Shown: piece by piece, positions 1 through 64,000 of the stretch
How the letters are laid out: each line of letters starts with the position of its first letter
How positions within the stretch are numbered: position 1 is the first letter of the stretch
Source of the DNA: Sulfurospirillum oryzae
GTDB taxonomy: Bacteria > Campylobacterota > Campylobacteria > Campylobacterales > Sulfurospirillaceae
DNA: 64,000 nt
NCBI RefSeq assembly: GCF_025770725.1
Contig: NZ_JANZKZ010000001.1
Location: 682,001 to 746,000, forward strand
Direction: 5' to 3'
Program-made: the position numbers and the translations under genes
Notes under the pieces: generated by a model
What the model was told of the DNA's origin: nothing
The model's input: only the letters and a program-made list of their open reading frames with translations
The model's database searches: none

Positions 1-167
1 TAAATTGGATGATCAGGAAAATGCCCTTGAAAAATTTGCTCACCAATCGTAATATTTTTAAACCCTTCAATAGACTCACCTGGAACAAGTGCTGTTATTC
101 TATCGACCAGCAAAAAAGGAAAGCGATGGGGAAGTATTTTTTGAATCTCTACAACATCAATTAACAT
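1..167 (-). CDS. fabZ: 3-hydroxyacyl-ACP dehydratase FabZ (N-terminal part, cut by window edge)
   Basis: Translating the minus strand from the ATG at 165-167 gives 55 residues that match the FabZ N-terminus, including the early [11 protein letters not shown] segment and the hallmark GHFPDHP motif at residues 48-54, whose His49 is catalytic in the family. FabZ dehydrates 3-hydroxyacyl-ACP in type II fatty acid and lipid A precursor synthesis in the cytoplasm. A GAAGG ribosome-binding site lies about 8 bases upstream. The gene follows queH on the same strand with a 31-base gap. The rest of the protein lies beyond base 1. Confidence 0.93.
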
Positions 168-198
168 CTTTGAAACCTTCTAACAAAATTCTAATATT

Positions 199-1287
199 TT
201 AGCTAATTAATACTAAATTTTCTCTAATGTCAGGGTAAGTAAAACTCTGAATGAAGAGTTCATATAGATCAATTTTTACCTCATCCAATACGATAAGAGG
301 ACTTAAAGAAGCAAATAGTGACTTAAAATAACTGTTTCTAAAGACCATTTCCATTTCAACCGTTGGGGGATTTTGTAGCATTTCTTTGACATTTTTATAG
401 TTGGTATTGGCAAATGTATTAAACGTTTCAAGAGAGATAAAACGTGCTTCTTCTTTAGCTAAAAAGCCCACACCTTGTGTTATAAATGCTACTTTTGACT
501 TGATAGACTCTTTTTTACATATAGAATAAAATAAGACATAACTCGGAATTACCTCTTTGCTACTATTTTTCACCCACGCACGAAGCAACCTGTAATTTAA
601 AAACTTTTCGCGCACCAGTTTAAAAGGTGTCTCTTTTACTTCTAACTCCATTACTTTTTCATAAAGGGCTATGCGTTCTTCAATGGAAGAAGGCAAAATC
701 TGAGGTCTTAGCGGAGAGCTTAGTTCATCGGCCCATCTGTTTTGCTGTTCACGCTGTACGCTTAGAGCAAAAATGCACCCACAATAATCTTGATGATAAA
801 GCATCGCTTCTTTGGCAAGGGCAAACTGTTGTGTGGTTCCACCACCTTTGCGAAAATCAGGGGCAACCATTTCAAGATTGTATTTTTGAGCAATCGCATG
901 CAATGATTTTTCTAGCTGCCCAAGTGATTTTTTAGGACTTGTTAGCAAGGTAGTTGTTATGGTTTTTTCACCTATTTCTAGTGCTTTTCTAGCGGTTTCT
1001 TCTAACCTGTTATCAAAACAAACGTTACATCGTTTGCCTTTTTCAGGTTCTTTTTCCAACCCTCGAACCGCTTCAATCCAACTTTCATAGTTATAATCAC
1101 CTACATGTAAAACAATTCCAAGCTTTGCACAACTGCGTTTGACATCCAAAAGCCTTAATTCGTACTCACTAAAGGGATGGATATTGGGGTCATAAAAAAA
1201 ACCAACGAGTTTTTCAGCAGGATAACTTTGTTGGAGTTTTTGCAAAAAAAAGTGGCTGTCTACGGAGCAACAGATATGAACGAGCAT
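199..1287 (-). CDS. queH: Epoxyqueuosine reductase QueH
   Basis: The 362-residue product begins MLVHICCSVDS, with the vicinal Cys6-Cys7 pair of the QueH (DUF208) family. It also carries the CNVC motif near residues 86-89 and a CGC motif near residue 170, which supply the other ligand and redox cysteines. QueH reduces epoxyqueuosine to queuosine in the wobble base of tRNA and is the non-B12 alternative to QueG. The protein is longer than minimal QueH (about 200 residues); the extra C-terminal 150 residues have no motif I recognise. One copy of the TACATGTA palindrome (1102-1109) encodes Leu-His-Val here. Confidence 0.88.
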   Translation of the reverse strand: MLVHICCSVDSHFFLQKLQQSYPAEKLVGFFYDPNIHPFSEYELRLLDVKRSCAKLGIVLHVGDYNYESWIEAVRGLEKEPEKGKRCNVCFDNRLEETARKALEIGEKTITTTLLTSPKKSLGQLEKSLHAIAQKYNLEMVAPDFRKGGGTTQQFALAKEAMLYHQDYCGCIFALSVQREQQNRWADELSSPLRPQILPSSIEERIALYEKVMELEVKETPFKLVREKFLNYRLLRAWVKNSSKEVIPSYVLFYSICKKESIKSKVAFITQGVGFLAKEEARFISLETFNTFANTNYKNVKEMLQNPPTVEMEMVFRNSYFKSLFASLSPLIVLDEVKIDLYELFIQSFTYPDIRENLVLIS

Positions 1288-1399
1288 GGTATTTCTTTAC
1301 ATAGTATAAATTTTCAAAAAGTATAACATAGGTAACATATAACCAATCTATCCTTCTAAAACTAATACATGTTTTAAATAGAACTATCGCATTTTGTTG

Positions 1400-1405
1400 T
1401 ATAAT
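1400..1405 (+). promoter_or_regulatory. Probable -10 element upstream of the DUF748 gene
   Basis: A perfect TATAAT lies 28 bases before the ATG at 1433 in a T-rich context, as is usual for the housekeeping sigma factor of Campylobacterota. A GAAGGAG ribosome-binding site follows at 1420-1426. No conserved -35 is visible, which is normal for this phylum. Confidence 0.6.
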
Positions 1406-1432
1406 AAATAAGCCTTACAGAAGGAGTATACG

Positions 1433-4282
1433 ATGCTGAAGAAGTGTCTTAAAAATGTGCTATTTTGGTTAATTTTTCTTCCCTTACTCTATACACTCAG
1501 TGGTTTTATCATCCTTCCATGGTGGGCACAGACCAAACTACCGACTCTTCTAAAAGAAAAACTGGGCCTTTCTGTTTCAATCGAAAAAGTACTTTTTAAC
1601 CCCTTTACGTTTGAATTACATGTAAACAATTTTGCACTTCAAGATACCACAGGAAGCAACGTAGCGGCATTAGAGCATCTCTACGTCAATTATGAACCTA
1701 CATCCTTGTTTAAAAAAGAGTTCTTCGTCAAATCGCTTTTGGTTGAAAAGCCCTTTGTTGATCTTAAAATGGATGCCAATGGCACGCTCAATCTTCTAAC
1801 ACTTTTTCATACCAAAAACACCTCTTCAGAAACAAATACAACAGCTAATGAAACCCTCGCCATGCCTTTTGTCATTGAGCACGTGGAAATTCAAAATGGT
1901 GAGACTCTCTTTAGCGATGAGCGCACAAAAGAGCCCTTCAAAATCGCATTAGGACCTATTAATTACGTTGTCAATAACCTCAGTTTTTATAAAGATGATC
2001 TTAGTATTCATGCCCTTAAAGTGATGCTTCAAAATGAAGAGAAAATCTCACTCGCAAGCAGCGCCTCTTTTGAGCCACTAAAGTTTTATGGAGAGCTTAC
2101 GATCCAAAGCCTCCCGTTAGCTTCTTTTTGGAAATACACTTTATCAACGATTCCTGCAACACTTTCGCAAGGAGAGCTCTCGCTGAAAGTTCCTTTTTCA
2201 ATCGACCTTAGCAAGAAAAAACCGCTTGTCTCCTTTGAAAAAGCAACCGCATCATTGGATAACATTCGTTTTGTTGATACAGAGAAAAAAACTGTCATTG
2301 AAGTTCCATCCCTTAAACTAGACACGATTGATTTTGATTTGCAAACATCCCACATAAGCATTGAAAAAGCGACCATTTCAAAACCTTTTGTGGATGTGAC
2401 ATTGGAAAAAGAGTATGCCCTTAAATTAGTGCGTCTTTTCACTCCTTCTAGTACACCTCAGGCAACAACAAAACAAGAGGCGTCAACTGAGTGGAAGTTT
2501 GCATTAAAATCTTTACATGTAAATCAAGCAACCGTCGATATAGCTGATCAAAATGTCAAAACAGTGATTCACCTCTCTCCACTTAATCTAACCACCCAAA
2601 ACATCACACACGATATGAACAAATCTATCGCTTTTGACTTTAACAGCACCGTTGATTCCACCGCTTCTCTTGGTCTAAAAGGAACTTTTATTCCCGCAAG
2701 CATCTCTCTTGACATGCTCATCAACGCCAATAACCTCTCATTTGAAAAAGCACAACCTTACATTTCAGCTTATACCACGACACTCATTCAAGATGGCGCA
2801 TTGTCACTCAATGCAAAGCTAAAAGCCTCTTTTAATCAACAGCCAACGCTCAAAATTGAAGGTGATGCAACGATTTCAAAATTCTCACTCGCCGATCAAT
2901 ACAAAAAGTCTCTTGTCGCATGGGAAACCCTCAACGTTGCAAGTGTCGTATACACACTTACTCCTGCAGCGCTTAGTATTCAAAATATCATGCTTGACAA
3001 ACCTTACATCAACCTTGATGTCAAAAAAGATGGAACCACCAATTTTGCTAATCTTTTAAAAGCACCACCAGCTTCTTCCAAAACTCAAAAAGCATCCAGT
3101 ACACAAGAAACTATGGCTATTTACATTGGTAATATCGTATTAAAACGAGGCACAACCCATTTTCAAGATGCTTCACTGTTTCTTCCTTTTGCAACATTTG
3201 CCGATCAACTTAACGGATCTATTTCAACCCTTGATACAAAAAATACCAAACCTTCCCTTTTAAAACTCGAAGGTAAAGTTGATAAGTATGGCTACGCCAA
3301 AATAGAAGGCTCCGTTCTGCCTTTTGATTTTAAAAACAGAGCCATTCTCAAAATTATTTTTAAAAATATTGATATGCCTTCACTTACACCTTACTCTGGC
3401 AAATTTGTAGGTTATGCCATTAAAGAGGGAAAACTCTCTATGGATCTTAACTATAAAATTAAAAAAGGGCTGATGGAAGGTGCAAATAAGATCAACCTTG
3501 ATTCACTCACTCTTGGTGATAAGATAGAGAGTAAAGAAGCGAGCGATTTACCGTTGGGTCTTGCCATCGCTATTTTAAAAGATTCCAAAGGTCAAATCGA
3601 CATTGACCTTCCCGTAAGCGGTGATCTCAACGATCCTGAGTTTCGCTACGGAAGCATCGTATGGCGCGCTTTTGGTAACCTTATCGGAGGTATTTTGACC
3701 TCTCCATTTAAACTTTTAGGCTCAATGCTCGGAATTGAGACAGAAAACCTAAAAAGTATTGACTTTGCAGCAGGTGAGTATGCAATTATTGATTCTGAAG
3801 AGGAGAAAATGGGGCAATACCAACAGATTTTGGAAAAGCGAAGTGAGCTAAAGCTTATGATTACGCCAAGTTTTAATGAAACGCTTGATACTAAAGCCCT
3901 TCAAGAACAAAATGTCACTGCACAGATTGAAGCTCTGATTCCTAAAAAAAGTAAAGAAGATGATAGCTATGGTAAAACCATCAAAAAACTTTACATTCAA
4001 AAATACTCCGATGATGCCTACAGTAAACTGATAAAAACTTACAAAGAAGAGAATTTGGATGTTGGTGTCATTAACGACAATTTAATAGCCAAAATTGCTG
4101 AGGGCATTACCATCACGCCAGAAACACTTCAAGCTTTAGCACTAAAACGTTCAGAAGCAATTATCCAAAACCTCATTACAAAACATAAAATTGCACCCGC
4201 TAGACTAATAAAAAATGAACCTCAAACCAGCGATGCCATTCGGGATGAATGGGTAGGATGTGCGATTTCAGTGAGTAATTAA
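1433..4282 (+). CDS. DUF748 / AsmA-like envelope protein
   Basis: A 949-residue protein with one hydrophobic N-terminal segment (about residues 9-31) followed by a very long extracytoplasmic region rich in alternating beta-type repeats. The C-terminal third has a typical DUF748 ending, with segments such as LDYKI-like beta repeats and the LKLMITPSFN stretch. DUF748 proteins belong to the broad AsmA/TamB-like group proposed to bridge inner and outer membranes and move lipid; no substrate can be read from the sequence. It is monocistronic, with its own promoter and a terminator hairpin after the stop. Two TACATGTA palindromes (1617-1624 and 2514-2521) both read Leu-His-Val. Confidence 0.8.
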   Translation: MLKKCLKNVLFWLIFLPLLYTLSGFIILPWWAQTKLPTLLKEKLGLSVSIEKVLFNPFTFELHVNNFALQDTTGSNVAALEHLYVNYEPTSLFKKEFFVKSLLVEKPFVDLKMDANGTLNLLTLFHTKNTSSETNTTANETLAMPFVIEHVEIQNGETLFSDERTKEPFKIALGPINYVVNNLSFYKDDLSIHALKVMLQNEEKISLASSASFEPLKFYGELTIQSLPLASFWKYTLSTIPATLSQGELSLKVPFSIDLSKKKPLVSFEKATASLDNIRFVDTEKKTVIEVPSLKLDTIDFDLQTSHISIEKATISKPFVDVTLEKEYALKLVRLFTPSSTPQATTKQEASTEWKFALKSLHVNQATVDIADQNVKTVIHLSPLNLTTQNITHDMNKSIAFDFNSTVDSTASLGLKGTFIPASISLDMLINANNLSFEKAQPYISAYTTTLIQDGALSLNAKLKASFNQQPTLKIEGDATISKFSLADQYKKSLVAWETLNVASVVYTLTPAALSIQNIMLDKPYINLDVKKDGTTNFANLLKAPPASSKTQKASSTQETMAIYIGNIVLKRGTTHFQDASLFLPFATFADQLNGSISTLDTKNTKPSLLKLEGKVDKYGYAKIEGSVLPFDFKNRAILKIIFKNIDMPSLTPYSGKFVGYAIKEGKLSMDLNYKIKKGLMEGANKINLDSLTLGDKIESKEASDLPLGLAIAILKDSKGQIDIDLPVSGDLNDPEFRYGSIVWRAFGNLIGGILTSPFKLLGSMLGIETENLKSIDFAAGEYAIIDSEEEKMGQYQQILEKRSELKLMITPSFNETLDTKALQEQNVTAQIEALIPKKSKEDDSYGKTIKKLYIQKYSDDAYSKLIKTYKEENLDVGVINDNLIAKIAEGITITPETLQALALKRSEAIIQNLITKHKIAPARLIKNEPQTSDAIRDEWVGCAISVSN

Positions 4283-4288
4283 AACCGC

Positions 4289-4319
4289 TTAGAAACACCT
4301 CTTATTGAAGTGTTTCTAA
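4289..4319. terminator. Bidirectional terminator hairpin between the DUF748 gene and bcp
   Basis: TTAGAAACAC (4289-4298) pairs perfectly with GTGTTTCTAA (4310-4319) around an 11-base loop. On the plus strand it is followed by TGCTTTTTT. On the minus strand it is followed by a GGTTTTAATT stretch. The right arm lies inside the last codons of bcp, so the two convergent genes share the structure. Confidence 0.75.
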
Positions 4320-4766
4320 TGCTTTTTTAACTTCATTGGCATGGTCTTTTACTTTCACATTTGTCCAAAGCTTGGCAATTTTACCGCTTGGATCAATCAA
4401 AAACGTTGAACGAACAATGCCCATATACTCTTTACCACAAAACTTTTTAAGTTGCCAAACACCGTAGTTTTGAGCCACTTCGGTACTTGCATCAGACAGA
4501 AGCGTAATCTCAAGTTTTTGCTTGGCTATAAATTTTTGATGCGACGCTGTGCTATCAGGACTAATGCCTAAAACAACTGCATTAAGATCTTCAAATGCGG
4601 GAAGCGCTGCTGTAAAATCGCACGCCTCAGTGGTACATCCAGGGGTACTGTCTTTGGGGTAGAAGTAAAGCACAATCCATTTGCCCTCAAGGTCTCTAAG
4701 TGAAATTTCAACATTGTCCTGATTCGGAAGACTGAGAGCTGGAGCTTTGTCACCTATTTTTAACAT
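4302..4766 (-). CDS. bcp: Thioredoxin-dependent peroxiredoxin (Bcp/PrxQ type)
   Basis: I place the start at the ATG of 4764-4766 (154 residues, MLKIGDKAPALSLP), because AAGGAAAG sits just upstream and family members begin this way; the frame is open back to 4796. The peroxidatic cysteine is in DSTPGC (Cys44), and a second cysteine five residues later (Cys49) is the resolving residue in the atypical two-cysteine PrxQ group. The enzyme reduces hydrogen peroxide and organic peroxides at the expense of thioredoxin. It lies 23 bases after the aldehyde dehydrogenase gene on the same strand, so they may be cotranscribed. Confidence 0.93.
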   Translation of the reverse strand: MLKIGDKAPALSLPNQDNVEISLRDLEGKWIVLYFYPKDSTPGCTTEACDFTAALPAFEDLNAVVLGISPDSTASHQKFIAKQKLEITLLSDASTEVAQNYGVWQLKKFCGKEYMGIVRSTFLIDPSGKIAKLWTNVKVKDHANEVKKALETLQ

Positions 4767-4789
4767 ACTCTTTCCTTTGTTTATATTTT

Positions 4790-6208
4790 TCAGCATATTA
4801 CCACAGATTTTACCTGTGTATAGTCATCCATCAGTGCAAAATAAGGTCCTTCTTTCCCCACACCGCTCTGCTTTATGCCCCCATAAGGTTGCAAGTCAAA
4901 CCGCAAGGTAGGAATATCATTGATTACAATGCCACCTGCTTCAAGCTCATCAATCGCTCTTTGCGCCATGGCAAGATCGCTGCAAAAAATGGAGTATTGA
5001 AGTCCATAGTCTGAAGTATTCATCTTCTCTTTGGCTTCCTCATAACCCCTTACTTTAATGAGCGAAACAATCGGCGCAAACACCTCTTCACACACAATAG
5101 CCATCGCTTCGGTGACATCAGCCATAATCGTTGGTGCAAACAAAAGACCGTTACATGTAAAACCGCACAGTGGCTTTGCACCCTCATCGATAGCACTTTG
5201 AATCCATCGTTTTGCTTTTTTGACCGCATCCTCATTGACCATCGGTCCAATGAAGGTTTGATCATCATACGGCGAGCCTACATGTAAGCTTTTTGTCTCT
5301 TCAACAAGGGCTTTTTCAAAGCTTTCATAAACGCTTTCATGCACATAAATGCGTTGAAGCGAAATACACACTTGCCCAGAGTTAATGAACGCTCCTACTG
5401 CACACCGTTTTGCGGCAAGAGCAATGTTGGCAGAAACGTCGATGTAAGTTGCCGCATTGCCACCTAGTTCAAGTGCCACTTTTTTAATACCCGCCTTTTG
5501 CATAATCTCCCGCCCAACACTCACACTTCCCGTAAAGCTAATAACACGAGGTATATCATTGGTGATAAGCGCCTCATTCACACCTTCACCACTGTAAATA
5601 AGACTGAGTGCATCTTTAGGTGCATAGGGACTTTCGATGAAAAGCTTTACGAGTTCATAGGCAGTGCGTGGCGCTTGAGATGTTGGTTTTAAAATGACGG
5701 CATTACCCGCAACAAGTGCTGGAGCGATTTTGTGAGCTACAAGATTGAGTGGAAAATTAAATGGGGTAATCGCCAGTACCACGCCCACGGGCTCACGTTT
5801 ATAAAATGCCAAACTCTTTTTACCACTTGGCATTGCGGTTGTATCAAACGTTTCGCCGTTTACATGTAACATTGCATTGGCAGAGAGTTTGATGGTTTCA
5901 ATACAACGATCAACCTCAACGCGTGAAAAAGTGATCGGTTTTCCCACTTCATCGGTAATGATATGCGCTATTTTTTCACGCTCACCTTCTAGTTTTTGGG
6001 CTACATCCAAAAGCCAATTCATGCGTTGATACAAGGGAGTCAGCTTTACATGTAAAGCTGCTTTTTGTGCAATATTGAGAACTTCTATAGCATCCATTTC
6101 ATCGCAGAGACTAAAGGTTGAAACCACGCGTCCATCGAAGGGTGAACGCACCTCTTTTTGTTGCTCTTTATCTTTACATGTAGAACCGTAGTATAGATTC
6201 GCTTTCAT
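4790..6208 (-). CDS. NAD(P)-dependent aldehyde dehydrogenase (lactaldehyde / non-phosphorylating GAPDH-like group)
   Basis: A 472-residue ALDH-superfamily protein. The general-base Glu is in LELGGN (about residue 246) and the catalytic Cys is in NSGQVC (about residue 280). The FTGS cofactor motif and the C-terminal GGIKQSGVGKEGP segment are present. The last motif resembles lactaldehyde and glyceraldehyde-3-phosphate dehydrogenases of the CoA-independent group, so an aldehyde-oxidising role is secure but the substrate is not. The coding sequence holds five TACATGTA palindromes within about 1 kb (5152, 5279, 5861, 6047, 6175), the highest density in the window. Confidence 0.85.
   Translation of the reverse strand: MKANLYYGSTCKDKEQQKEVRSPFDGRVVSTFSLCDEMDAIEVLNIAQKAALHVKLTPLYQRMNWLLDVAQKLEGEREKIAHIITDEVGKPITFSRVEVDRCIETIKLSANAMLHVNGETFDTTAMPSGKKSLAFYKREPVGVVLAITPFNFPLNLVAHKIAPALVAGNAVILKPTSQAPRTAYELVKLFIESPYAPKDALSLIYSGEGVNEALITNDIPRVISFTGSVSVGREIMQKAGIKKVALELGGNAATYIDVSANIALAAKRCAVGAFINSGQVCISLQRIYVHESVYESFEKALVEETKSLHVGSPYDDQTFIGPMVNEDAVKKAKRWIQSAIDEGAKPLCGFTCNGLLFAPTIMADVTEAMAIVCEEVFAPIVSLIKVRGYEEAKEKMNTSDYGLQYSIFCSDLAMAQRAIDELEAGGIVINDIPTLRFDLQPYGGIKQSGVGKEGPYFALMDDYTQVKSVVIC
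6041..6060. repeat. 20-bp perfect palindrome centred on TACATGTA
   Basis: CAGCTTTACATGTAAAGCTG is identical to its reverse complement over 20 bases. It is the longest perfect copy of the recurring palindrome and lies inside the aldehyde dehydrogenase gene, where it encodes part of Lys-Leu-Thr-upstream residues Ala-Leu-His-Val-Lys. Confidence 0.9.
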
Positions 6209-6236
6209 GAGTTCTTACCTCTATTTTTGTCACTGA

Positions 6237-6242
6237 ATTATA
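6237..6242 (-). promoter_or_regulatory. Probable -10 element of the aldehyde dehydrogenase-bcp unit
   Basis: TATAAT on the minus strand, about 28 bases before the ATG at 6208. It lies in the divergent gap shared with ilvE. The spacing gives a leader of roughly 20 bases. Confidence 0.5.
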
Positions 6243-6330
6243 ACGCAACTTTTCATACTAAAACTATCTTTAATTAATTTTTGGCTAACATAGTATCTCT
6301 TTAGAAAACGACTTTTAAGAAGGTAAAACA

Positions 6331-7245
6331 ATGGATAAAGCAAAATACATTTGGATGGACGGCAAACTCGTTGCATGGGATGATGCAAAAGTACATATTT
6401 TGACCCATACACTTCATTATGGCAATGGTGTTTTTGAAGGCACTCGTGCGTATATGACTGAAAATGGTCTTGCCATTTTCAAACTTCGCGAGCACACCAA
6501 ACGCTTGCTTAATTCTGCAAAAATTACACGTATTAAAGCAACTTATACGCTTGAAGAGCTTGAAGCGGCACATATTGAAGTATTACGATCAAACGACTTT
6601 ACGTCAAATGTTTACATCAGACCTTTGATCTATCTAGGATACGGCATTATGGGTCTTAACCACGTTAAAGCTCCTGTCAATACAGCGATTGCTGCATGGC
6701 AATGGGGAAGCTACCTTGGTGATGAAGGTTTAGAAAACGGCATTCGCGTTAAAATCTCTTCATTTACCCGCAACCCAGTGAGCTCAACCATGGGCAAAGC
6801 CAAAGCGGCAGCAAACTACCTTAACTCACAAATGGCAAAATACGAAGCGCTTGAAGCAGGCTATGAAGAAGCCCTGTTACTTGATGATGAAGGCTTTATC
6901 GCTGAGGGTAGTGGTGAGTGCTTCTTTATCGTTAGAAACGGTGTGCTGATTACCCCTCCAAATGACACTTCACTTGAAAGTATCACACAAGCAACGGTTC
7001 TTGATCTTGCACGCGAAGCGGGCATTCCAATTGAGCGCAGACGCATTACACGTGATGAAGCATACATTGCAGATGAGTCTTTCTTTACAGGAACAGCCGC
7101 AGAAGTTACACCGATCAAAGATATCGATAACTACATTATTGGCGATGGTAAAAGAGGTCCTGTGACCAAACAACTTCAAGACGCTTATTTTGATGTTGTT
7201 TACGGACGTAACCCAAAATATAAACATTTATTAACATTTATCTAA
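6331..7245 (+). CDS. ilvE: Branched-chain amino acid aminotransferase
   Basis: A 304-residue class IV PLP aminotransferase. The N-terminal HTLHYGNGVFEGTRAY segment and the GKAKAAANYLNSQ motif around the PLP-binding Lys158 are diagnostic of IlvE. It catalyses the last step of valine, leucine and isoleucine synthesis with glutamate as amino donor. An AAGAAGG ribosome-binding site precedes the ATG. The order ilvE followed by an SPFH protein also occurs, as I recall, in Campylobacter jejuni. It starts a plus-strand run through hisIE. Confidence 0.95.
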   Translation: MDKAKYIWMDGKLVAWDDAKVHILTHTLHYGNGVFEGTRAYMTENGLAIFKLREHTKRLLNSAKITRIKATYTLEELEAAHIEVLRSNDFTSNVYIRPLIYLGYGIMGLNHVKAPVNTAIAAWQWGSYLGDEGLENGIRVKISSFTRNPVSSTMGKAKAAANYLNSQMAKYEALEAGYEEALLLDDEGFIAEGSGECFFIVRNGVLITPPNDTSLESITQATVLDLAREAGIPIERRRITRDEAYIADESFFTGTAAEVTPIKDIDNYIIGDGKRGPVTKQLQDAYFDVVYGRNPKYKHLLTFI

Positions 7246-7263
7246 ACACCCTAAAGGAAGATT

Positions 7264-8352
7264 ATGCCAGCAGATTTGAACGATTATTTTAAAAAGAAAA
7301 ATAGTGGAGGAAACAGTGGTGGAGGTGACAACGACAATCGTACACCTTTCAATATTGAACCGCCCGATTTTATGAAAAACCTTGGTAAAAAAGCAGGGAT
7401 ATTCTATGTGCTTATCGCGATCGTCGTCATTGCTGTTGTTGCAAAGCCTTTTGTGATTATTAATTCGGGTGAAATGGGCATTAAAGCGACCACAGGTAAA
7501 TTTGAATCAACCCCAATGGATCCTGGTTTTCATCTCTTTATTCCTTTTATCCAACAAGTGTTTATTGTCGATACAAAAGTGCGTATTATGAACTACTCTT
7601 CCACAGAAGATTTGGGTGAAGTCATACAAAGAGGTTCTGGTATCAAGAAAAATGCCGCTATCTCCGTTCTTGATGCAAGAGGACTTCCTGTTTCAATTGA
7701 CCTAACCGTACAATACAAACTTGAACCATCCACCGCTCCTCAAACCATTGCAACATGGGGTCTTGCTTGGGAAGAAAAAATCATTAACCCTGTGGTAAGA
7801 GATGTCACAAGAAGTGTTATTGGTAAATTTAATGCAGAAGAGCTTCCACAAAAACGAAATGAAATTGCCGTTAACATTGAAGAAGGCATCCGTAAAGCGA
7901 TTGATGCACAACCAGGTAAACCTGTTGAACTTCTCACAATGCAACTAAGAGAAATTGTTTTACCTGCAAAAATCAAAGAGCAAATTGAAAAAGTTCAAGT
8001 AGCCAAGCAAGAAGTTGAACGAACGCGCTATGAGGTTGAAATAGCCAATCAACAAGCTTTAAAACGTGCCGCTGAAGCTGAAGGTCAAGCCAAAGCAAGA
8101 GAGATTAATGCTCAAGGCCAAGCCAATGCTATCAAAATTGAAGCAGATGCTGATGCCTATGCTAACAAAAAAATCTCTGAGAGTATCTCAACTCCGCTTT
8201 TAACACTTCGCCAAATCGAAGTTCAAGGAAAATTCAACGAAGCTCTGAAAGAAAACAAAGATGCGAAGATTTTTCTAACACCGGGGGGAGCTGTACCAAA
8301 TATTTGGGTTGATACCAAAGATAGCCAAAAAGCAGTTAGTGTCAGCAAATGA
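7264..8352 (+). CDS. SPFH/prohibitin-domain membrane protein
   Basis: A 362-residue protein with a Gly/Asn-rich N-terminus, one transmembrane segment at about residues 43-65, an SPFH (band 7) domain at about 68-260, then an Ala/Glu-rich coiled-coil with the [21 protein letters not shown] type of heptads (written here in part). The architecture is that of HflK/HflC and prohibitin scaffold proteins, which assemble into membrane microdomains and modulate proteases such as FtsH. Its stop overlaps the hisIE start by four bases (ATGA), so translation is probably coupled. Confidence 0.82.
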
Positions 8353-9032
8353 GTTCAACACTTTTAAATTCTATCGACTGGAAAACTTCACCGCTTCTAC
8401 CTGTCATTGCGCAGGATGTTAATAGCGGTGAAGTATTGATGCTTGCCTATATGAATGAAGAAGCACTCTCTTTAACCTTGCAAACAGGACTTGCGCACTA
8501 CTACTCTAGAAGTCGCCAAAGTCTTTGGAAAAAGGGCGAAACCAGCGGGCACCTTCAACATGTCAAAGAGGCTTATTTGGATTGTGATAGCGATACATTA
8601 TTGCTTAAAGTGGAACAAGAGGGTGTTGCTTGTCATACAGGACGCTCTTCGTGCTTTTTTAATCGTATTGATGTCGAAGAAACCCCTAAAGAGCCAGCCA
8701 AAGAGATTGAGGCTTATTCGATTAGCGACAAGATTTATCATATTATTCAAGAGCGAAAGAAGGCTGATCCTAAAAGCTCTTATGTGGCATCACTGCTACA
8801 CAAAGGCGATAACAGCATCTTGAAAAAAGTTGTCGAAGAAGCGGGTGAATTTTGCTTTGCCTGTAAAGATAATGATAACAAAGAAATTATCTATGAAGCA
8901 GCTGATCTTATGTTCCATGCCCTTGTAGCTCTTGGCGCTAAGAACATTCATCCATCGCTTATTACCAAAGAACTTGAGAGACGCTTTGGACTGAGTGGAA
9001 TAGAGGAGAAAAATAGCCGCAATGAACACTGA
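8349..9032 (+). CDS. hisIE: Bifunctional phosphoribosyl-AMP cyclohydrolase / phosphoribosyl-ATP pyrophosphatase
   Basis: A 227-residue fusion. The N-terminal HisI half contains the [11 protein letters not shown] metal motif and the CHTGRSSCF segment that binds zinc. The C-terminal HisE half (from about residue 130) contains [12 protein letters not shown] and [14 protein letters not shown], the helical pyrophosphatase signature. Together they carry out the second and third steps of histidine synthesis. It overlaps the SPFH gene by 4 bases and the following DUF2393 gene by 11 bases, and is the only his gene in this window. Confidence 0.95.
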
Positions 9033-9558
9033 TGCACTCAAATTATCACTATTGACCTATATTAAACACTTTGGTCTTTATGATTATTTGGCATTCGCTT
9101 GGCTCTTATTCACTTTTTTAATATTGATTGTCTTGGCAAGCTTAATTGCCAGACGATCATCGGTTGCATCACTTTTTCTCATTATTTTTGCACTTCTCAT
9201 GTTAGTCATCGCCCCCTTTCTTATTAAAATGAAATTAGGTGAACTACTCCGAGCAACAAGTACGGAGGTCACTATGGCAAAAAAATTAACTTTCTCGGCC
9301 TCTTTTATCGTTGAAGGAAATATCTATAATAACTCCAATAAAGATTTTACACTCTGCTTGATACATACCTCTATTATTAAACAAACAGATGCACAAGGGT
9401 TAAAAGCCTATATCAACATGTTAAAACCTATTGCCAAACAGTCGATATTAGTTAGACAAGATCTTCCTAAAGAAGGCGTTATGGAATTCCAAAGTGTTTT
9501 CGATAATTACAATTATAGTGACGATGTTAACGCAACACTAAAAGCAGAATGCTACTAA
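9022..9558 (+). CDS. DUF2393-type membrane protein (first of two)
   Basis: A 178-residue protein with two N-terminal transmembrane segments (about residues 18-40 and 47-72) and an extracytoplasmic beta-rich domain containing [16 protein letters not shown]. It resembles the DUF2393 family seen in Campylobacterota; no function is established. The next gene has the same layout (two membrane helices and a domain with an ISGQIRNIGN segment), so the two look like an old tandem duplication. Confidence 0.65.
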
Positions 9559-9568
9559 AGGAGTCCAA

Positions 9569-10108
9569 TTGACTTATTTTACAATACTTCATTGGTTCGC
9601 CATGATTATACTTCTCTTAGTTTTTATTTTGGTTATTACGCTGACTATCCGTAATCATGATGGAAAATCTTCATTGCTTGCACCTATTCTTGCCACATTC
9701 TTTGTTTTAGGCATTTTCGCTATCTTTACAATCTATGGACTCGATAAATACACTAAAATTGCGCGACTCGAAAATGTAGTACAAAAAAAAGTGTTGATCA
9801 ATGAGTCTTTTTCTATTTCTGGGCAAATCCGCAATATTGGCAACTTTACAATAGGATCATGTGTTTTAGAAGTCAAGGTTGCAAATGAATTGAGCGATAC
9901 CACAGGCAGCGAGTCCATCGTATTCGCACCTAAATCGGTATTTGACAATCTCTTTAGTAAAGAGTCTATTTATTCAGTAGATACAACGAAAGAATTTGTG
10001 ATTGCAGAAAATCTTCATACAGGAGAAATGCGTAACTTTACTGTCTTTATGCGCTATCCACCCTCTTTTGCAAAACCTTATACGCGCTATGAGCTTTACT
10101 GCCACTAA
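9569..10108 (+). CDS. DUF2393-type membrane protein (second of two)
   Basis: A 179-residue protein read from a TTG codon with AAAGGAGT directly upstream, 10 bases after its paralogue. It has two N-terminal membrane helices followed by a domain with SGQIRNIGNFTIGSC. The motif G-x-I-x-N-x-x-N-F-T is shared with the preceding gene. Both may form a membrane complex, but no role can be assigned. It ends the plus-strand unit; the convergent radical SAM gene ends four bases further on, with no terminator hairpin visible between them. Confidence 0.65.
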   Translation: MTYFTILHWFAMIILLLVFILVITLTIRNHDGKSSLLAPILATFFVLGIFAIFTIYGLDKYTKIARLENVVQKKVLINESFSISGQIRNIGNFTIGSCVLEVKVANELSDTTGSESIVFAPKSVFDNLFSKESIYSVDTTKEFVIAENLHTGEMRNFTVFMRYPPSFAKPYTRYELYCH

Positions 10109-10111
10109 GAG

Positions 10112-11065
10112 TTAATAAATAAATCCTTCTTGTTTGAGTGCTTTTCGTATATTAAACATCTGCTGATGCTTGGTATAACACCATGAAGGAGAAAGCAGTG
10201 TCTCATCTTCAATACCCGCGCTCACACGTTGCAGCATTACATCTTCGGGTAAAAGTTTAATCGCTTCAATCAAAGATTGAATATAACACTCTTCAGAGAT
10301 AGGCATAAACTCGCCTTTTTTAAAATCATTGGCAAGTGCCGTTCGTTTCACCACATACAAAGGGTGAAATTTAAAGGAGTGAACGCCTAGATTAAGTGCA
10401 AATTTAACACTCTCCAATGCCATTTGAGGTGTTTCACCCGGTAGTCCAAAAATAACATGTGCACACATTTTAAGTCCATACTGACGCGTTAAAGCAATGT
10501 ATTTTTCAATATTAGCACTATCATGCCCACGGTTTATTCGCTTTAATGTCTCATCCGAAGAGGATTGAACACCATACTCAATCCAAATCTCATGCTCTTT
10601 TGAAAGCTCTGCTAAATAAGCAATAACCTCTTCATTGATACTATCAGTACGTGTCCCAATACTAAGTCCTACGACACCTTCAAAACTGAGTGCCTTGGTA
10701 TAAAGCGCTCTAAGTGTCTCAAGCGGCGCGTAAGTATTGGTAAAAGATTGAAAATAGACAATAAATTTCTGAGCACCAAATTTTTTAGTCAGTGCAACTT
10801 TTGTCTTTTTATATTGCGCTTCTAATTGAAGAAGTTGAAACTCTAAATAAGGATTTTCTGATGTAGGACTCAGGAAAAATCGTTTGGGTTGGTTGTGCTC
10901 TAAGTTAGGGCTGAATGATTCGTTTTCACAAAAAACACAACCCCCACGTGCTACGGTACCATCGATATTTGGACATGTAAAGCCAGAGATAGAAATGGGA
11001 ATTTTATAGACTTTTTCCCCAAATTTTCTCTTAAAGTACCGTCCTGCGGTTAAAATCTCGCGCAT
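10112..11065 (-). CDS. Radical SAM protein of the TIGR01212 / YhcC family
   Basis: A 317-residue protein with the unusual cysteine spacing of this family: Cys31, then 11 residues, then Cys43-x-x-Cys46, which ligates the 4Fe-4S cluster. Further motifs are the YFQSFTNTYAPLETL and the GLSIGTRTDSI segments of the SAM-binding barrel. The precise reaction is unknown. Its ATG shares one base with the purF stop (TAATG), so it is translated from the purF message. Confidence 0.85.
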   Translation of the reverse strand: MREILTAGRYFKRKFGEKVYKIPISISGFTCPNIDGTVARGGCVFCENESFSPNLEHNQPKRFFLSPTSENPYLEFQLLQLEAQYKKTKVALTKKFGAQKFIVYFQSFTNTYAPLETLRALYTKALSFEGVVGLSIGTRTDSINEEVIAYLAELSKEHEIWIEYGVQSSSDETLKRINRGHDSANIEKYIALTRQYGLKMCAHVIFGLPGETPQMALESVKFALNLGVHSFKFHPLYVVKRTALANDFKKGEFMPISEECYIQSLIEAIKLLPEDVMLQRVSAGIEDETLLSPSWCYTKHQQMFNIRKALKQEGFIY

Positions 11066-12402
11066 TATTTAATAAAATAGTTTCCATCAAAACTAACCAG
11101 TGAATAGTTCATATCATTACCAATGCTCTCTTTAAGTGCTTCAATACTTAAAAAGGCCAATGAATCTGCTTCAATGTACTCTCTGACTTCTTCGACATTT
11201 TTATTGGCACTAATAAGCTCTTTATAGCTTGGTGTATCAATACCATACAAGCAAGGATGTTCAATCGTCGGAGCTGCAATGCGCATATGCACTTCAGCAG
11301 CACCTGCGCGTTTTAGCATTTTAACAATCTGGCGTGAAGTTGTACCTCTTACAATACTATCATCAATCACTACGATCTTCTTGCCCTCTAAAATCTTATG
11401 AATAGGAGAGAGTTTCAGTTTAACTTTCAAATCACGCACCGCTTGCGTAGGCTCGATAAACGTTCTTCCAACGTAATGATTTCGAACAATTGCCATTTCA
11501 AAAGGAATTCCACTTGCTTGCGCATAGCCAAGCGCTGCACTTACGCCACTATCAGGTACGGGAATAACAAAATCTGCGTCAACTGGAGCTAGTTCTGCAA
11601 GCTTCATACCCATTTTTTTGCGTGCCGCATAAACATTTTTACCTTCAATGACACTGTCAGGACGAGCAAAATAGATAAATTCAAAGGCGCAGATATGCGG
11701 ATCTGGCTCAAAAAGTTGAATGCTTTCAAACTCATCTTTACCATGTTGAAAAATAACCATTTCTCCAGGTCTTACATCTCTTACAAACTCAGCGTCTACA
11801 AGATCAAGCGCACACGTCTCACTCGCAACGATATAACCACCCTCTTTTAATTTACCAATTGACAAAGGACGTACACCGTAACGATCACGCACAGCAAACA
11901 TCTTGGATCTACTTTGGATCAAAAGACAGTAAGCACCTTTAATGACATGTAAAGCTTCGATGATACGATCTTTAAGTTTTCCTTGTTGCGAGCGAGCAAT
12001 TAAATGAATAATATTTTCGGTGTCCATAGAAGATTGAAAAATAGCGCCTTGTTCAACAAGCTTGCTTCGCACTTCATGCTTATTAATTAAATTTCCATTG
12101 TGAACAATCGAAATGTCACCAAGCTTATAACTTGCAGCAACGGGTTGTGCATCTCTTACAGAGTCACTTCCTGCAGTTGAATAACGGTTATGACCAATTG
12201 CCATATCACCATGTAAGAAAGAGAGTTTGTCTTCGTTAAAAACTTCGGTAACTAAACCATTATCTTTAATCGTTCTGATTTTCTTGCCATCACTGGCACT
12301 GATACCTGTTGCCTCTTGTCCGCGGTGTTGCATCGCGAACAGAGCATAATAGGCTATTTTAGAAGCATGTTTTACATCAAATACACCAACAATCGCACAC
12401 AT
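11065..12402 (-). CDS. purF: Amidophosphoribosyltransferase
   Basis: A 445-residue protein starting MCAIVGVF; Cys2 becomes the N-terminal nucleophile of the glutaminase domain after Met removal, with no propeptide. The phosphoribosyltransferase domain carries the PRPP motif VVIDDSIVRGTTS near residues 344-356. The enzyme transfers glutamine amide nitrogen to PRPP, the committed step of purine synthesis. A near-copy of the palindrome (GACATGTAAA, 11944-11953) lies within it. It is preceded by dapB with a 19-base gap on the same strand. Confidence 0.96.
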   Translation of the reverse strand: MCAIVGVFDVKHASKIAYYALFAMQHRGQEATGISASDGKKIRTIKDNGLVTEVFNEDKLSFLHGDMAIGHNRYSTAGSDSVRDAQPVAASYKLGDISIVHNGNLINKHEVRSKLVEQGAIFQSSMDTENIIHLIARSQQGKLKDRIIEALHVIKGAYCLLIQSRSKMFAVRDRYGVRPLSIGKLKEGGYIVASETCALDLVDAEFVRDVRPGEMVIFQHGKDEFESIQLFEPDPHICAFEFIYFARPDSVIEGKNVYAARKKMGMKLAELAPVDADFVIPVPDSGVSAALGYAQASGIPFEMAIVRNHYVGRTFIEPTQAVRDLKVKLKLSPIHKILEGKKIVVIDDSIVRGTTSRQIVKMLKRAGAAEVHMRIAAPTIEHPCLYGIDTPSYKELISANKNVEEVREYIEADSLAFLSIEALKESIGNDMNYSLVSFDGNYFIK

Positions 12403-12421
12403 AAGTTCATATCACCTTTTC

Positions 12422-13189
12422 TTAAAGACCTAAGCAGTCACTAATTGTATAAAGACCATTAGGTTGATTGATGATCCACTTTGCGGCCTTAATTGCGCCT
12501 TTGGCAAAGGTATCACGACTGGTTGCTGTATGGTTCATCTCAATAAATTCACCATCATTGTAAAATCCTACGGTGTGACGTCCTACAATGTCACCACCGC
12601 GGAGTGCCATTATAGCAATCTCATCTTTGGTACGCTCGCCAATAAGACCATTACGTCCACTAACACGTACATCGTCTAGATTAAGTCCACGTCCGCGGGC
12701 TGCATGCTCACCAAGGGTTAATGCTGTGCCACTTGGAGCATCTTTTTTAAAGCGGTGATGCTGTTCTACGATCTCGATATCAAAATCACTGAGGCTTTTT
12801 GAAGCAAGCTCCACTAAACGATTCAAAACGGCTACACCTAAAGACATATTGGTTGAGTAAAGAATAGGCATATTGTTTGCTGCTTCTTTTAAAAGATTGT
12901 GTTGATGCTCATTGAGGCCTGTTGTACCGATGACTAATGGCGTTGGGTGCTTTAAAGCATTTTCAAGCAATGCTTCCGTGCCTATTCCAATCGTAAAATC
13001 AATAACAACATCCGCTTTTTGTAAAAGTGTTAGCACATCATCGGTAACAACTGCATCTTTTGGAGGTGTAAATCCAAAATCTTCAATCGCATGCAAAACA
13101 TAAGGTTTTGCCTCTTTATCTTTGGTAAGATTCTCAATGAGTAATCTCCCTACTCTACCAGTTGAGCCGTGAATTCCAACGTGTATCAT
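12422..13189 (-). CDS. dapB: 4-hydroxy-tetrahydrodipicolinate reductase
   Basis: A 255-residue protein with the nucleotide-binding loop GSTGRVGR at residues 8-15, the catalytic segment EQHHRFKKDAPSGTA in the middle and VGRHTVGFYNDGE near the C-terminus. DapB makes tetrahydrodipicolinate with NAD(P)H in the lysine and meso-diaminopimelate pathway and so feeds peptidoglycan synthesis. It lies 18 bases after trxB on the same strand. Confidence 0.95.
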   Translation of the reverse strand: MIHVGIHGSTGRVGRLLIENLTKDKEAKPYVLHAIEDFGFTPPKDAVVTDDVLTLLQKADVVIDFTIGIGTEALLENALKHPTPLVIGTTGLNEHQHNLLKEAANNMPILYSTNMSLGVAVLNRLVELASKSLSDFDIEIVEQHHRFKKDAPSGTALTLGEHAARGRGLNLDDVRVSGRNGLIGERTKDEIAIMALRGGDIVGRHTVGFYNDGEFIEMNHTATSRDTFAKGAIKAAKWIINQPNGLYTISDCLGL

Positions 13190-13207
13190 TCTAAATTTTC
13201 CTTCTTC

Positions 13208-14140
13208 TTAATGGTTCACATATTCTAACGCTTGGATACCAGCAGTTGCGCCATCACCCGCAGCACACACTACTTGTTTTGAAGCCTTTATTCGTAAGTC
13301 GCCTGCAGCAAAAAGTCCTTTGACAGATGTTTTCATATTTAGGTCTACAACAACATTACCATTTTCATCTATTTCACATAAAAAGCTTCCATCTTCTTGC
13401 TTTAAAATAGCATTATTCACATTCATTCCAACAAAAACAAAGACACCTGGCACTGCGATATCTCTTTCCTTACCTGCATCATCTACGACAATAATGCCAT
13501 TTAAGCCCATTTTATCACCGTACGCTTTTTTAACGGTTACATTTAAAACAAGCTCTATTTTTGGATTATTCTTAACTTTTTCAATCGTACTTGGGCTTGC
13601 TCTGAACGTATCACGTCTGTGAACTAAATAGACTTTTGAGCAAATATGTGAAAGATAAAGAGCCTCTTCTAAAGCGGTATCACCACCACCCAATGCTACA
13701 ACTTCTCTGTTTTTATAAAAAAAGCCATCACATGTTGCACAGGTACTAACACCTTTACCAAACAATTCTGCTTCACCTTCAAAATTAGCTTTTTTAGGAG
13801 TGCTTCCTGTGCAAACAATCACACTTTTTGCCTGTTCACTTTTTCCACCAGCTAAAGAAATCTGAAATGTACCATCTTCATTTTTAGAGATACGCGTGAC
13901 CTCTTCCATTGCATGTTTCAAACCAAAACGCATACACTGTTCTGACCAAGGTGCCATAAAATCTAAACCGCTTAATATTTGCGCACTTCCTGGATAATTT
14001 TCTATTTCACTACTACTGGTGATTTGTCCGCCAGGAAGACCTTTTTCAAACATCACCACGTTTTTTAAACCGCCGCGTGTTGCGTACAATCCAGCACTTA
14101 GTCCTGCTGGGCCACCGCCAATAATTGCTAGATCTAACAT
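13208..14140 (-). CDS. trxB: Thioredoxin reductase
   Basis: A 310-residue flavoprotein with the FAD-binding GGGPAG at residues 8-13, the redox pair CATC within CATCDGFF near residues 135-138, the NAD(P)-binding [10 protein letters not shown] and a C-terminal FAD motif ending in AAGD. It recycles the thioredoxin encoded just upstream on the same strand, which in turn can support the Bcp peroxiredoxin in this window. A 129-base gap with a hairpin separates it from trxA. Confidence 0.95.
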
Positions 14141-14235
14141 GGTTTTTCCTTATATTTCTTTAGACTGAATGAATAATAGTTCGTAAACTAAGCAGATACA
14201 AATCATGCTCATAGCCTAAAAGAGGTATTGTAGAC

Positions 14236-14257
14236 AAGGAAGTCTAATGACTTCCTT
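14236..14257. terminator. Stem-loop between trxA and trxB
   Basis: AAGGAAGT (14236-14243) pairs with ACTTCCTT (14250-14257) around a 6-base loop, shortly after the trxA stop. On the minus strand there is no clear T-run after the stem, so it may be an attenuating or processing hairpin instead of a strong terminator. On the plus strand it is followed by an AAAATTTTTATT stretch. Confidence 0.45.
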
Positions 14258-14269
14258 ACAAAATTTTTA

Positions 14270-14587
14270 TTAAAGAAGAGAATTAACTTTGTCAGTTAAA
14301 ACTTGTTTGGATGATGCACCAATCATTTGATCCACTAACTCACCGTTTTTAAAGAAAAGAATCGTTGGAATTGACCTGATGCCATATTTAATAGCAACAT
14401 CTTGCTCTTCGTCAGTATTGACTTTACAAATTTTTGCTTTACCATCAAAATCGCCTGCTAATTCATCAATAACTGGAGCGATCATACGACAAGGTCCACA
14501 CCAAGGTGCCCAAAAGTCTACTAAAGCTACGCCTTCGGCTACTGTACTATCAAAATTTGATGCATTTAACTCTAGATATTTTCCCAT
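14270..14587 (-). CDS. trxA: Thioredoxin
   Basis: A 105-residue thioredoxin with the canonical active site WCGPC at residues 29-33, the cis-proline loop SIPT and the GASSKQVL C-terminal helix. It is a general cytoplasmic disulfide reductant. It has its own promoter-like TATAAT upstream and lies beside trxB. Confidence 0.97.
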   Translation of the reverse strand: MGKYLELNASNFDSTVAEGVALVDFWAPWCGPCRMIAPVIDELAGDFDGKAKICKVNTDEEQDVAIKYGIRSIPTILFFKNGELVDQMIGASSKQVLTDKVNSLL

Positions 14588-14622
14588 TTTTATCCCCTAA
14601 AACGTTATTTTATAGATGATCA

Positions 14623-14628
14623 ATTATA
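14623..14628 (-). promoter_or_regulatory. Probable -10 element of trxA
   Basis: TATAAT on the minus strand, 36 bases before the trxA ATG, followed by a strong AGGGGA ribosome-binding site. Confidence 0.55.
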
Positions 14629-14672
14629 CTCACTCTAACTTTAAAATTACCATAGCACATCAAGTTATTTTT

Positions 14673-14999
14673 TTAGTAAGTAATATTTTTTATTATTTCT
14701 ATTGTTTTGGGCGTTACTAAAATAGCATCAATTTGGTAATCATCTGTGGTAGCATGCGTCAATAAATAATAGTTAATTGTTTTAATGATTTTAGCCATTT
14801 TAGAGGGCGTTATACGTGTAATAGGATCATAGTTTTGTGAAAATTTAACTTCGCAAAAATGAAGAATATTCTCTTTTTTTGCGATAATGTCTATCTCGCC
14901 AAATTTGGAGTGAAAATTTCGCATAAAAATAGTGTAGCCTTCTTTTTCTAAATAGGAAGAAGCCCTCTCTTCAGCTTCTTTACCTACTTTTAGACTCAT
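14673..14999 (-). CDS. yraN: YraN / UPF0102 family nuclease-fold protein
   Basis: A 108-residue protein with the GEIDIIAKKENILHFCEVK stretch, the E/D-x-K core of the restriction-endonuclease-like fold that defines UPF0102. Relatives are linked by context to DNA repair or recombination but remain poorly characterised. Its ATG shares one base with the hom stop (TAATG), so it is translationally linked to hom. Confidence 0.88.
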   Translation of the reverse strand: MSLKVGKEAEERASSYLEKEGYTIFMRNFHSKFGEIDIIAKKENILHFCEVKFSQNYDPITRITPSKMAKIIKTINYYLLTHATTDDYQIDAILVTPKTIEIIKNITY

Positions 15000-16270
15000 T
15001 AGGACTCAATGCGTATCATTGCTGGTTTAAGTTCTATAAACTCTAACTGACTTAGTTCTTGAAGTGCTTTTTGAATATCGCTCTCTTTACATGTATGGGT
15101 TGAGAAAAGTAAGACCGCACTCTCTTCTCTGTTTGCATCTTGTTTTTGTAAGAAACTGCTAATAGAAATAGTATGCTTACCTAAAATTTCAGAGATTTTT
15201 GAGAGAACACCTATTTTATCAGCTACCGTTACACGAATATAATACTGTGTGCAAATGTCATCTTTATTCATCAGTGTCAAACCACTTTTTTCAAGCGGCT
15301 TAATAAAGCCTAACATGGGTGAATTTTGTGTATGCCTTGCAATGTCGATAAGGTCTGAAACAACAGCACTTGCGGTAGCACTTCCTCCAGCTCCAGGTCC
15401 ATAATACATCGTCTCACCCACACGATCACCAATAACACTAATACCGTTCATCACGCCATCAACTTTTGCTATCATCTGCTTGATCGGAACAAGTGCTGGA
15501 TGTACACGAAGTTCTACTTGATCACCACTTTTTTTAGCAATGGTAAGGAGTTTAATGTTGTAGCCAAATTCTTTTGCAAAATAGATGTCTTCACTGTTGA
15601 TATGCTCAATGCCCTCAATCAAAATCTCTTCAGGCTTGACATCAATTCCGTAAGCAATGCTGGCTAAAATAAGCAGTTTATGTGCTGCATCAAATCCACC
15701 TACATCAAAGGTCGGATCAGCCTCTGCATAGCCTAAAGCTTGTGCTTCTTTCAGAACATCTGCAAATTCTGCTTTTTCATTCATCATCTTGGTTAAAATG
15801 AAATTACATGTACCATTCATAATGCCTTTAATAGCATCAATATGATTAGCACTTAACCCTTCGCGAAGTGCTTTAATGATAGGAATTCCACCCGCAACAC
15901 TGGCTTCATACCCAATAGGAGTATTGCCAGCAAGATCACGCAACTCATAGCGATGGTATGCTAGAAGTGCTTTGTTAGCTGTGACAACGGCTTTTTTATT
16001 TTTAAGAGCACGTGTTACAATTTTATAGGCTTCATCCACACCACCCATTAATTCAACCACAACATCGACATCTGGGTTTTCTAAAACATCATCCACATTA
16101 CTGCTCAAAGGGATGTTAACATCCCTTTTTTTTGTTATATCTTTAACGACACCGATGATAGGAACAATTTTTTTGCCACTGCGTGCTGTGATGATATCTT
16201 CATTTTCTTGTAAAATCTTAATAACATGGCTACCAACAGTTCCTACACCAATAATTCCTACTTTGATCAT
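14999..16270 (-). CDS. hom: Homoserine dehydrogenase
   Basis: A 423-residue protein with the NAD(P)-binding GVGTVGSHV at residues 8-16, the catalytic segment around GTCNFILTKM and DVGGFDAAHKL, and a C-terminal ACT domain (VADKIGVLSKISEILG) that commonly mediates threonine feedback. It reduces aspartate semialdehyde to homoserine for threonine and methionine. Two TACATGTA copies occur here; the one at 15805-15812 coincides with the conserved Thr-Cys-Asn and may be chance. A terminator-like palindrome on the opposite strand lies near its 5' end (16107-16133). Confidence 0.96.
   Translation of the reverse strand: MIKVGIIGVGTVGSHVIKILQENEDIITARSGKKIVPIIGVVKDITKKRDVNIPLSSNVDDVLENPDVDVVVELMGGVDEAYKIVTRALKNKKAVVTANKALLAYHRYELRDLAGNTPIGYEASVAGGIPIIKALREGLSANHIDAIKGIMNGTCNFILTKMMNEKAEFADVLKEAQALGYAEADPTFDVGGFDAAHKLLILASIAYGIDVKPEEILIEGIEHINSEDIYFAKEFGYNIKLLTIAKKSGDQVELRVHPALVPIKQMIAKVDGVMNGISVIGDRVGETMYYGPGAGGSATASAVVSDLIDIARHTQNSPMLGFIKPLEKSGLTLMNKDDICTQYYIRVTVADKIGVLSKISEILGKHTISISSFLQKQDANREESAVLLFSTHTCKESDIQKALQELSQLEFIELKPAMIRIES
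16107..16133 (+). terminator. Intragenic, antisense terminator-like palindrome in hom
   Basis: A perfect 22-base palindrome, AAAGGGATGTT followed by AACATCCCTTT (16107-16128), continues directly into a run of eight T (16126-16133) on the plus strand. This is the layout of an intrinsic terminator facing transcription antisense to hom. On the coding strand it encodes Lys-Lys-Arg-Asp-Val-Asn-Ile-Pro at about residues 46-54. Confidence 0.5.
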
Positions 16271-17487
16271 TCCTGTAAGCCTTCTAAACTTTTCAAATAC
16301 TTCTTCACATTACGTGCTGCTTGGCGTATTCTGTTCTCATTTTCGATGAGTGCAATTCTGACATATCCTTCACCACTCTCACCAAAACCAATACCTGGGC
16401 TCACTGCAATTTTGGCTTCCTGAAGCAGTTGTTTTGCAAATTCCATACTCCCTAAATGTGCAGCAACTTTTGGGATTTTTGCCCATACGAACATGGTTGA
16501 TTGTGGTTTTTCCATTGGCCAGCCCGCATTGTTAAAGCTCTCGACTAAAACATCTCGACGTTTTTTATACGTTGCGCGAATTTCATCAACACACTCTTGT
16601 GGGCCATCAAGAGCAACGGTTGAAGCCACTTGAATTGGGGTAAACATACCATAGTCAAACCATGATTTGATTTTTTGAAGTGCACCAACAAGTTTTTTGT
16701 TACCCACAACAAAACCAACACGCCAACCTGCCATATTGTAGCTTTTAGAGAGTGTATAACACTCAACAGCGACATCTTTAGCACCTTCTACTTGAAAGAT
16801 AGATGGTGTTTCATAGCCATCAAAAGAAAGATCCGCATAAGCAATATCACTAATAATATAAAAGCGTTCTTCTTTAGCATAAGCGACCAGCTCTTCATAA
16901 AAAGAGACATCGGTTGTTACACAGGTTGGGTTATGTGGAAAGTTAACAACGACAAATTTTGGTTTTGGAGCTGATTCTTTAAACACTTTTTTCAATTTTG
17001 TAAAAAATTGCTCTTTATCAAGTTCATATTTCTCATTATAATCAATTCCAAATTTGTGAACATTTCCACCTGCAATCATAAAAGCATACGCATGGATTGG
17101 ATAAGCAGGATCAGGAACAACGGCTACATCGCCTGGGTTCATAATGGCTTGTGCTAAATGCACAAAACCCTCTTTACTACCAAGTGTTGCGACAGCTTCA
17201 GTGTTAGGATCGAGCGTAACCCCATATTTACGTGCATACCAATTACAAATCGCTAAACGTAATTTATAGATACCTTTACTAACCGAATAACCATGTGTAC
17301 CGTCTTTTTGAGCAGACTCTACAAGCTTATCAATAATATGCTGTGGCGTTCTTCCATCAGGATTTCCCATTGAAAAGTCAATAATATCATCACCGGCATG
17401 GCGAGCTGCTAATTTTAGGTCATTAATTTGGGCGAAAACATACCCTGGTAATCTATCTATTGTATTAAATCTAATCTCATCAAACAT
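16267..17487 (-). CDS. PLP-dependent aminotransferase (AlaC / aspartate aminotransferase-like)
   Basis: A 406-residue fold-type I aminotransferase. The PLP lysine lies in LSKSYNMAGWRVGF, which is close to E. coli AlaC and to enzymes often annotated as LL-diaminopimelate aminotransferase. NFPHNPT and SDIAYADLSFDG complete the cofactor site. Alanine or aspartate transamination is most likely; the substrate cannot be fixed from sequence. The stop overlaps the hom start by four bases (ATGA), in line with a joint amino-acid unit. Confidence 0.85.
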   Translation of the reverse strand: MFDEIRFNTIDRLPGYVFAQINDLKLAARHAGDDIIDFSMGNPDGRTPQHIIDKLVESAQKDGTHGYSVSKGIYKLRLAICNWYARKYGVTLDPNTEAVATLGSKEGFVHLAQAIMNPGDVAVVPDPAYPIHAYAFMIAGGNVHKFGIDYNEKYELDKEQFFTKLKKVFKESAPKPKFVVVNFPHNPTCVTTDVSFYEELVAYAKEERFYIISDIAYADLSFDGYETPSIFQVEGAKDVAVECYTLSKSYNMAGWRVGFVVGNKKLVGALQKIKSWFDYGMFTPIQVASTVALDGPQECVDEIRATYKKRRDVLVESFNNAGWPMEKPQSTMFVWAKIPKVAAHLGSMEFAKQLLQEAKIAVSPGIGFGESGEGYVRIALIENENRIRQAARNVKKYLKSLEGLQE

Positions 17488-17502
17488 AATCTTTCTCCTC
17501 TT

Positions 17503-18318
17503 TTACTCTTTTACATGTAAAGATAATCCATGCTTTATATTCTCAAGCATAAAAGCATCGCCAATTTTTAAATAAGCGGCATTACTAGGAACTTTTAGCT
17601 TCAGCGTTCTTGTCGATTCTTCGGATTTGACATCACTTAATAGATGCAAATTCCCATCAAAAAAGACAACATCGGGGAACCAACGATCACCTGCATGAAC
17701 CGTTATTGTTACCTCTCTCATATTCTTCACATCAATCCAATAAGGCTTCAAAGGTTTGCCTAATGGCGTCGTAACTCCACTTTCTACCTTTTTAGCGCCT
17801 AAATAAGCGTTACTTGAATCAATGTCATAAAACCAGTATTGGTCATCATTTTTTACGATATTCGTTATAGTGCATCCTCTAGCCTCAAGGGCATTCGCGA
17901 AGGCTTCAGGATCGACAATATGCTCTGTTTGAAGGTAGATCTCCCAAACAAATCCAGCACTATCACGTAACGCATTACTCGTTAAAAAGTAGTTATATCC
18001 CATTGCCTCTAAAGATTCATTCACAATCTTGAGAAAAATCAATGGATCATTTTGTGTACGAAAAGCCAATCTTAACTGAATGGGTTTATCGTATAAAAGC
18101 TGTAATAAACCATTTTTTTTCAGTACAGAGATGACTTTAACACTATTCACTTCACCATTAGATTTTGTGAAATTGCTGCTTTCAGCAAAAAGTACCTGAA
18201 TAAGGTTTTTTTGCGTTTCATACTTTGTCGAACCAACGAAACTTTTAATTTTGTCTTGAAGATTTTGAGCCCCAAATAAAGAGAGCGCTAAGGTTAAGAT
18301 AAGGAGTAATTTTTTCAC
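17503..18318 (-). CDS. Secreted periplasmic protein of unknown function
   Basis: A 271-residue protein with a clear signal peptide (MKKLLLILTLALSLFGAQ). It starts at GTG, whose bases overlap the TGA of the upstream gene (GTGA). Mature residues are mixed alpha/beta with an ITVHAGDRWFPDVVFFDGN segment and no family I can name. From memory, the syntenic C. jejuni gene is also annotated only as periplasmic. Its coupling to the membrane-anchored neighbour suggests the two act together in the envelope. A 12-base copy of the palindrome (17510-17521) encodes Leu-His-Val-Lys at its extreme C-terminus. Confidence 0.75.
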   Translation of the reverse strand: MKKLLLILTLALSLFGAQNLQDKIKSFVGSTKYETQKNLIQVLFAESSNFTKSNGEVNSVKVISVLKKNGLLQLLYDKPIQLRLAFRTQNDPLIFLKIVNESLEAMGYNYFLTSNALRDSAGFVWEIYLQTEHIVDPEAFANALEARGCTITNIVKNDDQYWFYDIDSSNAYLGAKKVESGVTTPLGKPLKPYWIDVKNMREVTITVHAGDRWFPDVVFFDGNLHLLSDVKSEESTRTLKLKVPSNAAYLKIGDAFMLENIKHGLSLHVKE

Positions 18319-19241
18319 CAGTTTTTGCCTCGATTAAGCTCAATAAATTTCTCTTCAGAGATTTTTTTAATTGCTCCATTTTCAACCAAAAAGCGAGTAG
18401 ATCCTTGTTCCGTAAAATCTTCTACACTTCCGTCGTAGGAGAGTTTAAAAAAGCCATTACCCGTTTTAATAATTTGACGTTTATTTAGATCAAGTGTAAT
18501 ATTTTGATCACTTGAACTCTCTTTGCGATTGAATGTCTCTAGATTGATAATACCGACCCAAATACGTTTTGTAGGAGCAATAATGGCACTGTTTTTAGGG
18601 ATATCGCGCACCAATGATGTATTGGATTCGGGAAGCGCTGGAAGAGGGGCAACAATGCCACTGTTCGTATCGTTTGCTTCTGTTTTACGTGTCAAATTTT
18701 CATCAATACTGACAACAACTGCTTGAACAGTACTATTGCTACTGTTGGTCTCAACCACGCGTTCTTCAACTTTAACGCCTAAGGAAGTTGCCGTTTCTTG
18801 CACTACTGGAGCACTTTGAAATGCGCTGGTTTGTTTTGTTTCAGTTTTCGTTTTATCCAAAAGGCTCATAACATCAAAATTTATCTCGATTTTAAAAATA
18901 GAAATGACACCAAAGATACCTGCAATCAAAACGATCAGTAAAAAGAGCCATGCTCCTTTTTTTAAAGAGCGCTCACTTTTAGCACGAATAAATATTTTTT
19001 CTTTGGAAGAGTCTTCTTCAGCTTTGTGCTCTGCCCAATAGTCATAGAAACCTTCAAGCCAATCCGTAAAATCAAGCTTGTATTCTCTCGATAAAATTTT
19101 GACAAAACCAAGGGTATTGATTTTGTTGAGCTTGTCATATTGATTGTTGATCATGTACTCTAGTTGTTTGACTTCAATGTGCGTTCTTTTACAAACTTCT
19201 TGCAGACCAATCTTTTCTAAGACTCTGATATCATTATCCAT
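18315..19241 (-). CDS. RodZ-like bitopic protein (N-terminal HTH-like domain, one TM, periplasmic domain)
   Basis: I start at the ATG of 19239-19241 (308 residues), with TAGGAT upstream; the frame is open further back inside rlmB. Residues 1-65 contain a helical LEKIGLQEVCKRTHIEV segment like the Xre-type HTH of RodZ. A charged linker leads to one transmembrane helix (about residues 84-107), then a Ser/Thr/Asn-rich linker and a C-terminal beta-rich domain. This is the RodZ layout, but sequence similarity is weak, so a cell-shape role is only a suggestion. It overlaps rlmB by 8 bases. Confidence 0.6.
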   Translation of the reverse strand: MDNDIRVLEKIGLQEVCKRTHIEVKQLEYMINNQYDKLNKINTLGFVKILSREYKLDFTDWLEGFYDYWAEHKAEEDSSKEKIFIRAKSERSLKKGAWLFLLIVLIAGIFGVISIFKIEINFDVMSLLDKTKTETKQTSAFQSAPVVQETATSLGVKVEERVVETNSSNSTVQAVVVSIDENLTRKTEANDTNSGIVAPLPALPESNTSLVRDIPKNSAIIAPTKRIWVGIINLETFNRKESSSDQNITLDLNKRQIIKTGNGFFKLSYDGSVEDFTEQGSTRFLVENGAIKKISEEKFIELNRGKNW

Positions 19242-19917
19242 TGGCAATCCTATCACAAAGCACAGCAGCGGCTGCACTCACGTTTAAAGAGTCAAATGCT
19301 CTTGCCATTTTGATTGATACAATCGTATCTAATCGCTCTTTTACTTTAGGAGACAATCCTTTGCCTTCACTTCCCATAATTAAAGCTCGTTTAGGTGCAA
19401 ATGTCACTTCTTTTACGTCAACGCCACCCATATCAGCACCATAGAGTGTAAACCCTATTTGCTTGAGTTCATTGAGCATATCACGTGTTGAAGGACATAA
19501 CGCAATCGGCAATTCAAAGGCTGCAGCACTACTTGTTCGTAAAATGGCTTCCAAATTACACGTTTTCATACCACTTAAAATCAAGCCATCTGCGCCAAAA
19601 GCATAGGCACTACGTACAATGGCACCAATGTTTCCAACATCTGTCACTTCGTCCAAAATAACCAAAAAAGAGCCGTGCTTGATCTCATTAAAAGGGGTGA
19701 GTTCAAGATCTTTAATTTCGGCAAGAAAGCCCTGATGGTTTCCTCCATGGCTCATGGCTTGTGCTTTTCGCTCATCAATGGTACAAATCTTTTGCGTTAC
19801 GCGAGCGATCTGCGAGAAGAGTTTAGGTTCACACTTTTTGGGTAAGAATACCGTCTCGATCCTTGAAGGATAGTGATTTAACAGATGTAAAAAGAGTTGT
19901 TTTCCATAGATTATCAT
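19234..19917 (-). CDS. rlmB: 23S rRNA 2'-O-ribose methyltransferase, TrmH/RlmB family
   Basis: A SPOUT methyltransferase of about 227 residues from the ATG at 19915-19917 (MIIYGKQ, as family members begin); a TTG lies six codons further upstream. The three SPOUT motifs are present: the IGAIVRSAYAFGADGLI region, ALIMGSEGKGLS and SLNVSAAAAVL, which form the SAM-binding knot. RlmB methylates G2251 of 23S rRNA, but the family also includes tRNA enzymes, so the exact target is inferred. It opens the unit that continues with the RodZ-like gene. Confidence 0.85.
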   Translation of the reverse strand: MIIYGKQLFLHLLNHYPSRIETVFLPKKCEPKLFSQIARVTQKICTIDERKAQAMSHGGNHQGFLAEIKDLELTPFNEIKHGSFLVILDEVTDVGNIGAIVRSAYAFGADGLILSGMKTCNLEAILRTSSAAAFELPIALCPSTRDMLNELKQIGFTLYGADMGGVDVKEVTFAPKRALIMGSEGKGLSPKVKERLDTIVSIKMARAFDSLNVSAAAAVLCDRIANG

Positions 19918-20007
19918 GGCAATTATTGTATCCAAAATGGCTTAAAATAATGCTAGCTTTCACGAGAAACACTTTTTTAGCACATTATATGTAACAAAAT
20001 AGGGACA

Positions 20008-20820
20008 TTACTTTTGAAGTTTAGTGTACCACTCTTTAATGCTTTCGCCTGTGAGTTTAGAGAGAAGTTTTGCTTTTTGTTTGGGAGGAAGGTCAAGATC
20101 AATCAAATCTTCTTTGGTAATGGCTTCGCCACCTTGTTGCATTTCAGGGGTAATGACAATAACCCATTCACCTTTGAGATTAGCAGTTTTAGATGCTTGT
20201 TGCACCTCTAAAGAGGTTCCTAAAAAGCGTTTTTCATACAGTTTTGTTGCTTCTTTGATCGCAAATATTTTACGATTGGGGGCAAACTGGGCTAACTCTT
20301 CGATCAGTTTTTCAATACGATGTGGGGATTCATACAAAATCACAGCGTAAGGGGAATTCAATACTTCAAAAAGCTCGTTTTGGCGATCCATTCCTTTATG
20401 CGATAAAAAACCATAAAACAAAAACTGATGTGTTTCAATACCGCTTGTAACATAAGCAAGTAACGCTGCATTCGCACCGGGGAGAATTTCGTAAGGAAGA
20501 GCATTTTCTTGGCAAAAACGCACCAACGCAGCTCCTGGATCACTAATACCTGGCATTCCTGCATCACTTAAATAACCTACACTCTCTTCAAAGATTTTTT
20601 TATCAATCGTAGAAAGAACGGTATTTTCGTTATGTGAATGCATGGAAATAAAGTTTTTGATTTGAAATTCTATGTTATGTCGTTGGGAAAGAAGAGAGAG
20701 AAGTCTTTTGGTAATTCGTGTATCTTCGCAGAAAAGGGTTTTGCACTCCGCTAGAAGTTTAAGGCTTCTAACGGAGATGTCGTCTAAGTTTCCTATGGGG
20801 GTAGGAATGAAATAGATCAA
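20008..20820 (-). CDS. rsmI: 16S rRNA (cytidine-1402-2'-O)-methyltransferase
   Basis: A 270-residue tetrapyrrole-methylase-fold enzyme with the N-terminal TPIGNLDDIS motif, CEDTRIT, SDAGMPGISDPG and the ILYESPHRI motif, all hallmarks of RsmI. It methylates C1402 in the decoding centre of 16S rRNA with SAM. It follows rpmE by 12 bases on the same strand, so the two are likely cotranscribed. Confidence 0.95.
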   Translation of the reverse strand: MIYFIPTPIGNLDDISVRSLKLLAECKTLFCEDTRITKRLLSLLSQRHNIEFQIKNFISMHSHNENTVLSTIDKKIFEESVGYLSDAGMPGISDPGAALVRFCQENALPYEILPGANAALLAYVTSGIETHQFLFYGFLSHKGMDRQNELFEVLNSPYAVILYESPHRIEKLIEELAQFAPNRKIFAIKEATKLYEKRFLGTSLEVQQASKTANLKGEWVIVITPEMQQGGEAITKEDLIDLDLPPKQKAKLLSKLTGESIKEWYTKLQK

Positions 20821-20832
20821 TGGTTTTAAGAA

Positions 20833-21033
20833 CTATTTTAAGCTATATTTTTTCTTAAATTTCTCAACTCTACCCGCAGCATCAACAATCTTCTCACTGC
20901 CCGTGAAGAATGGATGACATGAACTGCAAATATCGATTCTTAACTCTGCTTTGTTAGACATAGTTTCGAAACTATTTCCACATGCACAAGTTACTACGCA
21001 CGGTACATATTCAGGATGAATATCTTTTTTCAT
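20833..21033 (-). CDS. rpmE: 50S ribosomal protein L31, zinc-binding form
   Basis: A 66-residue protein with the four cysteines of the zinc (C+) form of bL31: Cys16 and Cys18 (CAC) and Cys36 and Cys39 (CSSC). The C-terminal AGRVEKF is typical. The presence of the zinc form fits the zinc uptake genes at 53-56 kb. Its leader contains a strong hairpin at the predicted 5' end of the message. Confidence 0.97.
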
Positions 21034-21076
21034 AATGTGTTTCCTTAATTATTTATCATAAAAATAAAATCTATTA

Positions 21077-21095
21077 TTTGGCACGTCTTGCCAAA
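21077..21095 (-). promoter_or_regulatory. Stem-loop in the rpmE 5' leader
   Basis: TTTGGCA (21077-21083) and TGCCAAA (21089-21095) form a perfect 7-base stem with a 5-base loop. The -10 at 21104-21112 places the transcript start at about 21097, so the hairpin would be the 5' terminus of the rpmE message. It could protect the RNA end or be an autoregulatory site. Confidence 0.5.
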
Positions 21096-21103
21096 GGGTG
21101 CAA

Positions 21104-21112
21104 ATTATAGCA
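21104..21112 (-). promoter_or_regulatory. Extended -10 promoter of rpmE
   Basis: TGCTATAAT on the minus strand, a perfect extended -10 (TGnTATAAT), 71 bases before the ATG. Confidence 0.7.
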
Positions 21113-21133
21113 CAAAAGATTCATTATTTCAAG

Positions 21134-21802
21134 TCATGCCAATATTTTGGAAGCCGCAGCTACAACAGCCGTTTCACTTCGTAAAATTGTGTTACATGTA
21201 AGACCCACAATCGGCTGATTTTGAAGCAAATTTCGTTCTTTTTCGCTAAACCCACCTTCAGGTCCAATCAAGATCGAAGAGACATCCGAAGTAGCATTAA
21301 GCTTTGTCTGTGAAAAGTCTAGGATGTAACTTTTGGGGTATTGTTGCATGTAGCTTTGCACGTTAGGCAACACTTCAATCTGTATCAGCCTGCTTCGTCC
21401 ACACTGTTGGGAAGAGTTAATTAAAATGCGCTTTATGCGTTCCATATCAAGCTTATGGTTTTTTTGTGAAAATTCGGCATAAACAAAGCTTATCTTAGAA
21501 ACACCCAGCTCATTGAGCATCGGAAGCGTTTTCTCAATAATCTTAGGATCAACCACACTCCACCCTACATGTAAAACTTTTGAAGGCAACAACGGAAGCT
21601 CTTTTTTGGAAATCAACTCTAAAAGTGCCTCTTTTTTACCAATCTGAGAAATTTCATACTCATAGATAAACGCATCTTCCAGATTTCGCCAATGAAGTTT
21701 TTCTCCCACACTGATGCGTCGCACTTTAAAGATATGCTCATACTCTCTCGTATCAACTTTGAGTATTGACTCACCCGCACCCGCATGATACACAAACTGC
21801 AT
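21134..21802 (-). CDS. rsmE: 16S rRNA (uracil-1498-N3)-methyltransferase
   Basis: A 222-residue SPOUT protein from the ATG of 21800-21802 (MQFVYHAGAGES), directly adjoining the stop of the upstream membrane-protein gene. An N-terminal PUA-like part (residues 1-65) is followed by the knot with SILIGPEGGFSEKE and ILRSETAVVAA. It methylates U1498 of 16S rRNA. Two palindrome copies (21193 and 21566) read Thr-Cys and Leu-His-Val; the first replaces the more usual Leu-Gly before the ILRSETA motif. Confidence 0.93.
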   Translation of the reverse strand: MQFVYHAGAGESILKVDTREYEHIFKVRRISVGEKLHWRNLEDAFIYEYEISQIGKKEALLELISKKELPLLPSKVLHVGWSVVDPKIIEKTLPMLNELGVSKISFVYAEFSQKNHKLDMERIKRILINSSQQCGRSRLIQIEVLPNVQSYMQQYPKSYILDFSQTKLNATSDVSSILIGPEGGFSEKERNLLQNQPIVGLTCNTILRSETAVVAAASKILA

Positions 21803-21803
21803 T

Positions 21804-22214
21804 TTAATGCACCAGATAAAAAAGTGCGCTTGTGGCAATGAGCGCTAGAAAATCAAGGCTGTATTTTTTGATTGCATAACGTTTATAAGCACTTTGAGAC
21901 GCTTCAGTGCGCTCTATTTTTTTATACATTTTATGCCCTCTGATGCCAAAAGCTACAATCAAAACCCATACAACGATCATCAACCACACCGACCATGAGA
22001 AGCTAAATTGACGTACTGCCATGACGATGATGCCTGTAAAAAAGATAGCCGAGAGAACGATGTAGTACTGAGGTGCGATGAGCTCGAGTCTTTTTGAGAG
22101 TTTGAGAAATGTTTTGTCACTTTTGAGGAGATAGAGATTCAGTGCTATAAGTACGACCAAAAGAACGATAAATACTAAGTGTAATTGGCTCGATAAGCTT
22201 ATCAGCTCTTCCAT
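21804..22214 (-). CDS. Small membrane protein of unknown function
   Basis: A 136-residue protein with four predicted transmembrane segments at about residues 10-28, 48-66, 74-92 and 117-134, and a basic loop before the last one. No catalytic motif is visible. It ends one base before the rsmE start and is probably cotranscribed with it. From memory a membrane protein occupies the same place next to rsmE in C. jejuni. Confidence 0.7.
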   Translation of the reverse strand: MEELISLSSQLHLVFIVLLVVLIALNLYLLKSDKTFLKLSKRLELIAPQYYIVLSAIFFTGIIVMAVRQFSFSWSVWLMIVVWVLIVAFGIRGHKMYKKIERTEASQSAYKRYAIKKYSLDFLALIATSALFYLVH

Positions 22215-22261
22215 GATGAAAAATCCTTCACAAAAATAATCTCAGATTGTACCCATTTTAG

Positions 22262-22267
22262 TATAAT
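22262..22267 (+). promoter_or_regulatory. Probable -10 element of the moeA-like gene
   Basis: TATAAT 28 bases before the ATG at 22295, followed by an AAGG ribosome-binding site at 22284-22287. Confidence 0.55.
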
Positions 22268-22294
22268 ATTACCCATAAATCATAAGGTTAAACC

Positions 22295-23446
22295 ATGCTT
22301 ATTTCATATCAAGAAGCACTTCATATTATTCAGACGCAGATCAAACCTTTACATGGAAAACAGACTTTGCCTCTTTTAAAAGCTATAAACCGCATTGCTA
22401 GTTCTAACGTGTATGCCAAATTTGCCCTCCCTAAACACCCAATGAGCCTAAAGGAAGGCTACGGTATTGCCTTTAGCCCTGAAACAAACGTTTACACACT
22501 ACTCAAACCGCCTTACCCTTCGCCAATTCCTATGGGCTTTGGTGTTAAACTCTCGACAGGTCAAAGCATTCCACGTGGGATCACTGCTGTTATAGCGGAA
22601 GAAGACGCGCTTTTAGAGCATTCTGAGCGCATCAAAACAACTTTACATGTAACGCTAGAGCAACATATCAAAAAAGAGGGCGAAGACATTACCAAGGGAG
22701 AGTTAATCCTCCAACAATTTGAACGTATCAGCGCGCAAAAGATTACCGCACTCTCTTCCCAAGGTATCAGCAAAGTTATAGCACTCCAAAAGCCTATCAT
22801 TAGTATTTTAAGCATTGGCAATCAACTCTCAACAGGCGAAATTTACAATTCAAATGCGATGAGTTTGGCAGCACGAATCATTGAAATGGGAGCTAAGATA
22901 GAAGCTATTGAAATTTGCGAAGAAGATGAGACAAAAATATTAGAGAGATTACGGGTGTTGTGTCAAAAAGCAGATTGTATTATCACCACAGGAGCGATGA
23001 GTAAACATGATGCAATGTGCCAACTTTTAGAGACAAAAATGACACCACTTTTTCATCATGTTCGCATCGCTCCAGCAAAACCGAGTGCGCTAACATTTTT
23101 TGAGAACAAACCTATTTTACACTTAACAGGACTGCCACTTTCGTGTATGTTAGGTTTTGAAATGCTAGGTGTTCCTCTTATAAGACAATTGCAACAACAG
23201 CGCCGCATTATTCCTGATTTTATGACGTGTATTAACCAAAAACGTATTACATGTAAAAATAATTGCATGAGCGCCATTCCTGGATACAGCGATGGCAGAA
23301 ATTTTGTAAGTGCCCCCTATTATGAGGCTGGAAGACTTAATATTTTGAGTCAGTGTAATGGATACACTCTTATTGAGAACAAAGAGAGCATCGAAGAAGG
23401 AGAGGAAATCCCCTTCTTCTACTTTACTCACCCACCAGTTTCGTAA
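22295..23446 (+). CDS. MoeA-family protein with altered active-site motifs
   Basis: A 383-residue protein with the MoeA domain order: N-terminal domain, MoCF-binding domain from about residue 165 ([18 protein letters not shown]) and C-terminal beta domain. MoeA inserts molybdenum into adenylylated molybdopterin. Several hallmark motifs are changed: AMDGYAV is replaced by LKEGYGI, GDEL by GNQL, GGVSVGDYD by GAMSKHDAM and GLPGNPVS by GLPLSCML. It may be a paralogue with modified function. Its 3' end overlaps convergent moaA by 19 bases. Palindromes at 22644 and 23248. Confidence 0.8.
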
Positions 23447-24396
23447 AAGGCGCGACTAGAACTCTGGTTTTGATCGTCATCACTCCATTTGTTTTTCTCA
23501 GGTTTATTGCGGAGTACTTCTTTTAAAATTTCAGCAGCTCCCGCGACATCGCCTTTATGAACCGCATCTTTAATGCTCATCGCCTCATCAAAATAAAGGC
23601 AAGGGATGAGCATACCCTCTGCGGTAAGTCGAATACGGTTACAGTCTTCACAAAAATCGTGCTTATGCGGGTCAATAATACCAAAGACATAACCATCATC
23701 AAACTCAAACAGATGTGCCGGACTTGGTCCTACACGACCTATGGCCTTAAAATGATATTTTTGAGCAATCATATCTTGAACTTCTTGACCACTTAAACCT
23801 TTGAGTTGTTCTTTGGCATGCGTATTTTCCATGTATTCAATAAAGCGAATCGACATACCGCGCGCTTTGGCATACTCTAGTACGTCCAACACTTCATCAG
23901 CATTGATCCCTTTAATCGGCACCATATTTATTTTTACTTTAAGACCGACACGGAGCGCTTCTTCAATACCTGCTTGCACTTTGGCTAACACATCTTTTTG
24001 CGCCATTTTACCTGCAACATCAGGTTTAAGGCTATCAAGAGAGATGTTAACACGTTGGAGTCCTGCATTTTTAAGTTTTTGCGCCGCATCTTTGAGTAAA
24101 AAGCCATTGGTGGTGAGCGCTAGGTCAAGTCCACTTTTGTGATTATTAATCATTGCGATAAATTTATCAAGATCAGTTCTAAGCAGAGGTTCTCCCCCTG
24201 TAATTCTAATCTTCGTGATTCCTTCATCAATAGCAACTTTGACAAATAAAAACAACTCTTCAAAATTGAGTAAATTCTCTTTGGGAACCCATGAAAAAGG
24301 CTTCTCTGGCATACAGTATTGACATCTAAAGTTACATCTTTCAGTCACTGAAATCCTTAGATACGTGACGTTTCTTCCAAATCCATCAACTAACAT
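23428..24396 (-). CDS. moaA: GTP 3',8-cyclase
   Basis: A 322-residue radical SAM enzyme. The N-terminal cluster ligands are Cys21, Cys25 and Cys28 (CNFRCQYC). The C-terminal cluster is held by CEDC plus a third Cys after 13 residues (IPC). The protein ends in Gly-Gly, which is required for MoaA activity. It carries out the first step of molybdenum cofactor synthesis. Convergent overlap with the moeA-like gene leaves no room for a separate terminator. Confidence 0.96.
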
Positions 24397-24521
24397 GTTT
24401 TTCCTCTTGATTTAATGCGAAAGGTATTATACATAAAATGTCACCTTGAAGCTATTTATAAAAAGTATTGGGCTAAAATCTTATTACATTATTTTAAGAA
24501 ACATTCCCAAGGAGTCTAGGT

Positions 24522-25034
24522 ATGCAAAAGCCTATTCCGAATAACAAGGAACATAATGTAAGTACAAATGCTTTTTTGGTTTCCAAAACCGATACTCAAG
24601 GCAAAATTACTTACTGCAATGAACCTTTCATAAAAATCGTAGGTGCGAGTGAACAAGATATTCTTGGTAAACCGCATAACATTATCCGTCATCCCGATAT
24701 GCCTCGCATTATTTTCAAACTCTTATGGGATAAAGTCAAAAACAAAGAAGAGATTTTTGCGTATGTCAAAAATCTTAGCTTTGATGGTGGGCACTACTGG
24801 GTTTATGCCAATGTTACTGCATCAACAGACCAATCAGGAAAAATCATCGGTTACTATTCAGTTAGACGCAAAGCAAACCCTAAGGCATTAGAGATTATTC
24901 AACCGCTTTACGCAAAACTTTTAGAACTTGAAAAAACAGGAGGTATGGAAGCATCACAAGCTTATCTTACCGACATTCTAAATCAAAAAGGAGTGAGTTA
25001 TGAAGAGTTTTCTAACACGCTGCAACGATTATAA
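24522..25034 (+). CDS. Aer/CetB-type PAS sensor protein
   Basis: A 170-residue soluble protein consisting of one PAS domain (about residues 14-125) plus a helical tail. The [10 protein letters not shown] segment, the spacing to [13 protein letters not shown] and the YYSVRR end match the FAD-binding PAS of Aer energy-taxis sensors. There is no membrane helix and no signalling domain; the next gene supplies those. The two reading frames overlap by 35 bases, which implies coupled translation and a joint complex, as described for CetB/CetA in C. jejuni. Confidence 0.85.
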
Positions 25035-26445
25035 AATAGCTCTTTTTGCACTCTTCCTTTTAGCAAGTTTGGGTGCTTATTATGCAGGTTATACCGAAGG
25101 ATTTACCACTTCAGGATTACTTGTTGGCGTTGCCGCTGGCTCTTTTTTTGGTAGCCGAAAAACGATGCAGTGCGATGCAGAGCTCTATGAAAAAACCTTA
25201 AATGTCATTCGAGAGGCTGCACACGGTAACTTAGAACCCCGTGTTGTCAATATCGATCCTGATAAACCTATGGGAAAAATTGCTTTAGAGATTAATGACC
25301 TTCTTGATCAAATGGAAGCCTTGATGCGAGAGACCAAAACATCCATAGAATCAGCAAGCCAAGGCAAAACATACCGCAATATCTTTAACGAGGGTTTTCG
25401 TGGTCTTTTTGCCACAAATGCGCACTACATCGCAGAAGGTGTTAAAGGCATTGTTGAAGGACAAAAAGGGAAAGTAAGGGGTTTGCTCTCATCAGCTTTT
25501 GCTGATCTTGGTGGTGGCAGTAAAGGCATTACTAGCGTACAACATGACCTTTTTACCAGTATTGAAGAAATGGCAAAAATTACCGAAGTATCAAAATCAA
25601 CGGCTAAAAAATCGGATGAAAGCTTACAAACAGTTATGGTTTTATCCAATGGTATTAAAGAGTTGTTAGAGCTTCTTATGAGCACCAATGAAGCAATTAC
25701 GTCACTGAGTGAACGAACATCGGAGATCTCTTCTGTCGTTAATCTGATTAAAGATATCGCCGATCAAACCAATCTGTTAGCACTTAACGCTGCTATCGAA
25801 GCAGCGCGTGCAGGTGAGCATGGACGAGGATTTGCTGTTGTTGCCGATGAAGTTCGAAAACTAGCAGAACGTACACAAAAAGCGACACAAGAAATTGCCA
25901 TGACCATTCAAACCTTACAACAAGAAACCAATGGTATTCATTCCAATTCAGATCGTATCAATGTCATTGCAAATTACAGTGGGGAAAATGTTATTCAATT
26001 TGAAGAAGCATTAAAAGAGTTCAATAAAGATGCCAATATCACAGCCAATATCTCTTATGCGCTCGATAGTAAAATCAGAGCTACGTTAGCAAAAACAGAC
26101 CATATACTCTGCAAAACAAATACGTATGATGAAGTCCTCAATGAAAGATCCGATGGGAAATTTGTTAAAAATGAGAACTGTAAATTTAGAGCATGGTACA
26201 CGAGTCCTATTATCAACGAACGCTTTCATAATACCAAATCTTACCACATGCTTGAAGCACCACTTTCACAAATTATTGAATGTATGAACGAAAATGAGCA
26301 ATTAATCAAAGTGGGCTACACTATGGATACGGTTGCACGCTATATCAATATCTTTAAAAAATTAGAAGCAGGCAGCGTAACGCTTCTTGCGACGTTGGAT
26401 AAAATGGTAGAAGAGCACACCGAAGAGCTTAAACGCGCAATTTAG
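25000..26445 (+). CDS. Methyl-accepting chemotaxis protein with CZB-like C-terminus
   Basis: A 481-residue receptor with AAGGAG upstream of the ATG. Two closely spaced hydrophobic segments (about residues 11-28 and 34-48) leave almost no periplasmic domain. The signalling hairpin is classical ([21 protein letters not shown], 20 of these residues form the tip). From about residue 360 follows a CZB-like region with KTDHILCK and NCKFRAWY. The first His and the Cys of the zinc site are visible, but the usual His pair further on appears to be replaced. The sensory input is probably the PAS protein encoded immediately upstream. Confidence 0.88.
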
Positions 26446-26452
26446 TGTAAAT

Positions 26453-26484
26453 AAAGTAAGAGGGGATAAATCCTCTCTTACTTT
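26453..26484. terminator. Bidirectional terminator hairpin after the chemoreceptor gene
   Basis: AAAGTAAGAG (26453-26462) pairs with CTCTTACTTT (26475-26484), with further GGAT/ATCC pairing inside. It lies 8 bases after the chemoreceptor stop and extends over the stop codon of the convergent gene that ends at 26478. Confidence 0.8.
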
Positions 26485-26990
26485 AAATTTGCCAGTTTTA
26501 AAACCAAATCAACCTCGCCTATACCAATACGCAAATCTTTAGCAATTTCCGCTTCGCTTCTACCTTTGGCATATTGAGAAACGATCACTTTTTCATTCGA
26601 ACTTGAAGGTGAAGAAGAGGCAAAACTCATCTCTTTGGTACGACTCTCCAACCGATCAATACGTCCACTTTGTTCATCTCTAAAATTCTGCATGATTTTT
26701 TCAACATCTTTGAGTGAACTTATCAGTGGAAATACACTTTGATGAATCTCCTCTTTTACCTGCCCTAGTATCTTACTCTCAATGGCTTTAGCATCAAACG
26801 CAGGCTCTTTATGGCTCGTAAGTTCACCCAGCGTTTTGTTGAGTACATGATTTTGGTAGTTAAGTTCTTCAATACTTTTTTCATAAATAAGCAGTTTTTT
26901 ATTGACCTCAACATCGCGAATATAGACCATCAAAAAAATGATCACCACAAGAGCTGCTAACGCAATAAAGGCGAGGGTTTCAATACTCAC
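26478..26990 (-). CDS. Membrane-anchored coiled-coil protein with C-terminal HTH-like domain
   Basis: A 170-residue protein read from GTG (AAGGAAA upstream). It has one N-terminal transmembrane helix (residues 5-24), a coiled coil with repeated charged heptads (about 30-125) and a short C-terminal domain, VSQYAKGRSEAEIAKDLRIG, that looks like a helix-turn-helix of the DUF2802 type. The function is unknown. The first bases overlap the upstream gene by 11, so both are probably expressed together. Confidence 0.65.
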   Translation of the reverse strand: MSIETLAFIALAALVVIIFLMVYIRDVEVNKKLLIYEKSIEELNYQNHVLNKTLGELTSHKEPAFDAKAIESKILGQVKEEIHQSVFPLISSLKDVEKIMQNFRDEQSGRIDRLESRTKEMSFASSSPSSSNEKVIVSQYAKGRSEAEIAKDLRIGIGEVDLVLKLANLK

Positions 26991-27516
26991 TTTGATTTCC
27001 TTTCATTTGACGTATCATTGCGCGTTCACATGCAACCATGTAACCACTCCAATCTTTTTCGTCATCTTCGTGCATCATCACAATTTTTCCAACACTTTCA
27101 CTTATGGCTTCAAAAAAAAGAGGTATTTGGCGTCTTGGAAAGGTCGGCATATCAATACGTGCATAGTAAGTCTCAGAGACTTGCAAAACATTACTATCAA
27201 ACTCAATATACCCATGTCCAATCGACTTGAGCATTCCCTCACACGAGAGGGGAATATGCAAAGGCGCTTCGCTGGTCATTAAATGTGTAAGCTTGTCTAT
27301 TTTACGGTGTAAATCAACCAAAAGCGTCAAAAGTACTTGGTCACTCTGTTCAGATTCTTTACGAATTTTTGAAGACTTTAGCCATAAACCCAACGGATCA
27401 TCATTGAGCTGTAAAAGAGAGTAATACTCTTGAATAAAGGTTGTGTTTTCTAAGCTACTTGGCTCATAAGCTATCTTTAAAAATGCCGTAACAAAACGAA
27501 TATTTTCCATTTTCAT
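26980..27516 (-). CDS. Conserved protein of unknown function
   Basis: A 178-residue soluble protein. The middle and C-terminal part (SCEGMLKSIGHGYIEFDS, then YYARIDMPTFPRRQIPLFF) resembles the beta-barrel layout of PilZ-like domains, but the RxxxR and D/NxSxxG motifs of c-di-GMP binders are not evident. The ATG at 27516 overlaps the mqnP stop (ATGA); a second in-frame ATG two codons on is better spaced from AGGA. It sits between a prenyltransferase gene and the coiled-coil gene. Confidence 0.6.
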   Translation of the reverse strand: MKMENIRFVTAFLKIAYEPSSLENTTFIQEYYSLLQLNDDPLGLWLKSSKIRKESEQSDQVLLTLLVDLHRKIDKLTHLMTSEAPLHIPLSCEGMLKSIGHGYIEFDSNVLQVSETYYARIDMPTFPRRQIPLFFEAISESVGKIVMMHEDDEKDWSGYMVACERAMIRQMKGNQSEY

Positions 27517-28382
27517 ATCCTGTCTAAAAAGATCAGTGCAAAAAAGATGACACCCAAATAGCCATTAAGCGTAAAGAAAGCGCGATCAATTTTAGAAAAG
27601 TCTTTCAACACAATGCGATGCTCAAAAAAGAGTACAACGGCTGAGACTAAAACGCCGACATACGCAAAAAATCCAAGCCCAGCGCTTATGACAAACAGTA
27701 ACCAAAAAAGAACGGTTTGCGCGTGAAAAAGACGTGATATAAAAAAAGTTGCATCTTTGCCAAAACGGGAAGGAATGGAAAAAAGTCCATTGGCTTTATC
27801 ATACTCCATATCTTGCAAAGAGTAGAGCAGATCAAAACCCGCCACCCAGTACATTACACCAATAGAGAGTAGAATAGACCACATTGGAATGGATTCTTGC
27901 ACAGCCACAACGCCCGCTATAGGAGCAAGTCCTAAAGAGACACCCAACACTAAATGCGCATAAGGTGAAAAACGTTTAAAAAGGGAGTATCCGCCTAAGA
28001 TAATCAAAATAGGCACACTCAAATAAAAGGCAAGATCGTTAATCATGTAAGCTACGACAATGAAGATAAGCGCATTAAGCGCAATAAATAGCTGCATATT
28101 GCTCACACCAATTCTGCCATCGACACTGGGGCGGTTGGCGGTTCTTGGATTATATTTGTCGATGTCACGATCTGCGTAACGGTTAAATGCCATTGCGAAA
28201 TTACGCGCACTAACGGCTGCTAAAAGCCCTAAAATTAAAAGTTTAAACCCAAACCACAGTGTTCCATTTTGTGCTTTTGAAGAGACGATCATCGCGACAA
28301 AAATAAAGGGGAGTGCGAAAATGGAGTGTTTAAAGACGATCAAATCGCTAATATCTTTGAGTTTTAGCCAGAGTTGTTGCAA
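27513..28382 (-). CDS. mqnP: UbiA-family polyprenyltransferase, probably MqnP of the futalosine menaquinone pathway
   Basis: A 289-residue integral membrane protein with about eight helices. The first aspartate motif is NRYADRDID (residues about 66-74) followed by NPRTANRP, and the second is SLQDMEYDKANGLFSIP. It starts at TTG, preceded by AAAGG. UbiA-type enzymes attach a polyprenyl chain to an aromatic ring; Campylobacterota make menaquinone by the futalosine route, whose prenylating enzyme is MqnP. The product would be the electron acceptor of the nuo complex in this window. Confidence 0.8.
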   Translation of the reverse strand: MQQLWLKLKDISDLIVFKHSIFALPFIFVAMIVSSKAQNGTLWFGFKLLILGLLAAVSARNFAMAFNRYADRDIDKYNPRTANRPSVDGRIGVSNMQLFIALNALIFIVVAYMINDLAFYLSVPILIILGGYSLFKRFSPYAHLVLGVSLGLAPIAGVVAVQESIPMWSILLSIGVMYWVAGFDLLYSLQDMEYDKANGLFSIPSRFGKDATFFISRLFHAQTVLFWLLFVISAGLGFFAYVGVLVSAVVLFFEHRIVLKDFSKIDRAFFTLNGYLGVIFFALIFLDRI

Positions 28383-28435
28383 TACTAACCTTTACGTTTA
28401 AGATGGTTTGATTTTACAACAAAACCCTTTAAAAG

Positions 28436-28444
28436 TGTTATAAT
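28436..28444 (+). promoter_or_regulatory. Extended -10 promoter of miaA
   Basis: TGTTATAAT fits the extended -10 consensus exactly. It predicts a leader of about 65 bases before the TTG start of miaA. Confidence 0.65.
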
Positions 28445-28478
28445 TGCACGCACAGCACCGCTAAAAGTGCAAAAGTAC

Positions 28479-28507
28479 ACGTATACGTACTCAGACTTAC
28501 ATGTAAG
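28479..28507 (+). promoter_or_regulatory. Two palindromes in the miaA leader
   Basis: ACGTATACGT (28479-28488) and CTTACATGTAAG (28496-28507) are both perfect palindromes. The second, one of only two intergenic copies of the recurrent TACATGTA element, ends 9 bases before the TTG start and covers the place of the ribosome-binding site, for which there is otherwise only a weak AAGAGA. Confidence 0.55.
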
Positions 28508-28516
28508 AGAAACCCA

Positions 28517-29413
28517 TTGAAAACCATCGCTATCTTAGGACCAACCGCTTCGGGCAAAACAGCACTCTCTATAGAACTTGCGCTGAAGTATAATGCCCAT
28601 ATTTTATCGCTCGATTCGCTCAGTATTTACAAAGAAATTGACATAGCTTCTGCGAAACCAACGCTAGATGAGCGTCAAGGCGTTCGCCATTTTGGAATGG
28701 ACGTGCTTCTTCCAAGCGAGCATTTTGATGTCACCATGTTTTTTGATCTTTACAAAGAGGTGCATGAAACGTCTTTCAAGGAAGGGAAAAATCTTATTAT
28801 TGTGGGAGGAACAGGATTTTACCTCAAAGCCATGATGGAAGGGCTCAGTTCAAAACCTGAAATATCTTTACATGTAAAAGAGCAAATCGAAAATAAACTC
28901 CTTGATTTGGAGTCTGCTTACGCTTTAATCCAAGAACACGATAACACCTATGCCCGCAAAATAGCTTCAAGCGATCGTTATAGAATTGAAAAATGGTTGG
29001 AGATTTTTTTAACCACAAATGAAATACCTTCAACCTATCTCGTTCGCGCGAAACAAGAGCCGATTATTAAAGATCTTGCCTTATTTGAGATAGAGACTCC
29101 CAAAGAGACGCTAGCGCAAAAAATTGCTTTGCGTACAAAGATGATGATAGAAGCAGGACTCATCGATGAAGTTTTTGGTTTAGAAAAACGCTATAGCAGA
29201 GCACCTCAGTGCATGAAAGCGATTGGTATTAAAGAAGTACTGGATTATTTTGATGGTAAATTTAAAATACCTGGGCTTGAGGAGCGCATAGCGTTTAATA
29301 CCCTTCATTTAGCGAAACGTCAACGCACCTTTAACGCTTCACAATTTCCACCCCATACTAAAGGCGATGTTACGTATCTCTTCGACGTAATCGAAGCTCA
29401 TTTCAAATCATAA
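28517..29413 (+). CDS. miaA: tRNA dimethylallyltransferase
   Basis: A 298-residue protein starting at TTG (MKTIAILGPTASGKTAL), with the P-loop GPTASGKT at residues 8-15 and the conserved SLSIYKEIDIASAKPT, IVGGTGFYLKA and AIGIKEVLDYF segments. MiaA adds a dimethylallyl group to A37 of UNN-reading tRNAs. No in-frame ATG exists upstream, because the ATG inside the leader palindrome is followed at once by TAA. Another palindrome copy (28867-28878) is inside the gene. Confidence 0.95.
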   Translation: MKTIAILGPTASGKTALSIELALKYNAHILSLDSLSIYKEIDIASAKPTLDERQGVRHFGMDVLLPSEHFDVTMFFDLYKEVHETSFKEGKNLIIVGGTGFYLKAMMEGLSSKPEISLHVKEQIENKLLDLESAYALIQEHDNTYARKIASSDRYRIEKWLEIFLTTNEIPSTYLVRAKQEPIIKDLALFEIETPKETLAQKIALRTKMMIEAGLIDEVFGLEKRYSRAPQCMKAIGIKEVLDYFDGKFKIPGLEERIAFNTLHLAKRQRTFNASQFPPHTKGDVTYLFDVIEAHFKS

Positions 29414-29433
29414 TACTAGAACAGGCAACATAG

Positions 29434-30852
29434 ATGAAAATAATCAATACAAATTATATCAATGGTGAATTTAAAAAAATAAACTCAAATGAAAGTCTTA
29501 CACTCAAAAATCCTACAACGGAAGAGCAAATTGCTGAAGTTTTTTTAAGTACTCCTCATGAAATGAACGAGGCAATTCAATGCGCATCTCATACATTTGA
29601 ATCTTTTTCAAAAACATCTATTGATGAAAGAATGGCTATTTTACAACGTATTCATGATGAACTTCTCACACAGGAAAAAATATTGATTGATTTGGCTGTT
29701 TTAGAATTTGGCGCAACCATATCAACAACAACAAGACGCACTAAAAATGCTATCAACCTCTTTTTAACGATTAAAGAAGAGCTTAAAAATTATGATTTTA
29801 TCACCAAAGATGCCTACTCAATGACCGTAAAAGAAGGTGTGGGTGTCATTGGCGTTATTATTCCGTGGAATGCCAACCTTGCCCATTTGTGTAGCAATAT
29901 AGCACCAGCAATTGCGCTTGGTTGTACACTTGTAATCAAACCTAGTGAATTTAATGCCCTAGAGACACAAGCATTTTTAGAATGCTTACATAAAGCCAGT
30001 ATTCCTAAAGGTGTTGTGAATATTGTTCATGGAACGGGCGAGATTGTCGGTGAAGTTTTAACTAAACACCCGCTTGTCAATGCTATTTCCTTTATTGGAA
30101 GTACCGAAACAGGCAAAAAGATTTTTGAAAACTGTTCCAAAACAATTAAACGGATGACGCTTGAGCTTGGTGGTAAATCTCCAACGATTCTTCTAGAAGA
30201 TGCCAATTTTAAAGAGGTCATTTCACACGTTTTGAGCAGTGCTTACAGTAATAGTGGTCAAGCGTGCCATGCGGGAAGCAGACTTTTGGTACCAAAATCG
30301 AGACTTGAAGAGGTGGAGAGTTTACTCATTGAGCAGATTAAAAAACTTAAAATTGGTGACCCAAAAGAGAAAGAGACGCACATTGGTCCCATGATCAATC
30401 AAACACAATTTGATACTGTACAATCATACATCAAAAGCGGTATTGATGATGGTGCTAAACTTCTTTGTGGCGGGCTTGGAAGAGTTGAAGGATTTGCAAA
30501 GGGTTATTTTGTCAAACCGACTGTTTTTATCTGTCAGGATGAAACACTAAAGATCGTTCAAGAAGAAATCTTTGGCCCTGTTTTATGTGTATTGCCTTAT
30601 AAGAGTGAACAAGAAGCTCTTGCAATGGCAAATAACACCATTTTTGGACTTTCGGCTTATGTCTTTTCAAACGATGAAGCAAAGGCCCTTGCATTTGCAA
30701 AGCAGATACGAAGCGGAAGAGTTTTAATCAATACAGCTACCTCAAAAGCCAAAACCCCTCCCTTTGGTGGCATGAAACAATCGGGGCTTGGAAGAATGGG
30801 AGGGCGATACTCTATGGACGCATTTAGTGAGATAAAATCAATTCTGTTTTAA
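29434..30852 (+). CDS. NAD-dependent aldehyde dehydrogenase (second, betaine-aldehyde-like group)
   Basis: A 472-residue ALDH with the VIIPWNANLA N-terminal cofactor segment, the FIGSTETG loop, ELGGKSP (general-base Glu) and SGQACHAG (catalytic Cys), ending in FGGMKQSGLGRMGG. It belongs to a different branch from the ALDH at 4790-6208. Substrate unknown. It carries no copy of the palindrome, in contrast to the five in the other ALDH gene. It is followed by a hairpin of the intergenic repeat family. Confidence 0.88.
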   Translation: MKIINTNYINGEFKKINSNESLTLKNPTTEEQIAEVFLSTPHEMNEAIQCASHTFESFSKTSIDERMAILQRIHDELLTQEKILIDLAVLEFGATISTTTRRTKNAINLFLTIKEELKNYDFITKDAYSMTVKEGVGVIGVIIPWNANLAHLCSNIAPAIALGCTLVIKPSEFNALETQAFLECLHKASIPKGVVNIVHGTGEIVGEVLTKHPLVNAISFIGSTETGKKIFENCSKTIKRMTLELGGKSPTILLEDANFKEVISHVLSSAYSNSGQACHAGSRLLVPKSRLEEVESLLIEQIKKLKIGDPKEKETHIGPMINQTQFDTVQSYIKSGIDDGAKLLCGGLGRVEGFAKGYFVKPTVFICQDETLKIVQEEIFGPVLCVLPYKSEQEALAMANNTIFGLSAYVFSNDEAKALAFAKQIRSGRVLINTATSKAKTPPFGGMKQSGLGRMGGRYSMDAFSEIKSILF

Positions 30853-30855
30853 TAG

Positions 30856-30920
30856 TAGAGTTCTAATAGAACTCTAAGGACTACATTAACACTGGATTTT
30901 CTTGGCAGAATGCCACGCTC
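30856..30920. repeat. Intergenic hairpin repeat, copy A
   Basis: TAGAGTTCTA and TAGAACTCTA (30856-30876) form an almost loopless 10-base inverted repeat, followed by AAGGACTACATTAACACTGG (30873-30898 region) and a small hairpin TGGCA-GAA-TGCCA. The same AGAGTTCT/AGAACTCT hairpin followed by a TTAACACTGG core recurs at 52021-52170, and a decayed core occurs at 47251-47268. It lies between convergent genes and may also terminate the ALDH transcript. Confidence 0.6.
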
Positions 30921-30931
30921 TACTTTTTAAT

Positions 30932-33328
30932 TTACTGTGCAATCAGCAAATCAAGGTTTTGTTGGCAAATGCTCTTCCATGAGCTATTGTCGTTAATGCT
31001 AATACATTTTGTAAAATAATCTTTAGCTTTTGCATCTTCTTTGAGTTTAAGGCTAAATTCCCCTGCTTGGTAAAAGAGTCGTATTTTATCTTTAGCGCCT
31101 AAACTTTGAGGTAAAAGCGATTCTGCAATTTTTAAAGCTTCTTCATCACGACCTAAACGCTTCAACGCATCCATATAGCTAAACTCTAATGCTGGGCTAA
31201 GAGCATTCGATTTAAACTTCTTTTGCATTTCAAGGCTCGTTTGGGCATACGTAACGAGTAAGAGATCATTTTTAGCATCACTTGCCATTTTAACAATCTC
31301 ATAATAAATATCCAAATTACTCGCTTCATCAGGGTAAAGAATTTTAATACTCTCAGCCAATGAAGCAGCGCCTTCAAGATTTTTGAGCTTGACTAAAGAG
31401 AAAAACAGATCGCGGATTGTCTCTAAGCCAATTTTTTCTCGAAGCGAAAACGAGAGTGTTTTCAAATCTTCTTTAAAAGCAAGGGCGTCTTGGTATTTTC
31501 CCATTTTGAAAAGCACTTGAACCTGTTTTTGAGACCAAGCATAACGACTGGCAAGCTGTGCATCTTTAAGGTGCGTATCTGAAATCTCACGAGCGCGATC
31601 ATACCGTGAAACACGCATAAAACATTTAAAGAGCTTTTCCTCATATTGCGGTTCAGTGATTTGGAGTTTATACTCTTCAATGAGTCCTACCGTATTTTGG
31701 CACTCATCTTTTTCAAGTTCTTGTAAGGCAAGCGATTTTGCTGCTTCATAGATCAACTCTTCGGGTTTAATCTCATAATGATCTGGTACTTTTGCAAGAT
31801 CTTTTTGAAGATTGAGCACCTCTTCAAAGCGTTTCTGTTTAAGTAGTAATTTTGCTTTTTCTAAAAGTGCTTTTTGCCCAATCTCATTGTTATAAGTCTC
31901 AATCAATTTATCATAATAATTGGCAAGTTTTGTCTCGTTATTTTCGTTGAGTTTAAAAAAGAGCTCATCCAAACTCTCCGTTACTTCTTGAACATGCTCG
32001 CCACTATTTTTATAATCTGCTAAATATTCTTGATAGCGTGCATGTGCTGCTTCCACCTCATTTGCTTTTGCATGCCAATCGCCACTCTCTTTAAGGAGTA
32101 TTTCTCGATTGTCAGCTTTCTTAGGTGTGTTTTCAAGCAATAAATCAGTAATTTTAGCAGCAACATCATAAAGTCGGTGCTCAAATAGCCTGCGTGCTAG
32201 TTTATAGCTTGCTTCTTTATCTTTAAGGAGGAATTGTGAATTAACATTAAGTACTTTAAACAGATACTCTTTAGCCTCTTTGAGTTTTCCAGCATCCATT
32301 TGATAATCACTTAAACGAATAGCCGCTTCTGAAGCGATATCAAGATCTTGTGCGCTGTAAAGAACATCTAAGTAAAGCTTCATCGCTTTATCTTTTTCTT
32401 TCTTGAGGAAAAGGTTATCGGCATAAAGTAAAATGGCTCTTTTCGTAAAAGAACTATCAGGATGTTCCCCTACTAATATATCAATACAATAATTTGCATC
32501 TGATTTTGCATTCGCTTTGAGATACGCTTTCGTCATAAGCATCAGAACTTCAGGAATATTTTCATCACTTGCAAACTCTTTGCTCCATCGTTTAGCAACA
32601 TTGATAATGTCATTTTCATTAAAAGGCGCATCCGCCTTATCTTCTTTCGCACTTAAAATTTTATCCATAGAGCGCATCTGGTAAAGCTCAAGCTCACTTC
32701 TAAAAATTGAATTTGGGAAGAGCGTTAAGACACGTTTTACATCTTTAACAACCCCATCATAATACCCGCTTTCATACTCTTGTTTGATGTCTAAATAGAG
32801 CTGAATATCTTTACTTTGGGCATACGAAATGGGCGCACCATTAAGATCAAGTGCTCCGATGTAAGGTTTTTGATATTTGGGAAAGGTGACAGGAAAATCA
32901 AGCCCATCATAAACGGCTTTTTGTTCATACAAAGGTTTTTCTTGTAATAGAATTGTCCAATGCGTATAAAGTGTTTCTTTCGGCTTTGTTAAAATCTCAC
33001 TGGTATTGTATAGACTCTCTTCGACAGGTATTAATTTTGAATCAACTTTAGGATCTATCGCAATATAAAATTCACCATCTTTTTCGTAAAAATCAAGCTC
33101 TGCTAGTTTCATTTTTTTTGATTCTATGGGTTTATTAATCGGTCGGCTAATTTTACAAATATAGTTTTTTTTATTGAGTTCGCCAACAATCGTTTGGCAA
33201 TAGAAGGGCTTTGCATCCATTACATGTAAGATCGCATAATTCGTTTTGCTCTCTTTACCGCTGTTTAAAATGATGTCCAGCGCAAAAAGTTGTACTGATG
33301 CTAAAAGGAAGATTAAAATATATTTCAT
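30932..33328 (-). CDS. pflA: PflA-like periplasmic TPR protein of the flagellar motor
   Basis: A 798-residue protein from the ATG of 33326-33328, with a signal peptide (MKYILIFLLASVQLFA) and many helical repeats of TPR type spread over residues 180-790. In C. jejuni, PflA is a periplasmic TPR protein of the flagellar motor disk and, as I recall, is encoded directly after nuoN, as here. The long beta-rich N-terminal part before the repeats fits that family. A GTG codon at 33361 is in frame but lies inside the nuoN terminator stem. A palindrome copy at 33221-33228 reads Leu-His-Val. Confidence 0.8.
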   Translation of the reverse strand: MKYILIFLLASVQLFALDIILNSGKESKTNYAILHVMDAKPFYCQTIVGELNKKNYICKISRPINKPIESKKMKLAELDFYEKDGEFYIAIDPKVDSKLIPVEESLYNTSEILTKPKETLYTHWTILLQEKPLYEQKAVYDGLDFPVTFPKYQKPYIGALDLNGAPISYAQSKDIQLYLDIKQEYESGYYDGVVKDVKRVLTLFPNSIFRSELELYQMRSMDKILSAKEDKADAPFNENDIINVAKRWSKEFASDENIPEVLMLMTKAYLKANAKSDANYCIDILVGEHPDSSFTKRAILLYADNLFLKKEKDKAMKLYLDVLYSAQDLDIASEAAIRLSDYQMDAGKLKEAKEYLFKVLNVNSQFLLKDKEASYKLARRLFEHRLYDVAAKITDLLLENTPKKADNREILLKESGDWHAKANEVEAAHARYQEYLADYKNSGEHVQEVTESLDELFFKLNENNETKLANYYDKLIETYNNEIGQKALLEKAKLLLKQKRFEEVLNLQKDLAKVPDHYEIKPEELIYEAAKSLALQELEKDECQNTVGLIEEYKLQITEPQYEEKLFKCFMRVSRYDRAREISDTHLKDAQLASRYAWSQKQVQVLFKMGKYQDALAFKEDLKTLSFSLREKIGLETIRDLFFSLVKLKNLEGAASLAESIKILYPDEASNLDIYYEIVKMASDAKNDLLLVTYAQTSLEMQKKFKSNALSPALEFSYMDALKRLGRDEEALKIAESLLPQSLGAKDKIRLFYQAGEFSLKLKEDAKAKDYFTKCISINDNSSWKSICQQNLDLLIAQ

Positions 33329-33334
33329 ACTCAC

Positions 33335-33343
33335 ATTATAGCA
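33335..33343 (-). promoter_or_regulatory. Extended -10 promoter of pflA, predicting a leaderless message
   Basis: TGCTATAAT on the minus strand. Only six bases (GTGAGT) separate its last T from the ATG of pflA, so the usual start site would be the A of the ATG. No purine-rich ribosome-binding site is present. Confidence 0.6.
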
Positions 33344-33370
33344 AAATAAGGGGATTTTCACCCCTTATTT
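33344..33370 (-). terminator. Intrinsic terminator of the nuo operon
   Basis: AAATAAGGGG and CCCCTTATTT form a perfect 10-base stem with a 7-base loop, beginning in the nuoN stop codon and ending in TTATTTTG on the minus strand. It abuts the pflA -10 element. Confidence 0.8.
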
Positions 33371-34856
33371 AAAAACCACTAGCGGCAACGTATTTGGTAA
33401 TAATCGTTAATAATGGCTCTACAAATACAATCGCAAACATTGTAATAATTGCTGCAAATCCTACAATAACTTTCAGTGGTGTCGATGCATTGGTTGCGTA
33501 TAATCTAGCATCCGCTGTAACAGGCTCTTTTAAAAACATAAAAATAACAAGTTTCATATAGTAATAAACGGCAATTGCGCTATTGATCGCAATAATAATG
33601 GCTAATGAAACATAATTACTGTTAATCGCTGCACTAATCAAATAAAACTTCCCGAAAAAGACAGAAAAAGGAGGCATACCCGCAAGCGCGAACATAAAAA
33701 TACCCATAATCGTTGCGGTTGTTGGCATAATCTTTACCAGTCCAGAAAACTTTGAAAAAGGGTGTTGATAACGTTCATCCCAAAGATTTTTACGATGTCT
33801 TACAATCCAAAGCATTGTAAAAGCCCCTAGGTTCGTAAACATAAAGAGTGTCCAGTAGAAAAAAAGCGCTGAATTGGACTGGGTTGTTCCAATTAAAATA
33901 GCTGCCATCATAAAGCCTGCATGAGAGATGGAGCTGAAGGCTAACATACGTTTAACATCTTCTTGCACAAGTGCTATCAAGTTTGATAATGTCATTGTAA
34001 GAACAACTAAAATATAAAGGATTTGCTCTAACCAAACGACACCTGAGGATACAAGCATCTCAAAGAGACGCATCGCTACCACAAAACCTGCTATTTTTGG
34101 CACAACTGACATATATCCTGCTAGAGGTGCTGAACTTCCCTCATAAACATCAGGTGTCCATGTATGCCATGGTACCAATGAAAGTTTAAAGCCCAATGCG
34201 CCTAGCATAAATACGGTTGCCGCAAGAACACCTACAAGAGGCTCAAACTCTCTTTGCATTAAGATTTTTCCAATTTGATTGATCTCAACACTGCCGGTAA
34301 GTGCATAAAAAATCAGTGCTGAAACACCGTAAAAACTTGCGGCTAATGCTCCCATTGTAAAATATTTAATGGCTGCTTCAAACGCTTTCGCACGATTGTG
34401 CATTGCAATGAGCGTGTAAAGGGCAAGACTTGAAGTTTCAAGACCAATAAAGATCATAATTAAATTGTCACTAGAAACCATAAATTGAAAGCCCACAATC
34501 ATAAACATAAAGAGTGCATAAAACTCTGCCATTCTAAATTCTCTAAAATGTCGATGACTGAGTGAGAGTGGTAAGAAAAATGCCGAAGCTACTAGAATAA
34601 TCACTTGTGCAATAATGGAAATGCCATCAAGCAACAATACATCAAAAAATCCATGTGATGGACCATTAAAGCCAACAACAGCACCAAAATCTAAGATAAT
34701 AAAAAGGACTGTAATCATCGTTAAAAAACTACGATTCAATCCTTTGACTGCCAAATCAGCACAAATAACAGCCAATGCTCCTAGCACTAAAATCGCCATA
34801 GGAAGGAGTGCAGGTAGATTGAGGCTTATGACGTCAATCGAAATAGGCTCTAACAT
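33369..34856 (-). CDS. nuoN: NADH-quinone oxidoreductase-type complex, membrane subunit N
   Basis: A 495-residue protein with about 14 transmembrane helices and the antiporter-like (Proton_antipo_M) core, including the LGFKLSLVPWHTWTPDVYEG motif with the conserved Lys in the membrane and the AFSSISHAGFM segment. It is a proton-pumping module of complex I. Its start shares one base with the nuoM stop. It is the last gene of the operon before the terminator. Confidence 0.96.
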   Translation of the reverse strand: MLEPISIDVISLNLPALLPMAILVLGALAVICADLAVKGLNRSFLTMITVLFIILDFGAVVGFNGPSHGFFDVLLLDGISIIAQVIILVASAFFLPLSLSHRHFREFRMAEFYALFMFMIVGFQFMVSSDNLIMIFIGLETSSLALYTLIAMHNRAKAFEAAIKYFTMGALAASFYGVSALIFYALTGSVEINQIGKILMQREFEPLVGVLAATVFMLGALGFKLSLVPWHTWTPDVYEGSSAPLAGYMSVVPKIAGFVVAMRLFEMLVSSGVVWLEQILYILVVLTMTLSNLIALVQEDVKRMLAFSSISHAGFMMAAILIGTTQSNSALFFYWTLFMFTNLGAFTMLWIVRHRKNLWDERYQHPFSKFSGLVKIMPTTATIMGIFMFALAGMPPFSVFFGKFYLISAAINSNYVSLAIIIAINSAIAVYYYMKLVIFMFLKEPVTADARLYATNASTPLKVIVGFAAIITMFAIVFVEPLLTIITKYVAASGF

Positions 34857-36382
34857 TAGTGTGTTCCTCCTATGCTATTCGCTTTAATAATAACCTCTTT
34901 AGTTGTCTGTTCAACCGCTTTTTGATCCATCAAGACAAGCATTTTTTGAACGCTCATATCAATGACACTTAAAACGGGTTTTGGATAGATTCCTAAAATA
35001 GCGACCAACGCCACGAGAGGAATCAGTGCAGTGAGTTCTTGAGCATTCAAATCTTTAAGTGTTTTATTCTCAGCATGAACGACTTCACCAAAAAATGATT
35101 TTTTGTAAAGTACCAACATATAAACCGCTCCCAAGATGATACCTGTTCCTGCAAACAATGTCATCACCCAGCTAATGCGGTAAAAACCTGCTAAAGACAA
35201 AAACTCTCCAACAAATCCTATGGTCAAAGGAAGTCCAACAGAAGCCATCAGCATGATGCCATACACCGTAGCAAAGTTTGGCATAACGGATGCCAAGCCT
35301 CCAAAATCGCGCATCAGCTTGGTGTGACGTCGATCGTAAATGACACCCACTAACATAAACAGAGCACCACTCACAATACCATGACTCAGCATGAGAAAAA
35401 TTGAACCCGTAATGCCCTCAGCGTTCATGGCAAACGTTCCTAAGATGACAATACCCATGTGCGAGATTGAACTGTAGGCAATGACTTGTTTCATATCTTC
35501 TTGAGCATACGCTATCATCGCCGCATAAATCACCATAATGATACAGATGGTTGCAACGGGAATGAGAAAATAAACCGAAGCATCAGGGAAAAGGGGGAGT
35601 GAAAAACGCACAAAACCGTAACTTCCCATCTTTAAAAGAACTGCTGCTAGGATGATAGAGCCAATGGTAGGTGCTTGACCATGCGCATAAGGAAGCCATG
35701 TATGAAATGGGAACATTGGCACTTTAATAGCAAAGGCTAAGAAGAATGCTCCAAAGAGCCATAGTTGTGTTTCAAATGGAATTTGCAATAAGTACCAATC
35801 AGGTAATGAAAAACTCCAAATTCCTGTCGCTTCATGGTATAAAAAGCCCATATACAAGATACCCACTAACATAAGCACAGAACCTGCAAATGTATAGAGG
35901 AAAAATTTGATGGATGCGTACATACGGTTCGCACTTCCCCATGCGCCAATAATATAAAGCATTGGCACTAAAGAAAGCTCCCAAAACGCGTAGAACCAGA
36001 TAACATCTAAAATTAAGAAAACGCCTACCATGGTCATCTCTAAGAAAAGAACCGAGATAATCAAATTTTTAATCTCATTTTTAATACTAAGAGCAATAAA
36101 CGCAATCATCGTAATAAATGTCGATAAGATCACTAAGAAAAGAGAGATACCGTCTACTCCAAGATAATAGCTTAAACCATAACTTGGCATAAAAGGCAAA
36201 TACTCAACAAACTGATAACCCGCATTGGAGCCATCAAAGCCAATCCATAAAATAATGGAGAGGAAAAATTCAATAGCGCTGACGCTAATGCCATACGCTC
36301 TTATACTCTCTTTGGTAACCAAAAATCCTAAAAGTCCTGCCATTGCTGGGAAGAATACAAGAAGTGATAAAATATGTTCCAT
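34856..36382 (-). CDS. nuoM: Complex I membrane subunit M
   Basis: A 508-residue polytopic protein with the antiporter-like fold. FAIKVPMFPFHTWLPYAHGQAP is the classical NuoM signature with its intramembrane Lys, and YSSISHMGIVILG follows. It forms one of the three proton channels of the membrane arm. It is 10 bases after nuoL. Confidence 0.96.
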   Translation of the reverse strand: MEHILSLLVFFPAMAGLLGFLVTKESIRAYGISVSAIEFFLSIILWIGFDGSNAGYQFVEYLPFMPSYGLSYYLGVDGISLFLVILSTFITMIAFIALSIKNEIKNLIISVLFLEMTMVGVFLILDVIWFYAFWELSLVPMLYIIGAWGSANRMYASIKFFLYTFAGSVLMLVGILYMGFLYHEATGIWSFSLPDWYLLQIPFETQLWLFGAFFLAFAIKVPMFPFHTWLPYAHGQAPTIGSIILAAVLLKMGSYGFVRFSLPLFPDASVYFLIPVATICIIMVIYAAMIAYAQEDMKQVIAYSSISHMGIVILGTFAMNAEGITGSIFLMLSHGIVSGALFMLVGVIYDRRHTKLMRDFGGLASVMPNFATVYGIMLMASVGLPLTIGFVGEFLSLAGFYRISWVMTLFAGTGIILGAVYMLVLYKKSFFGEVVHAENKTLKDLNAQELTALIPLVALVAILGIYPKPVLSVIDMSVQKMLVLMDQKAVEQTTKEVIIKANSIGGTH

Positions 36383-36392
36383 GTCCTACTCC

Positions 36393-38249
36393 CTACACCA
36401 TTGGTCTATAAAAAATTGCGAGTGCAAGTAAGACTATCATACCTACAATCATCCATCTGAGCATGTCGGAGAGATTTCCACTTTGCATCTTTCTGGCACT
36501 TTGCCCTGTCGAATAAACTACTTTAGCAATTAAATCCACTGTAAAATCCACAATTTTAGTATCTATTTTTAACCATGCAAACGTTGCCAAGGCACTAAAA
36601 GGACGCATAATATAAAGTTCATACAATTTTGGAATATAGTATTGATTACTTAACAATTTGTAGCCTGCACTCTCTTCCCATGACTTTGGAAAACCACCGC
36701 GCTTGTACATAAAAATAGCAAATGCTATACCACTTACCGCAATGCCTAGTGTTCCTGCGATCAAAAGTACTTCAGTCCCATGTGCAATATGAATTTCATA
36801 CTCTGCCAATAGACGCGTTACAAAACCCTCAAAAGTATGCTCTAAAAATCCTGCAACGACAGCTAAAAGTCCCAATGGAAGCAGTGCATAAATGACAAAC
36901 GGTTGTGCCTCATGTGGGTGTAAACCATGCTTCACATACTCTTTTTCACCAAAGAATACGAGCATCACCAAACGGAAGCTGTAAAATGCGGTCAAACCTG
37001 CACCGATAAAGAGCGCAAACCAAAGAAAATAGGCACCCTCATTAAAGGCAACTTCTAAGATTTTATCTTTGGAGAAAAAGCCCGCAAAAGGATAAATACC
37101 TGCTAATGCCACCGAAGCCACGCTCATCAAAATAGCGGTTGCTTTCATCGATCCATAAAGTCCACCCATCTTTTTGATGTTAAGTTCATCGTGCATCGCA
37201 TGCATAACGTTACCTGCACCCAAAAAGAGTAATGATTTAAAGAAAGCGTGTGTCATCAAGTGGAAAAGTGCTATCCAGTAAGCGCCTAGTCCTGCGGCTA
37301 CAAACATATAACCCAGTTGCGAAAGCGTTGAGTAGGCGATAATGCGTTTAAGGTCGTTATTGACCAGTGCCATCGAAGCGGCAAAGACGGCAACAAAAGC
37401 GCCTAAGGAAGCGATAGCAAACCCAACTTCTGGGATAAGCGTGTAAAGTGCTCCACAGCGAATCACAAGGTAAACACCTGCTGTTACCATGGTTGCGGCA
37501 TGAATAAGAGCTGAAACAGGTGTTGGTCCTTCCATCGCATCAGCTAGCCATGTATGAAGGGGGAACTGTGCTGATTTACCCATCGCACCAATAAATAAAA
37601 ACATGCCAATGGTTGCCAAGAGCGTCACATCCATTGATTTCACACTTGCAAAGACTTCATCATATTGAAATGATCCAACATTCCAATAAATAAGAAATAG
37701 TCCCATAAGCATGCCAAGGTCGGCAATTCTATTCATAATAAACGCTTCATTCGCTGCCCATGAAGCAGAGTGCTTGTGGTACCAAAAACCAATGAGCAAC
37801 CATGAACAAAGTCCCACACCTTCCCATCCAATGAAAAGACCGACAAAATTATCACTCATCACCAAAATCATCATGGAAAAAACGAAGGCGGAGAGGTAAG
37901 AGAAGAAACGGTTAAAACTCTTATCATGATCCATATAGCCAATAGAATAGATATGAACAATCGTCGAAACAAGCGTGACTGTTACCATCATAATAACCGA
38001 AACCTCATCAACCACAAAGCCAAAAGGAATCTCCAAATTGCCCGCGGCAATCCAATCCATCATCGTTACATGTAAAGGGCCGTATGTATTGACATCTATC
38101 AACAAAATAAATGATGCAATCATAGAGAACGCAATAAGCATCGAAGCAATAATACCTGTGAAAAGCATCTTAGGGCGTGCTGCAAAAAAGGCAACAAACA
38201 AAGAGCTTACTAGGGGTGCAAAGAGTGCTGTGTAAAGATATTTTTCCAT
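36393..38249 (-). CDS. nuoL: Complex I membrane subunit L
   Basis: A 618-residue polytopic protein with the DNFVGLFIGWEGVGLCSWLL and GKSAQFPLHTWLADAMEGPTP signatures of NuoL, the distal proton-pumping subunit with a C-terminal lateral helix. The palindrome at 38067-38074 encodes Leu-His-Val in a poorly conserved N-terminal loop. It is separated from nuoK by 4 bases. Confidence 0.96.
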   Translation of the reverse strand: MEKYLYTALFAPLVSSLFVAFFAARPKMLFTGIIASMLIAFSMIASFILLIDVNTYGPLHVTMMDWIAAGNLEIPFGFVVDEVSVIMMVTVTLVSTIVHIYSIGYMDHDKSFNRFFSYLSAFVFSMMILVMSDNFVGLFIGWEGVGLCSWLLIGFWYHKHSASWAANEAFIMNRIADLGMLMGLFLIYWNVGSFQYDEVFASVKSMDVTLLATIGMFLFIGAMGKSAQFPLHTWLADAMEGPTPVSALIHAATMVTAGVYLVIRCGALYTLIPEVGFAIASLGAFVAVFAASMALVNNDLKRIIAYSTLSQLGYMFVAAGLGAYWIALFHLMTHAFFKSLLFLGAGNVMHAMHDELNIKKMGGLYGSMKATAILMSVASVALAGIYPFAGFFSKDKILEVAFNEGAYFLWFALFIGAGLTAFYSFRLVMLVFFGEKEYVKHGLHPHEAQPFVIYALLPLGLLAVVAGFLEHTFEGFVTRLLAEYEIHIAHGTEVLLIAGTLGIAVSGIAFAIFMYKRGGFPKSWEESAGYKLLSNQYYIPKLYELYIMRPFSALATFAWLKIDTKIVDFTVDLIAKVVYSTGQSARKMQSGNLSDMLRWMIVGMIVLLALAIFYRPMV

Positions 38250-38253
38250 TGCC

Positions 38254-38556
38254 TTACCCTTTCATCATTTGAAGGTTATTAAGATCAACAGAACCATTTC
38301 GCTTGTACCATAAAATGAGAAGTCCAAGACCAACAGCTACTTCACTTGCAGCGACGGCTATAATGAAAAAGGCAAACATTTGCCCTGTGAGATCTCCATA
38401 ATATTTTGAAACCGCTACAAAGCCAATATTAATGGCATTGAGCAAAATTTCTGTTGAGAAAAAAAGCATCAAAAGGTTCGTTCGTCGCATGACACCTACA
38501 AGTCCTATGGAAAATAAAATACCCGCTAATACAAGGTAATGTGTTAAGGTGATCAT
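38254..38556 (-). CDS. nuoK: Complex I membrane subunit K
   Basis: A 100-residue protein with three transmembrane helices and the two conserved membrane glutamates, in STEILLNAINIGF and in VAASEVAVGLGLLI. It is part of the central proton path. It overlaps nuoJ by 4 bases. Confidence 0.96.
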   Translation of the reverse strand: MITLTHYLVLAGILFSIGLVGVMRRTNLLMLFFSTEILLNAINIGFVAVSKYYGDLTGQMFAFFIIAVAASEVAVGLGLLILWYKRNGSVDLNNLQMMKG

Positions 38557-39104
38557 TCTCCCTCCTTTGCATCTAATTCATCATCTTCAAGGTTTAAATA
38601 CTCATCCATTCGTTTACTCGCAAGTACAATGCCAGAAATCATCGCTACTAAGAGCATAATAGCGGCCAATTCAAACGGAACTAAGTATTTGGTAAAGAGA
38701 ACAATTCCAATCATCTGAATATTGCCTACGTTATCCATAACTGGATACATCGCTTGAATATTTTCAGAAGCCAAGGGTACACATAAAATGGCTACAACTA
38801 AAATAGCGCTTATGATCGAAAGCGTATAGGCAATCTTTTTAGAGCGCATCTTCTCACTGACATCGCGTGTCGTGTCAAAGAACATCATACCAAATGCGTA
38901 AAGCGCCATAATCGCGCCCGAATAAACAACGATCTGAACAACGCCTAAGAACTCCGCATCTAGAATAAAGAAGAAGCCAGAGACAAAGATCATTCCACCC
39001 GCTAGTGCGCTCATCGCATAGAGTGCATTACGACTCAGAACCACTATCCCAAACATGCCGATGGTGAGTGCGGCAAAAACGTAAAATGCTATAATTTCGT
39101 ACAT
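38553..39104 (-). CDS. nuoJ: Complex I membrane subunit J
   Basis: A 183-residue protein with five transmembrane helices. VQIVVYSGAIMALYAFGMM contains the conserved helix-3 region. The C-terminus is acidic. It lies 7 bases after nuoI and overlaps nuoK by 4. Confidence 0.95.
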   Translation of the reverse strand: MYEIIAFYVFAALTIGMFGIVVLSRNALYAMSALAGGMIFVSGFFFILDAEFLGVVQIVVYSGAIMALYAFGMMFFDTTRDVSEKMRSKKIAYTLSIISAILVVAILCVPLASENIQAMYPVMDNVGNIQMIGIVLFTKYLVPFELAAIMLLVAMISGIVLASKRMDEYLNLEDDELDAKEGE

Positions 39105-39111
39105 CTCTTCC

Positions 39112-39729
39112 TCAATACGCTAATGGTGTCTGTTTCACATTTTCATCGGCATTATCACTTAATGCACCAAATCCTGGAAACTCTTTTTGTTGTTTGGCTC
39201 TAAAGGTATCGAGCGGAGTGAGCATATCCTCTTTCAGTCCAAAATGCGCACGTTGCTCACTGGCGTTTTCATACTCAGCGCCGTGTACAATGGCAAGTTC
39301 AGGACATACTTCAGCACAATACCCACAAAAGATACAACGACCAAAGTTAATACTGTACTCGCTTACGACTTTGCGGCTTTTCTCATCCACATGCGTCTCC
39401 ATGCGAATACAATTAGCAATACAGATCTTTTCACACAAACCGCATCCAATGCAACGCTCACTTCCACTTTCAAATAAGCGAAGTAGTCGATGAATTGCCC
39501 TATATCTCGGGGTCATTTCCATTTTTTGTGCAGGATATTGAAGGGTGTGAATATCAAAACGAATCATCTCTCTAAAAACAATCCAAAGTCCTACAAAGAG
39601 TTCACCTTTTAGGCTTCGTCTTACGACCTTTTTAAAAGCTTGCCAACCATTTTCTGGCTTTTGTTCACCCTCGAAAAAGATATATCCAGGGGCAATATTT
39701 CGTTGTTTAAAATCTCTTAATTCCATCAT
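39112..39729 (-). CDS. nuoI: Complex I ferredoxin-like subunit I
   Basis: A 205-residue protein with two 4Fe-4S motifs, CIGCGLCEKIC and CIFCGYCAEVCP, which carry electrons from NuoG to NuoB. The C-terminal tail beyond the clusters is longer than in E. coli NuoI (180 residues). Confidence 0.96.
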   Translation of the reverse strand: MMELRDFKQRNIAPGYIFFEGEQKPENGWQAFKKVVRRSLKGELFVGLWIVFREMIRFDIHTLQYPAQKMEMTPRYRAIHRLLRLFESGSERCIGCGLCEKICIANCIRMETHVDEKSRKVVSEYSINFGRCIFCGYCAEVCPELAIVHGAEYENASEQRAHFGLKEDMLTPLDTFRAKQQKEFPGFGALSDNADENVKQTPLAY

Positions 39730-39735
39730 CGCCTC

Positions 39736-40734
39736 CTAAATCAGCGCAAAGCCGGTAAGCAAAATGTTAACGACCGCTAAAGGCATCAACACTTTCCAAC
39801 ACACCCACATCAATTGATCAGGTCTGATATGCGGCCAAGCAGCCCTTACCCACAAGAAAAGGAAAACCCAAAATGAAACTTTTAGCAACATCATCACAGA
39901 ACCTGGGATAAACCAAACAGGATTATAACCGCCCATAAAAACAATACTAACCAAAACAGAAATAGTAATCATGTTAGCATATTCGCCAATGAAAAAGAGA
40001 CCCCATCGCATACCAGAATACTCTGTTGCATAACCTGCTACAACTTCAGCTTCAAACTCAATCGTATCAAATGGCGCACGATTAGTTTCCATAAATCCTG
40101 CCATCGCAAAAAGAATAAATGCTAAAGGTTGTTTCCAAACAAGCCAGCTTGTCACGCCACCACTTTGATAGTCATTAATATCAATCAAGGATAGTGAGCC
40201 TATCATCATAATGGGCGCTAAAACAGATAATCCACTGACCACTTCAAAAGAGAGCATCTGGACCACAGCACGCGCTGCACCTAAAAGCGACCATTTATTG
40301 CTACTGCTCATACCCGCAAGGAGCGGTCCATAAATACCCACCGATGCCACACCCATAACATACAGAAGTGCTACGTTGATGTCCGAAATAATCGGATGAA
40401 TCACATAACCAAAAAGTGTAAACTCTGGAAAGTATGGAACGGCTGCCATAGCCACAAACGCCGTTACAGCGGCAATGACAGGAGCAATCATAAAGATAGG
40501 TTTAACCGCATTTTGAGGCACAATATCCTCTTTGGTAAAGAGTTTAATACCATCGGCTGCGAGTTGCAATAAACCATAAGGTCCCACATTCATAGGTCCA
40601 AGACGGCGTTGCATAAAAGCGAGCACTTTTCGTTCAATAAATGTCGCAAACCCTGCCATACCTGCAACAACCGCTACAACAATAATGGCTTTGACAATGG
40701 TTTCAACCAAAACGGCTGTTTCAAACATGTTCAA
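39736..40734 (-). CDS. nuoH: Complex I membrane subunit H
   Basis: A 332-residue protein with eight membrane helices. The ERKVLAFMQRRLGPMNVGPYG loop that forms the quinone chamber is intact, as are ETNRAPFD and the EYSGMRWGLFFIGEYAN segment. It overlaps nuoG by 14 bases. Confidence 0.97.
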   Translation of the reverse strand: MNMFETAVLVETIVKAIIVVAVVAGMAGFATFIERKVLAFMQRRLGPMNVGPYGLLQLAADGIKLFTKEDIVPQNAVKPIFMIAPVIAAVTAFVAMAAVPYFPEFTLFGYVIHPIISDINVALLYVMGVASVGIYGPLLAGMSSSNKWSLLGAARAVVQMLSFEVVSGLSVLAPIMMIGSLSLIDINDYQSGGVTSWLVWKQPLAFILFAMAGFMETNRAPFDTIEFEAEVVAGYATEYSGMRWGLFFIGEYANMITISVLVSIVFMGGYNPVWFIPGSVMMLLKVSFWVFLFLWVRAAWPHIRPDQLMWVCWKVLMPLAVVNILLTGFALI

Positions 40735-43198
40735 CTCCTTTAAGCACTACGTGAGCAAATCGATACCCCTCTTTAAAAAATGGAGATGTGTCAATTTTTG
40801 TATCAAACGTCGGAAGATAAGCGATCATTCCGTCGATCATTTTTTCTTCTTTAATCGCAATCGCCAATTTTGCACCTTCATCATTTTCCAATGTCACCAT
40901 TGCACCATCATGAAGATTTTTAGCTTCTAAGAAAGCAGATGAAACATAAAGTGCCCCCGCTTCATTTAGCTGATGTGCTTTGTTTGTAAAGGCACTAAAC
41001 TGATGCACTGGATTAGCCCTGTAAACCACATCACCCTCTTTACATGTAAAGTTTGCAATTGGTTCAATGTCATCGTTACATGTAACACTTTGAGAAGCAA
41101 GCACATAGCCACGATTTTCAGTGCCATCGTTTTCATAACGATTCGGTAAGCTATCAAATTTTTCTGCTTTAAAGCCTTTTTGACTCGGTAAATAAGGCGT
41201 ATAATCAATCGTCCACTCCGCTTCTAGTCCAAGCGCATTGGCGATGTCATTGAGGCAATAACCTTTAAAAGGAAGTGCAACATTGGTTGGAACCACACGT
41301 TTGTTCATCGACGTAAACGTCCCCTCTTGTTGATTAAGAGAAGGCATATCAAGATCACCTTTACCAAGAGCGCTTAAGGTGAAGTCACCTTTGACGTTAT
41401 AGCCTAGCGTGAAATTACCTTTTGCCTCGTCCAAATCACAGATGAGTGAAACGCCTAGCGTATTGGTGCGTGATGGGATGATTACTAAGCTAAATGCTGT
41501 AAATCGTTCAATCAAGCCTAAAAGTTTCGCGATATTTTCAGCTCTTGGATGCGTGTAAAGATCTTCACCCGCAATTAAACTAAAGCTATCTTTTTTATCC
41601 AAAAGTTTGGTGATTTTCTCGACCAAATCCGCTTCTGCACCAATAAGTTCAAGCAGCGCGTTGGTGTCGATTTCAATCTCTTTATCCACCATTTTTTCAA
41701 TCGTTTTAACAACCTCTTTCTCTTCACCACTCTCTTCGTCTTTGACCATCTCTTTAACTTCTTCTTTGACGCTCTCTTGGATGGTTTTTTTCTGGGTGCT
41801 GTGGAAAGTCGCCAAATACTCTACAACACTTTTTGGCATCGCTTCTTTATCCCCAAAAAGATCAAGAAGAAGATACGCAATCGCTTCTTCCGCGCCAATT
41901 TTATGGGTGATACTGAGTAAGTTTTTAGAATAACCCGCAACGATAGGATCAGCCACAGGGTGGAAATAAAGCCCAGCACCTTTGTTCATGCCAATCGCAT
42001 TGTTCATCGCATAACCCGCATTTGGGCTATCGGTTTTAATGGCAGTACCAAAACTAACCACAAAATTACTTGAGCGAATGCTCTCTAGGTCGCCACTGTA
42101 AAGGTTTGAGCCTGCTGTACTTGCAAAATTTTTGAGGAAGTTTTGGTACGCTTTGGCATCAACATTGACCAACTTAAAGCCAAACTTCTCTTTGAGCTTT
42201 TGTAAAATCAACGCTTCTTCATTGGTAATGTAACTATCAAAAACGATGGTATCAACTTTGGTTTTAAGCAGTTCAACCCCTCGTGCAAAGGCATTTTCAT
42301 CTTTACATGTAACTTCGTTTTGGAAGTCAAAGCCATAGCGTGCTGCTGCATGAAGCGGTGCGTAGTTATGATCGCTACTGACACGGTAGATTTTAGGCTC
42401 TGTATTATGAATGCCCGTATGCTTGACATCATAATAGATGAGTGAACAATCACTGCTGTGTGGGTTTGATGCTGGGATTTTTTTAAGTTCCCACGCATTG
42501 GAAGTGTATTGAAAGTCTGAGCCTACGAGTGCGCCGACAGGACAAACGGCTGTACACTCGCCACACTGCGTACAATCTAAAGTTTCAGCGCCACTTGCCA
42601 CACCGATGATGGACTTTTGAAGTTTGTTCCACATCGCGTAAGCATCTTTTTCGGTTTTATCTTTCCATGCCTTATCAAGCTCTGCACCACCGCGAGGTAC
42701 GGTTTTGAGTGCTGATTCACCAATCATATCTTTACAGACGGTGACACAACGCTCACAGACGATACACAAAGAGGAATCATAATGAATCGCACCCCAATTT
42801 TTAGTTGGACGCTGTGTATCTGCGATGCAGTGATGTTGGCTGTCTACACCCATCTCAAGGGTATAGTTTTGCAGTTCACACTCCCCACTTTGGTCACACA
42901 CACCACACTCTAAAGGATGGTTAATGTCGTAGATCTCCATAATTGCTCTGCGCTCTTTTTCGATCTCTTCAGTTTTAGTGATAACGCTCATACCCTCTTT
43001 GGCACGCGCATTACAACTGTAAGCCCTTTTACCGTCAATATCCACCAAACACAAACGACACGCTAACGTTGGTGAGCAATTCGTCACATAACAGAGCGCT
43101 GGGATAAAAATATCGTTTCTGCGCGCAACGCCTAAAACATATTCACCCTCTGTCGCGGTACACTGTTTTCCATCTATGGTTATTAAAACATCGCTCAT
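40721..43198 (-). CDS. nuoG: Complex I iron-sulfur subunit G
   Basis: An 825-residue protein with the N-terminal 2Fe-2S ferredoxin domain (CxxxxC-like segment, then CRLC), the HPLECGVCDQSGECELQ cluster motif, CIVCERCVTVC and CTQCGECTAVCPVGAL, then a molybdopterin-oxidoreductase-like domain without cofactor. Around residues 465-510 there is a Lys/Glu-rich low-complexity insertion. As NuoE and NuoF are missing, NuoG must accept electrons from another donor. Three palindromes (41041, 41077, 42304) all read Thr-Cys. Confidence 0.95.
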   Translation of the reverse strand: MSDVLITIDGKQCTATEGEYVLGVARRNDIFIPALCYVTNCSPTLACRLCLVDIDGKRAYSCNARAKEGMSVITKTEEIEKERRAIMEIYDINHPLECGVCDQSGECELQNYTLEMGVDSQHHCIADTQRPTKNWGAIHYDSSLCIVCERCVTVCKDMIGESALKTVPRGGAELDKAWKDKTEKDAYAMWNKLQKSIIGVASGAETLDCTQCGECTAVCPVGALVGSDFQYTSNAWELKKIPASNPHSSDCSLIYYDVKHTGIHNTEPKIYRVSSDHNYAPLHAAARYGFDFQNEVTCKDENAFARGVELLKTKVDTIVFDSYITNEEALILQKLKEKFGFKLVNVDAKAYQNFLKNFASTAGSNLYSGDLESIRSSNFVVSFGTAIKTDSPNAGYAMNNAIGMNKGAGLYFHPVADPIVAGYSKNLLSITHKIGAEEAIAYLLLDLFGDKEAMPKSVVEYLATFHSTQKKTIQESVKEEVKEMVKDEESGEEKEVVKTIEKMVDKEIEIDTNALLELIGAEADLVEKITKLLDKKDSFSLIAGEDLYTHPRAENIAKLLGLIERFTAFSLVIIPSRTNTLGVSLICDLDEAKGNFTLGYNVKGDFTLSALGKGDLDMPSLNQQEGTFTSMNKRVVPTNVALPFKGYCLNDIANALGLEAEWTIDYTPYLPSQKGFKAEKFDSLPNRYENDGTENRGYVLASQSVTCNDDIEPIANFTCKEGDVVYRANPVHQFSAFTNKAHQLNEAGALYVSSAFLEAKNLHDGAMVTLENDEGAKLAIAIKEEKMIDGMIAYLPTFDTKIDTSPFFKEGYRFAHVVLKGVEHV

Positions 43199-44040
43199 TG
43201 CACTTCTGCCTTCACTATTTTTACTACATGGTAGGGATAGCTAGAATCCGCTTTCGCACAGGGCATTAAAGCGATCACGCCTTTTAAACTATCATCACGC
43301 ACAAAGGTGCGAGGATAGACCTCTTGGTTGATGGCAACCGTGATTTTATCACCATTTTGCACTTTGGCTGCCATTTGAAACTGTGCTGAACCTATCAAAA
43401 AATTCTCTTCTTCTTTACTTATCATAGGGCATTGATAGACCACAACACCATCATAACTTTTAAGATCTGCAATCTCTTCTAAAACTCTCTCTTGCTTTGA
43501 TGCAACCATCATCTCAGGTGTGCTACCCACAACGAGCAATTTCGCTTTGCCATGCTTTGCAATCAACCCTGCAAGGTGCGCTATATTGGCAGCTCTTGAA
43601 TGACGTATCACATCATCACCTAAAACCAAAAGTACATTGGTAGCCTCTTCATACAATGCTTCAATCTCTTCAATCTCTTCTTCGCCAAGATTGCTTTCTG
43701 CACTGATATAACCTTCATCAAGCTCTTCAAAATAGTTTTTAATAGCCTCAGGAAGCTTTACATGTAAAAGAAAACTTTTGGCAAGCAGTGCCAATACGCC
43801 CTCTTCTGCACCCACTTCATAACGGCTAAAAAAAGCACTTTTTTCAACCAAGGCTTGATCTTCCATCGTAAAGAGATAGACCAATTTAGAATCACTCGTA
43901 CTCAAGCTTCCTAAAAGTGTTGCATCATGGCGAGAAGGAAGTGTTCCCACACACATAATAAGATCAAACCCTTTACATGTAAAAGCAAAAGAGTCATTAC
44001 TTGGCTGATTTAAGGCTTCTATAAATTGTTTTGCTGCCAT
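43195..44040 (-). CDS. NuoF-position protein of the Campylobacterota-type complex I
   Basis: A 281-residue protein encoded where nuoF normally lies, overlapping nuoG by 4 bases. It lacks the FMN- and NADH-binding glycine motifs and the 4Fe-4S cysteines of NuoF. Parts such as VLLVLGDDVIRHSRAANIAHL echo the C-terminal part of NuoG-type domains. The C. jejuni counterpart (Cj1574c as I recall) belongs to a complex that takes electrons from flavodoxin and not from NADH. Palindromes at 43760 and 43974 are full 12-base copies. Confidence 0.75.
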   Translation of the reverse strand: MAAKQFIEALNQPSNDSFAFTCKGFDLIMCVGTLPSRHDATLLGSLSTSDSKLVYLFTMEDQALVEKSAFFSRYEVGAEEGVLALLAKSFLLHVKLPEAIKNYFEELDEGYISAESNLGEEEIEEIEALYEEATNVLLVLGDDVIRHSRAANIAHLAGLIAKHGKAKLLVVGSTPEMMVASKQERVLEEIADLKSYDGVVVYQCPMISKEEENFLIGSAQFQMAAKVQNGDKITVAINQEVYPRTFVRDDSLKGVIALMPCAKADSSYPYHVVKIVKAEVQ

Positions 44041-44279
44041 TACGCTACTTCACTTTTCACTTTTTTAACGACAATCGTCCAGTCGGTCTCATTGAACTTC
44101 AAAGAGTTCATTAACGTCCAACCTGCCTCTTTAATCACATCCGCACTTTTTTGAACAGGAGAAAAATCACCTATCTCAAACATAAAGATGGAAACTTCAC
44201 CCAAAGCTGTTTCATCAATAATCTCAAGCATACGTCCGTAAAAATCATCGCTTAAATGTCGTAAATCATATCGTTGCAT
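44040..44279 (-). CDS. NuoE-position small protein of the Campylobacterota-type complex I
   Basis: A 79-residue protein in the place of nuoE. It has no cysteines and so cannot hold the 2Fe-2S cluster of NuoE. The sequence is a compact alpha/beta unit (RHLSDDFYGRMLEIIDE, then DWTIVVKKVKSEV). It sits 8 bases after nuoD and its stop overlaps the next start by one base. By position it matches Cj1575c of C. jejuni. Confidence 0.75.
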   Translation of the reverse strand: MQRYDLRHLSDDFYGRMLEIIDETALGEVSIFMFEIGDFSPVQKSADVIKEAGWTLMNSLKFNETDWTIVVKKVKSEVA

Positions 44280-44287
44280 GCTCTCTC

Positions 44288-45514
44288 CTATCTGTCAATT
44301 TCGCCAAAGACGATGTTTGCGTTACCAATGATTGCAACAACGTCGGCAAGATATTCACCCACTAACAGCTCTTGCAAGAAAGCGGTGTGAAAGAAACTTG
44401 GTGCTCGAAGTTTTAGTCTATAAGGGTACGGATCACCCTGTGAATTGATGTAAAAACCAAGCTCTCCCTTAGGCGATTCGGTCGCAACGTACACTTCACC
44501 CACGGGTGGGCGCATTCCTTGTGTCACCAGTACAAAATGCTGCATCAAAGAGTAGTTTTGTGTCATAATCTGCTCTTTTGGAGCGGAGATATAACGTGGA
44601 GCATGCGCCATAATTTCAGGCGTTGTCTTTTCATACATTGGAATCAGTTGCTTGAGAATGCGAACACTTTGTCGCATCTCTTCCATGTGCAATTTATACC
44701 TTCCATAGCTATCGCAGGTCGTACTAACAGGAACATCAAACTCAACTTCATCGTAGAGTTCATACGGCTCTTCTTTGCGAATATCCCACGCAATGCCGCT
44801 GCCTCTTAGCATCGGACCACTACAGCCCCAGCTTTGCGCCTGCTCAGGAGTAATCACACCTACATCTTCCAAACGCATTTTCCAAATACGGTTTTGGTCT
44901 AACAAACCCTCATAATCCGCGATGTCAATCGGCAAATGATTGATAAATTTATTGAGCCCTTCGATCCAGCCTTTAGGCAAATCAAGAGGCACGCCACCAA
45001 TCCTCACTGAGGAGTGTGTTAAGCGCGCGCCACAGTAATCTTCAATCAAATCAAGCGTATATTCTCTCTCCCTAAAAGCATAAAGGAAAATGGTCATCGC
45101 ACCCACATCAAGCGCGTGCGTCGCAAGCCAAAAAAGGTGAGAAGAGATACGGTTGAGTTCTAAAAGCATCATACGAATGACTTTAGCGCGTCTTGGAACT
45201 TCAAGACCTATGAGTGTCTCTACCGCTAAAGCAAAACCGTAGTTGTTTGCACTTGCAGCGATGTAATCCATTCTATCGGTGGTTGGCAAGAACTCATTGT
45301 AGATCATGTTCTCTGCCATTTTTTCCATACCACGATGCAAATAGCCAATATCAGGCGTTGCTTTACTCACCTTCTCGCCATCGAGTTCTAAAATCAAACG
45401 AAGTTGACCATGCGCACTAGGGTGTTGAGGTCCAAAGTTAACAATCATATGGTTATCTTCACGCTCAAAAGCAATATTCTCAAAAAAAGGTTTTAGACGA
45501 TTGACTTTTTGCAT
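44288..45514 (-). CDS. nuoD: Complex I subunit D
   Basis: A 408-residue protein with [15 protein letters not shown], the quinone-site loop, plus [13 protein letters not shown] and [25 protein letters not shown] in the C-terminus (each cited in part). It is the NiFe-hydrogenase-like large subunit forming the quinone pocket with NuoB. It lies 2 bases after nuoC. Confidence 0.97.
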
Positions 45515-45516
45515 GA

Positions 45517-46317
45517 TTAATATCTCTCTTTCACGATTTTAGCATCTTCTTTTTTGAGTTTTTTCACGATAAACACACCACCCTCTTCTTGGTAATCGGT
45601 GATCGTTTTTTCTTGGCTTGGCTCGGCACCAAAAGGAACTTCATGGTTAATATGCGCAAAACGATAGGTATCGTTTACATCCACACGCGCACTATCTCTC
45701 TCTTCTGGTCCTATGATGTCACGGTACTCTTTGCCAAAAATCTTATCGATTTCATACCATTGTGCCACTTCATCACCCTGCAATGGATAGGTTTTACGAA
45801 GCGGATGGTCATACCAATCATCAGGCATCAAAAGACGTTTCATATACGGATGTCCACTGATGATGACACCAAACATATCGTACATCTCACGCTCTGCCCA
45901 ATCGGCACTTTTATAAACATTAATGACGCTTTTAAGCACTTCTTTTTCTTTAATAAAACATTTCACACGAAGACGTTTACGTTTAGAGGTTGAAAGCAGT
46001 TGGTAAAAAATTTCAAATTCACCACTTTTGGCTAACCAATCAATCGCGCTGTGCTCGCTTAAAAAGTTATAAGAGAGTTCATCTCTAAGGGTTTGTAAGA
46101 CACTCACATTATCTTTTGGGTCTATATAAACAACCAATTGCCCTTTTTGAATATACGCCTCTTTGATCTCAAACTTTGCTTTTAAAATAGCTAAATCGCT
46201 TGCAAAAATTTCATCGCTCTCTACTTCTTCTTTAGGAATTTGCGGAGCTACCCAAAAACGGTCGCTGTAATAGGCTTTTTTCTGAACATTTTTTTTATCG
46301 TTATAACTTCTCATCAT
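45517..46317 (-). CDS. nuoC: Complex I subunit C
   Basis: A 266-residue protein with the 30-kDa subunit signature [20 protein letters not shown] followed by [15 protein letters not shown]. It is longer at the N-terminus than minimal NuoC and is not fused to NuoD. It overlaps nuoB by 4 bases. Confidence 0.96.
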
Positions 46318-46823
46318 ACCAACCTTTTAGGCGCAAGCTTGCGTGATGCTTTCTCTGTGCGGATTTTCTTTTGCAAAAGCATGAGGGCGTATTGAAGTGT
46401 TTCAGGACGTGGTGCGCAACCCGGTAAGTAAATATCCACAGGCACGATGCGATCAGCCCCTTGAACGGTTGCATAGGTGTTAAACATACCGCCAGTGTTG
46501 GCACAACTTCCCATGCTAATCACCCATTTTGGATCAGGCATTTGATCATACAAACGACGCATAAACGGAGCATGTTTTTTAGTGAGCGTTCCTGCAATGA
46601 CGATAACATCGGCTTGTCTAGGGCTCGCTCTAAAAATGGTTCCAAAACGGTCAAAATCATAACGACTCGCACCCGTTGCCATCATCTCAATCGCACAACA
46701 AGCAAGTCCATACGTCAGTGGCCACAACGAGTTACTTCTACCCCATTGAACCAGTTTATCGACTGTGGTCAGTGCCACAGGAAGACCCGCTTCTTGAAGG
46801 TAATTTATCTTATGCTGTGCCAT
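46314..46823 (-). CDS. nuoB: Complex I subunit B
   Basis: I choose the ATG at 46821-46823 (169 residues, MAQHKINYL), because AAGGAG lies 7 bases upstream, while the upstream in-frame ATG at 46844 has no such site. The ligands of cluster N2 are visible in [18 protein letters not shown] and LPGCAPRPE. The start lies inside the end of nuoA (19-base overlap). Confidence 0.96.
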
Positions 46824-47209
46824 TCGAGCGCTCCTTTTTTCCATGCATATACAAAACCAATGGTTAAAATAATGACAAATAAAATCATCTCAACAAAACC
46901 GAACATTCCTAAAGCTTTAAAGTCCACTGCCCACGGAAACATAAAGATAATCTCCACGTCAAACAAAATAAATAAAACTGCAAAAAGATAAAAATGTGCA
47001 GAAATTTTATTGGGCTGTTTGGTGACTTCGGGTCCACACTCATAAATGGTTAGTTTAAGTTTTTCGGTATCCAAACGTGACATACTGCGGCTCACAACAC
47101 GTGCTAGAACAGTAATACCGTAAAATACAACTGCACCAAAGACAAGGAGAAAAAAAGCTCCAAAATAAGGATGTGCAAAATCCATGTGCGACAAAGGTGT
47201 CATCATCAT
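46805..47209 (-). CDS. nuoA: Complex I membrane subunit A
   Basis: A protein of about 134 residues with three transmembrane helices and the YECGPEVTK motif (usually YECG) on the cytoplasmic loop. Three consecutive ATG codons (47201-47209) follow a GAAGG site; spacing favours the second or third, so the true N-terminus may be one or two residues shorter. It is the first gene of the 13-gene nuo operon. Confidence 0.95.
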
Positions 47210-47250
47210 TCCTTCATTTTTTATAACGCTCTTTGAGCAAAGCCCAAAAA

Positions 47251-47268
47251 GCTACGTTAACCACTAGG
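47251..47268. repeat. Decayed copy C of the intergenic repeat core
   Basis: GCTACGTTAACCACTAGG resembles the core GCTGCGTTAACACTGG at 52090 and CTACATTAACACTGG at 30881. It sits upstream of nuoA, preceded by a short TTTGAGCAAA hairpin. Confidence 0.4.
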
Positions 47269-47298
47269 GTGCTAAAGCTTGCCTCTAACGAGACAGAA

Positions 47299-47304
47299 TT
47301 TATA
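47299..47304 (-). promoter_or_regulatory. Candidate -10 element of the nuo operon
   Basis: TATAAA on the minus strand, giving a leader of about 85 bases. The recurrent 12-base palindrome (47332-47343) lies some 30 bases further upstream. The assignment is tentative, since the gap is A/T rich. Confidence 0.35.
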
Positions 47305-47331
47305 TTTTCACAACAAATCCATCTGAACACT

Positions 47332-47343
47332 TTTACATGTAAA
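47332..47343. repeat. Intergenic full-length copy of TTTACATGTAAA upstream of nuo
   Basis: A perfect 12-base palindrome in the 161-base gap between nuoA and the AAA ATPase gene, one of two intergenic copies in the window. Confidence 0.9.
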
Positions 47344-47370
47344 GCATTCAGAAAGGCTTATTTAAGACGA

Positions 47371-49104
47371 TTAATTCATAAATCCAACGGATTTCGCATC
47401 ACCAAAAGCACCTTTGGTTTCGCGATCAATTGAGAGCTTAAAGTCCTCAAAAGTAAAAAGTGGTTTTGCTTTCGTAGCCACTTTTAAAGCAGTATTTTTA
47501 AGCACTACTTTGATCTGCCCACCTGTCAGTGGATATGAGGCTAACTTTTCAATATTTAACCCCTCTTCATAAGTAGCATTTTCGGGTAAAAGTTTTTTCC
47601 AAAGTGCAATGCGCTGTTTCAAATCAGGCTTTTCAAAGGCAATTTTATAGTCAAAACGTCTTGAAAAAGCGGGATCTATCGTCTCTAAAAGGTTCGTTGT
47701 TGCAATAAGTAGTCCATCAAAACGTTCAATCTGCTCTAAAAAAATATTTTGCATTTGATTGTGCATTTTATCGGCACTGGCACCACTATCGGTGGAACGG
47801 GCACTTAAAAACTGATCGGCTTCATTGAGAAGGAGCAAAGGCTCACTTTTGGTCTTTTTACATAACTCTTTATAGGTATCAAAAATACTACGTACATTTT
47901 TTTCACTCTCGCCCACATATTTGGAAAGAATTTTAGAACAATCAAAACTGAGTACTCTTTTTTTCATGGATTTCGCCAAAGAAAGGGCAGTCATTGTTTT
48001 ACCAGTCCCGGGAGGTCCATAGAGAATAATTTTTGCATCAATGCCGCTACGACGCTCTTTTATGCCCCACTCTCGCAGTAATTTCACGACATTTTTATCA
48101 ATTTGTTTCAGTAAATTATCAAGTACTTCTTTGGTTTTAGGGTGTAAAATCACATCATCCAAATTGGTCTTAGGATCGATTAACTCGAAAAGTTCTTGCT
48201 CACCAATAAGCATATCAAGTTTGATTTTCTTGCTTTTTTTCTCTTTGTTGGGATGCATGATCTTTTGTAAAATCTCTTCGCTAATAAAAAAGCTTCGAGT
48301 GACACCGCCAAAAGTACTTAGCATCTCATCATAATCAATAATGAGATTTTCAATGAGTTTTGAACCCTCTTCCAAAAGCGAGCGATTTTTAATCTTCTCA
48401 TAATCATCAATACTAATGAGGCTTATAAGTGTATTCATATCACGTAAACTTTCGAATTCACCGGCATACTCCTCTTTTAGAAGTGCTAAGAAAATAAGTT
48501 GCTCTTTAGGATTTAGCTCATTTTCTTTAAAAATATTCTCAACCACGATCTCATTTTGTGTTACTTTTATACGCTCAACAATGCGACTTTCTAAAAGTTC
48601 AAGCTTATTTTTAAGGCGTCCAATACTGGGTGAATTTTCCGTTGCATTATGCTTTGTTTGACTTAATTTTTGATAGAGCTCAATACGAAAAAATTGATCT
48701 TTTAAATATTCAAGATGATCCTCATAAGGCGTAACGTCTGGTAACACAACCTCCAAAGTTCCTTCCTCTAATAGTTTCAAAAAAGCAGAACTGAGCGTTA
48801 CCGTGCTGTTTAAAAGTTCTAAATTAGAGACATCCATAATTTTGGAAGTTAAAAAACTGTTTTGAACAATCCAACCTTGCTCAATCAAATCTTTTACCAA
48901 TGAGAGTTGTTGCAAATGGGCATATTTTTTATCACCAAAAAGCTTTATTAAAACATCGGCAACGCCCATGTCAACACTGCCTAGAACATACTCTTTGGTC
49001 ATTATTTGCAAAAATTTTGCTTCGTCGATGGAGCATTTAAGATGTTCATAAATTTGTGATGTTTGAACCGTTTTACTCTCTAAAAAATCTACCAAATACT
49101 GCAA
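47371..49104 (-). CDS. AAA ATPase with uncharacterised N-terminal region
   Basis: A 577-residue protein. The C-terminal 250 residues are one AAA module: Walker A GPPGTGKT at about residue 370, Walker B LLLLNEADQF (Asn-Glu instead of the usual Asp-Glu), sensor TTNLLETID and the arginine finger SRRFD. The N-terminal 320 residues are mostly helical and match no domain I know. It reads from TTG with AAGG upstream. The single ring and lack of a protease motif suggest a remodelling ATPase of CDC48/spastin-like type. It stands alone between nuo and fad genes. Confidence 0.75.
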   Translation of the reverse strand: MQYLVDFLESKTVQTSQIYEHLKCSIDEAKFLQIMTKEYVLGSVDMGVADVLIKLFGDKKYAHLQQLSLVKDLIEQGWIVQNSFLTSKIMDVSNLELLNSTVTLSSAFLKLLEEGTLEVVLPDVTPYEDHLEYLKDQFFRIELYQKLSQTKHNATENSPSIGRLKNKLELLESRIVERIKVTQNEIVVENIFKENELNPKEQLIFLALLKEEYAGEFESLRDMNTLISLISIDDYEKIKNRSLLEEGSKLIENLIIDYDEMLSTFGGVTRSFFISEEILQKIMHPNKEKKSKKIKLDMLIGEQELFELIDPKTNLDDVILHPKTKEVLDNLLKQIDKNVVKLLREWGIKERRSGIDAKIILYGPPGTGKTMTALSLAKSMKKRVLSFDCSKILSKYVGESEKNVRSIFDTYKELCKKTKSEPLLLLNEADQFLSARSTDSGASADKMHNQMQNIFLEQIERFDGLLIATTNLLETIDPAFSRRFDYKIAFEKPDLKQRIALWKKLLPENATYEEGLNIEKLASYPLTGGQIKVVLKNTALKVATKAKPLFTFEDFKLSIDRETKGAFGDAKSVGFMN

Positions 49105-49205
49105 TACAAAGCCTTTTAATCCAAGTGAAAAAATGATACTACTACATGAGAAGTATATGATGACAAGATGATGATAAAATAACCCTTTCGTTAAAAAGTT
49201 AATCT

Positions 49206-50771
49206 CTATTTTTTACGTAATATTCCACCTGTCTGTACTTTTTCCTTTAGTACTCGTTTGAGGACTTTGCCTGTTGCATTCTTTGGAAGCTCTTCAACAA
49301 AGTAAATATGCTTGGGTAACTTGAAATTTGCCAAATGTTTCTTAAGATATTGACGTAATTCCATTTCATGGAGTTCAACACCCTCTTTGGGTTGAATAAA
49401 TGCCAAAACGTCTTCGTCTTTCGTTTCATCTCTAACGCCAATAACCGCTACAGAATCGACACCTTCATATTTGTAAATTATCTCTTCAATTTCTCTTGGG
49501 TAGATATTGATCCCTTTAGAAATAATAAGATCTTTTTTACGATCGACAATATAAATAAAACCATCTTCATCTTTTTTACCCAAATCTCCTGTTAGAAGCC
49601 AGCCGTTCATAATGGTTTCATCGGTTGAATCTGCATGATTAAGATAGCCTTTCATCACACAGTCGCCTTTAACCATTATTTCACCCACTTCGCCCACTTT
49701 AACTTCCATCATCTCTTCATTGACAATTTTTACTTCATAACTAGGAAGTGGTAAACCTACAGAAAGTGCTTTTTGATGATCAAGGCGATTGACTGAAACA
49801 GCGGGCGAACACTCGCTCAGACCATAGCCTTCTAAAAGCGTTGCTTTTTTAAATTTAGCATTAAATTCATTCAAAGATTGCTCACTAAGCGGTGCACTAC
49901 CTGAGATGAAAATACGTACTTTATTGAACCACATAAAATACCATGGAATCTTCGCTTTTAAGAGTGCATTGTAAAGTGTTGGCACCCCTAAAAATATGGT
50001 CACTTGTTTAAGCAGTGTCTGTTTAAGCACATTCGCAAAAGGAAAGACCGAACGAACGATCACAATGCTTGAACACGTAAACATGGGGAGAAGTACCATA
50101 ATGGAAAGCGTAAAAGAGTGGAACATCGGTAAAAAAACAATGAAGCGATCTTTTTCAGTGATTTGAAAAGAGATAGACCCAGCAATAGCATTAGAGAAAA
50201 AATTTCGGTAAGAAAGCATAGCACCTTTTGGTTTACCTGTTGTTCCTGAAGTGTAAACAATGCATGCAAGATCATCTAAGTGAGGATTTTTTGCTAAACG
50301 TTCATGTGTTTCAAGACTCGCATCAATTTCAGTAAAACTGTAATTTCGCTCATCTAAATGAGGGTATTTGTCTGTCCAAACGATTTTTTCGATCTTCGTT
50401 GTATCGAGTAAATTTTTGGTCTCATTGGCAAACGCAGCCGATGAGATCAACATACGCGCTTCACAATCATTCAAAATGTACTCAAATTCCTCTTTTTTTA
50501 AAAAAGTATTCAGAGGTACTGCGATTGCTCCAATCTTTGTAATCGCAAATAAAGAGACAACAAACTCTTCGGAGTTGCCAATGATCATGGCAACTCGATC
50601 TCCGCTTCTAATACCGCTAAATTCTAGAAAACGCGCAAAGGTATCAATATTTTGCTTGAGCCTTAAATACGTTACTTTGCGATCATCTATAAAAATAGCT
50701 ACCTTTTTAGGGTCATTTTTAGCATTCGCCTCCATGACCTCATAAAAATTCTGATACGGATACGTTAACAT
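49206..50771 (-). CDS. fadD: Long-chain fatty acid-CoA ligase-like AMP-binding protein
   Basis: A 521-residue ANL-superfamily enzyme with the P-loop YTSGTTGKPKGAM at about residues 172-184, LEGYGLSECSP, LLTGDLGKKDEDG and the C-terminal KNATGKVLKR with the catalytic Lys. It activates a carboxylic acid as acyl-AMP and then as the CoA ester. Position directly after a fadL homologue supports fatty acids or similar hydrophobic acids as substrate. No beta-oxidation genes are present in the window, so activated chains may be used for membrane lipids. Confidence 0.85.
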   Translation of the reverse strand: MLTYPYQNFYEVMEANAKNDPKKVAIFIDDRKVTYLRLKQNIDTFARFLEFSGIRSGDRVAMIIGNSEEFVVSLFAITKIGAIAVPLNTFLKKEEFEYILNDCEARMLISSAAFANETKNLLDTTKIEKIVWTDKYPHLDERNYSFTEIDASLETHERLAKNPHLDDLACIVYTSGTTGKPKGAMLSYRNFFSNAIAGSISFQITEKDRFIVFLPMFHSFTLSIMVLLPMFTCSSIVIVRSVFPFANVLKQTLLKQVTIFLGVPTLYNALLKAKIPWYFMWFNKVRIFISGSAPLSEQSLNEFNAKFKKATLLEGYGLSECSPAVSVNRLDHQKALSVGLPLPSYEVKIVNEEMMEVKVGEVGEIMVKGDCVMKGYLNHADSTDETIMNGWLLTGDLGKKDEDGFIYIVDRKKDLIISKGINIYPREIEEIIYKYEGVDSVAVIGVRDETKDEDVLAFIQPKEGVELHEMELRQYLKKHLANFKLPKHIYFVEELPKNATGKVLKRVLKEKVQTGGILRKK

Positions 50772-50773
50772 TT

Positions 50774-51997
50774 TTAAAACTTGTACTTAAATGACGCTGT
50801 TACAAGATGAGCTGAAGAGTCTGTAAAAGTACCATACGGTGCCGCTGGGTTTGAGCCAGATCTATTTGTAACGGTTCTATCTTCTTTAATATCATAAAGG
50901 TACGCTAACCCCACTTTTAGATTTTGTGAAAGTTTATACTCAAAACCTACAGAGTAAAGTTTTGCGTCGGAGTCTGGAAGTTCAAAACCAAGAGTATTGT
51001 CTGGTGTAGGTGATTTATCTATCGCAAAACCTGCCATCATTTTAAGATTATCGGTACATTGGTGACTTAGTCCAATACGGTACGCATTCACATCTTTCCA
51101 ATTTTTTGGCTTGACTGCACCTAATGCTGAAGCCTCAGCAGTTGCATTATCAAATTGAAAATCCAAAGAGTCATACGCTGACCAATACGTTCTCTCATAA
51201 ACAAATTCTGCTGTCGTTTTATCGATGGTGTACGCTGCGGCTAAAGCTAGAGAAGCAGGAAGTGGGATATGTGTTTTCACGCCACCATTGAAAGGTGTAG
51301 CGGCAGGTATATAAAATGTTGTCTGCGCATCACCATCAACCGTTAAATTGACTTTTGAGCGATACGTTGCGGCTAAAGTCAATTCTTTAATAGGCTTATA
51401 GCTCAATGCCAAGTTGTACCCAAAATCAATCGAATCGGCATCCATACTATTTTCATAAGAACCTGCTCTAAACGCCTTGATTTTACCACTGGTGTAGACG
51501 CCTCTAAGACCAAAACCAACGGAGAACTGATCATTTACAAGGTAACTTGCTGTCGGATTCACCTCAATAACTTTAAGGGTAAATTCTTCTGCACTCATTT
51601 TTTGGAAAGTCTCATCCCAACGTTTTGAAAGACCTGCTGGGGCGGTGATGGAGAGACCATAACGCCAATTACCCATCATTGGAGAGACATAGTGCAAGTT
51701 TGGCATTAAAAACTGCTCTTCTTTAGAATCACCATTATACGCACTGTTAAGAGCATCCGTATACTTTACTTTTGGCAAGTTAATGTAGGTCATCGCAACC
51801 TCAGTAAAAGCGCCATTTTCCATAAACGACATATTCGCAGGGTTATAATAACTGGCATCTGCGCCATTTGCACCTGCAACGTAAGCAGCACTGAGTGCTA
51901 CTGAGTTTAAAGATTGCTCAGGAATACGGTATCCTGAAGCTAACAATGTCGCCGCACTAAGACTTAGTAACGTGGCTACCCTTACCGTTTGTTTCAT
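50774..51997 (-). CDS. fadL: FadL/OmpP1-family outer membrane transport protein
   Basis: A 407-residue protein with a signal peptide (ending TLLASG), then the N-terminal plug with the YYNPANMSF (NPA) motif that defines FadL, and a 14-strand beta barrel ending in SFKYKF with the terminal Phe of outer membrane proteins. It passes hydrophobic compounds through the outer membrane. It is 2 bases upstream of fadD. A hairpin of the intergenic repeat family stands in its leader. Confidence 0.9.
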   Translation of the reverse strand: MKQTVRVATLLSLSAATLLASGYRIPEQSLNSVALSAAYVAGANGADASYYNPANMSFMENGAFTEVAMTYINLPKVKYTDALNSAYNGDSKEEQFLMPNLHYVSPMMGNWRYGLSITAPAGLSKRWDETFQKMSAEEFTLKVIEVNPTASYLVNDQFSVGFGLRGVYTSGKIKAFRAGSYENSMDADSIDFGYNLALSYKPIKELTLAATYRSKVNLTVDGDAQTTFYIPAATPFNGGVKTHIPLPASLALAAAYTIDKTTAEFVYERTYWSAYDSLDFQFDNATAEASALGAVKPKNWKDVNAYRIGLSHQCTDNLKMMAGFAIDKSPTPDNTLGFELPDSDAKLYSVGFEYKLSQNLKVGLAYLYDIKEDRTVTNRSGSNPAAPYGTFTDSSAHLVTASFKYKF

Positions 51998-52020
51998 GTG
52001 TTGTCCTTAGAGTTTTTTAT

Positions 52021-52170
52021 TAGAGTTCTTACAGAACTCTTGACACGCTTTTAAAGCAAAGCTTCAAAACAAAGTTTCTGTGAAAAGCTGCGTTAACACT
52101 GGGTTTGCTTCAGCAGCAAGCCCGCGCACCTTTGGTGCTTTTCCTTCTTGCAAAACGAGTTTTACAAGAA
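52021..52170. repeat. Intergenic hairpin repeat, copy B, between nfo and fadL
   Basis: AGAGTTCT-TAC-AGAACTCT (52022-52040) is followed by a GCGTTAACACTGGG core (52090-52104), then GCTT-CAGCA-GCAAGC like pairing, GCACC-TTT-GGTGC, and a long stem CTTCTTG...CAAGAAG with inner AAAAC/GTTTT (52143-52170). The whole 175-base gap is thus stem-loops. The last hairpin adjoins the nfo stop and could end that transcript on the minus strand; the first one is in the fadL leader. Confidence 0.6.
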
Positions 52171-52172
52171 GT

Positions 52173-53015
52173 CTACTTGATAAGACTATAAAGCAGTGCA
52201 ATCTCTTCTGCCCATATTGAATCATCGATTGTTTCAAGCACTAAAGGGATGTCATTCATGCGTTCGTCATTCATGATAAACTTGAACGGCTCTAATCCTA
52301 ATTTTCCCTTTCCGATAGAATCATGTCTATCGACACGAGTGCCTAGATCTGGCTTAGAATCATTAAGATGCATTCCTTTAAGATACTTAAATCCGACGAT
52401 TGTAGCAAATTTTTCCATCGTTTGCCTATATACATCTTCGCTTCTTATGTCGTAACCTGAAGTAAACAAGTGGCAGGTATCGATGCAAACCCCTACACGC
52501 TCTTTATCGATGGAATTATCCATAAGGTAGTTTAGGTGTTCCATTTTGTAACCCATATTACTTCCTTGCCCAGCTGTATTCTCAACAACGAGTGTAACAC
52601 TGTTTGTTTGGCGTAACACTTCATTCATAGATGCACTGATAAGCTCTAAACACGCCTCTTCGCTTATCTGTTTTAGATGGCTCCCTGGGTGAAAATTGAG
52701 CTTATCAAGCCCTAAAGCTTCGCAGCGTTTTACCTCATCTAAAAAGGCATTTAACGATTTTTCACGTGCTTCAAGCTCAGGATGCCCTAGATTAATCAAA
52801 TAACTATCGTGTGGTAGAACATGTTTGGGTAAAATCTCTGCAATCTCTAATTCACGCTTGAAACGATCAATTTCATCTTGTGTTAAAGATTTTCCTTCCC
52901 ATTGACGTTGATTTTTTGTAAAAAGTGCAAACGCTTTTGCTCCAATTTTTGTGGCATTGATAGGAGCATTAAACACTCCGCCACTTGCACTCACATGTGC
53001 TCCAACAAATTTCAT
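52173..53015 (-). CDS. nfo: Endonuclease IV
   Basis: A 280-residue TIM-barrel AP endonuclease. The zinc ligands lie in [52 protein letters not shown] and LETIDD. It cuts abasic sites in base excision repair. It is 9 bases after the lipoprotein gene on the same strand and needs zinc, in keeping with the adjacent zinc genes. Confidence 0.96.
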
Positions 53016-53024
53016 ACTCTTCCT

Positions 53025-53507
53025 TTAGGGTAATTGTTTTAATCGCATTAAGATGCCATTTTTCGTATCTTTAAACGTTAAGTTTGATCCTTCAACTTTG
53101 TAACTAAGATGGCTGTTTTGAAGTTCTAGCTCTTGCACAAAACCATTGCTGATTTGGTGCAAATTTTTCCCTTCATATATAGGCTGTTTAGCAATAATGT
53201 CCTGCATCAACCCAGCATAATGCTCTTCTTGAAAAAACTGCTGATTAAAAGCAAGTTTATCCATACATCTTCCATCCAAGCAGATATTGTTTCCCATCAT
53301 CTCGAGATTGAAAAGGACACTTCCTGCAGAAAAAATTTGCACATTCGTATAGCCTTTACCTTGATTGATGAACCCTGTATCTGAAAGTGCAATTTGCTTA
53401 TTTTTAATGGTAATGATATAGGTTTCAGAAGAGGTAATTTCCTGCTTCGTTGCACAACCACTCAAAAAAATCAAGACTAGAAAGCTTACATGTAAAACTA
53501 TTTTCAT
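53025..53507 (-). CDS. Small lipoprotein
   Basis: A 160-residue protein from the ATG of 53505-53507, with AAGGAG 8 bases upstream; the start overlaps the Fur-family stop (ATGA). The signal peptide ends in a lipobox LSGC, so the mature protein starts at a lipidated Cys. The rest has one disulfide-capable pair (CLDGRC) and no known domain. Coupling to the zinc regulator suggests a role in metal homeostasis, which is inference. A palindrome copy encodes Leu-His-Val inside the signal peptide (53487-53494). Confidence 0.75.
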   Translation of the reverse strand: MKIVLHVSFLVLIFLSGCATKQEITSSETYIITIKNKQIALSDTGFINQGKGYTNVQIFSAGSVLFNLEMMGNNICLDGRCMDKLAFNQQFFQEEHYAGLMQDIIAKQPIYEGKNLHQISNGFVQELELQNSHLSYKVEGSNLTFKDTKNGILMRLKQLP

Positions 53508-53875
53508 ACGTGACACTCCTTGCATGTTCCCTTTAATACAATGCTGGTAACTTCTCCCTCAACTTTGCCTAAATCAACATCCATACAGGTGATTTTATGG
53601 CAATGCTCACAAATAAAATGAGCATGTGTTGTGCTAGAGAGTTCAAAATACCACTTGCGATCATCGGCTTCAAACTTATGCACCATCCCCAATTCTTCAA
53701 ACTTGGCAATGTTGCGGTAAAACGTTGCTTTATCCATTGCAACACTCATCTTCTCTTTTATCTGCTCATAGCACATGGGATGATGCGCCTCTTTAAGCAC
53801 TTCCAAGATAGAAGAACGTGCGGTTGTAAACTTGATATCATGTTCTTCAAACAATGATTTGATCTGTTCGCTCAT
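53504..53875 (-). CDS. Fur-family transcriptional regulator, probably zinc-responsive (Zur-like)
   Basis: A 123-residue protein from the ATG of 53873-53875 (MSEQIKSLFEEHDIK) with AGAGGAAA upstream. It has the winged-helix ARSSILEVLKEAHHPM and DKATFYRNIAKFEELGM segments and a C-terminal dimerisation part with HAHFICEHCHKITC and CKEC, the structural zinc cysteines. It is shorter than typical Fur. It is divergent from znuA and separated only by a region rich in inverted repeats, which supports control of zinc uptake. Confidence 0.85.
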   Translation of the reverse strand: MSEQIKSLFEEHDIKFTTARSSILEVLKEAHHPMCYEQIKEKMSVAMDKATFYRNIAKFEELGMVHKFEADDRKWYFELSSTTHAHFICEHCHKITCMDVDLGKVEGEVTSIVLKGTCKECHV

Positions 53876-53928
53876 AGTTTCCTCTTCGGAATGAAATCTA
53901 AGAAATAGTACCCAATTTTTTTTCATAT

Positions 53929-54002
53929 ATGATTAAAGAATCATTCTAAGTCACAACTAAGTTGCATTTGATTAAGATTGCATTAAAATTATGCAACTTA
54001 GT
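53929..54002. promoter_or_regulatory. Operator-like repeats between the Fur-family gene and znuA
   Basis: ATGATT-AAAG-AATCAT (53929-53944) is one inverted repeat. ACTAAGTTGCAT (53956-53967) and ATGCAACTTAGT (53991-54002) are a perfect 12-base inverted repeat, and a variant TTAAGATTGCAT (53972-53983) lies between them. TAAAAT (53984-53989) is a possible -10 of znuA, so a bound repressor would cover the promoter. Confidence 0.65.
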
Positions 54003-54018
54003 CGCAAAAGGATCGTTT

Positions 54019-54885
54019 ATGAAATTTTTTATACTTTTATTCACTCTTCTCTTTGGTTCACTCTTAAGTGCTGCACCTACTGTGACCGTCAGTATTCTTC
54101 CCCAAAAATATTTTGTCGAACAGATTGCTAAAGATTTTTTACATGTAAATGTTATGGTTGCCCCAGGTGCTAGCCAACATACCTACGAGCCAAAACCTGC
54201 TCAGATGAAAGAGCTTGCAAGTTCTGATGCTTACTTTAGCATTGGTGATGGTTTTGAAAAAGCATGGCTTCCTAAATTCAAGAGTAGCAATCCTAAAATG
54301 GTAATGGTCGATACCGTTAAAGGCATTGAGAAAATAGCAATGGCAGAACACCATCATGAAGGTGAAAAAAAAGATGCTCACCATGACCATGAAGAGGAAT
54401 CTCTCGATCCACACGTTTGGCTCGACCCTATTTTGGTTAAAACGCAAGCTAAGAATATTTACGATGCACTGATCATGCTTTACCCAGCACAGAACGCTGA
54501 ATTTACAAAAAACTATGAAGCATTTATGGTTTCACTCGATGCTTTAGATGCGTCCATTCAAAACACGCTAAGTGAAATCAAAAGCCGTAAATTTATCGTC
54601 TTTCACCCTTCTTATGGCTACTTTGCGAAACGTTATAACTTGGAGCAAATCGCCATCGAAGTCAGCGGAAAAGAGCCAAAACCAAGTGAGTTAGCGACTA
54701 TCATTAAAGAAGCCAAAGAGGAAAATGCCAAAGTCATTTTTGTTGCTCCTCAGTTTTCACAAAAAAGTGCTGTCAGTATTGCTAAACAAATCAATGGAAA
54801 AGTTCTACCCATTGACCCACTTGCTTATGCATGGAGTGAAAATCTTTTGAGCATTGCCAAAACCTTTCAATCAGAACTAAAATGA
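54019..54885 (+). CDS. znuA: Zinc ABC transporter, substrate-binding protein
   Basis: A 288-residue protein from the ATG at 54019 with AAAGGA upstream; the open frame further upstream runs through the operator. It has a signal peptide (ending LLSAA), the HTYEPKP metal ligand motif, a His/Asp/Glu-rich loop at about residues 110-130 (HHHEGEKKDAHHDHEEE) and DPHVWLDP, all typical of ZnuA. It captures zinc in the periplasm. The palindrome at 54138-54149 reads Leu-His-Val. Confidence 0.92.
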   Translation: MKFFILLFTLLFGSLLSAAPTVTVSILPQKYFVEQIAKDFLHVNVMVAPGASQHTYEPKPAQMKELASSDAYFSIGDGFEKAWLPKFKSSNPKMVMVDTVKGIEKIAMAEHHHEGEKKDAHHDHEEESLDPHVWLDPILVKTQAKNIYDALIMLYPAQNAEFTKNYEAFMVSLDALDASIQNTLSEIKSRKFIVFHPSYGYFAKRYNLEQIAIEVSGKEPKPSELATIIKEAKEENAKVIFVAPQFSQKSAVSIAKQINGKVLPIDPLAYAWSENLLSIAKTFQSELK

Positions 54886-54897
54886 TATAATCGTTTC

Positions 54898-55659
54898 ATG
54901 CAAAACGATATACAAATCAATCACCTTTATTTTAGTTATGATGGCGCAACCGTGCTGGAGGACATTAACCTCCAGTACAACAAAAACGAATTTTTAGCCA
55001 TTATTGGGCCCAACGGTGGGGGTAAAAGCACCCTGCTTAAGATGATGATAGGCTTACTTGAGCCCGAGCGTGGCGAAGTGCTTCTTTTTGGTGAAAAACC
55101 TTTACATGTAAGCCATGAAATTGCCTATGTCCCTCAAGACACCATCGCCAATAAAGACTTCCCCATTAAAGTGATGGACGTTGTTCTTATGGGCAGACTT
55201 TCCAAATCTAAAGCTTTTGCAACCTACTCTAAAGAAGACAAAACTATCGCTTTAAGTATGTTAGAAAGAGTTGGCATGAAAGGGTTTGAAAACCAAAAAA
55301 TCAACACGCTCTCTGGCGGTCAACGCCAACGTGTTTTCATTGCACGTGCCCTTGCGTGTGAAGCAAAGATTATGTTTTTGGACGAACCAACAGCAAGCAT
55401 CGACACCGCAGGGCAAATCGATATGTTTAAACTACTCAAATCGCTCAACGAAACAGTGGGTATTGTTATCATCAGCCACGACATCAATGTTGCACTGAAT
55501 TACGCCACCAAAGTTGTCCATGTCAACAAAACGCTCTACGTCCACGATGTGCCAAAAACTCAAAATTTCAAAGTCTTTGAAAATCAAAATGAACACGTCT
55601 GTCCCGTTGAGCTTATCAGCGCAACCCGTTGTAACCACACGCATAAAGAACTTTCATGA
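54898..55659 (+). CDS. znuC: Zinc ABC transporter, ATP-binding protein
   Basis: A 253-residue ABC ATPase with Walker A GPNGGGKST, Q-loop VPQD, signature LSGGQRQR and Walker B IMFLDEPT. It has a C-terminal Cys/His segment (HVCPVELISATRCNHTH) that may bind metal. It overlaps znuB by 4 bases. Palindrome at 55103-55110. Confidence 0.92.
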   Translation: MQNDIQINHLYFSYDGATVLEDINLQYNKNEFLAIIGPNGGGKSTLLKMMIGLLEPERGEVLLFGEKPLHVSHEIAYVPQDTIANKDFPIKVMDVVLMGRLSKSKAFATYSKEDKTIALSMLERVGMKGFENQKINTLSGGQRQRVFIARALACEAKIMFLDEPTASIDTAGQIDMFKLLKSLNETVGIVIISHDINVALNYATKVVHVNKTLYVHDVPKTQNFKVFENQNEHVCPVELISATRCNHTHKELS

Positions 55660-56462
55660 TGGACATACTCAACTTTGATTTTATGCAAAATGCACTTTTT
55701 GCATCCTTGTTAGTCAGCATTATTTGTGGTGTCATTGGGACATTGACCGTTATTAATCGCATGGTCTTCATTGCGGGCGGTATTGCCCATGGCTCGTATG
55801 GTGGCATTGGCTTAGCGCTTTATTTTGGCATTGCTCCAATGCTTGGTGCTTCACTTTTTTCGCTTTTTTTAGGGGCTATCATCGCTTATATTACCCACCA
55901 CAACAATGCACGTCTTGATGCACTCATTGGTGTATTGTGGGCATTTGGAATGGCGCTTGGTATTATTATGACTGACCTAACTCCGGGCTACAATGTTGAT
56001 TTGATGAGTTATCTTTTTGGTGCTATTTTATCCGTAACGCCTGAAGATCTTTATGGAATGGGCGCTGTGCTCGTCGTAGTCTTAAGCTTTGCTATCATTT
56101 TTTACAAACAACTTTTGGCGATGAGTTTTGATGCCCAGTTTGCAAAACTTCGAGGCATTAATGTCACTTGGCTCTATTTTGCTTTGGTTTTGATCATAGC
56201 ACTAGGTGTTGTGATTATCATCCGTGCGGTGGGGCTTATTTTAGTGATTGCTTTGCTTACCATTCCACCTTACATTGCAGAGAAATTTACCAATTCTGTG
56301 GGAGGCATGATGATCGTTTCATCGCTTCTTTCAGCACTCTTTTGCACGGTTGGACTTTATCTCTCTTACAGCTTCAACCTTAGTGGCGGAGCTTCCATTA
56401 TTTTAGTGGCAACAACAACCTTTTTTCTCCAGCTTCTCTATAGCAGGTACTTCAAATCTTAG
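55656..56462 (+). CDS. znuB: Zinc ABC transporter, permease
   Basis: A 268-residue ABC-3 family permease with seven to eight membrane helices, including GGIAHGSYGGIGLALYFGI and LIVIALLTIPPYIAEK-like segments. It forms the channel with ZnuC. Its stop overlaps that of the convergent EamA gene by four bases. Confidence 0.92.
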   Translation: MMDILNFDFMQNALFASLLVSIICGVIGTLTVINRMVFIAGGIAHGSYGGIGLALYFGIAPMLGASLFSLFLGAIIAYITHHNNARLDALIGVLWAFGMALGIIMTDLTPGYNVDLMSYLFGAILSVTPEDLYGMGAVLVVVLSFAIIFYKQLLAMSFDAQFAKLRGINVTWLYFALVLIIALGVVIIIRAVGLILVIALLTIPPYIAEKFTNSVGGMMIVSSLLSALFCTVGLYLSYSFNLSGGASIILVATTTFFLQLLYSRYFKS

Positions 56463-57364
56463 ACGGCATTTTTTCGTCTGCGGTATTGCTCCATAAAGTA
56501 AGAACCCAGTTCTGCGATGAGCATACCGCCTAAAATCATCACCGCACCACAAATTTGTGGAAAAGTTAAAAGTTCATTGGCAAAGAAATAGCCAAAAATT
56601 CCTGCACTGACAGGTTCCATCGTAAAAATAATCGCTGTTTTTGCCGCTGTGGTAAAACGCTGCATGGCTGTTTGCACCCAAAAGGCAAAGATCGTTGCAA
56701 AAATAACCGTAATGGCAATAGCATTCATAAACAACATATCCGTTCTAGGTGGAATGATAGAGCCATCCATCATAAAACCGCCAATAAAAGAGCACACACC
56801 TACCGTTAGAAATTGAATGGTCACTAAAAGATAAATATTGTGTTGACGTGAAAGATGCCCCGTAAAAACAATATGCAGTGCAAACATCATAGCACACACA
56901 AAAGCATAAAATTCACCTAACGAAAAACCTAATTCGTTATTGAGTGTTAAAAAATAGAGCCCGATAGACGCTATGATAGCGCCTAATGTTGAAAACAGTG
57001 AAGCTTTCTGCTTGAAGATAAGATACGTTACAAAAGGAACGACAATCACACTTAACCCTGTAATAAAACCAACCGTAGAAGAGTAAGTATATGTAAGCGC
57101 AAATGTTTGAAATGCATAACCTAAGAACATAAAAAGACCCAAAAGAGAGCCTGCTTTTAAAACCTCACGGTTGAAATAACGCAGTTGTTTAAATGAAATT
57201 AATAGCATTAAAGAACCTGCTAAGAAAAACCGCCAAAATAAAAAGGTATAAACAGGTGTTTCATTAACCGCAGCTTGTACCACAAAAAAAGTACTTCCCC
57301 ATGCAACGGCTACCATTAAAAGTAAAAAATCTGCGCCCAATTCTCTTAGTTTATGACTAATCAA
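56459..57364 (-). CDS. EamA/DMT-family transporter
   Basis: I propose the TTG at 57362-57364 (301 residues), because GAGGTG lies 4-5 bases upstream; the frame is open to 57430. Ten membrane helices form two EamA repeats, with AVAWGSTFFVVQAAV at the start of the first and a MEPVSAGIFGYFFANE segment in the second. Such proteins export metabolites or amino acids; the substrate is unknown. Adjacent to zinc genes only by convergence. Confidence 0.8.
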   Translation of the reverse strand: MISHKLRELGADFLLLMVAVAWGSTFFVVQAAVNETPVYTFLFWRFFLAGSLMLLISFKQLRYFNREVLKAGSLLGLFMFLGYAFQTFALTYTYSSTVGFITGLSVIVVPFVTYLIFKQKASLFSTLGAIIASIGLYFLTLNNELGFSLGEFYAFVCAMMFALHIVFTGHLSRQHNIYLLVTIQFLTVGVCSFIGGFMMDGSIIPPRTDMLFMNAIAITVIFATIFAFWVQTAMQRFTTAAKTAIIFTMEPVSAGIFGYFFANELLTFPQICGAVMILGGMLIAELGSYFMEQYRRRKNAV

Positions 57365-57482
57365 TATACACCTCAACTTTGATAAGAGCAAAATTGTAGC
57401 ACAATGAAGTGTAGAAAAATAGAGCATCAAGAGTAAAATTTCGCCAAGAAAGAAAATTTTATTTATCTCTCTTGCAAGAACA

Positions 57483-57491
57483 TGCTATAAT
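57483..57491 (+). promoter_or_regulatory. Extended -10 promoter of the cytochrome pair
   Basis: TGCTATAAT, an exact extended -10, gives a leader of about 46 bases with GGAGG at 57530-57534. Confidence 0.65.
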
Positions 57492-57543
57492 CCAAACTTA
57501 GTAAAATATTTTTATACTTATTTAATCTTGGAGGCTTTTAGTC

Positions 57544-57870
57544 ATGGTTCAGCACATTAAAATCTCCCTTCTCTCAATCCTATTTTTATCTTCATTATTA
57601 CATGCCGCCCAAGAACAAACCGTTCGAGGGGAAACACTCTTTAAGCAATGTGCAGGATGTCATGGAAGTGATGGTCGCAATAAAGCCTTTGGTAAAAGCG
57701 GAATCATCGCGGGGCAGAGTGTTATAGAGCTTATGGAAAGCCTAAAATTTTATAAAGAGAGTGAGTTTAAAACCCACAGTACGACTCTGGTTATGTCCAA
57801 ACAAGTTAAGAACATGAATATGGAAGATTTAAGTGAGGTTGCGAACTACGTTTCAAAATTACAAAAATAG
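57544..57870 (+). CDS. Monohaem c-type cytochrome (class I, c553-like)
   Basis: A 108-residue protein with a signal peptide (cut after LLHAA), one haem motif CAGCH at residues 36-40 and candidate distal Met ligands near VMSKQ and NMNME. It is a periplasmic electron carrier. The next gene, 16 bases downstream, encodes a protein of the same size and start (AVRGKNFYAQYLKPVCG) without a haem motif. Confidence 0.88.
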   Translation: MVQHIKISLLSILFLSSLLHAAQEQTVRGETLFKQCAGCHGSDGRNKAFGKSGIIAGQSVIELMESLKFYKESEFKTHSTTLVMSKQVKNMNMEDLSEVANYVSKLQK

Positions 57871-57886
57871 CCTTTAAAGGATCCCT

Positions 57887-58201
57887 GTGAAAAAGATTTT
57901 TTATGCCATACTCGTTAGTACGTGTTTGCTTTCTACATCTCTTTATGCAAGTGCCGTTAGAGGAAAAAACTTTTATGCACAGTATTTAAAACCCGTATGC
58001 GGCTTTAACGGTGAAGTTATGGGGAAAAAGCACACTGCAAATGAATGGAAAACGTTTAATGATAACAATCAACTCAATCTTGCAATTAAAGCACTCTGCC
58101 CTAACGCTCCTTTAATTACTACGGAAAAAGATCTTACAAATTTATATCACTTTTTAAGTTCTTTTGCCAGCGATAGTGGCAATGTACCCTCGTGCAATTA
58201 A
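57887..58201 (+). CDS. Secreted cytochrome-like protein lacking the haem-binding motif
   Basis: A 104-residue protein from GTG (AAGGA upstream) with a signal peptide (ending SLYAS). Residues 25-40 (VRGKNFYAQYLKPVCGF) resemble the start of class I cytochromes, but the CxxCH is absent; only one Cys remains there, with others at LCPNA and near the C-terminus. The C-terminal TNLYHFLSSFAS helix is like that of cytochrome c553. It probably works with the upstream cytochrome. Confidence 0.7.
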   Translation: MKKIFYAILVSTCLLSTSLYASAVRGKNFYAQYLKPVCGFNGEVMGKKHTANEWKTFNDNNQLNLAIKALCPNAPLITTEKDLTNLYHFLSSFASDSGNVPSCN

Positions 58202-58255
58202 CGATTTTGAGCTTTTACAATTATCAAAGTTCTTTATCTTACTTTTATATTCTAC

Positions 58256-58264
58256 TGCTACAAT
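58256..58264 (+). promoter_or_regulatory. Extended -10 promoter of the amino-acid ABC operon
   Basis: TGCTACAAT is one base off the extended -10 consensus. It lies 36 bases before the ATG; GAAAGG precedes the start. Confidence 0.5.
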
Positions 58265-58299
58265 TATGGTTTACGCCACATAATGAAAGAAAGGTTTGA

Positions 58300-59040
58300 A
58301 TGAGTCAAGCTATTGTTCGCATGGAAAATGTTAATAAATATTATGGCGATTTTCATGTTCTTAAAAATATAAATTTTTCCGTTACGGAAGGCGAAATTGT
58401 TGTTATTTGCGGACCTAGTGGTAGCGGTAAATCAACGCTTATTCGTTGTATAAATAAACTTGAAGAGATTGATAACGGTGAGATCGTTATTGACGGATTT
58501 GATCTCTATGCAAAAAAAGTTAACATTAACCAAGTTCGTGCCGAAACGGGCATGGTTTTCCAACACTTCAATCTTTTTCCCCATTTAACGATTTTAGAAA
58601 ATATTACCATCGCGCAACGCAAAGTCAAGGGTATTAGCAAACATGACGCCAATGAAGCAGCTCTTAAACTTCTAGAACGTGTAGGCTTAGTACACAAAGC
58701 TGAGGGCTATCCAAATGAGCTTAGTGGTGGTCAAAAACAACGTGTGGCTATTGCTAGAACATTGGCAATGAAACCCAAAATTATTTTATTTGATGAACCA
58801 ACTTCTGCCCTTGATCCTGAGATGATTGGTGGTGTTTTGGATGTTATGCGTGAACTTGCACATGAAAATTTTACCATTGTTTGCGTTACCCATGAAATGG
58901 GTTTTGCTAAAGAAGTTTGCGATCGTATCGTCTTTATGGATGAAGGTGTCATCATTGAAGAAGCCACTCCTGAAGCTTTCTTTGCCAATCCAAAAACAGA
59001 ACGTGCTCAGAAATTTTTACAAGAGATATTAACACATTAA
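58300..59040 (+). CDS. Polar amino-acid ABC transporter, ATP-binding protein
   Basis: A 246-residue ATPase with Walker [21 protein letters not shown], signature LSGGQKQR and [13 protein letters not shown], which is the GlnQ/HisP/PAAT group pattern. It starts an operon ATPase-binding protein-permease with short gaps of 26 and 3 bases. Glutamine, aspartate/glutamate or cystine are possible substrates. Confidence 0.92.
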
Positions 59041-59066
59041 AAACTAAACCCTTAAGGAGAGTAGCA

Positions 59067-59867
59067 ATGAAGAAACTTTTAGCGGCATTACTTGTAATGC
59101 TTGGCATTAATGCTATGGCTGATGATATCAACCTATGGCAAAAATCAACCCTCAACAGTATCGTTCAAAAAGGTGTTCTAACCGTTGGTTTGGAACCTGG
59201 TTATATGCCTTTTGAAATGAAAGACAAACAAGGCAATATCATCGGTTTTGACGTAGATATGGCAAATGAAATGGCAAAAGCAATGGGTGTTAAACTCCAA
59301 CTTGTTCCAACCGCATGGGATGGTATCATCGCAGGTCTTTTAACAGGCAAATATGACATCATTATGTCTGGTATGACGATTACACAAGAGAGAAACCTCA
59401 AAATCAACTTTGCTGATCCTTACATCAGCGTAGGCCAAACAATCCTCGCACCTAAAAAACATGCTGGTAAAAAATGGAGCGATTTGGATAAACCAGAATA
59501 CACTATCGTTACTAAAATTGGTGTAACAGGCGAAATTGCAACACGTAAAATGTTCAAAAAAGCAAAAATCAGAACCTTTGAAACAGAAGCTGATGCTGCA
59601 CAAGAAGTTCTTAATGGCAATGCAGACGGTCTTGTTTATGACAAACCATACAACGCTATTTTCTTTGCGGAAAAAGGTACAGATAAACTTGTTCACTTAA
59701 GTGAAGAATTGACTTATGAGCCTCTTGGTTTTGCGATTCGCAAAGGTGATCCTGATTTCCTTAACTGGTTGAATAACTTCCTAAATCAAGCAAAAAATGA
59801 CGGTACTTACAAAAAAATCTATGACAGATGGTTCACAGATTCTTCTTGGCAAAAAAAGGTAATGTAA
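59067..59867 (+). CDS. Polar amino-acid ABC transporter, periplasmic binding protein
   Basis: A 266-residue SBP_bac_3 protein with a signal peptide (ending INAMAD), the GLEPGYMPFEMKD start, GFDVDMANEMAKAMG and MSGMTITQERN segments typical of the glutamine/arginine-binding family. No lipobox. The ligand cannot be told apart from sequence alone. Confidence 0.9.
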   Translation: MKKLLAALLVMLGINAMADDINLWQKSTLNSIVQKGVLTVGLEPGYMPFEMKDKQGNIIGFDVDMANEMAKAMGVKLQLVPTAWDGIIAGLLTGKYDIIMSGMTITQERNLKINFADPYISVGQTILAPKKHAGKKWSDLDKPEYTIVTKIGVTGEIATRKMFKKAKIRTFETEADAAQEVLNGNADGLVYDKPYNAIFFAEKGTDKLVHLSEELTYEPLGFAIRKGDPDFLNWLNNFLNQAKNDGTYKKIYDRWFTDSSWQKKVM

Positions 59868-59870
59868 GCA

Positions 59871-60836
59871 GTGGCAAAAGGAAAACAACATCTTTTGCAC
59901 AATAAAGCATTCGGTCACGTAGTGGCCGTTGCTTTTTATGTTGCAGTTGGGTACTTACTCTTTGTGGCTGCGTCCAACATGAATTACATTTGGAAATGGA
60001 CTAGTGTTCCAAAATACTTCGCGTATGAAAAAACAGATACGATAACTGCACCACTTGATGGAACAATACAAATCCGCGGAACATCTTTGATTATTCAAGG
60101 ACGAGACGATAGTAAAGAGATAGAAATAGAAAAGGGTTATTCCCTTGACGTTAAAGATGGTGATAGTGTTTACGAACGTGATACTCTTGCTAAAAAAACA
60201 TCAATGCACATAGGACCCTTACTTGAAGGTTTAATTGTTACACTCGAGATTTCAGGGCTTGCTGCAATTTTAGCCTTTTCCATAGGTTCACTTCTTGCTT
60301 TCATGCGTATTTCGAATTACCAGTTTTTAAAAGATATAGCGACTGTTTATATCGCAATTATAAGAGGAACACCTCTTCTGGTTCAAATTTTTATCTTCTA
60401 TTTTATTATCGCTACGATATTTGAACTTGAGCGCTTTCTTGCAGGTGCTATCTCATTAGGGCTTTTCTTTGGAGCTTATATTGCTGAAGTATTGCGTGGA
60501 GCGATTCAATCTATCGATAAAGGACAGTATGAAGCTGCCAAATCACTCGGTATGAACTATACACAAACCATGATCTATATCATCATGCCTCAAGCGCTTA
60601 AACGAGCACTTCCTACCCTTGTAGGAGAGATGATAGCACTTGTAAAAGACTCTTCATTGGTTTCTGTTATTTCCATTACAGACCTTACAAAAGTAGGTCG
60701 TGAAATTGTTGCCAATACCTTTTCACCATTTGAAACATGGCTTATTATAGCAGCAGTTTATTTTGCAATTACATTTTTACTCTCAGTATTCGGACACAAA
60801 ATCGAAATGAAAATGAAAAAACAAGGTGGTATGTAA
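59871..60836 (+). CDS. Polar amino-acid ABC permease with an inserted periplasmic lipoyl-like domain
   Basis: A 321-residue permease from GTG, longer than the usual 220-250. The first helix (about residues 16-33) is followed by a hydrophilic segment of about 75 residues with ITAPLDGTI and DVKDGDSVYERDTLAKK, which resembles the half-sandwich of lipoyl or HlyD-type domains. The HisMQ core then starts at GLIVTLEISGLAA and contains the EAA loop YEAAKSLGMNYTQTMIYIIMPQAL (in part). The extra domain may contact the binding protein. Terminator hairpin at the stop. Confidence 0.85.
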   Translation: MAKGKQHLLHNKAFGHVVAVAFYVAVGYLLFVAASNMNYIWKWTSVPKYFAYEKTDTITAPLDGTIQIRGTSLIIQGRDDSKEIEIEKGYSLDVKDGDSVYERDTLAKKTSMHIGPLLEGLIVTLEISGLAAILAFSIGSLLAFMRISNYQFLKDIATVYIAIIRGTPLLVQIFIFYFIIATIFELERFLAGAISLGLFFGAYIAEVLRGAIQSIDKGQYEAAKSLGMNYTQTMIYIIMPQALKRALPTLVGEMIALVKDSSLVSVISITDLTKVGREIVANTFSPFETWLIIAAVYFAITFLLSVFGHKIEMKMKKQGGM

Positions 60837-60853
60837 GTCTTTGCTTACATACC
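60828..60853. terminator. Terminator hairpin after the amino-acid ABC operon
   Basis: GGTATGTAAG (60828-60837) pairs with CTTACATACC (60844-60853) around TCTTTG; the left arm includes the permease stop codon. No long T-run follows on the plus strand, and the convergent PilZ gene ends 7 bases after the stem. Confidence 0.65.
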
Positions 60854-60859
60854 CCATCA

Positions 60860-62023
60860 TTACTCTACATACTCTTTTAACTCATTATTAAGATCTTCTA
60901 AAATCTCGTGCTCGCGTTTTGTAATGTAATGAAGTATCTTTTGGCTCATTGCACGATCGGGAAAAATACGCATGCAGTAACGATAAGAATCTTTGTACTC
61001 AATGATATTGATCACTTCGCCTTGCACTTCTATCTTTCTATCGCGATCAGCAGCCACAGAAGCGCTGTTAAGTTCAAATTCAATGAGAACTTTTGCACCT
61101 ACAAACATTCCATTATTTTCGCTACTGACAACACCTAGTCCATTCATAGAAAGGTCATAAAGCCTTCCACTTGTTTGAAGATTGCCAAATTGATGTAGAA
61201 AAACTTTAGCAACAATATCAGGATGCACCCGAATAAACTCTCTTTGAAGTGCTGGCATATTGAGTAAATAAATAAAGTTGGTTAAGACCACGGTATTGGC
61301 TTGAAAATTATTGTAAACAATATCTGCTTTGAGGTGTTTACTAAAATGGTTATTTTTGACAATAAAAGCTTGCCCGTCTAACTTCATAGCAATTTCTTGC
61401 AACTTGTCTATTTTAAAAGTGACATTTTCACCTTCAATATCAAGAATTGTTGCTTCAGAACTAATCGGAACACCTTTATAAAGATTAAGAAAAATCACAC
61501 TTTGATTTTCTTGTTTCATTTGATGAAACGTTTCAATAATGTTGTTAGTTGGAGAGAACATAATATCATTGCTAAAGCTGACATCCAATGCACTTGTAAA
61601 ATTGCATACTTTAGGCGTTACCTCATCCTCAACGATATTGATAAACCGACTTATGCAACCTATTAGAAGTTCAACTTGTGAAGAAATTTCATGTTCATGC
61701 GAGAATGAAATATAATTTTCAATCAAATAAAATACGCTTCGATTGATAAGAAAACCAATCATAACTCTATCATATTGCATACGATCAAAAAGATTTTCTC
61801 TAAACTCACTAATGTCATAATCAGACTTAAACAAGGCATGATAAATACTAAAAGCGATCTCTTTTGACTCTTCTTTTGTAACTATCTTATCGTAGTTGAC
61901 ATACATGCAAGCAAAATAATCAACAAACTTCTCTTCAAACTCTTTTAAAAAAAGTGCCGACGTCGCTAAAAAGTCCTCTTTGTCACTTTGAGAAATAACT
62001 TCATTTTCCATCGTAGTGTCCAT
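60860..62023 (-). CDS. PilZ-domain protein (probable c-di-GMP receptor)
   Basis: A 387-residue soluble protein. The N-terminal 150 residues are helical (FEEKFVDYFACMYVNYDKI, in part) like globin-type or sensor bundles. The C-terminal part holds a PilZ domain with RxxxR (REFIR, about residue 261) and the D-x-S-x-x-G motif as DLSMNG (about residue 288). These residues bind c-di-GMP in characterised PilZ proteins. It stands next to a two-component system, but in its own transcription unit. No enzymatic domain is present. Confidence 0.8.
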   Translation of the reverse strand: MDTTMENEVISQSDKEDFLATSALFLKEFEEKFVDYFACMYVNYDKIVTKEESKEIAFSIYHALFKSDYDISEFRENLFDRMQYDRVMIGFLINRSVFYLIENYISFSHEHEISSQVELLIGCISRFINIVEDEVTPKVCNFTSALDVSFSNDIMFSPTNNIIETFHQMKQENQSVIFLNLYKGVPISSEATILDIEGENVTFKIDKLQEIAMKLDGQAFIVKNNHFSKHLKADIVYNNFQANTVVLTNFIYLLNMPALQREFIRVHPDIVAKVFLHQFGNLQTSGRLYDLSMNGLGVVSSENNGMFVGAKVLIEFELNSASVAADRDRKIEVQGEVINIIEYKDSYRYCMRIFPDRAMSQKILHYITKREHEILEDLNNELKEYVE

Positions 62024-62047
62024 GATGATGATTTTGCATTGATTATA

Positions 62048-62908
62048 TCATTTTTTATTTAGGAGGTATGAAATATCCAAAATAACTTCGGTACCTACAT
62101 ACTTTTGTGAATTGATGCGCATTGAAATTTTAAACTCATCGCAATACGCTTTTACCAAACTAAGCCCTATACCATAACCTTCTTTTGTCATATCCGCTTG
62201 GTAATAGCGATTAAATGCTAGAAAAAGCTCTGACTCACTCATCCCAACACCTTTATCTTTGATGCAAAGTTTATTTCCTTCTTGAAAAATACGAATTTCG
62301 GAATGATCTTGATTGTATTTAAGTGCGTTATGCAATAAGTTGGAAATGACTTTAGCAAAACCATGTTTATCAGCAAAAATTTCTACATGTAAAACATCAC
62401 AAAGAATTAAAACACCCGAAGCCATCTCTTTTTGTTTTTCAACAACCTTCGAGATAAGCTCGTCTAAATAAAATTTTTCACGAACATCCGTTTGGATCTC
62501 TTTTTTAATGTAATAATCCACTTCTTTATAGAGTGCATACAAGTCTTTACTGGCTAGTTCAATACGCTCTAACCGTTTAAGCTTTTTAGCCTCTTGCTCA
62601 TCGGCTTGAAGCATTTGAAGATTGGCATTGATCACTGAGAGCGGAATGTTGAGCTCATGCAAGGTGTCCTTGAGCAAAATATCAAGAAAACGGTTGGTTT
62701 TAAACAAGGAAGAAAGTGTATAAGAGACGATGAGATACCCAATGATTAAAGAAGTAGCAAGCAAAGTAACTATCACCCAAGCTTTGTTTTCTCCAGAGTA
62801 TTCCCATAAGGCAACACCAAAGCCTGTTATAAAACATATAGCAATGCTGAATGCTACAATTGAGCGAATAAAAAAGATTTTATCGCTACTTCTCAAAACG
62901 ATACCCAA
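62048..62908 (-). CDS. Sensor histidine kinase
   Basis: A 286-residue kinase with two membrane helices (about residues 13-33 and 43-63) enclosing only about 9 residues, so it cannot hold a large periplasmic sensor. H-box DTLHELNIPL with His84, N-box LLHNALKYN, G1 DKGVGMSE and G2 GYGIGLSL are all present. It overlaps the response-regulator gene by 23 bases. It probably senses a membrane-associated or internal cue. Confidence 0.9.
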   Translation of the reverse strand: MGIVLRSSDKIFFIRSIVAFSIAICFITGFGVALWEYSGENKAWVIVTLLATSLIIGYLIVSYTLSSLFKTNRFLDILLKDTLHELNIPLSVINANLQMLQADEQEAKKLKRLERIELASKDLYALYKEVDYYIKKEIQTDVREKFYLDELISKVVEKQKEMASGVLILCDVLHVEIFADKHGFAKVISNLLHNALKYNQDHSEIRIFQEGNKLCIKDKGVGMSESELFLAFNRYYQADMTKEGYGIGLSLVKAYCDEFKISMRINSQKYVGTEVILDISYLLNKK

Positions 62909-63551
62909 TTCCTCGAATATTTAAAATGCTATCTTTGCCAAAAATCTTTTTGAGATTATTGATATAAACCCTAATTGACCCCTCGTTAATCTCTTCACAG
63001 CTATTCCAAAGTCTTTCATGAATCATCTCTTTGGTGACCACTTTGCCTCGCTCTTTAACCAACAAATAAAGCAGTTCAAAATCTTTGAGATTGATGTCGA
63101 GCTCTTCTTGGTTGTAAAAAAGGCGTTTACGCGCAAGATTAAGCTTGTACGCATCATCAATATCAAGCCAATCATCCACGATTCCTTTTGAGCGCGCTAA
63201 AAGTGCTTTGATGCGCAATAAAAGCTCACCAAGATCAAAAGGCTTTTTAATATAATCATCGCCGCCTAGCATAAAGCCTTTAGTAAGGCTCTCTTGATCA
63301 CTAAGCGACGTCACAAAAATAGCAGGAGTTCGATCTCCCGATACACGAAGTTCTTTTAAAAAATCAAACCCGCTAAGATCGGGTACTTTAACATCCAAAA
63401 GATAAAGATCATACTTGTTTTCATAGCATTGTTTGAGCGCCTCTTTACCACTTGAAACCAAAGTACATACATAGTCATGTTCGCTTAAAAAATCTTCCAA
63501 GGTTTGAAGAAGTAACGTGTTGTCTTCTAAAATAAGAATTTTATACGACAT
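62886..63551 (-). CDS. OmpR-family response regulator
   Basis: A 221-residue protein from the ATG of 63549-63551 ([11 protein letters not shown]), with TTGGAG upstream. The receiver domain carries Asp53 as phosphoacceptor ([11 protein letters not shown]) and the Lys of IKKPF. The C-terminal winged helix ([20 protein letters not shown] onward, in part, and [15 protein letters not shown]) binds DNA. It works with the kinase encoded right after it. Its start overlaps the end of pyrC by 11 bases. Confidence 0.92.
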
Positions 63552-64000
63552 GTTTAATGCTCCAAGCGAGTGACTCGTTAGCAAACATAGGGACAACGTC
63601 ACCATAACTGTGTGTTACAACAAATGGAGTATTCTCTAAGCAAACCTCTTTGTGTAGGGCTTTATAGTTATAAATTGTTTGTGCGTTGTTACTTACAAAC
63701 GCTTGTAGAGAAGCTAATGCGTTATGTTTGTCAAACAACTCTACTAAAACTTGCAAAGCAATCGGTGCAGTAAAAACTCCCGCCGCACAACCACAACACT
63801 CTTTTTTATGAATCGGATGTGGTGCAGAATCACTTCCAAACATCACTTTGGGATGTGCTTTAAGGCTTACATGTAAAAGTGCATCACGGTCTTCATATCG
63901 CTTGGCAATTGGCTTACAAAAAAGGTGCGGTTGAAGCATACCGCCTGCAACATCATCTAACGTTATCAGGAGGTGATGTAATGTAATCGTTGCATACAAG
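63541..64000 (-). CDS. pyrC: Dihydroorotase (C-terminal part, cut by window edge)
   Basis: At least 152 residues of a type II dihydroorotase: [27 protein letters not shown] with the catalytic Asp, [22 protein letters not shown], all close to E. coli PyrC. It catalyses the third step of pyrimidine synthesis. The N-terminal part lies beyond base 64000. It overlaps the response-regulator start. Palindrome at 63868-63875 reads Leu-His-Val. Confidence 0.93.

Follow-up and report, generated by a model that had tools for sequence, protein, structure and literature searches.

The window, the whole 64,000-nucleotide stretch of Sulfurospirillum oryzae DNA that was analysed, encodes an amino-acid ABC importer permease. 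As judged from its sequence and structural models, this permease has gained a compact barrel-sandwich hybrid between an aromatic pre-membrane helix and the first canonical core helix. The module is a real and conserved domain insertion, and apparently an unnamed one. The features discussed below are as follows.

58300-59040, forward strand: GlnQ-like ABC ATPase of the same operon (GlnQ model 329.9 bits, below the equivalog cut-off of 379)
59067-59867, forward strand: family-3 solute-binding protein (SBP_bac_3, 1.1e-44; closest solved relative 3k4u)
59871-60836, forward strand: amino-acid ABC importer permease, 321 aa, GTG start (open reading frame; BPD_transp_1 and HEQRo_perm_3TM matches)
59904-59975, forward strand: extra N-terminal transmembrane helix, residues 12-35 (full-length model and sequence; orientation putative)
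59982-60020, forward strand: conserved aromatic stretch NYIWKWTSVPKYF, residues 38-50, with a model helix at 43-50 (conservation among 73 homologues)
60021-60212, forward strand: inserted barrel-sandwich hybrid (lipoyl-like) module, residues 51-114 (model, fold matches and weak profile matches)
60042-60062, forward strand: half-motif 1, ITAPLDG, residues 58-64 (conservation)
60150-60191, forward strand: half-motif 2, VKDGDSVYERDTLA, residues 94-107 (conservation; paired by hhalign with lipoyl VKVGDKVKAGQTVC)
60213-60833, forward strand: canonical permease core, residues 115-321 (HEQRo_perm_3TM, full-length model and alignment with ArtQ 4yms_C)

The genes are arranged in the order ATPase, binding protein and permease, all on the forward strand, and the permease GTG lies three bases past the stop codon of the binding-protein gene. 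BPD_transp_1 (Pfam) matched the permease at 70.9 bits against a cut-off of 26.4, and HEQRo_perm_3TM (NCBIfam) matched residues 115-210 at 84.8 bits against a cut-off of 42.2. A profile match above the curated cut-off, combined with an operon that holds a family-3 binding protein and an ATPase, places the protein among the polar amino-acid ABC permeases. Every Pfam or NCBIfam match on the permease begins at residue 112 or later. The system is a polar/cationic amino-acid ABC importer consisting of an ATPase, a binding protein and one permease gene. Since the operon has a single permease gene, the channel is presumably a homodimer. The closest solved structure to the binding protein is 3k4u (E 4.7e-103), which we take to be a Wolinella succinogenes protein with bound lysine, and its next relatives are reconstructed ancestors (AncCDT-1). 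Given that the ligands of these relatives are lysine and L-arginine, a cationic amino acid is the probable substrate. The binding of L-arginine by AncCDT-1 is stated in excerpts of the report on that protein (PMC7683729). As a further substrate clue, a lysine riboswitch or other upstream RNA was sought at 57400-61000, and none reached the gathering score.

The structure of the full-length permease was predicted with AlphaFold from a 73-sequence alignment (mean pLDDT 75, pTM 0.58). The model has a helix at residues 12-35, a short helix at 43-50 and core helices from residue 116, the first of which spans 116-147. Strands of the module were placed at 51-59, 64-69, 72-76, 81-85 and 105-114, and the module is less confident in this model, with a pLDDT of about 69-77 by blocks of ten. 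The N-terminus of the extra helix is probably inside, because its start is rich in Lys and His. In the aromatic stretch that follows, N38, Y39, W41, W43, Y49 and F50 are invariant among the 73 homologues, and the Aeromonas counterpart of this stretch is DYTWRWERIPQYI.

The original prediction had pointed to a long segment after the first helix at 59990-60200, which corresponds to about residues 40-110. Such a segment is present: about 80 residues separate helix 12-35 from core helix 116-147. A paralogue without the insert from the same genus (L034) has an N-terminal helix and a shorter aromatic stub, YEFHWESIYAYKQKFIDGFFMT. Its spacing from the Trp to the Gly of the first core helix is 13 residues, compared with 77 in the window's permease (W43 to G120), so the true insertion comprises about 64 residues (51-114). 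Structural alignment of the full-length model with chain C of 4yms, which we take to be ArtQ of the Art(QN)2 amino-acid importer, gave a Z score of 20.9 over 203 residues at 2.5 Å (residues 39-315 against 1-214). The permease core is therefore common to the two proteins, and at 220 aa the 4yms permease falls short of the window's by roughly the length of the extra helix plus the module. The sequence match to 4yms begins at residue 117 of the window's permease and at residue 15 of 4yms (phmmer, 4.5e-41). Since the structural match runs from residue 39 and the sequence match from residue 117, the insert of this otherwise standard permease follows an N-terminal stub and precedes the first membrane helix. 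A fold search run with the complete permease was uninformative on the module itself.

Residues 49-117 were also folded alone, from a 73-sequence alignment, and gave an all-beta model with a pLDDT of 91.1 and a pTM of 0.68. Foldseek of this model against the PDB returned no match at E <= 0.001, and the best match had an E of 4.1e-3 with a probability of 1.00. The best 50 of the 665 PDB matches (E <= 10) were to RNA polymerase, the Si3-tail domain or cytochrome f / b6f, and the 50 VIA-align rows were of the same kinds. The top VIA-align match among those listed was Thermus thermophilus RpoC 246-309 (Z 9.7, rmsd 1.7 Å, 59 of 69 residues); cytochrome f 1ci3 aligned over 69 residues with a Z of 8.4 and an rmsd of 2.9. 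The superposition on RpoC, a known member, indicates that the predicted fold is a barrel-sandwich hybrid, as had been anticipated from the half-motifs; the refuting outcome named with that prediction, a predicted structure lacking this fold, was thus not observed. The predicted fold is common to the module, the RNA polymerase beta' hybrids (T. thermophilus RpoC 246-309 and also about 1255-1329) and the small domain of cytochrome f. These are other proteins with other functions, and their similarity to the module in sequence is marginal (RPOC_hybrid, best E 3.2e-4). A search of a viral structure library with the module gave nothing under an E of 0.05; the named rows include M23 peptidases, an RNA polymerase and a dihydrolipoyl succinyltransferase.

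Profile searches with the insert gave weak but mostly coherent barrel-sandwich matches. In Pfam at E <= 1, RPOC_hybrid (PF21668) matched 8 of 42 insert sequences, Peptidase_M23 matched 6, and Apocytochr_F_C, Biotin_lipoyl_2 and PTS_EIIA_1 matched 3 each, although the window's own sequence had no match. Fifteen further, mixed families matched 1 or 2 members each, and PF00364 was absent from the 20 families. We take RPOC_hybrid, Peptidase_M23, the cytochrome f C-terminal family, Biotin_lipoyl_2 and PTS EIIA to share the barrel-sandwich hybrid fold. Among 73 sequences scanned against NCBIfam, PRK06149 (presumably an aminotransferase with a fused M23-like domain) matched 5, and PRK02597 beta', cytochrome f, RpoC2 and RND_mfp matched 3 each. 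These leading families presumably share the same fold. Ribosomal L6, FlgG, LptA and GroES were among the families with 1 or 2 matches. No domain model naming the module was found in the Pfam and NCBIfam scans. The RPOC_hybrid domain search in 60 relatives gave one weak match, and a profile search of PDB sequences with the insert returned only Collar CD1362 (E 0.48) and NusG (E 0.74). Matches of the 73 sequences to PHROGs were all weak, the commonest being a metallo-endopeptidase family (5/73). Hits to fimbrial PapA and FosB from a single insert sequence (E about 1) were treated as chance, as were FosB/Lsa19 matches at E 0.055-0.071.

To compare the insert with lipoyl/biotinyl domains, an insert profile of 74 rows (Aeromonas included) was aligned by hhalign with a profile of 21 such domains from related genomes, these being the domains of at least 70 residues among 28 extracted. 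The alignment had a probability of 49.8 and a score of 24.5 over 21 columns, and paired VKDGDSVYERDTLAKKTSMHI with VKVGDKVKAGQTVCIVEAMKI. As controls, 16 segments of the operon's own proteins were run, each half-overlapping its neighbour, and 15 were counted. The segment left out, permease residues 108-179 (score 28.8), was set aside because it overlaps the end of the module. Scores of the 15 segments lying outside the module were 6.4-12.9 with the insert and did not exceed 18.6 with the lipoyl profile. Both half-motifs of the original prediction are present and are conserved among the 73 homologues: G64 is invariant, Asp occupies position 63 in 67 of them and position 104 in 71, Ala occupies position 107 in 66, and Pro occupies position 61 in 62.

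The likeness to lipoyl and HlyD domains proposed at the outset is therefore upheld for the fold and the half-motifs, and the module is neither a lipoyl/biotinyl carrier nor HlyD-like in architecture. Biotinyl/lipoyl domains (PF00364) and HlyD-type Biotin_lipoyl_2 (PF13533) share the half-motif V..GD.V..G..LA with the module. Unlike biotinyl/lipoyl domains, with which 21 columns align, the module has about 30 residues with strands between its half-motifs and no conserved acceptor Lys. At the column paired by hhalign with the biotin/lipoyl Lys (H113), 26 of 73 homologues have Lys, in agreement with the early remark that no Lys occupies a modification position. The columns richest in Lys are K54 (42/73), K82 (40/73) and K109 (38/73), none of them conserved. 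A PF00364-type carrier was ruled out because the acceptor Lys is not conserved among the 73 homologues. An HlyD-like periplasmic adaptor was ruled out because neither model has an alpha-helical hairpin between the half-motifs, and residues 51-114 contain no helix in the full-length or the module-alone model; moreover, the nearest structures are of polymerase and cytochrome f. Among the 73 homologues, no conserved polar cluster was found in the module beyond the turn residues D63 and D104. D63, G64, D104 and A107, together with the junction residues Y49, F50, G115 and P116, look structural.

The gene with the module occurs in 24 of 24 same-genus genomes, in other Campylobacterota including Nautiliaceae and Arcobacteraceae, and in Aeromonas, so that the insert is no chance feature. 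In one same-genus draft genome (G020; L032 / L037), the permease is split over two overlapping reading frames within the insert region, which is either a frame change or an assembly error. Of 398 genomes sampled from the order, 79 matched the permease (E <= 1e-40), 76 of them with the N-terminal part and the insert. Of the other three, G278 and G343 matched over the core only and may therefore be paralogues, and G384 matched over the C-terminal part only. A matching binding protein (E <= 1e-65) was found in 75 of the 398 genomes, all among the 76 with the insert-bearing permease, so that no genome (0/75) had the binding protein without it. The one insert-bearing genome of the 76 without a matching binding protein was G318, in which the gene lies near a contig end (L045). 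In the phylum sample, 52 of 397 genomes matched at E <= 1e-40, 51 over the insert and one (G343) over the core only.

Genome contigs, one genome per species, were scanned with rigid peptide patterns, giving 101 stretches and 88 relatives, of which 80 were kept. All but four of the 80 loci are titled Sulfurospirillum, Arcobacteraceae, Nautiliaceae, Campylobacterales and the like. The others are titled Proteobacteria (L069, L093), Gammaproteobacteria (L114) and bacterium (L145). The permeases of L114, L093 and L069 are 66-94% identical to that of the window, and these three are probably mislabelled Campylobacterota bins. A binding-protein gene lies directly upstream of the permease gene (within 150 bases) in 78 of 80 loci, and in the remaining two the sequence runs out at a contig end. 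In 68 of 80 there is an ATPase gene upstream; seven loci lack room and five have none in the stretch examined. Five of the 80 loci (L127, L133, L140, L141 and L146) have two tandem binding-protein genes before a single insert-bearing permease gene, and so do G269, G359, G375, G209 and G396 in the order sample; these operons are Arcobacter-type. A viral contig scan found no relative among 207 stretches.

The same insert had been suggested as something to look for in other phyla, and an Aeromonas caviae permease does carry it (L152, NZ_AP026896.1). There the system has the order binding protein, permease and ATPase. The Aeromonas permease is 43% identical to that of the window over 307 residues with no gap; identity is 28% for the module and 52% for the binding protein. 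The record is deposited as a plasmid yet is 4.9 Mb long, and is therefore probably a mislabelled chromosome. It was the only plasmid record found by tblastn apart from a weak match (E 0.1) in Pigmentibacter. This match (H4), on Pigmentibacter ruber plasmid AP029161.1 at 52322-52504, is to a hypothetical protein weakly like the Aeromonas module. Outside Campylobacterota the module is thus known here from one genus, and its spread there has probably been under-sampled. A core tree was built from 27 permeases (one of 28 rows was too short and was left out), with sparsely filled columns, including the insert, dropped. All 14 rows that carry the insert lie to one side of a single branch with support 85/81, which is compatible with a single origin. 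The Aeromonas branch is long and unsure in its place, and the program warned of false joining.

Co-evolution was assessed by partial correlation of distances, a crude test in which pairs are non-independent. Of 81 loci (the window's and the 80 relatives), L087, L098 and L111 were excluded at the start; among the 78 left, 64 contained complete copies of all three genes. Given the other parts, the partial correlation of module with binding-protein divergence in these 64 operons was 0.01; values for the module were 0.31 with the ATPase, 0.28 with the core and 0.14 with the N-terminal part. The module is the fastest-changing part: its mean divergence is 0.65, compared with 0.42 in the N-terminal part, 0.27 in the binding protein, 0.26 in the ATPase and 0.24 in the core. 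Despite this rapid evolution it has been retained. Mean net charges over the 64 operons are opposite (module -6.8, binding protein +6.7), and the two do not co-vary across operons (r -0.16). The window's own module and binding protein have charges of -4 and 0.

In solved relatives, the first core helix starts on the periplasmic side. Given this N-terminus and an added inside-to-outside helix with a basic start, the module would lie on the periplasmic face, beside the landing site of the binding protein. With one permease gene in the operon, two copies of the module would be expected per transporter. The precedent for such a domain is MalF-P2, likewise an extra periplasmic domain of a type I importer permease, which differs from the module in chain position and fold. 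In excerpts of one study, MalF-P2 is a domain inserted in the maltose importer that contacts its binding protein and spans MalF residues 91-271, about 180 residues (PMC3150292). By analogy, the module most likely serves the binding protein as a platform for docking or guiding, without catalysis, in the way that MalF-P2 serves MalE, and would also hold both copies of the added helix against the core. We put the probability of this reading at about 45%; binding-protein docking had been raised in the original prediction too. It is favoured by the position and length of the module, the fold matches, the weak family matches, the lipoyl score above controls, the lack of a conserved Lys or of a conserved polar cluster beyond the turn residues, the 78/80 adjacent binding-protein genes, the upstream ATPase genes, the 75/75 co-occurrence, the opposite mean charges and the MalF-P2 precedent. 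The partial correlation of 0.01, charges that do not track each other and the window's charges of -4 and 0 argue against it, as does the lower confidence of the module in the full-length model, and the fast divergence is unlike a precise interface. More tentatively, a cofactor-free lipoyl-like hybrid may have been recruited as a periplasmic docking and gating platform in a two-phylum importer lineage, with two copies flanking the binding protein, as an independent counterpart of MalF-P2.

Since the divergence and charge results oppose a tight, specific contact, other roles were weighed against docking. Somewhat unlikely is a structural clamp, in which the module would brace the extra helix against core helix 1 or pair the permease copies, stabilising assembly or a periplasmic gate without specific binding-protein contact. 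The lack of partial correlation with the binding protein agrees with such a clamp, as does the invariance of the module-end residues Y49, F50, G115 and P116 while most other module columns vary. However, same-genus paralogues have an N-terminal hydrophobic helix without a module, so the extra helix does not need it, and the persistence of the module from Nautiliaceae to Aeromonas suggests that it does more than bracing. Fast divergence would also suit a decoration that is mostly neutral, with one permease lineage inheriting a domain insertion that it tolerates, and the single branch of insert-bearing rows in the core tree is compatible with this. We consider decoration distinctly improbable: no order-sample genome has a matching binding protein without the insert permease, and the half-motifs have survived in two phyla whose modules share 28% identity.

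Very improbable is a sensor, in which an ion or small ligand bound to the module would adjust transport. The module is probably at the entrance, and ligand binding is known for beta modules; no specific sign of it was found, and the polar positions conserved are the turn residues D63 and D104. The original prediction also raised a link to another envelope part, and an HlyD/periplasmic-adaptor-like element touching another envelope protein would fit the half-motif likeness and the very weak RND_mfp (3/73) and HlyD (2/73) matches. This is the least probable role, with hardly any weight: both models lack a helix inside the module, and in Pfam none of the seven neighbouring ORFs (55656-58201 and 60860-63605) belongs to an adaptor or outer-membrane channel family, one of them being without a match.

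The usual picture of amino-acid importers in this family is a minimal one, in which the binding protein docks directly on the membrane helices. In searches of the open-access literature, none of the papers listed described a comparable module of an amino-acid permease in its title or the start of its abstract. If conserved outside the membrane in several Campylobacterota families, the module would offer a natural experiment on how far docking and gating can be moved out of the membrane, and swap and deletion tests are simple because paralogues without the module exist.

On the reverse strand, convergent to the permease gene, a PilZ-domain protein is encoded at 60860-62023 (PilZ, 30.9 bits), followed at 62048-63605 by a histidine kinase and a response regulator.
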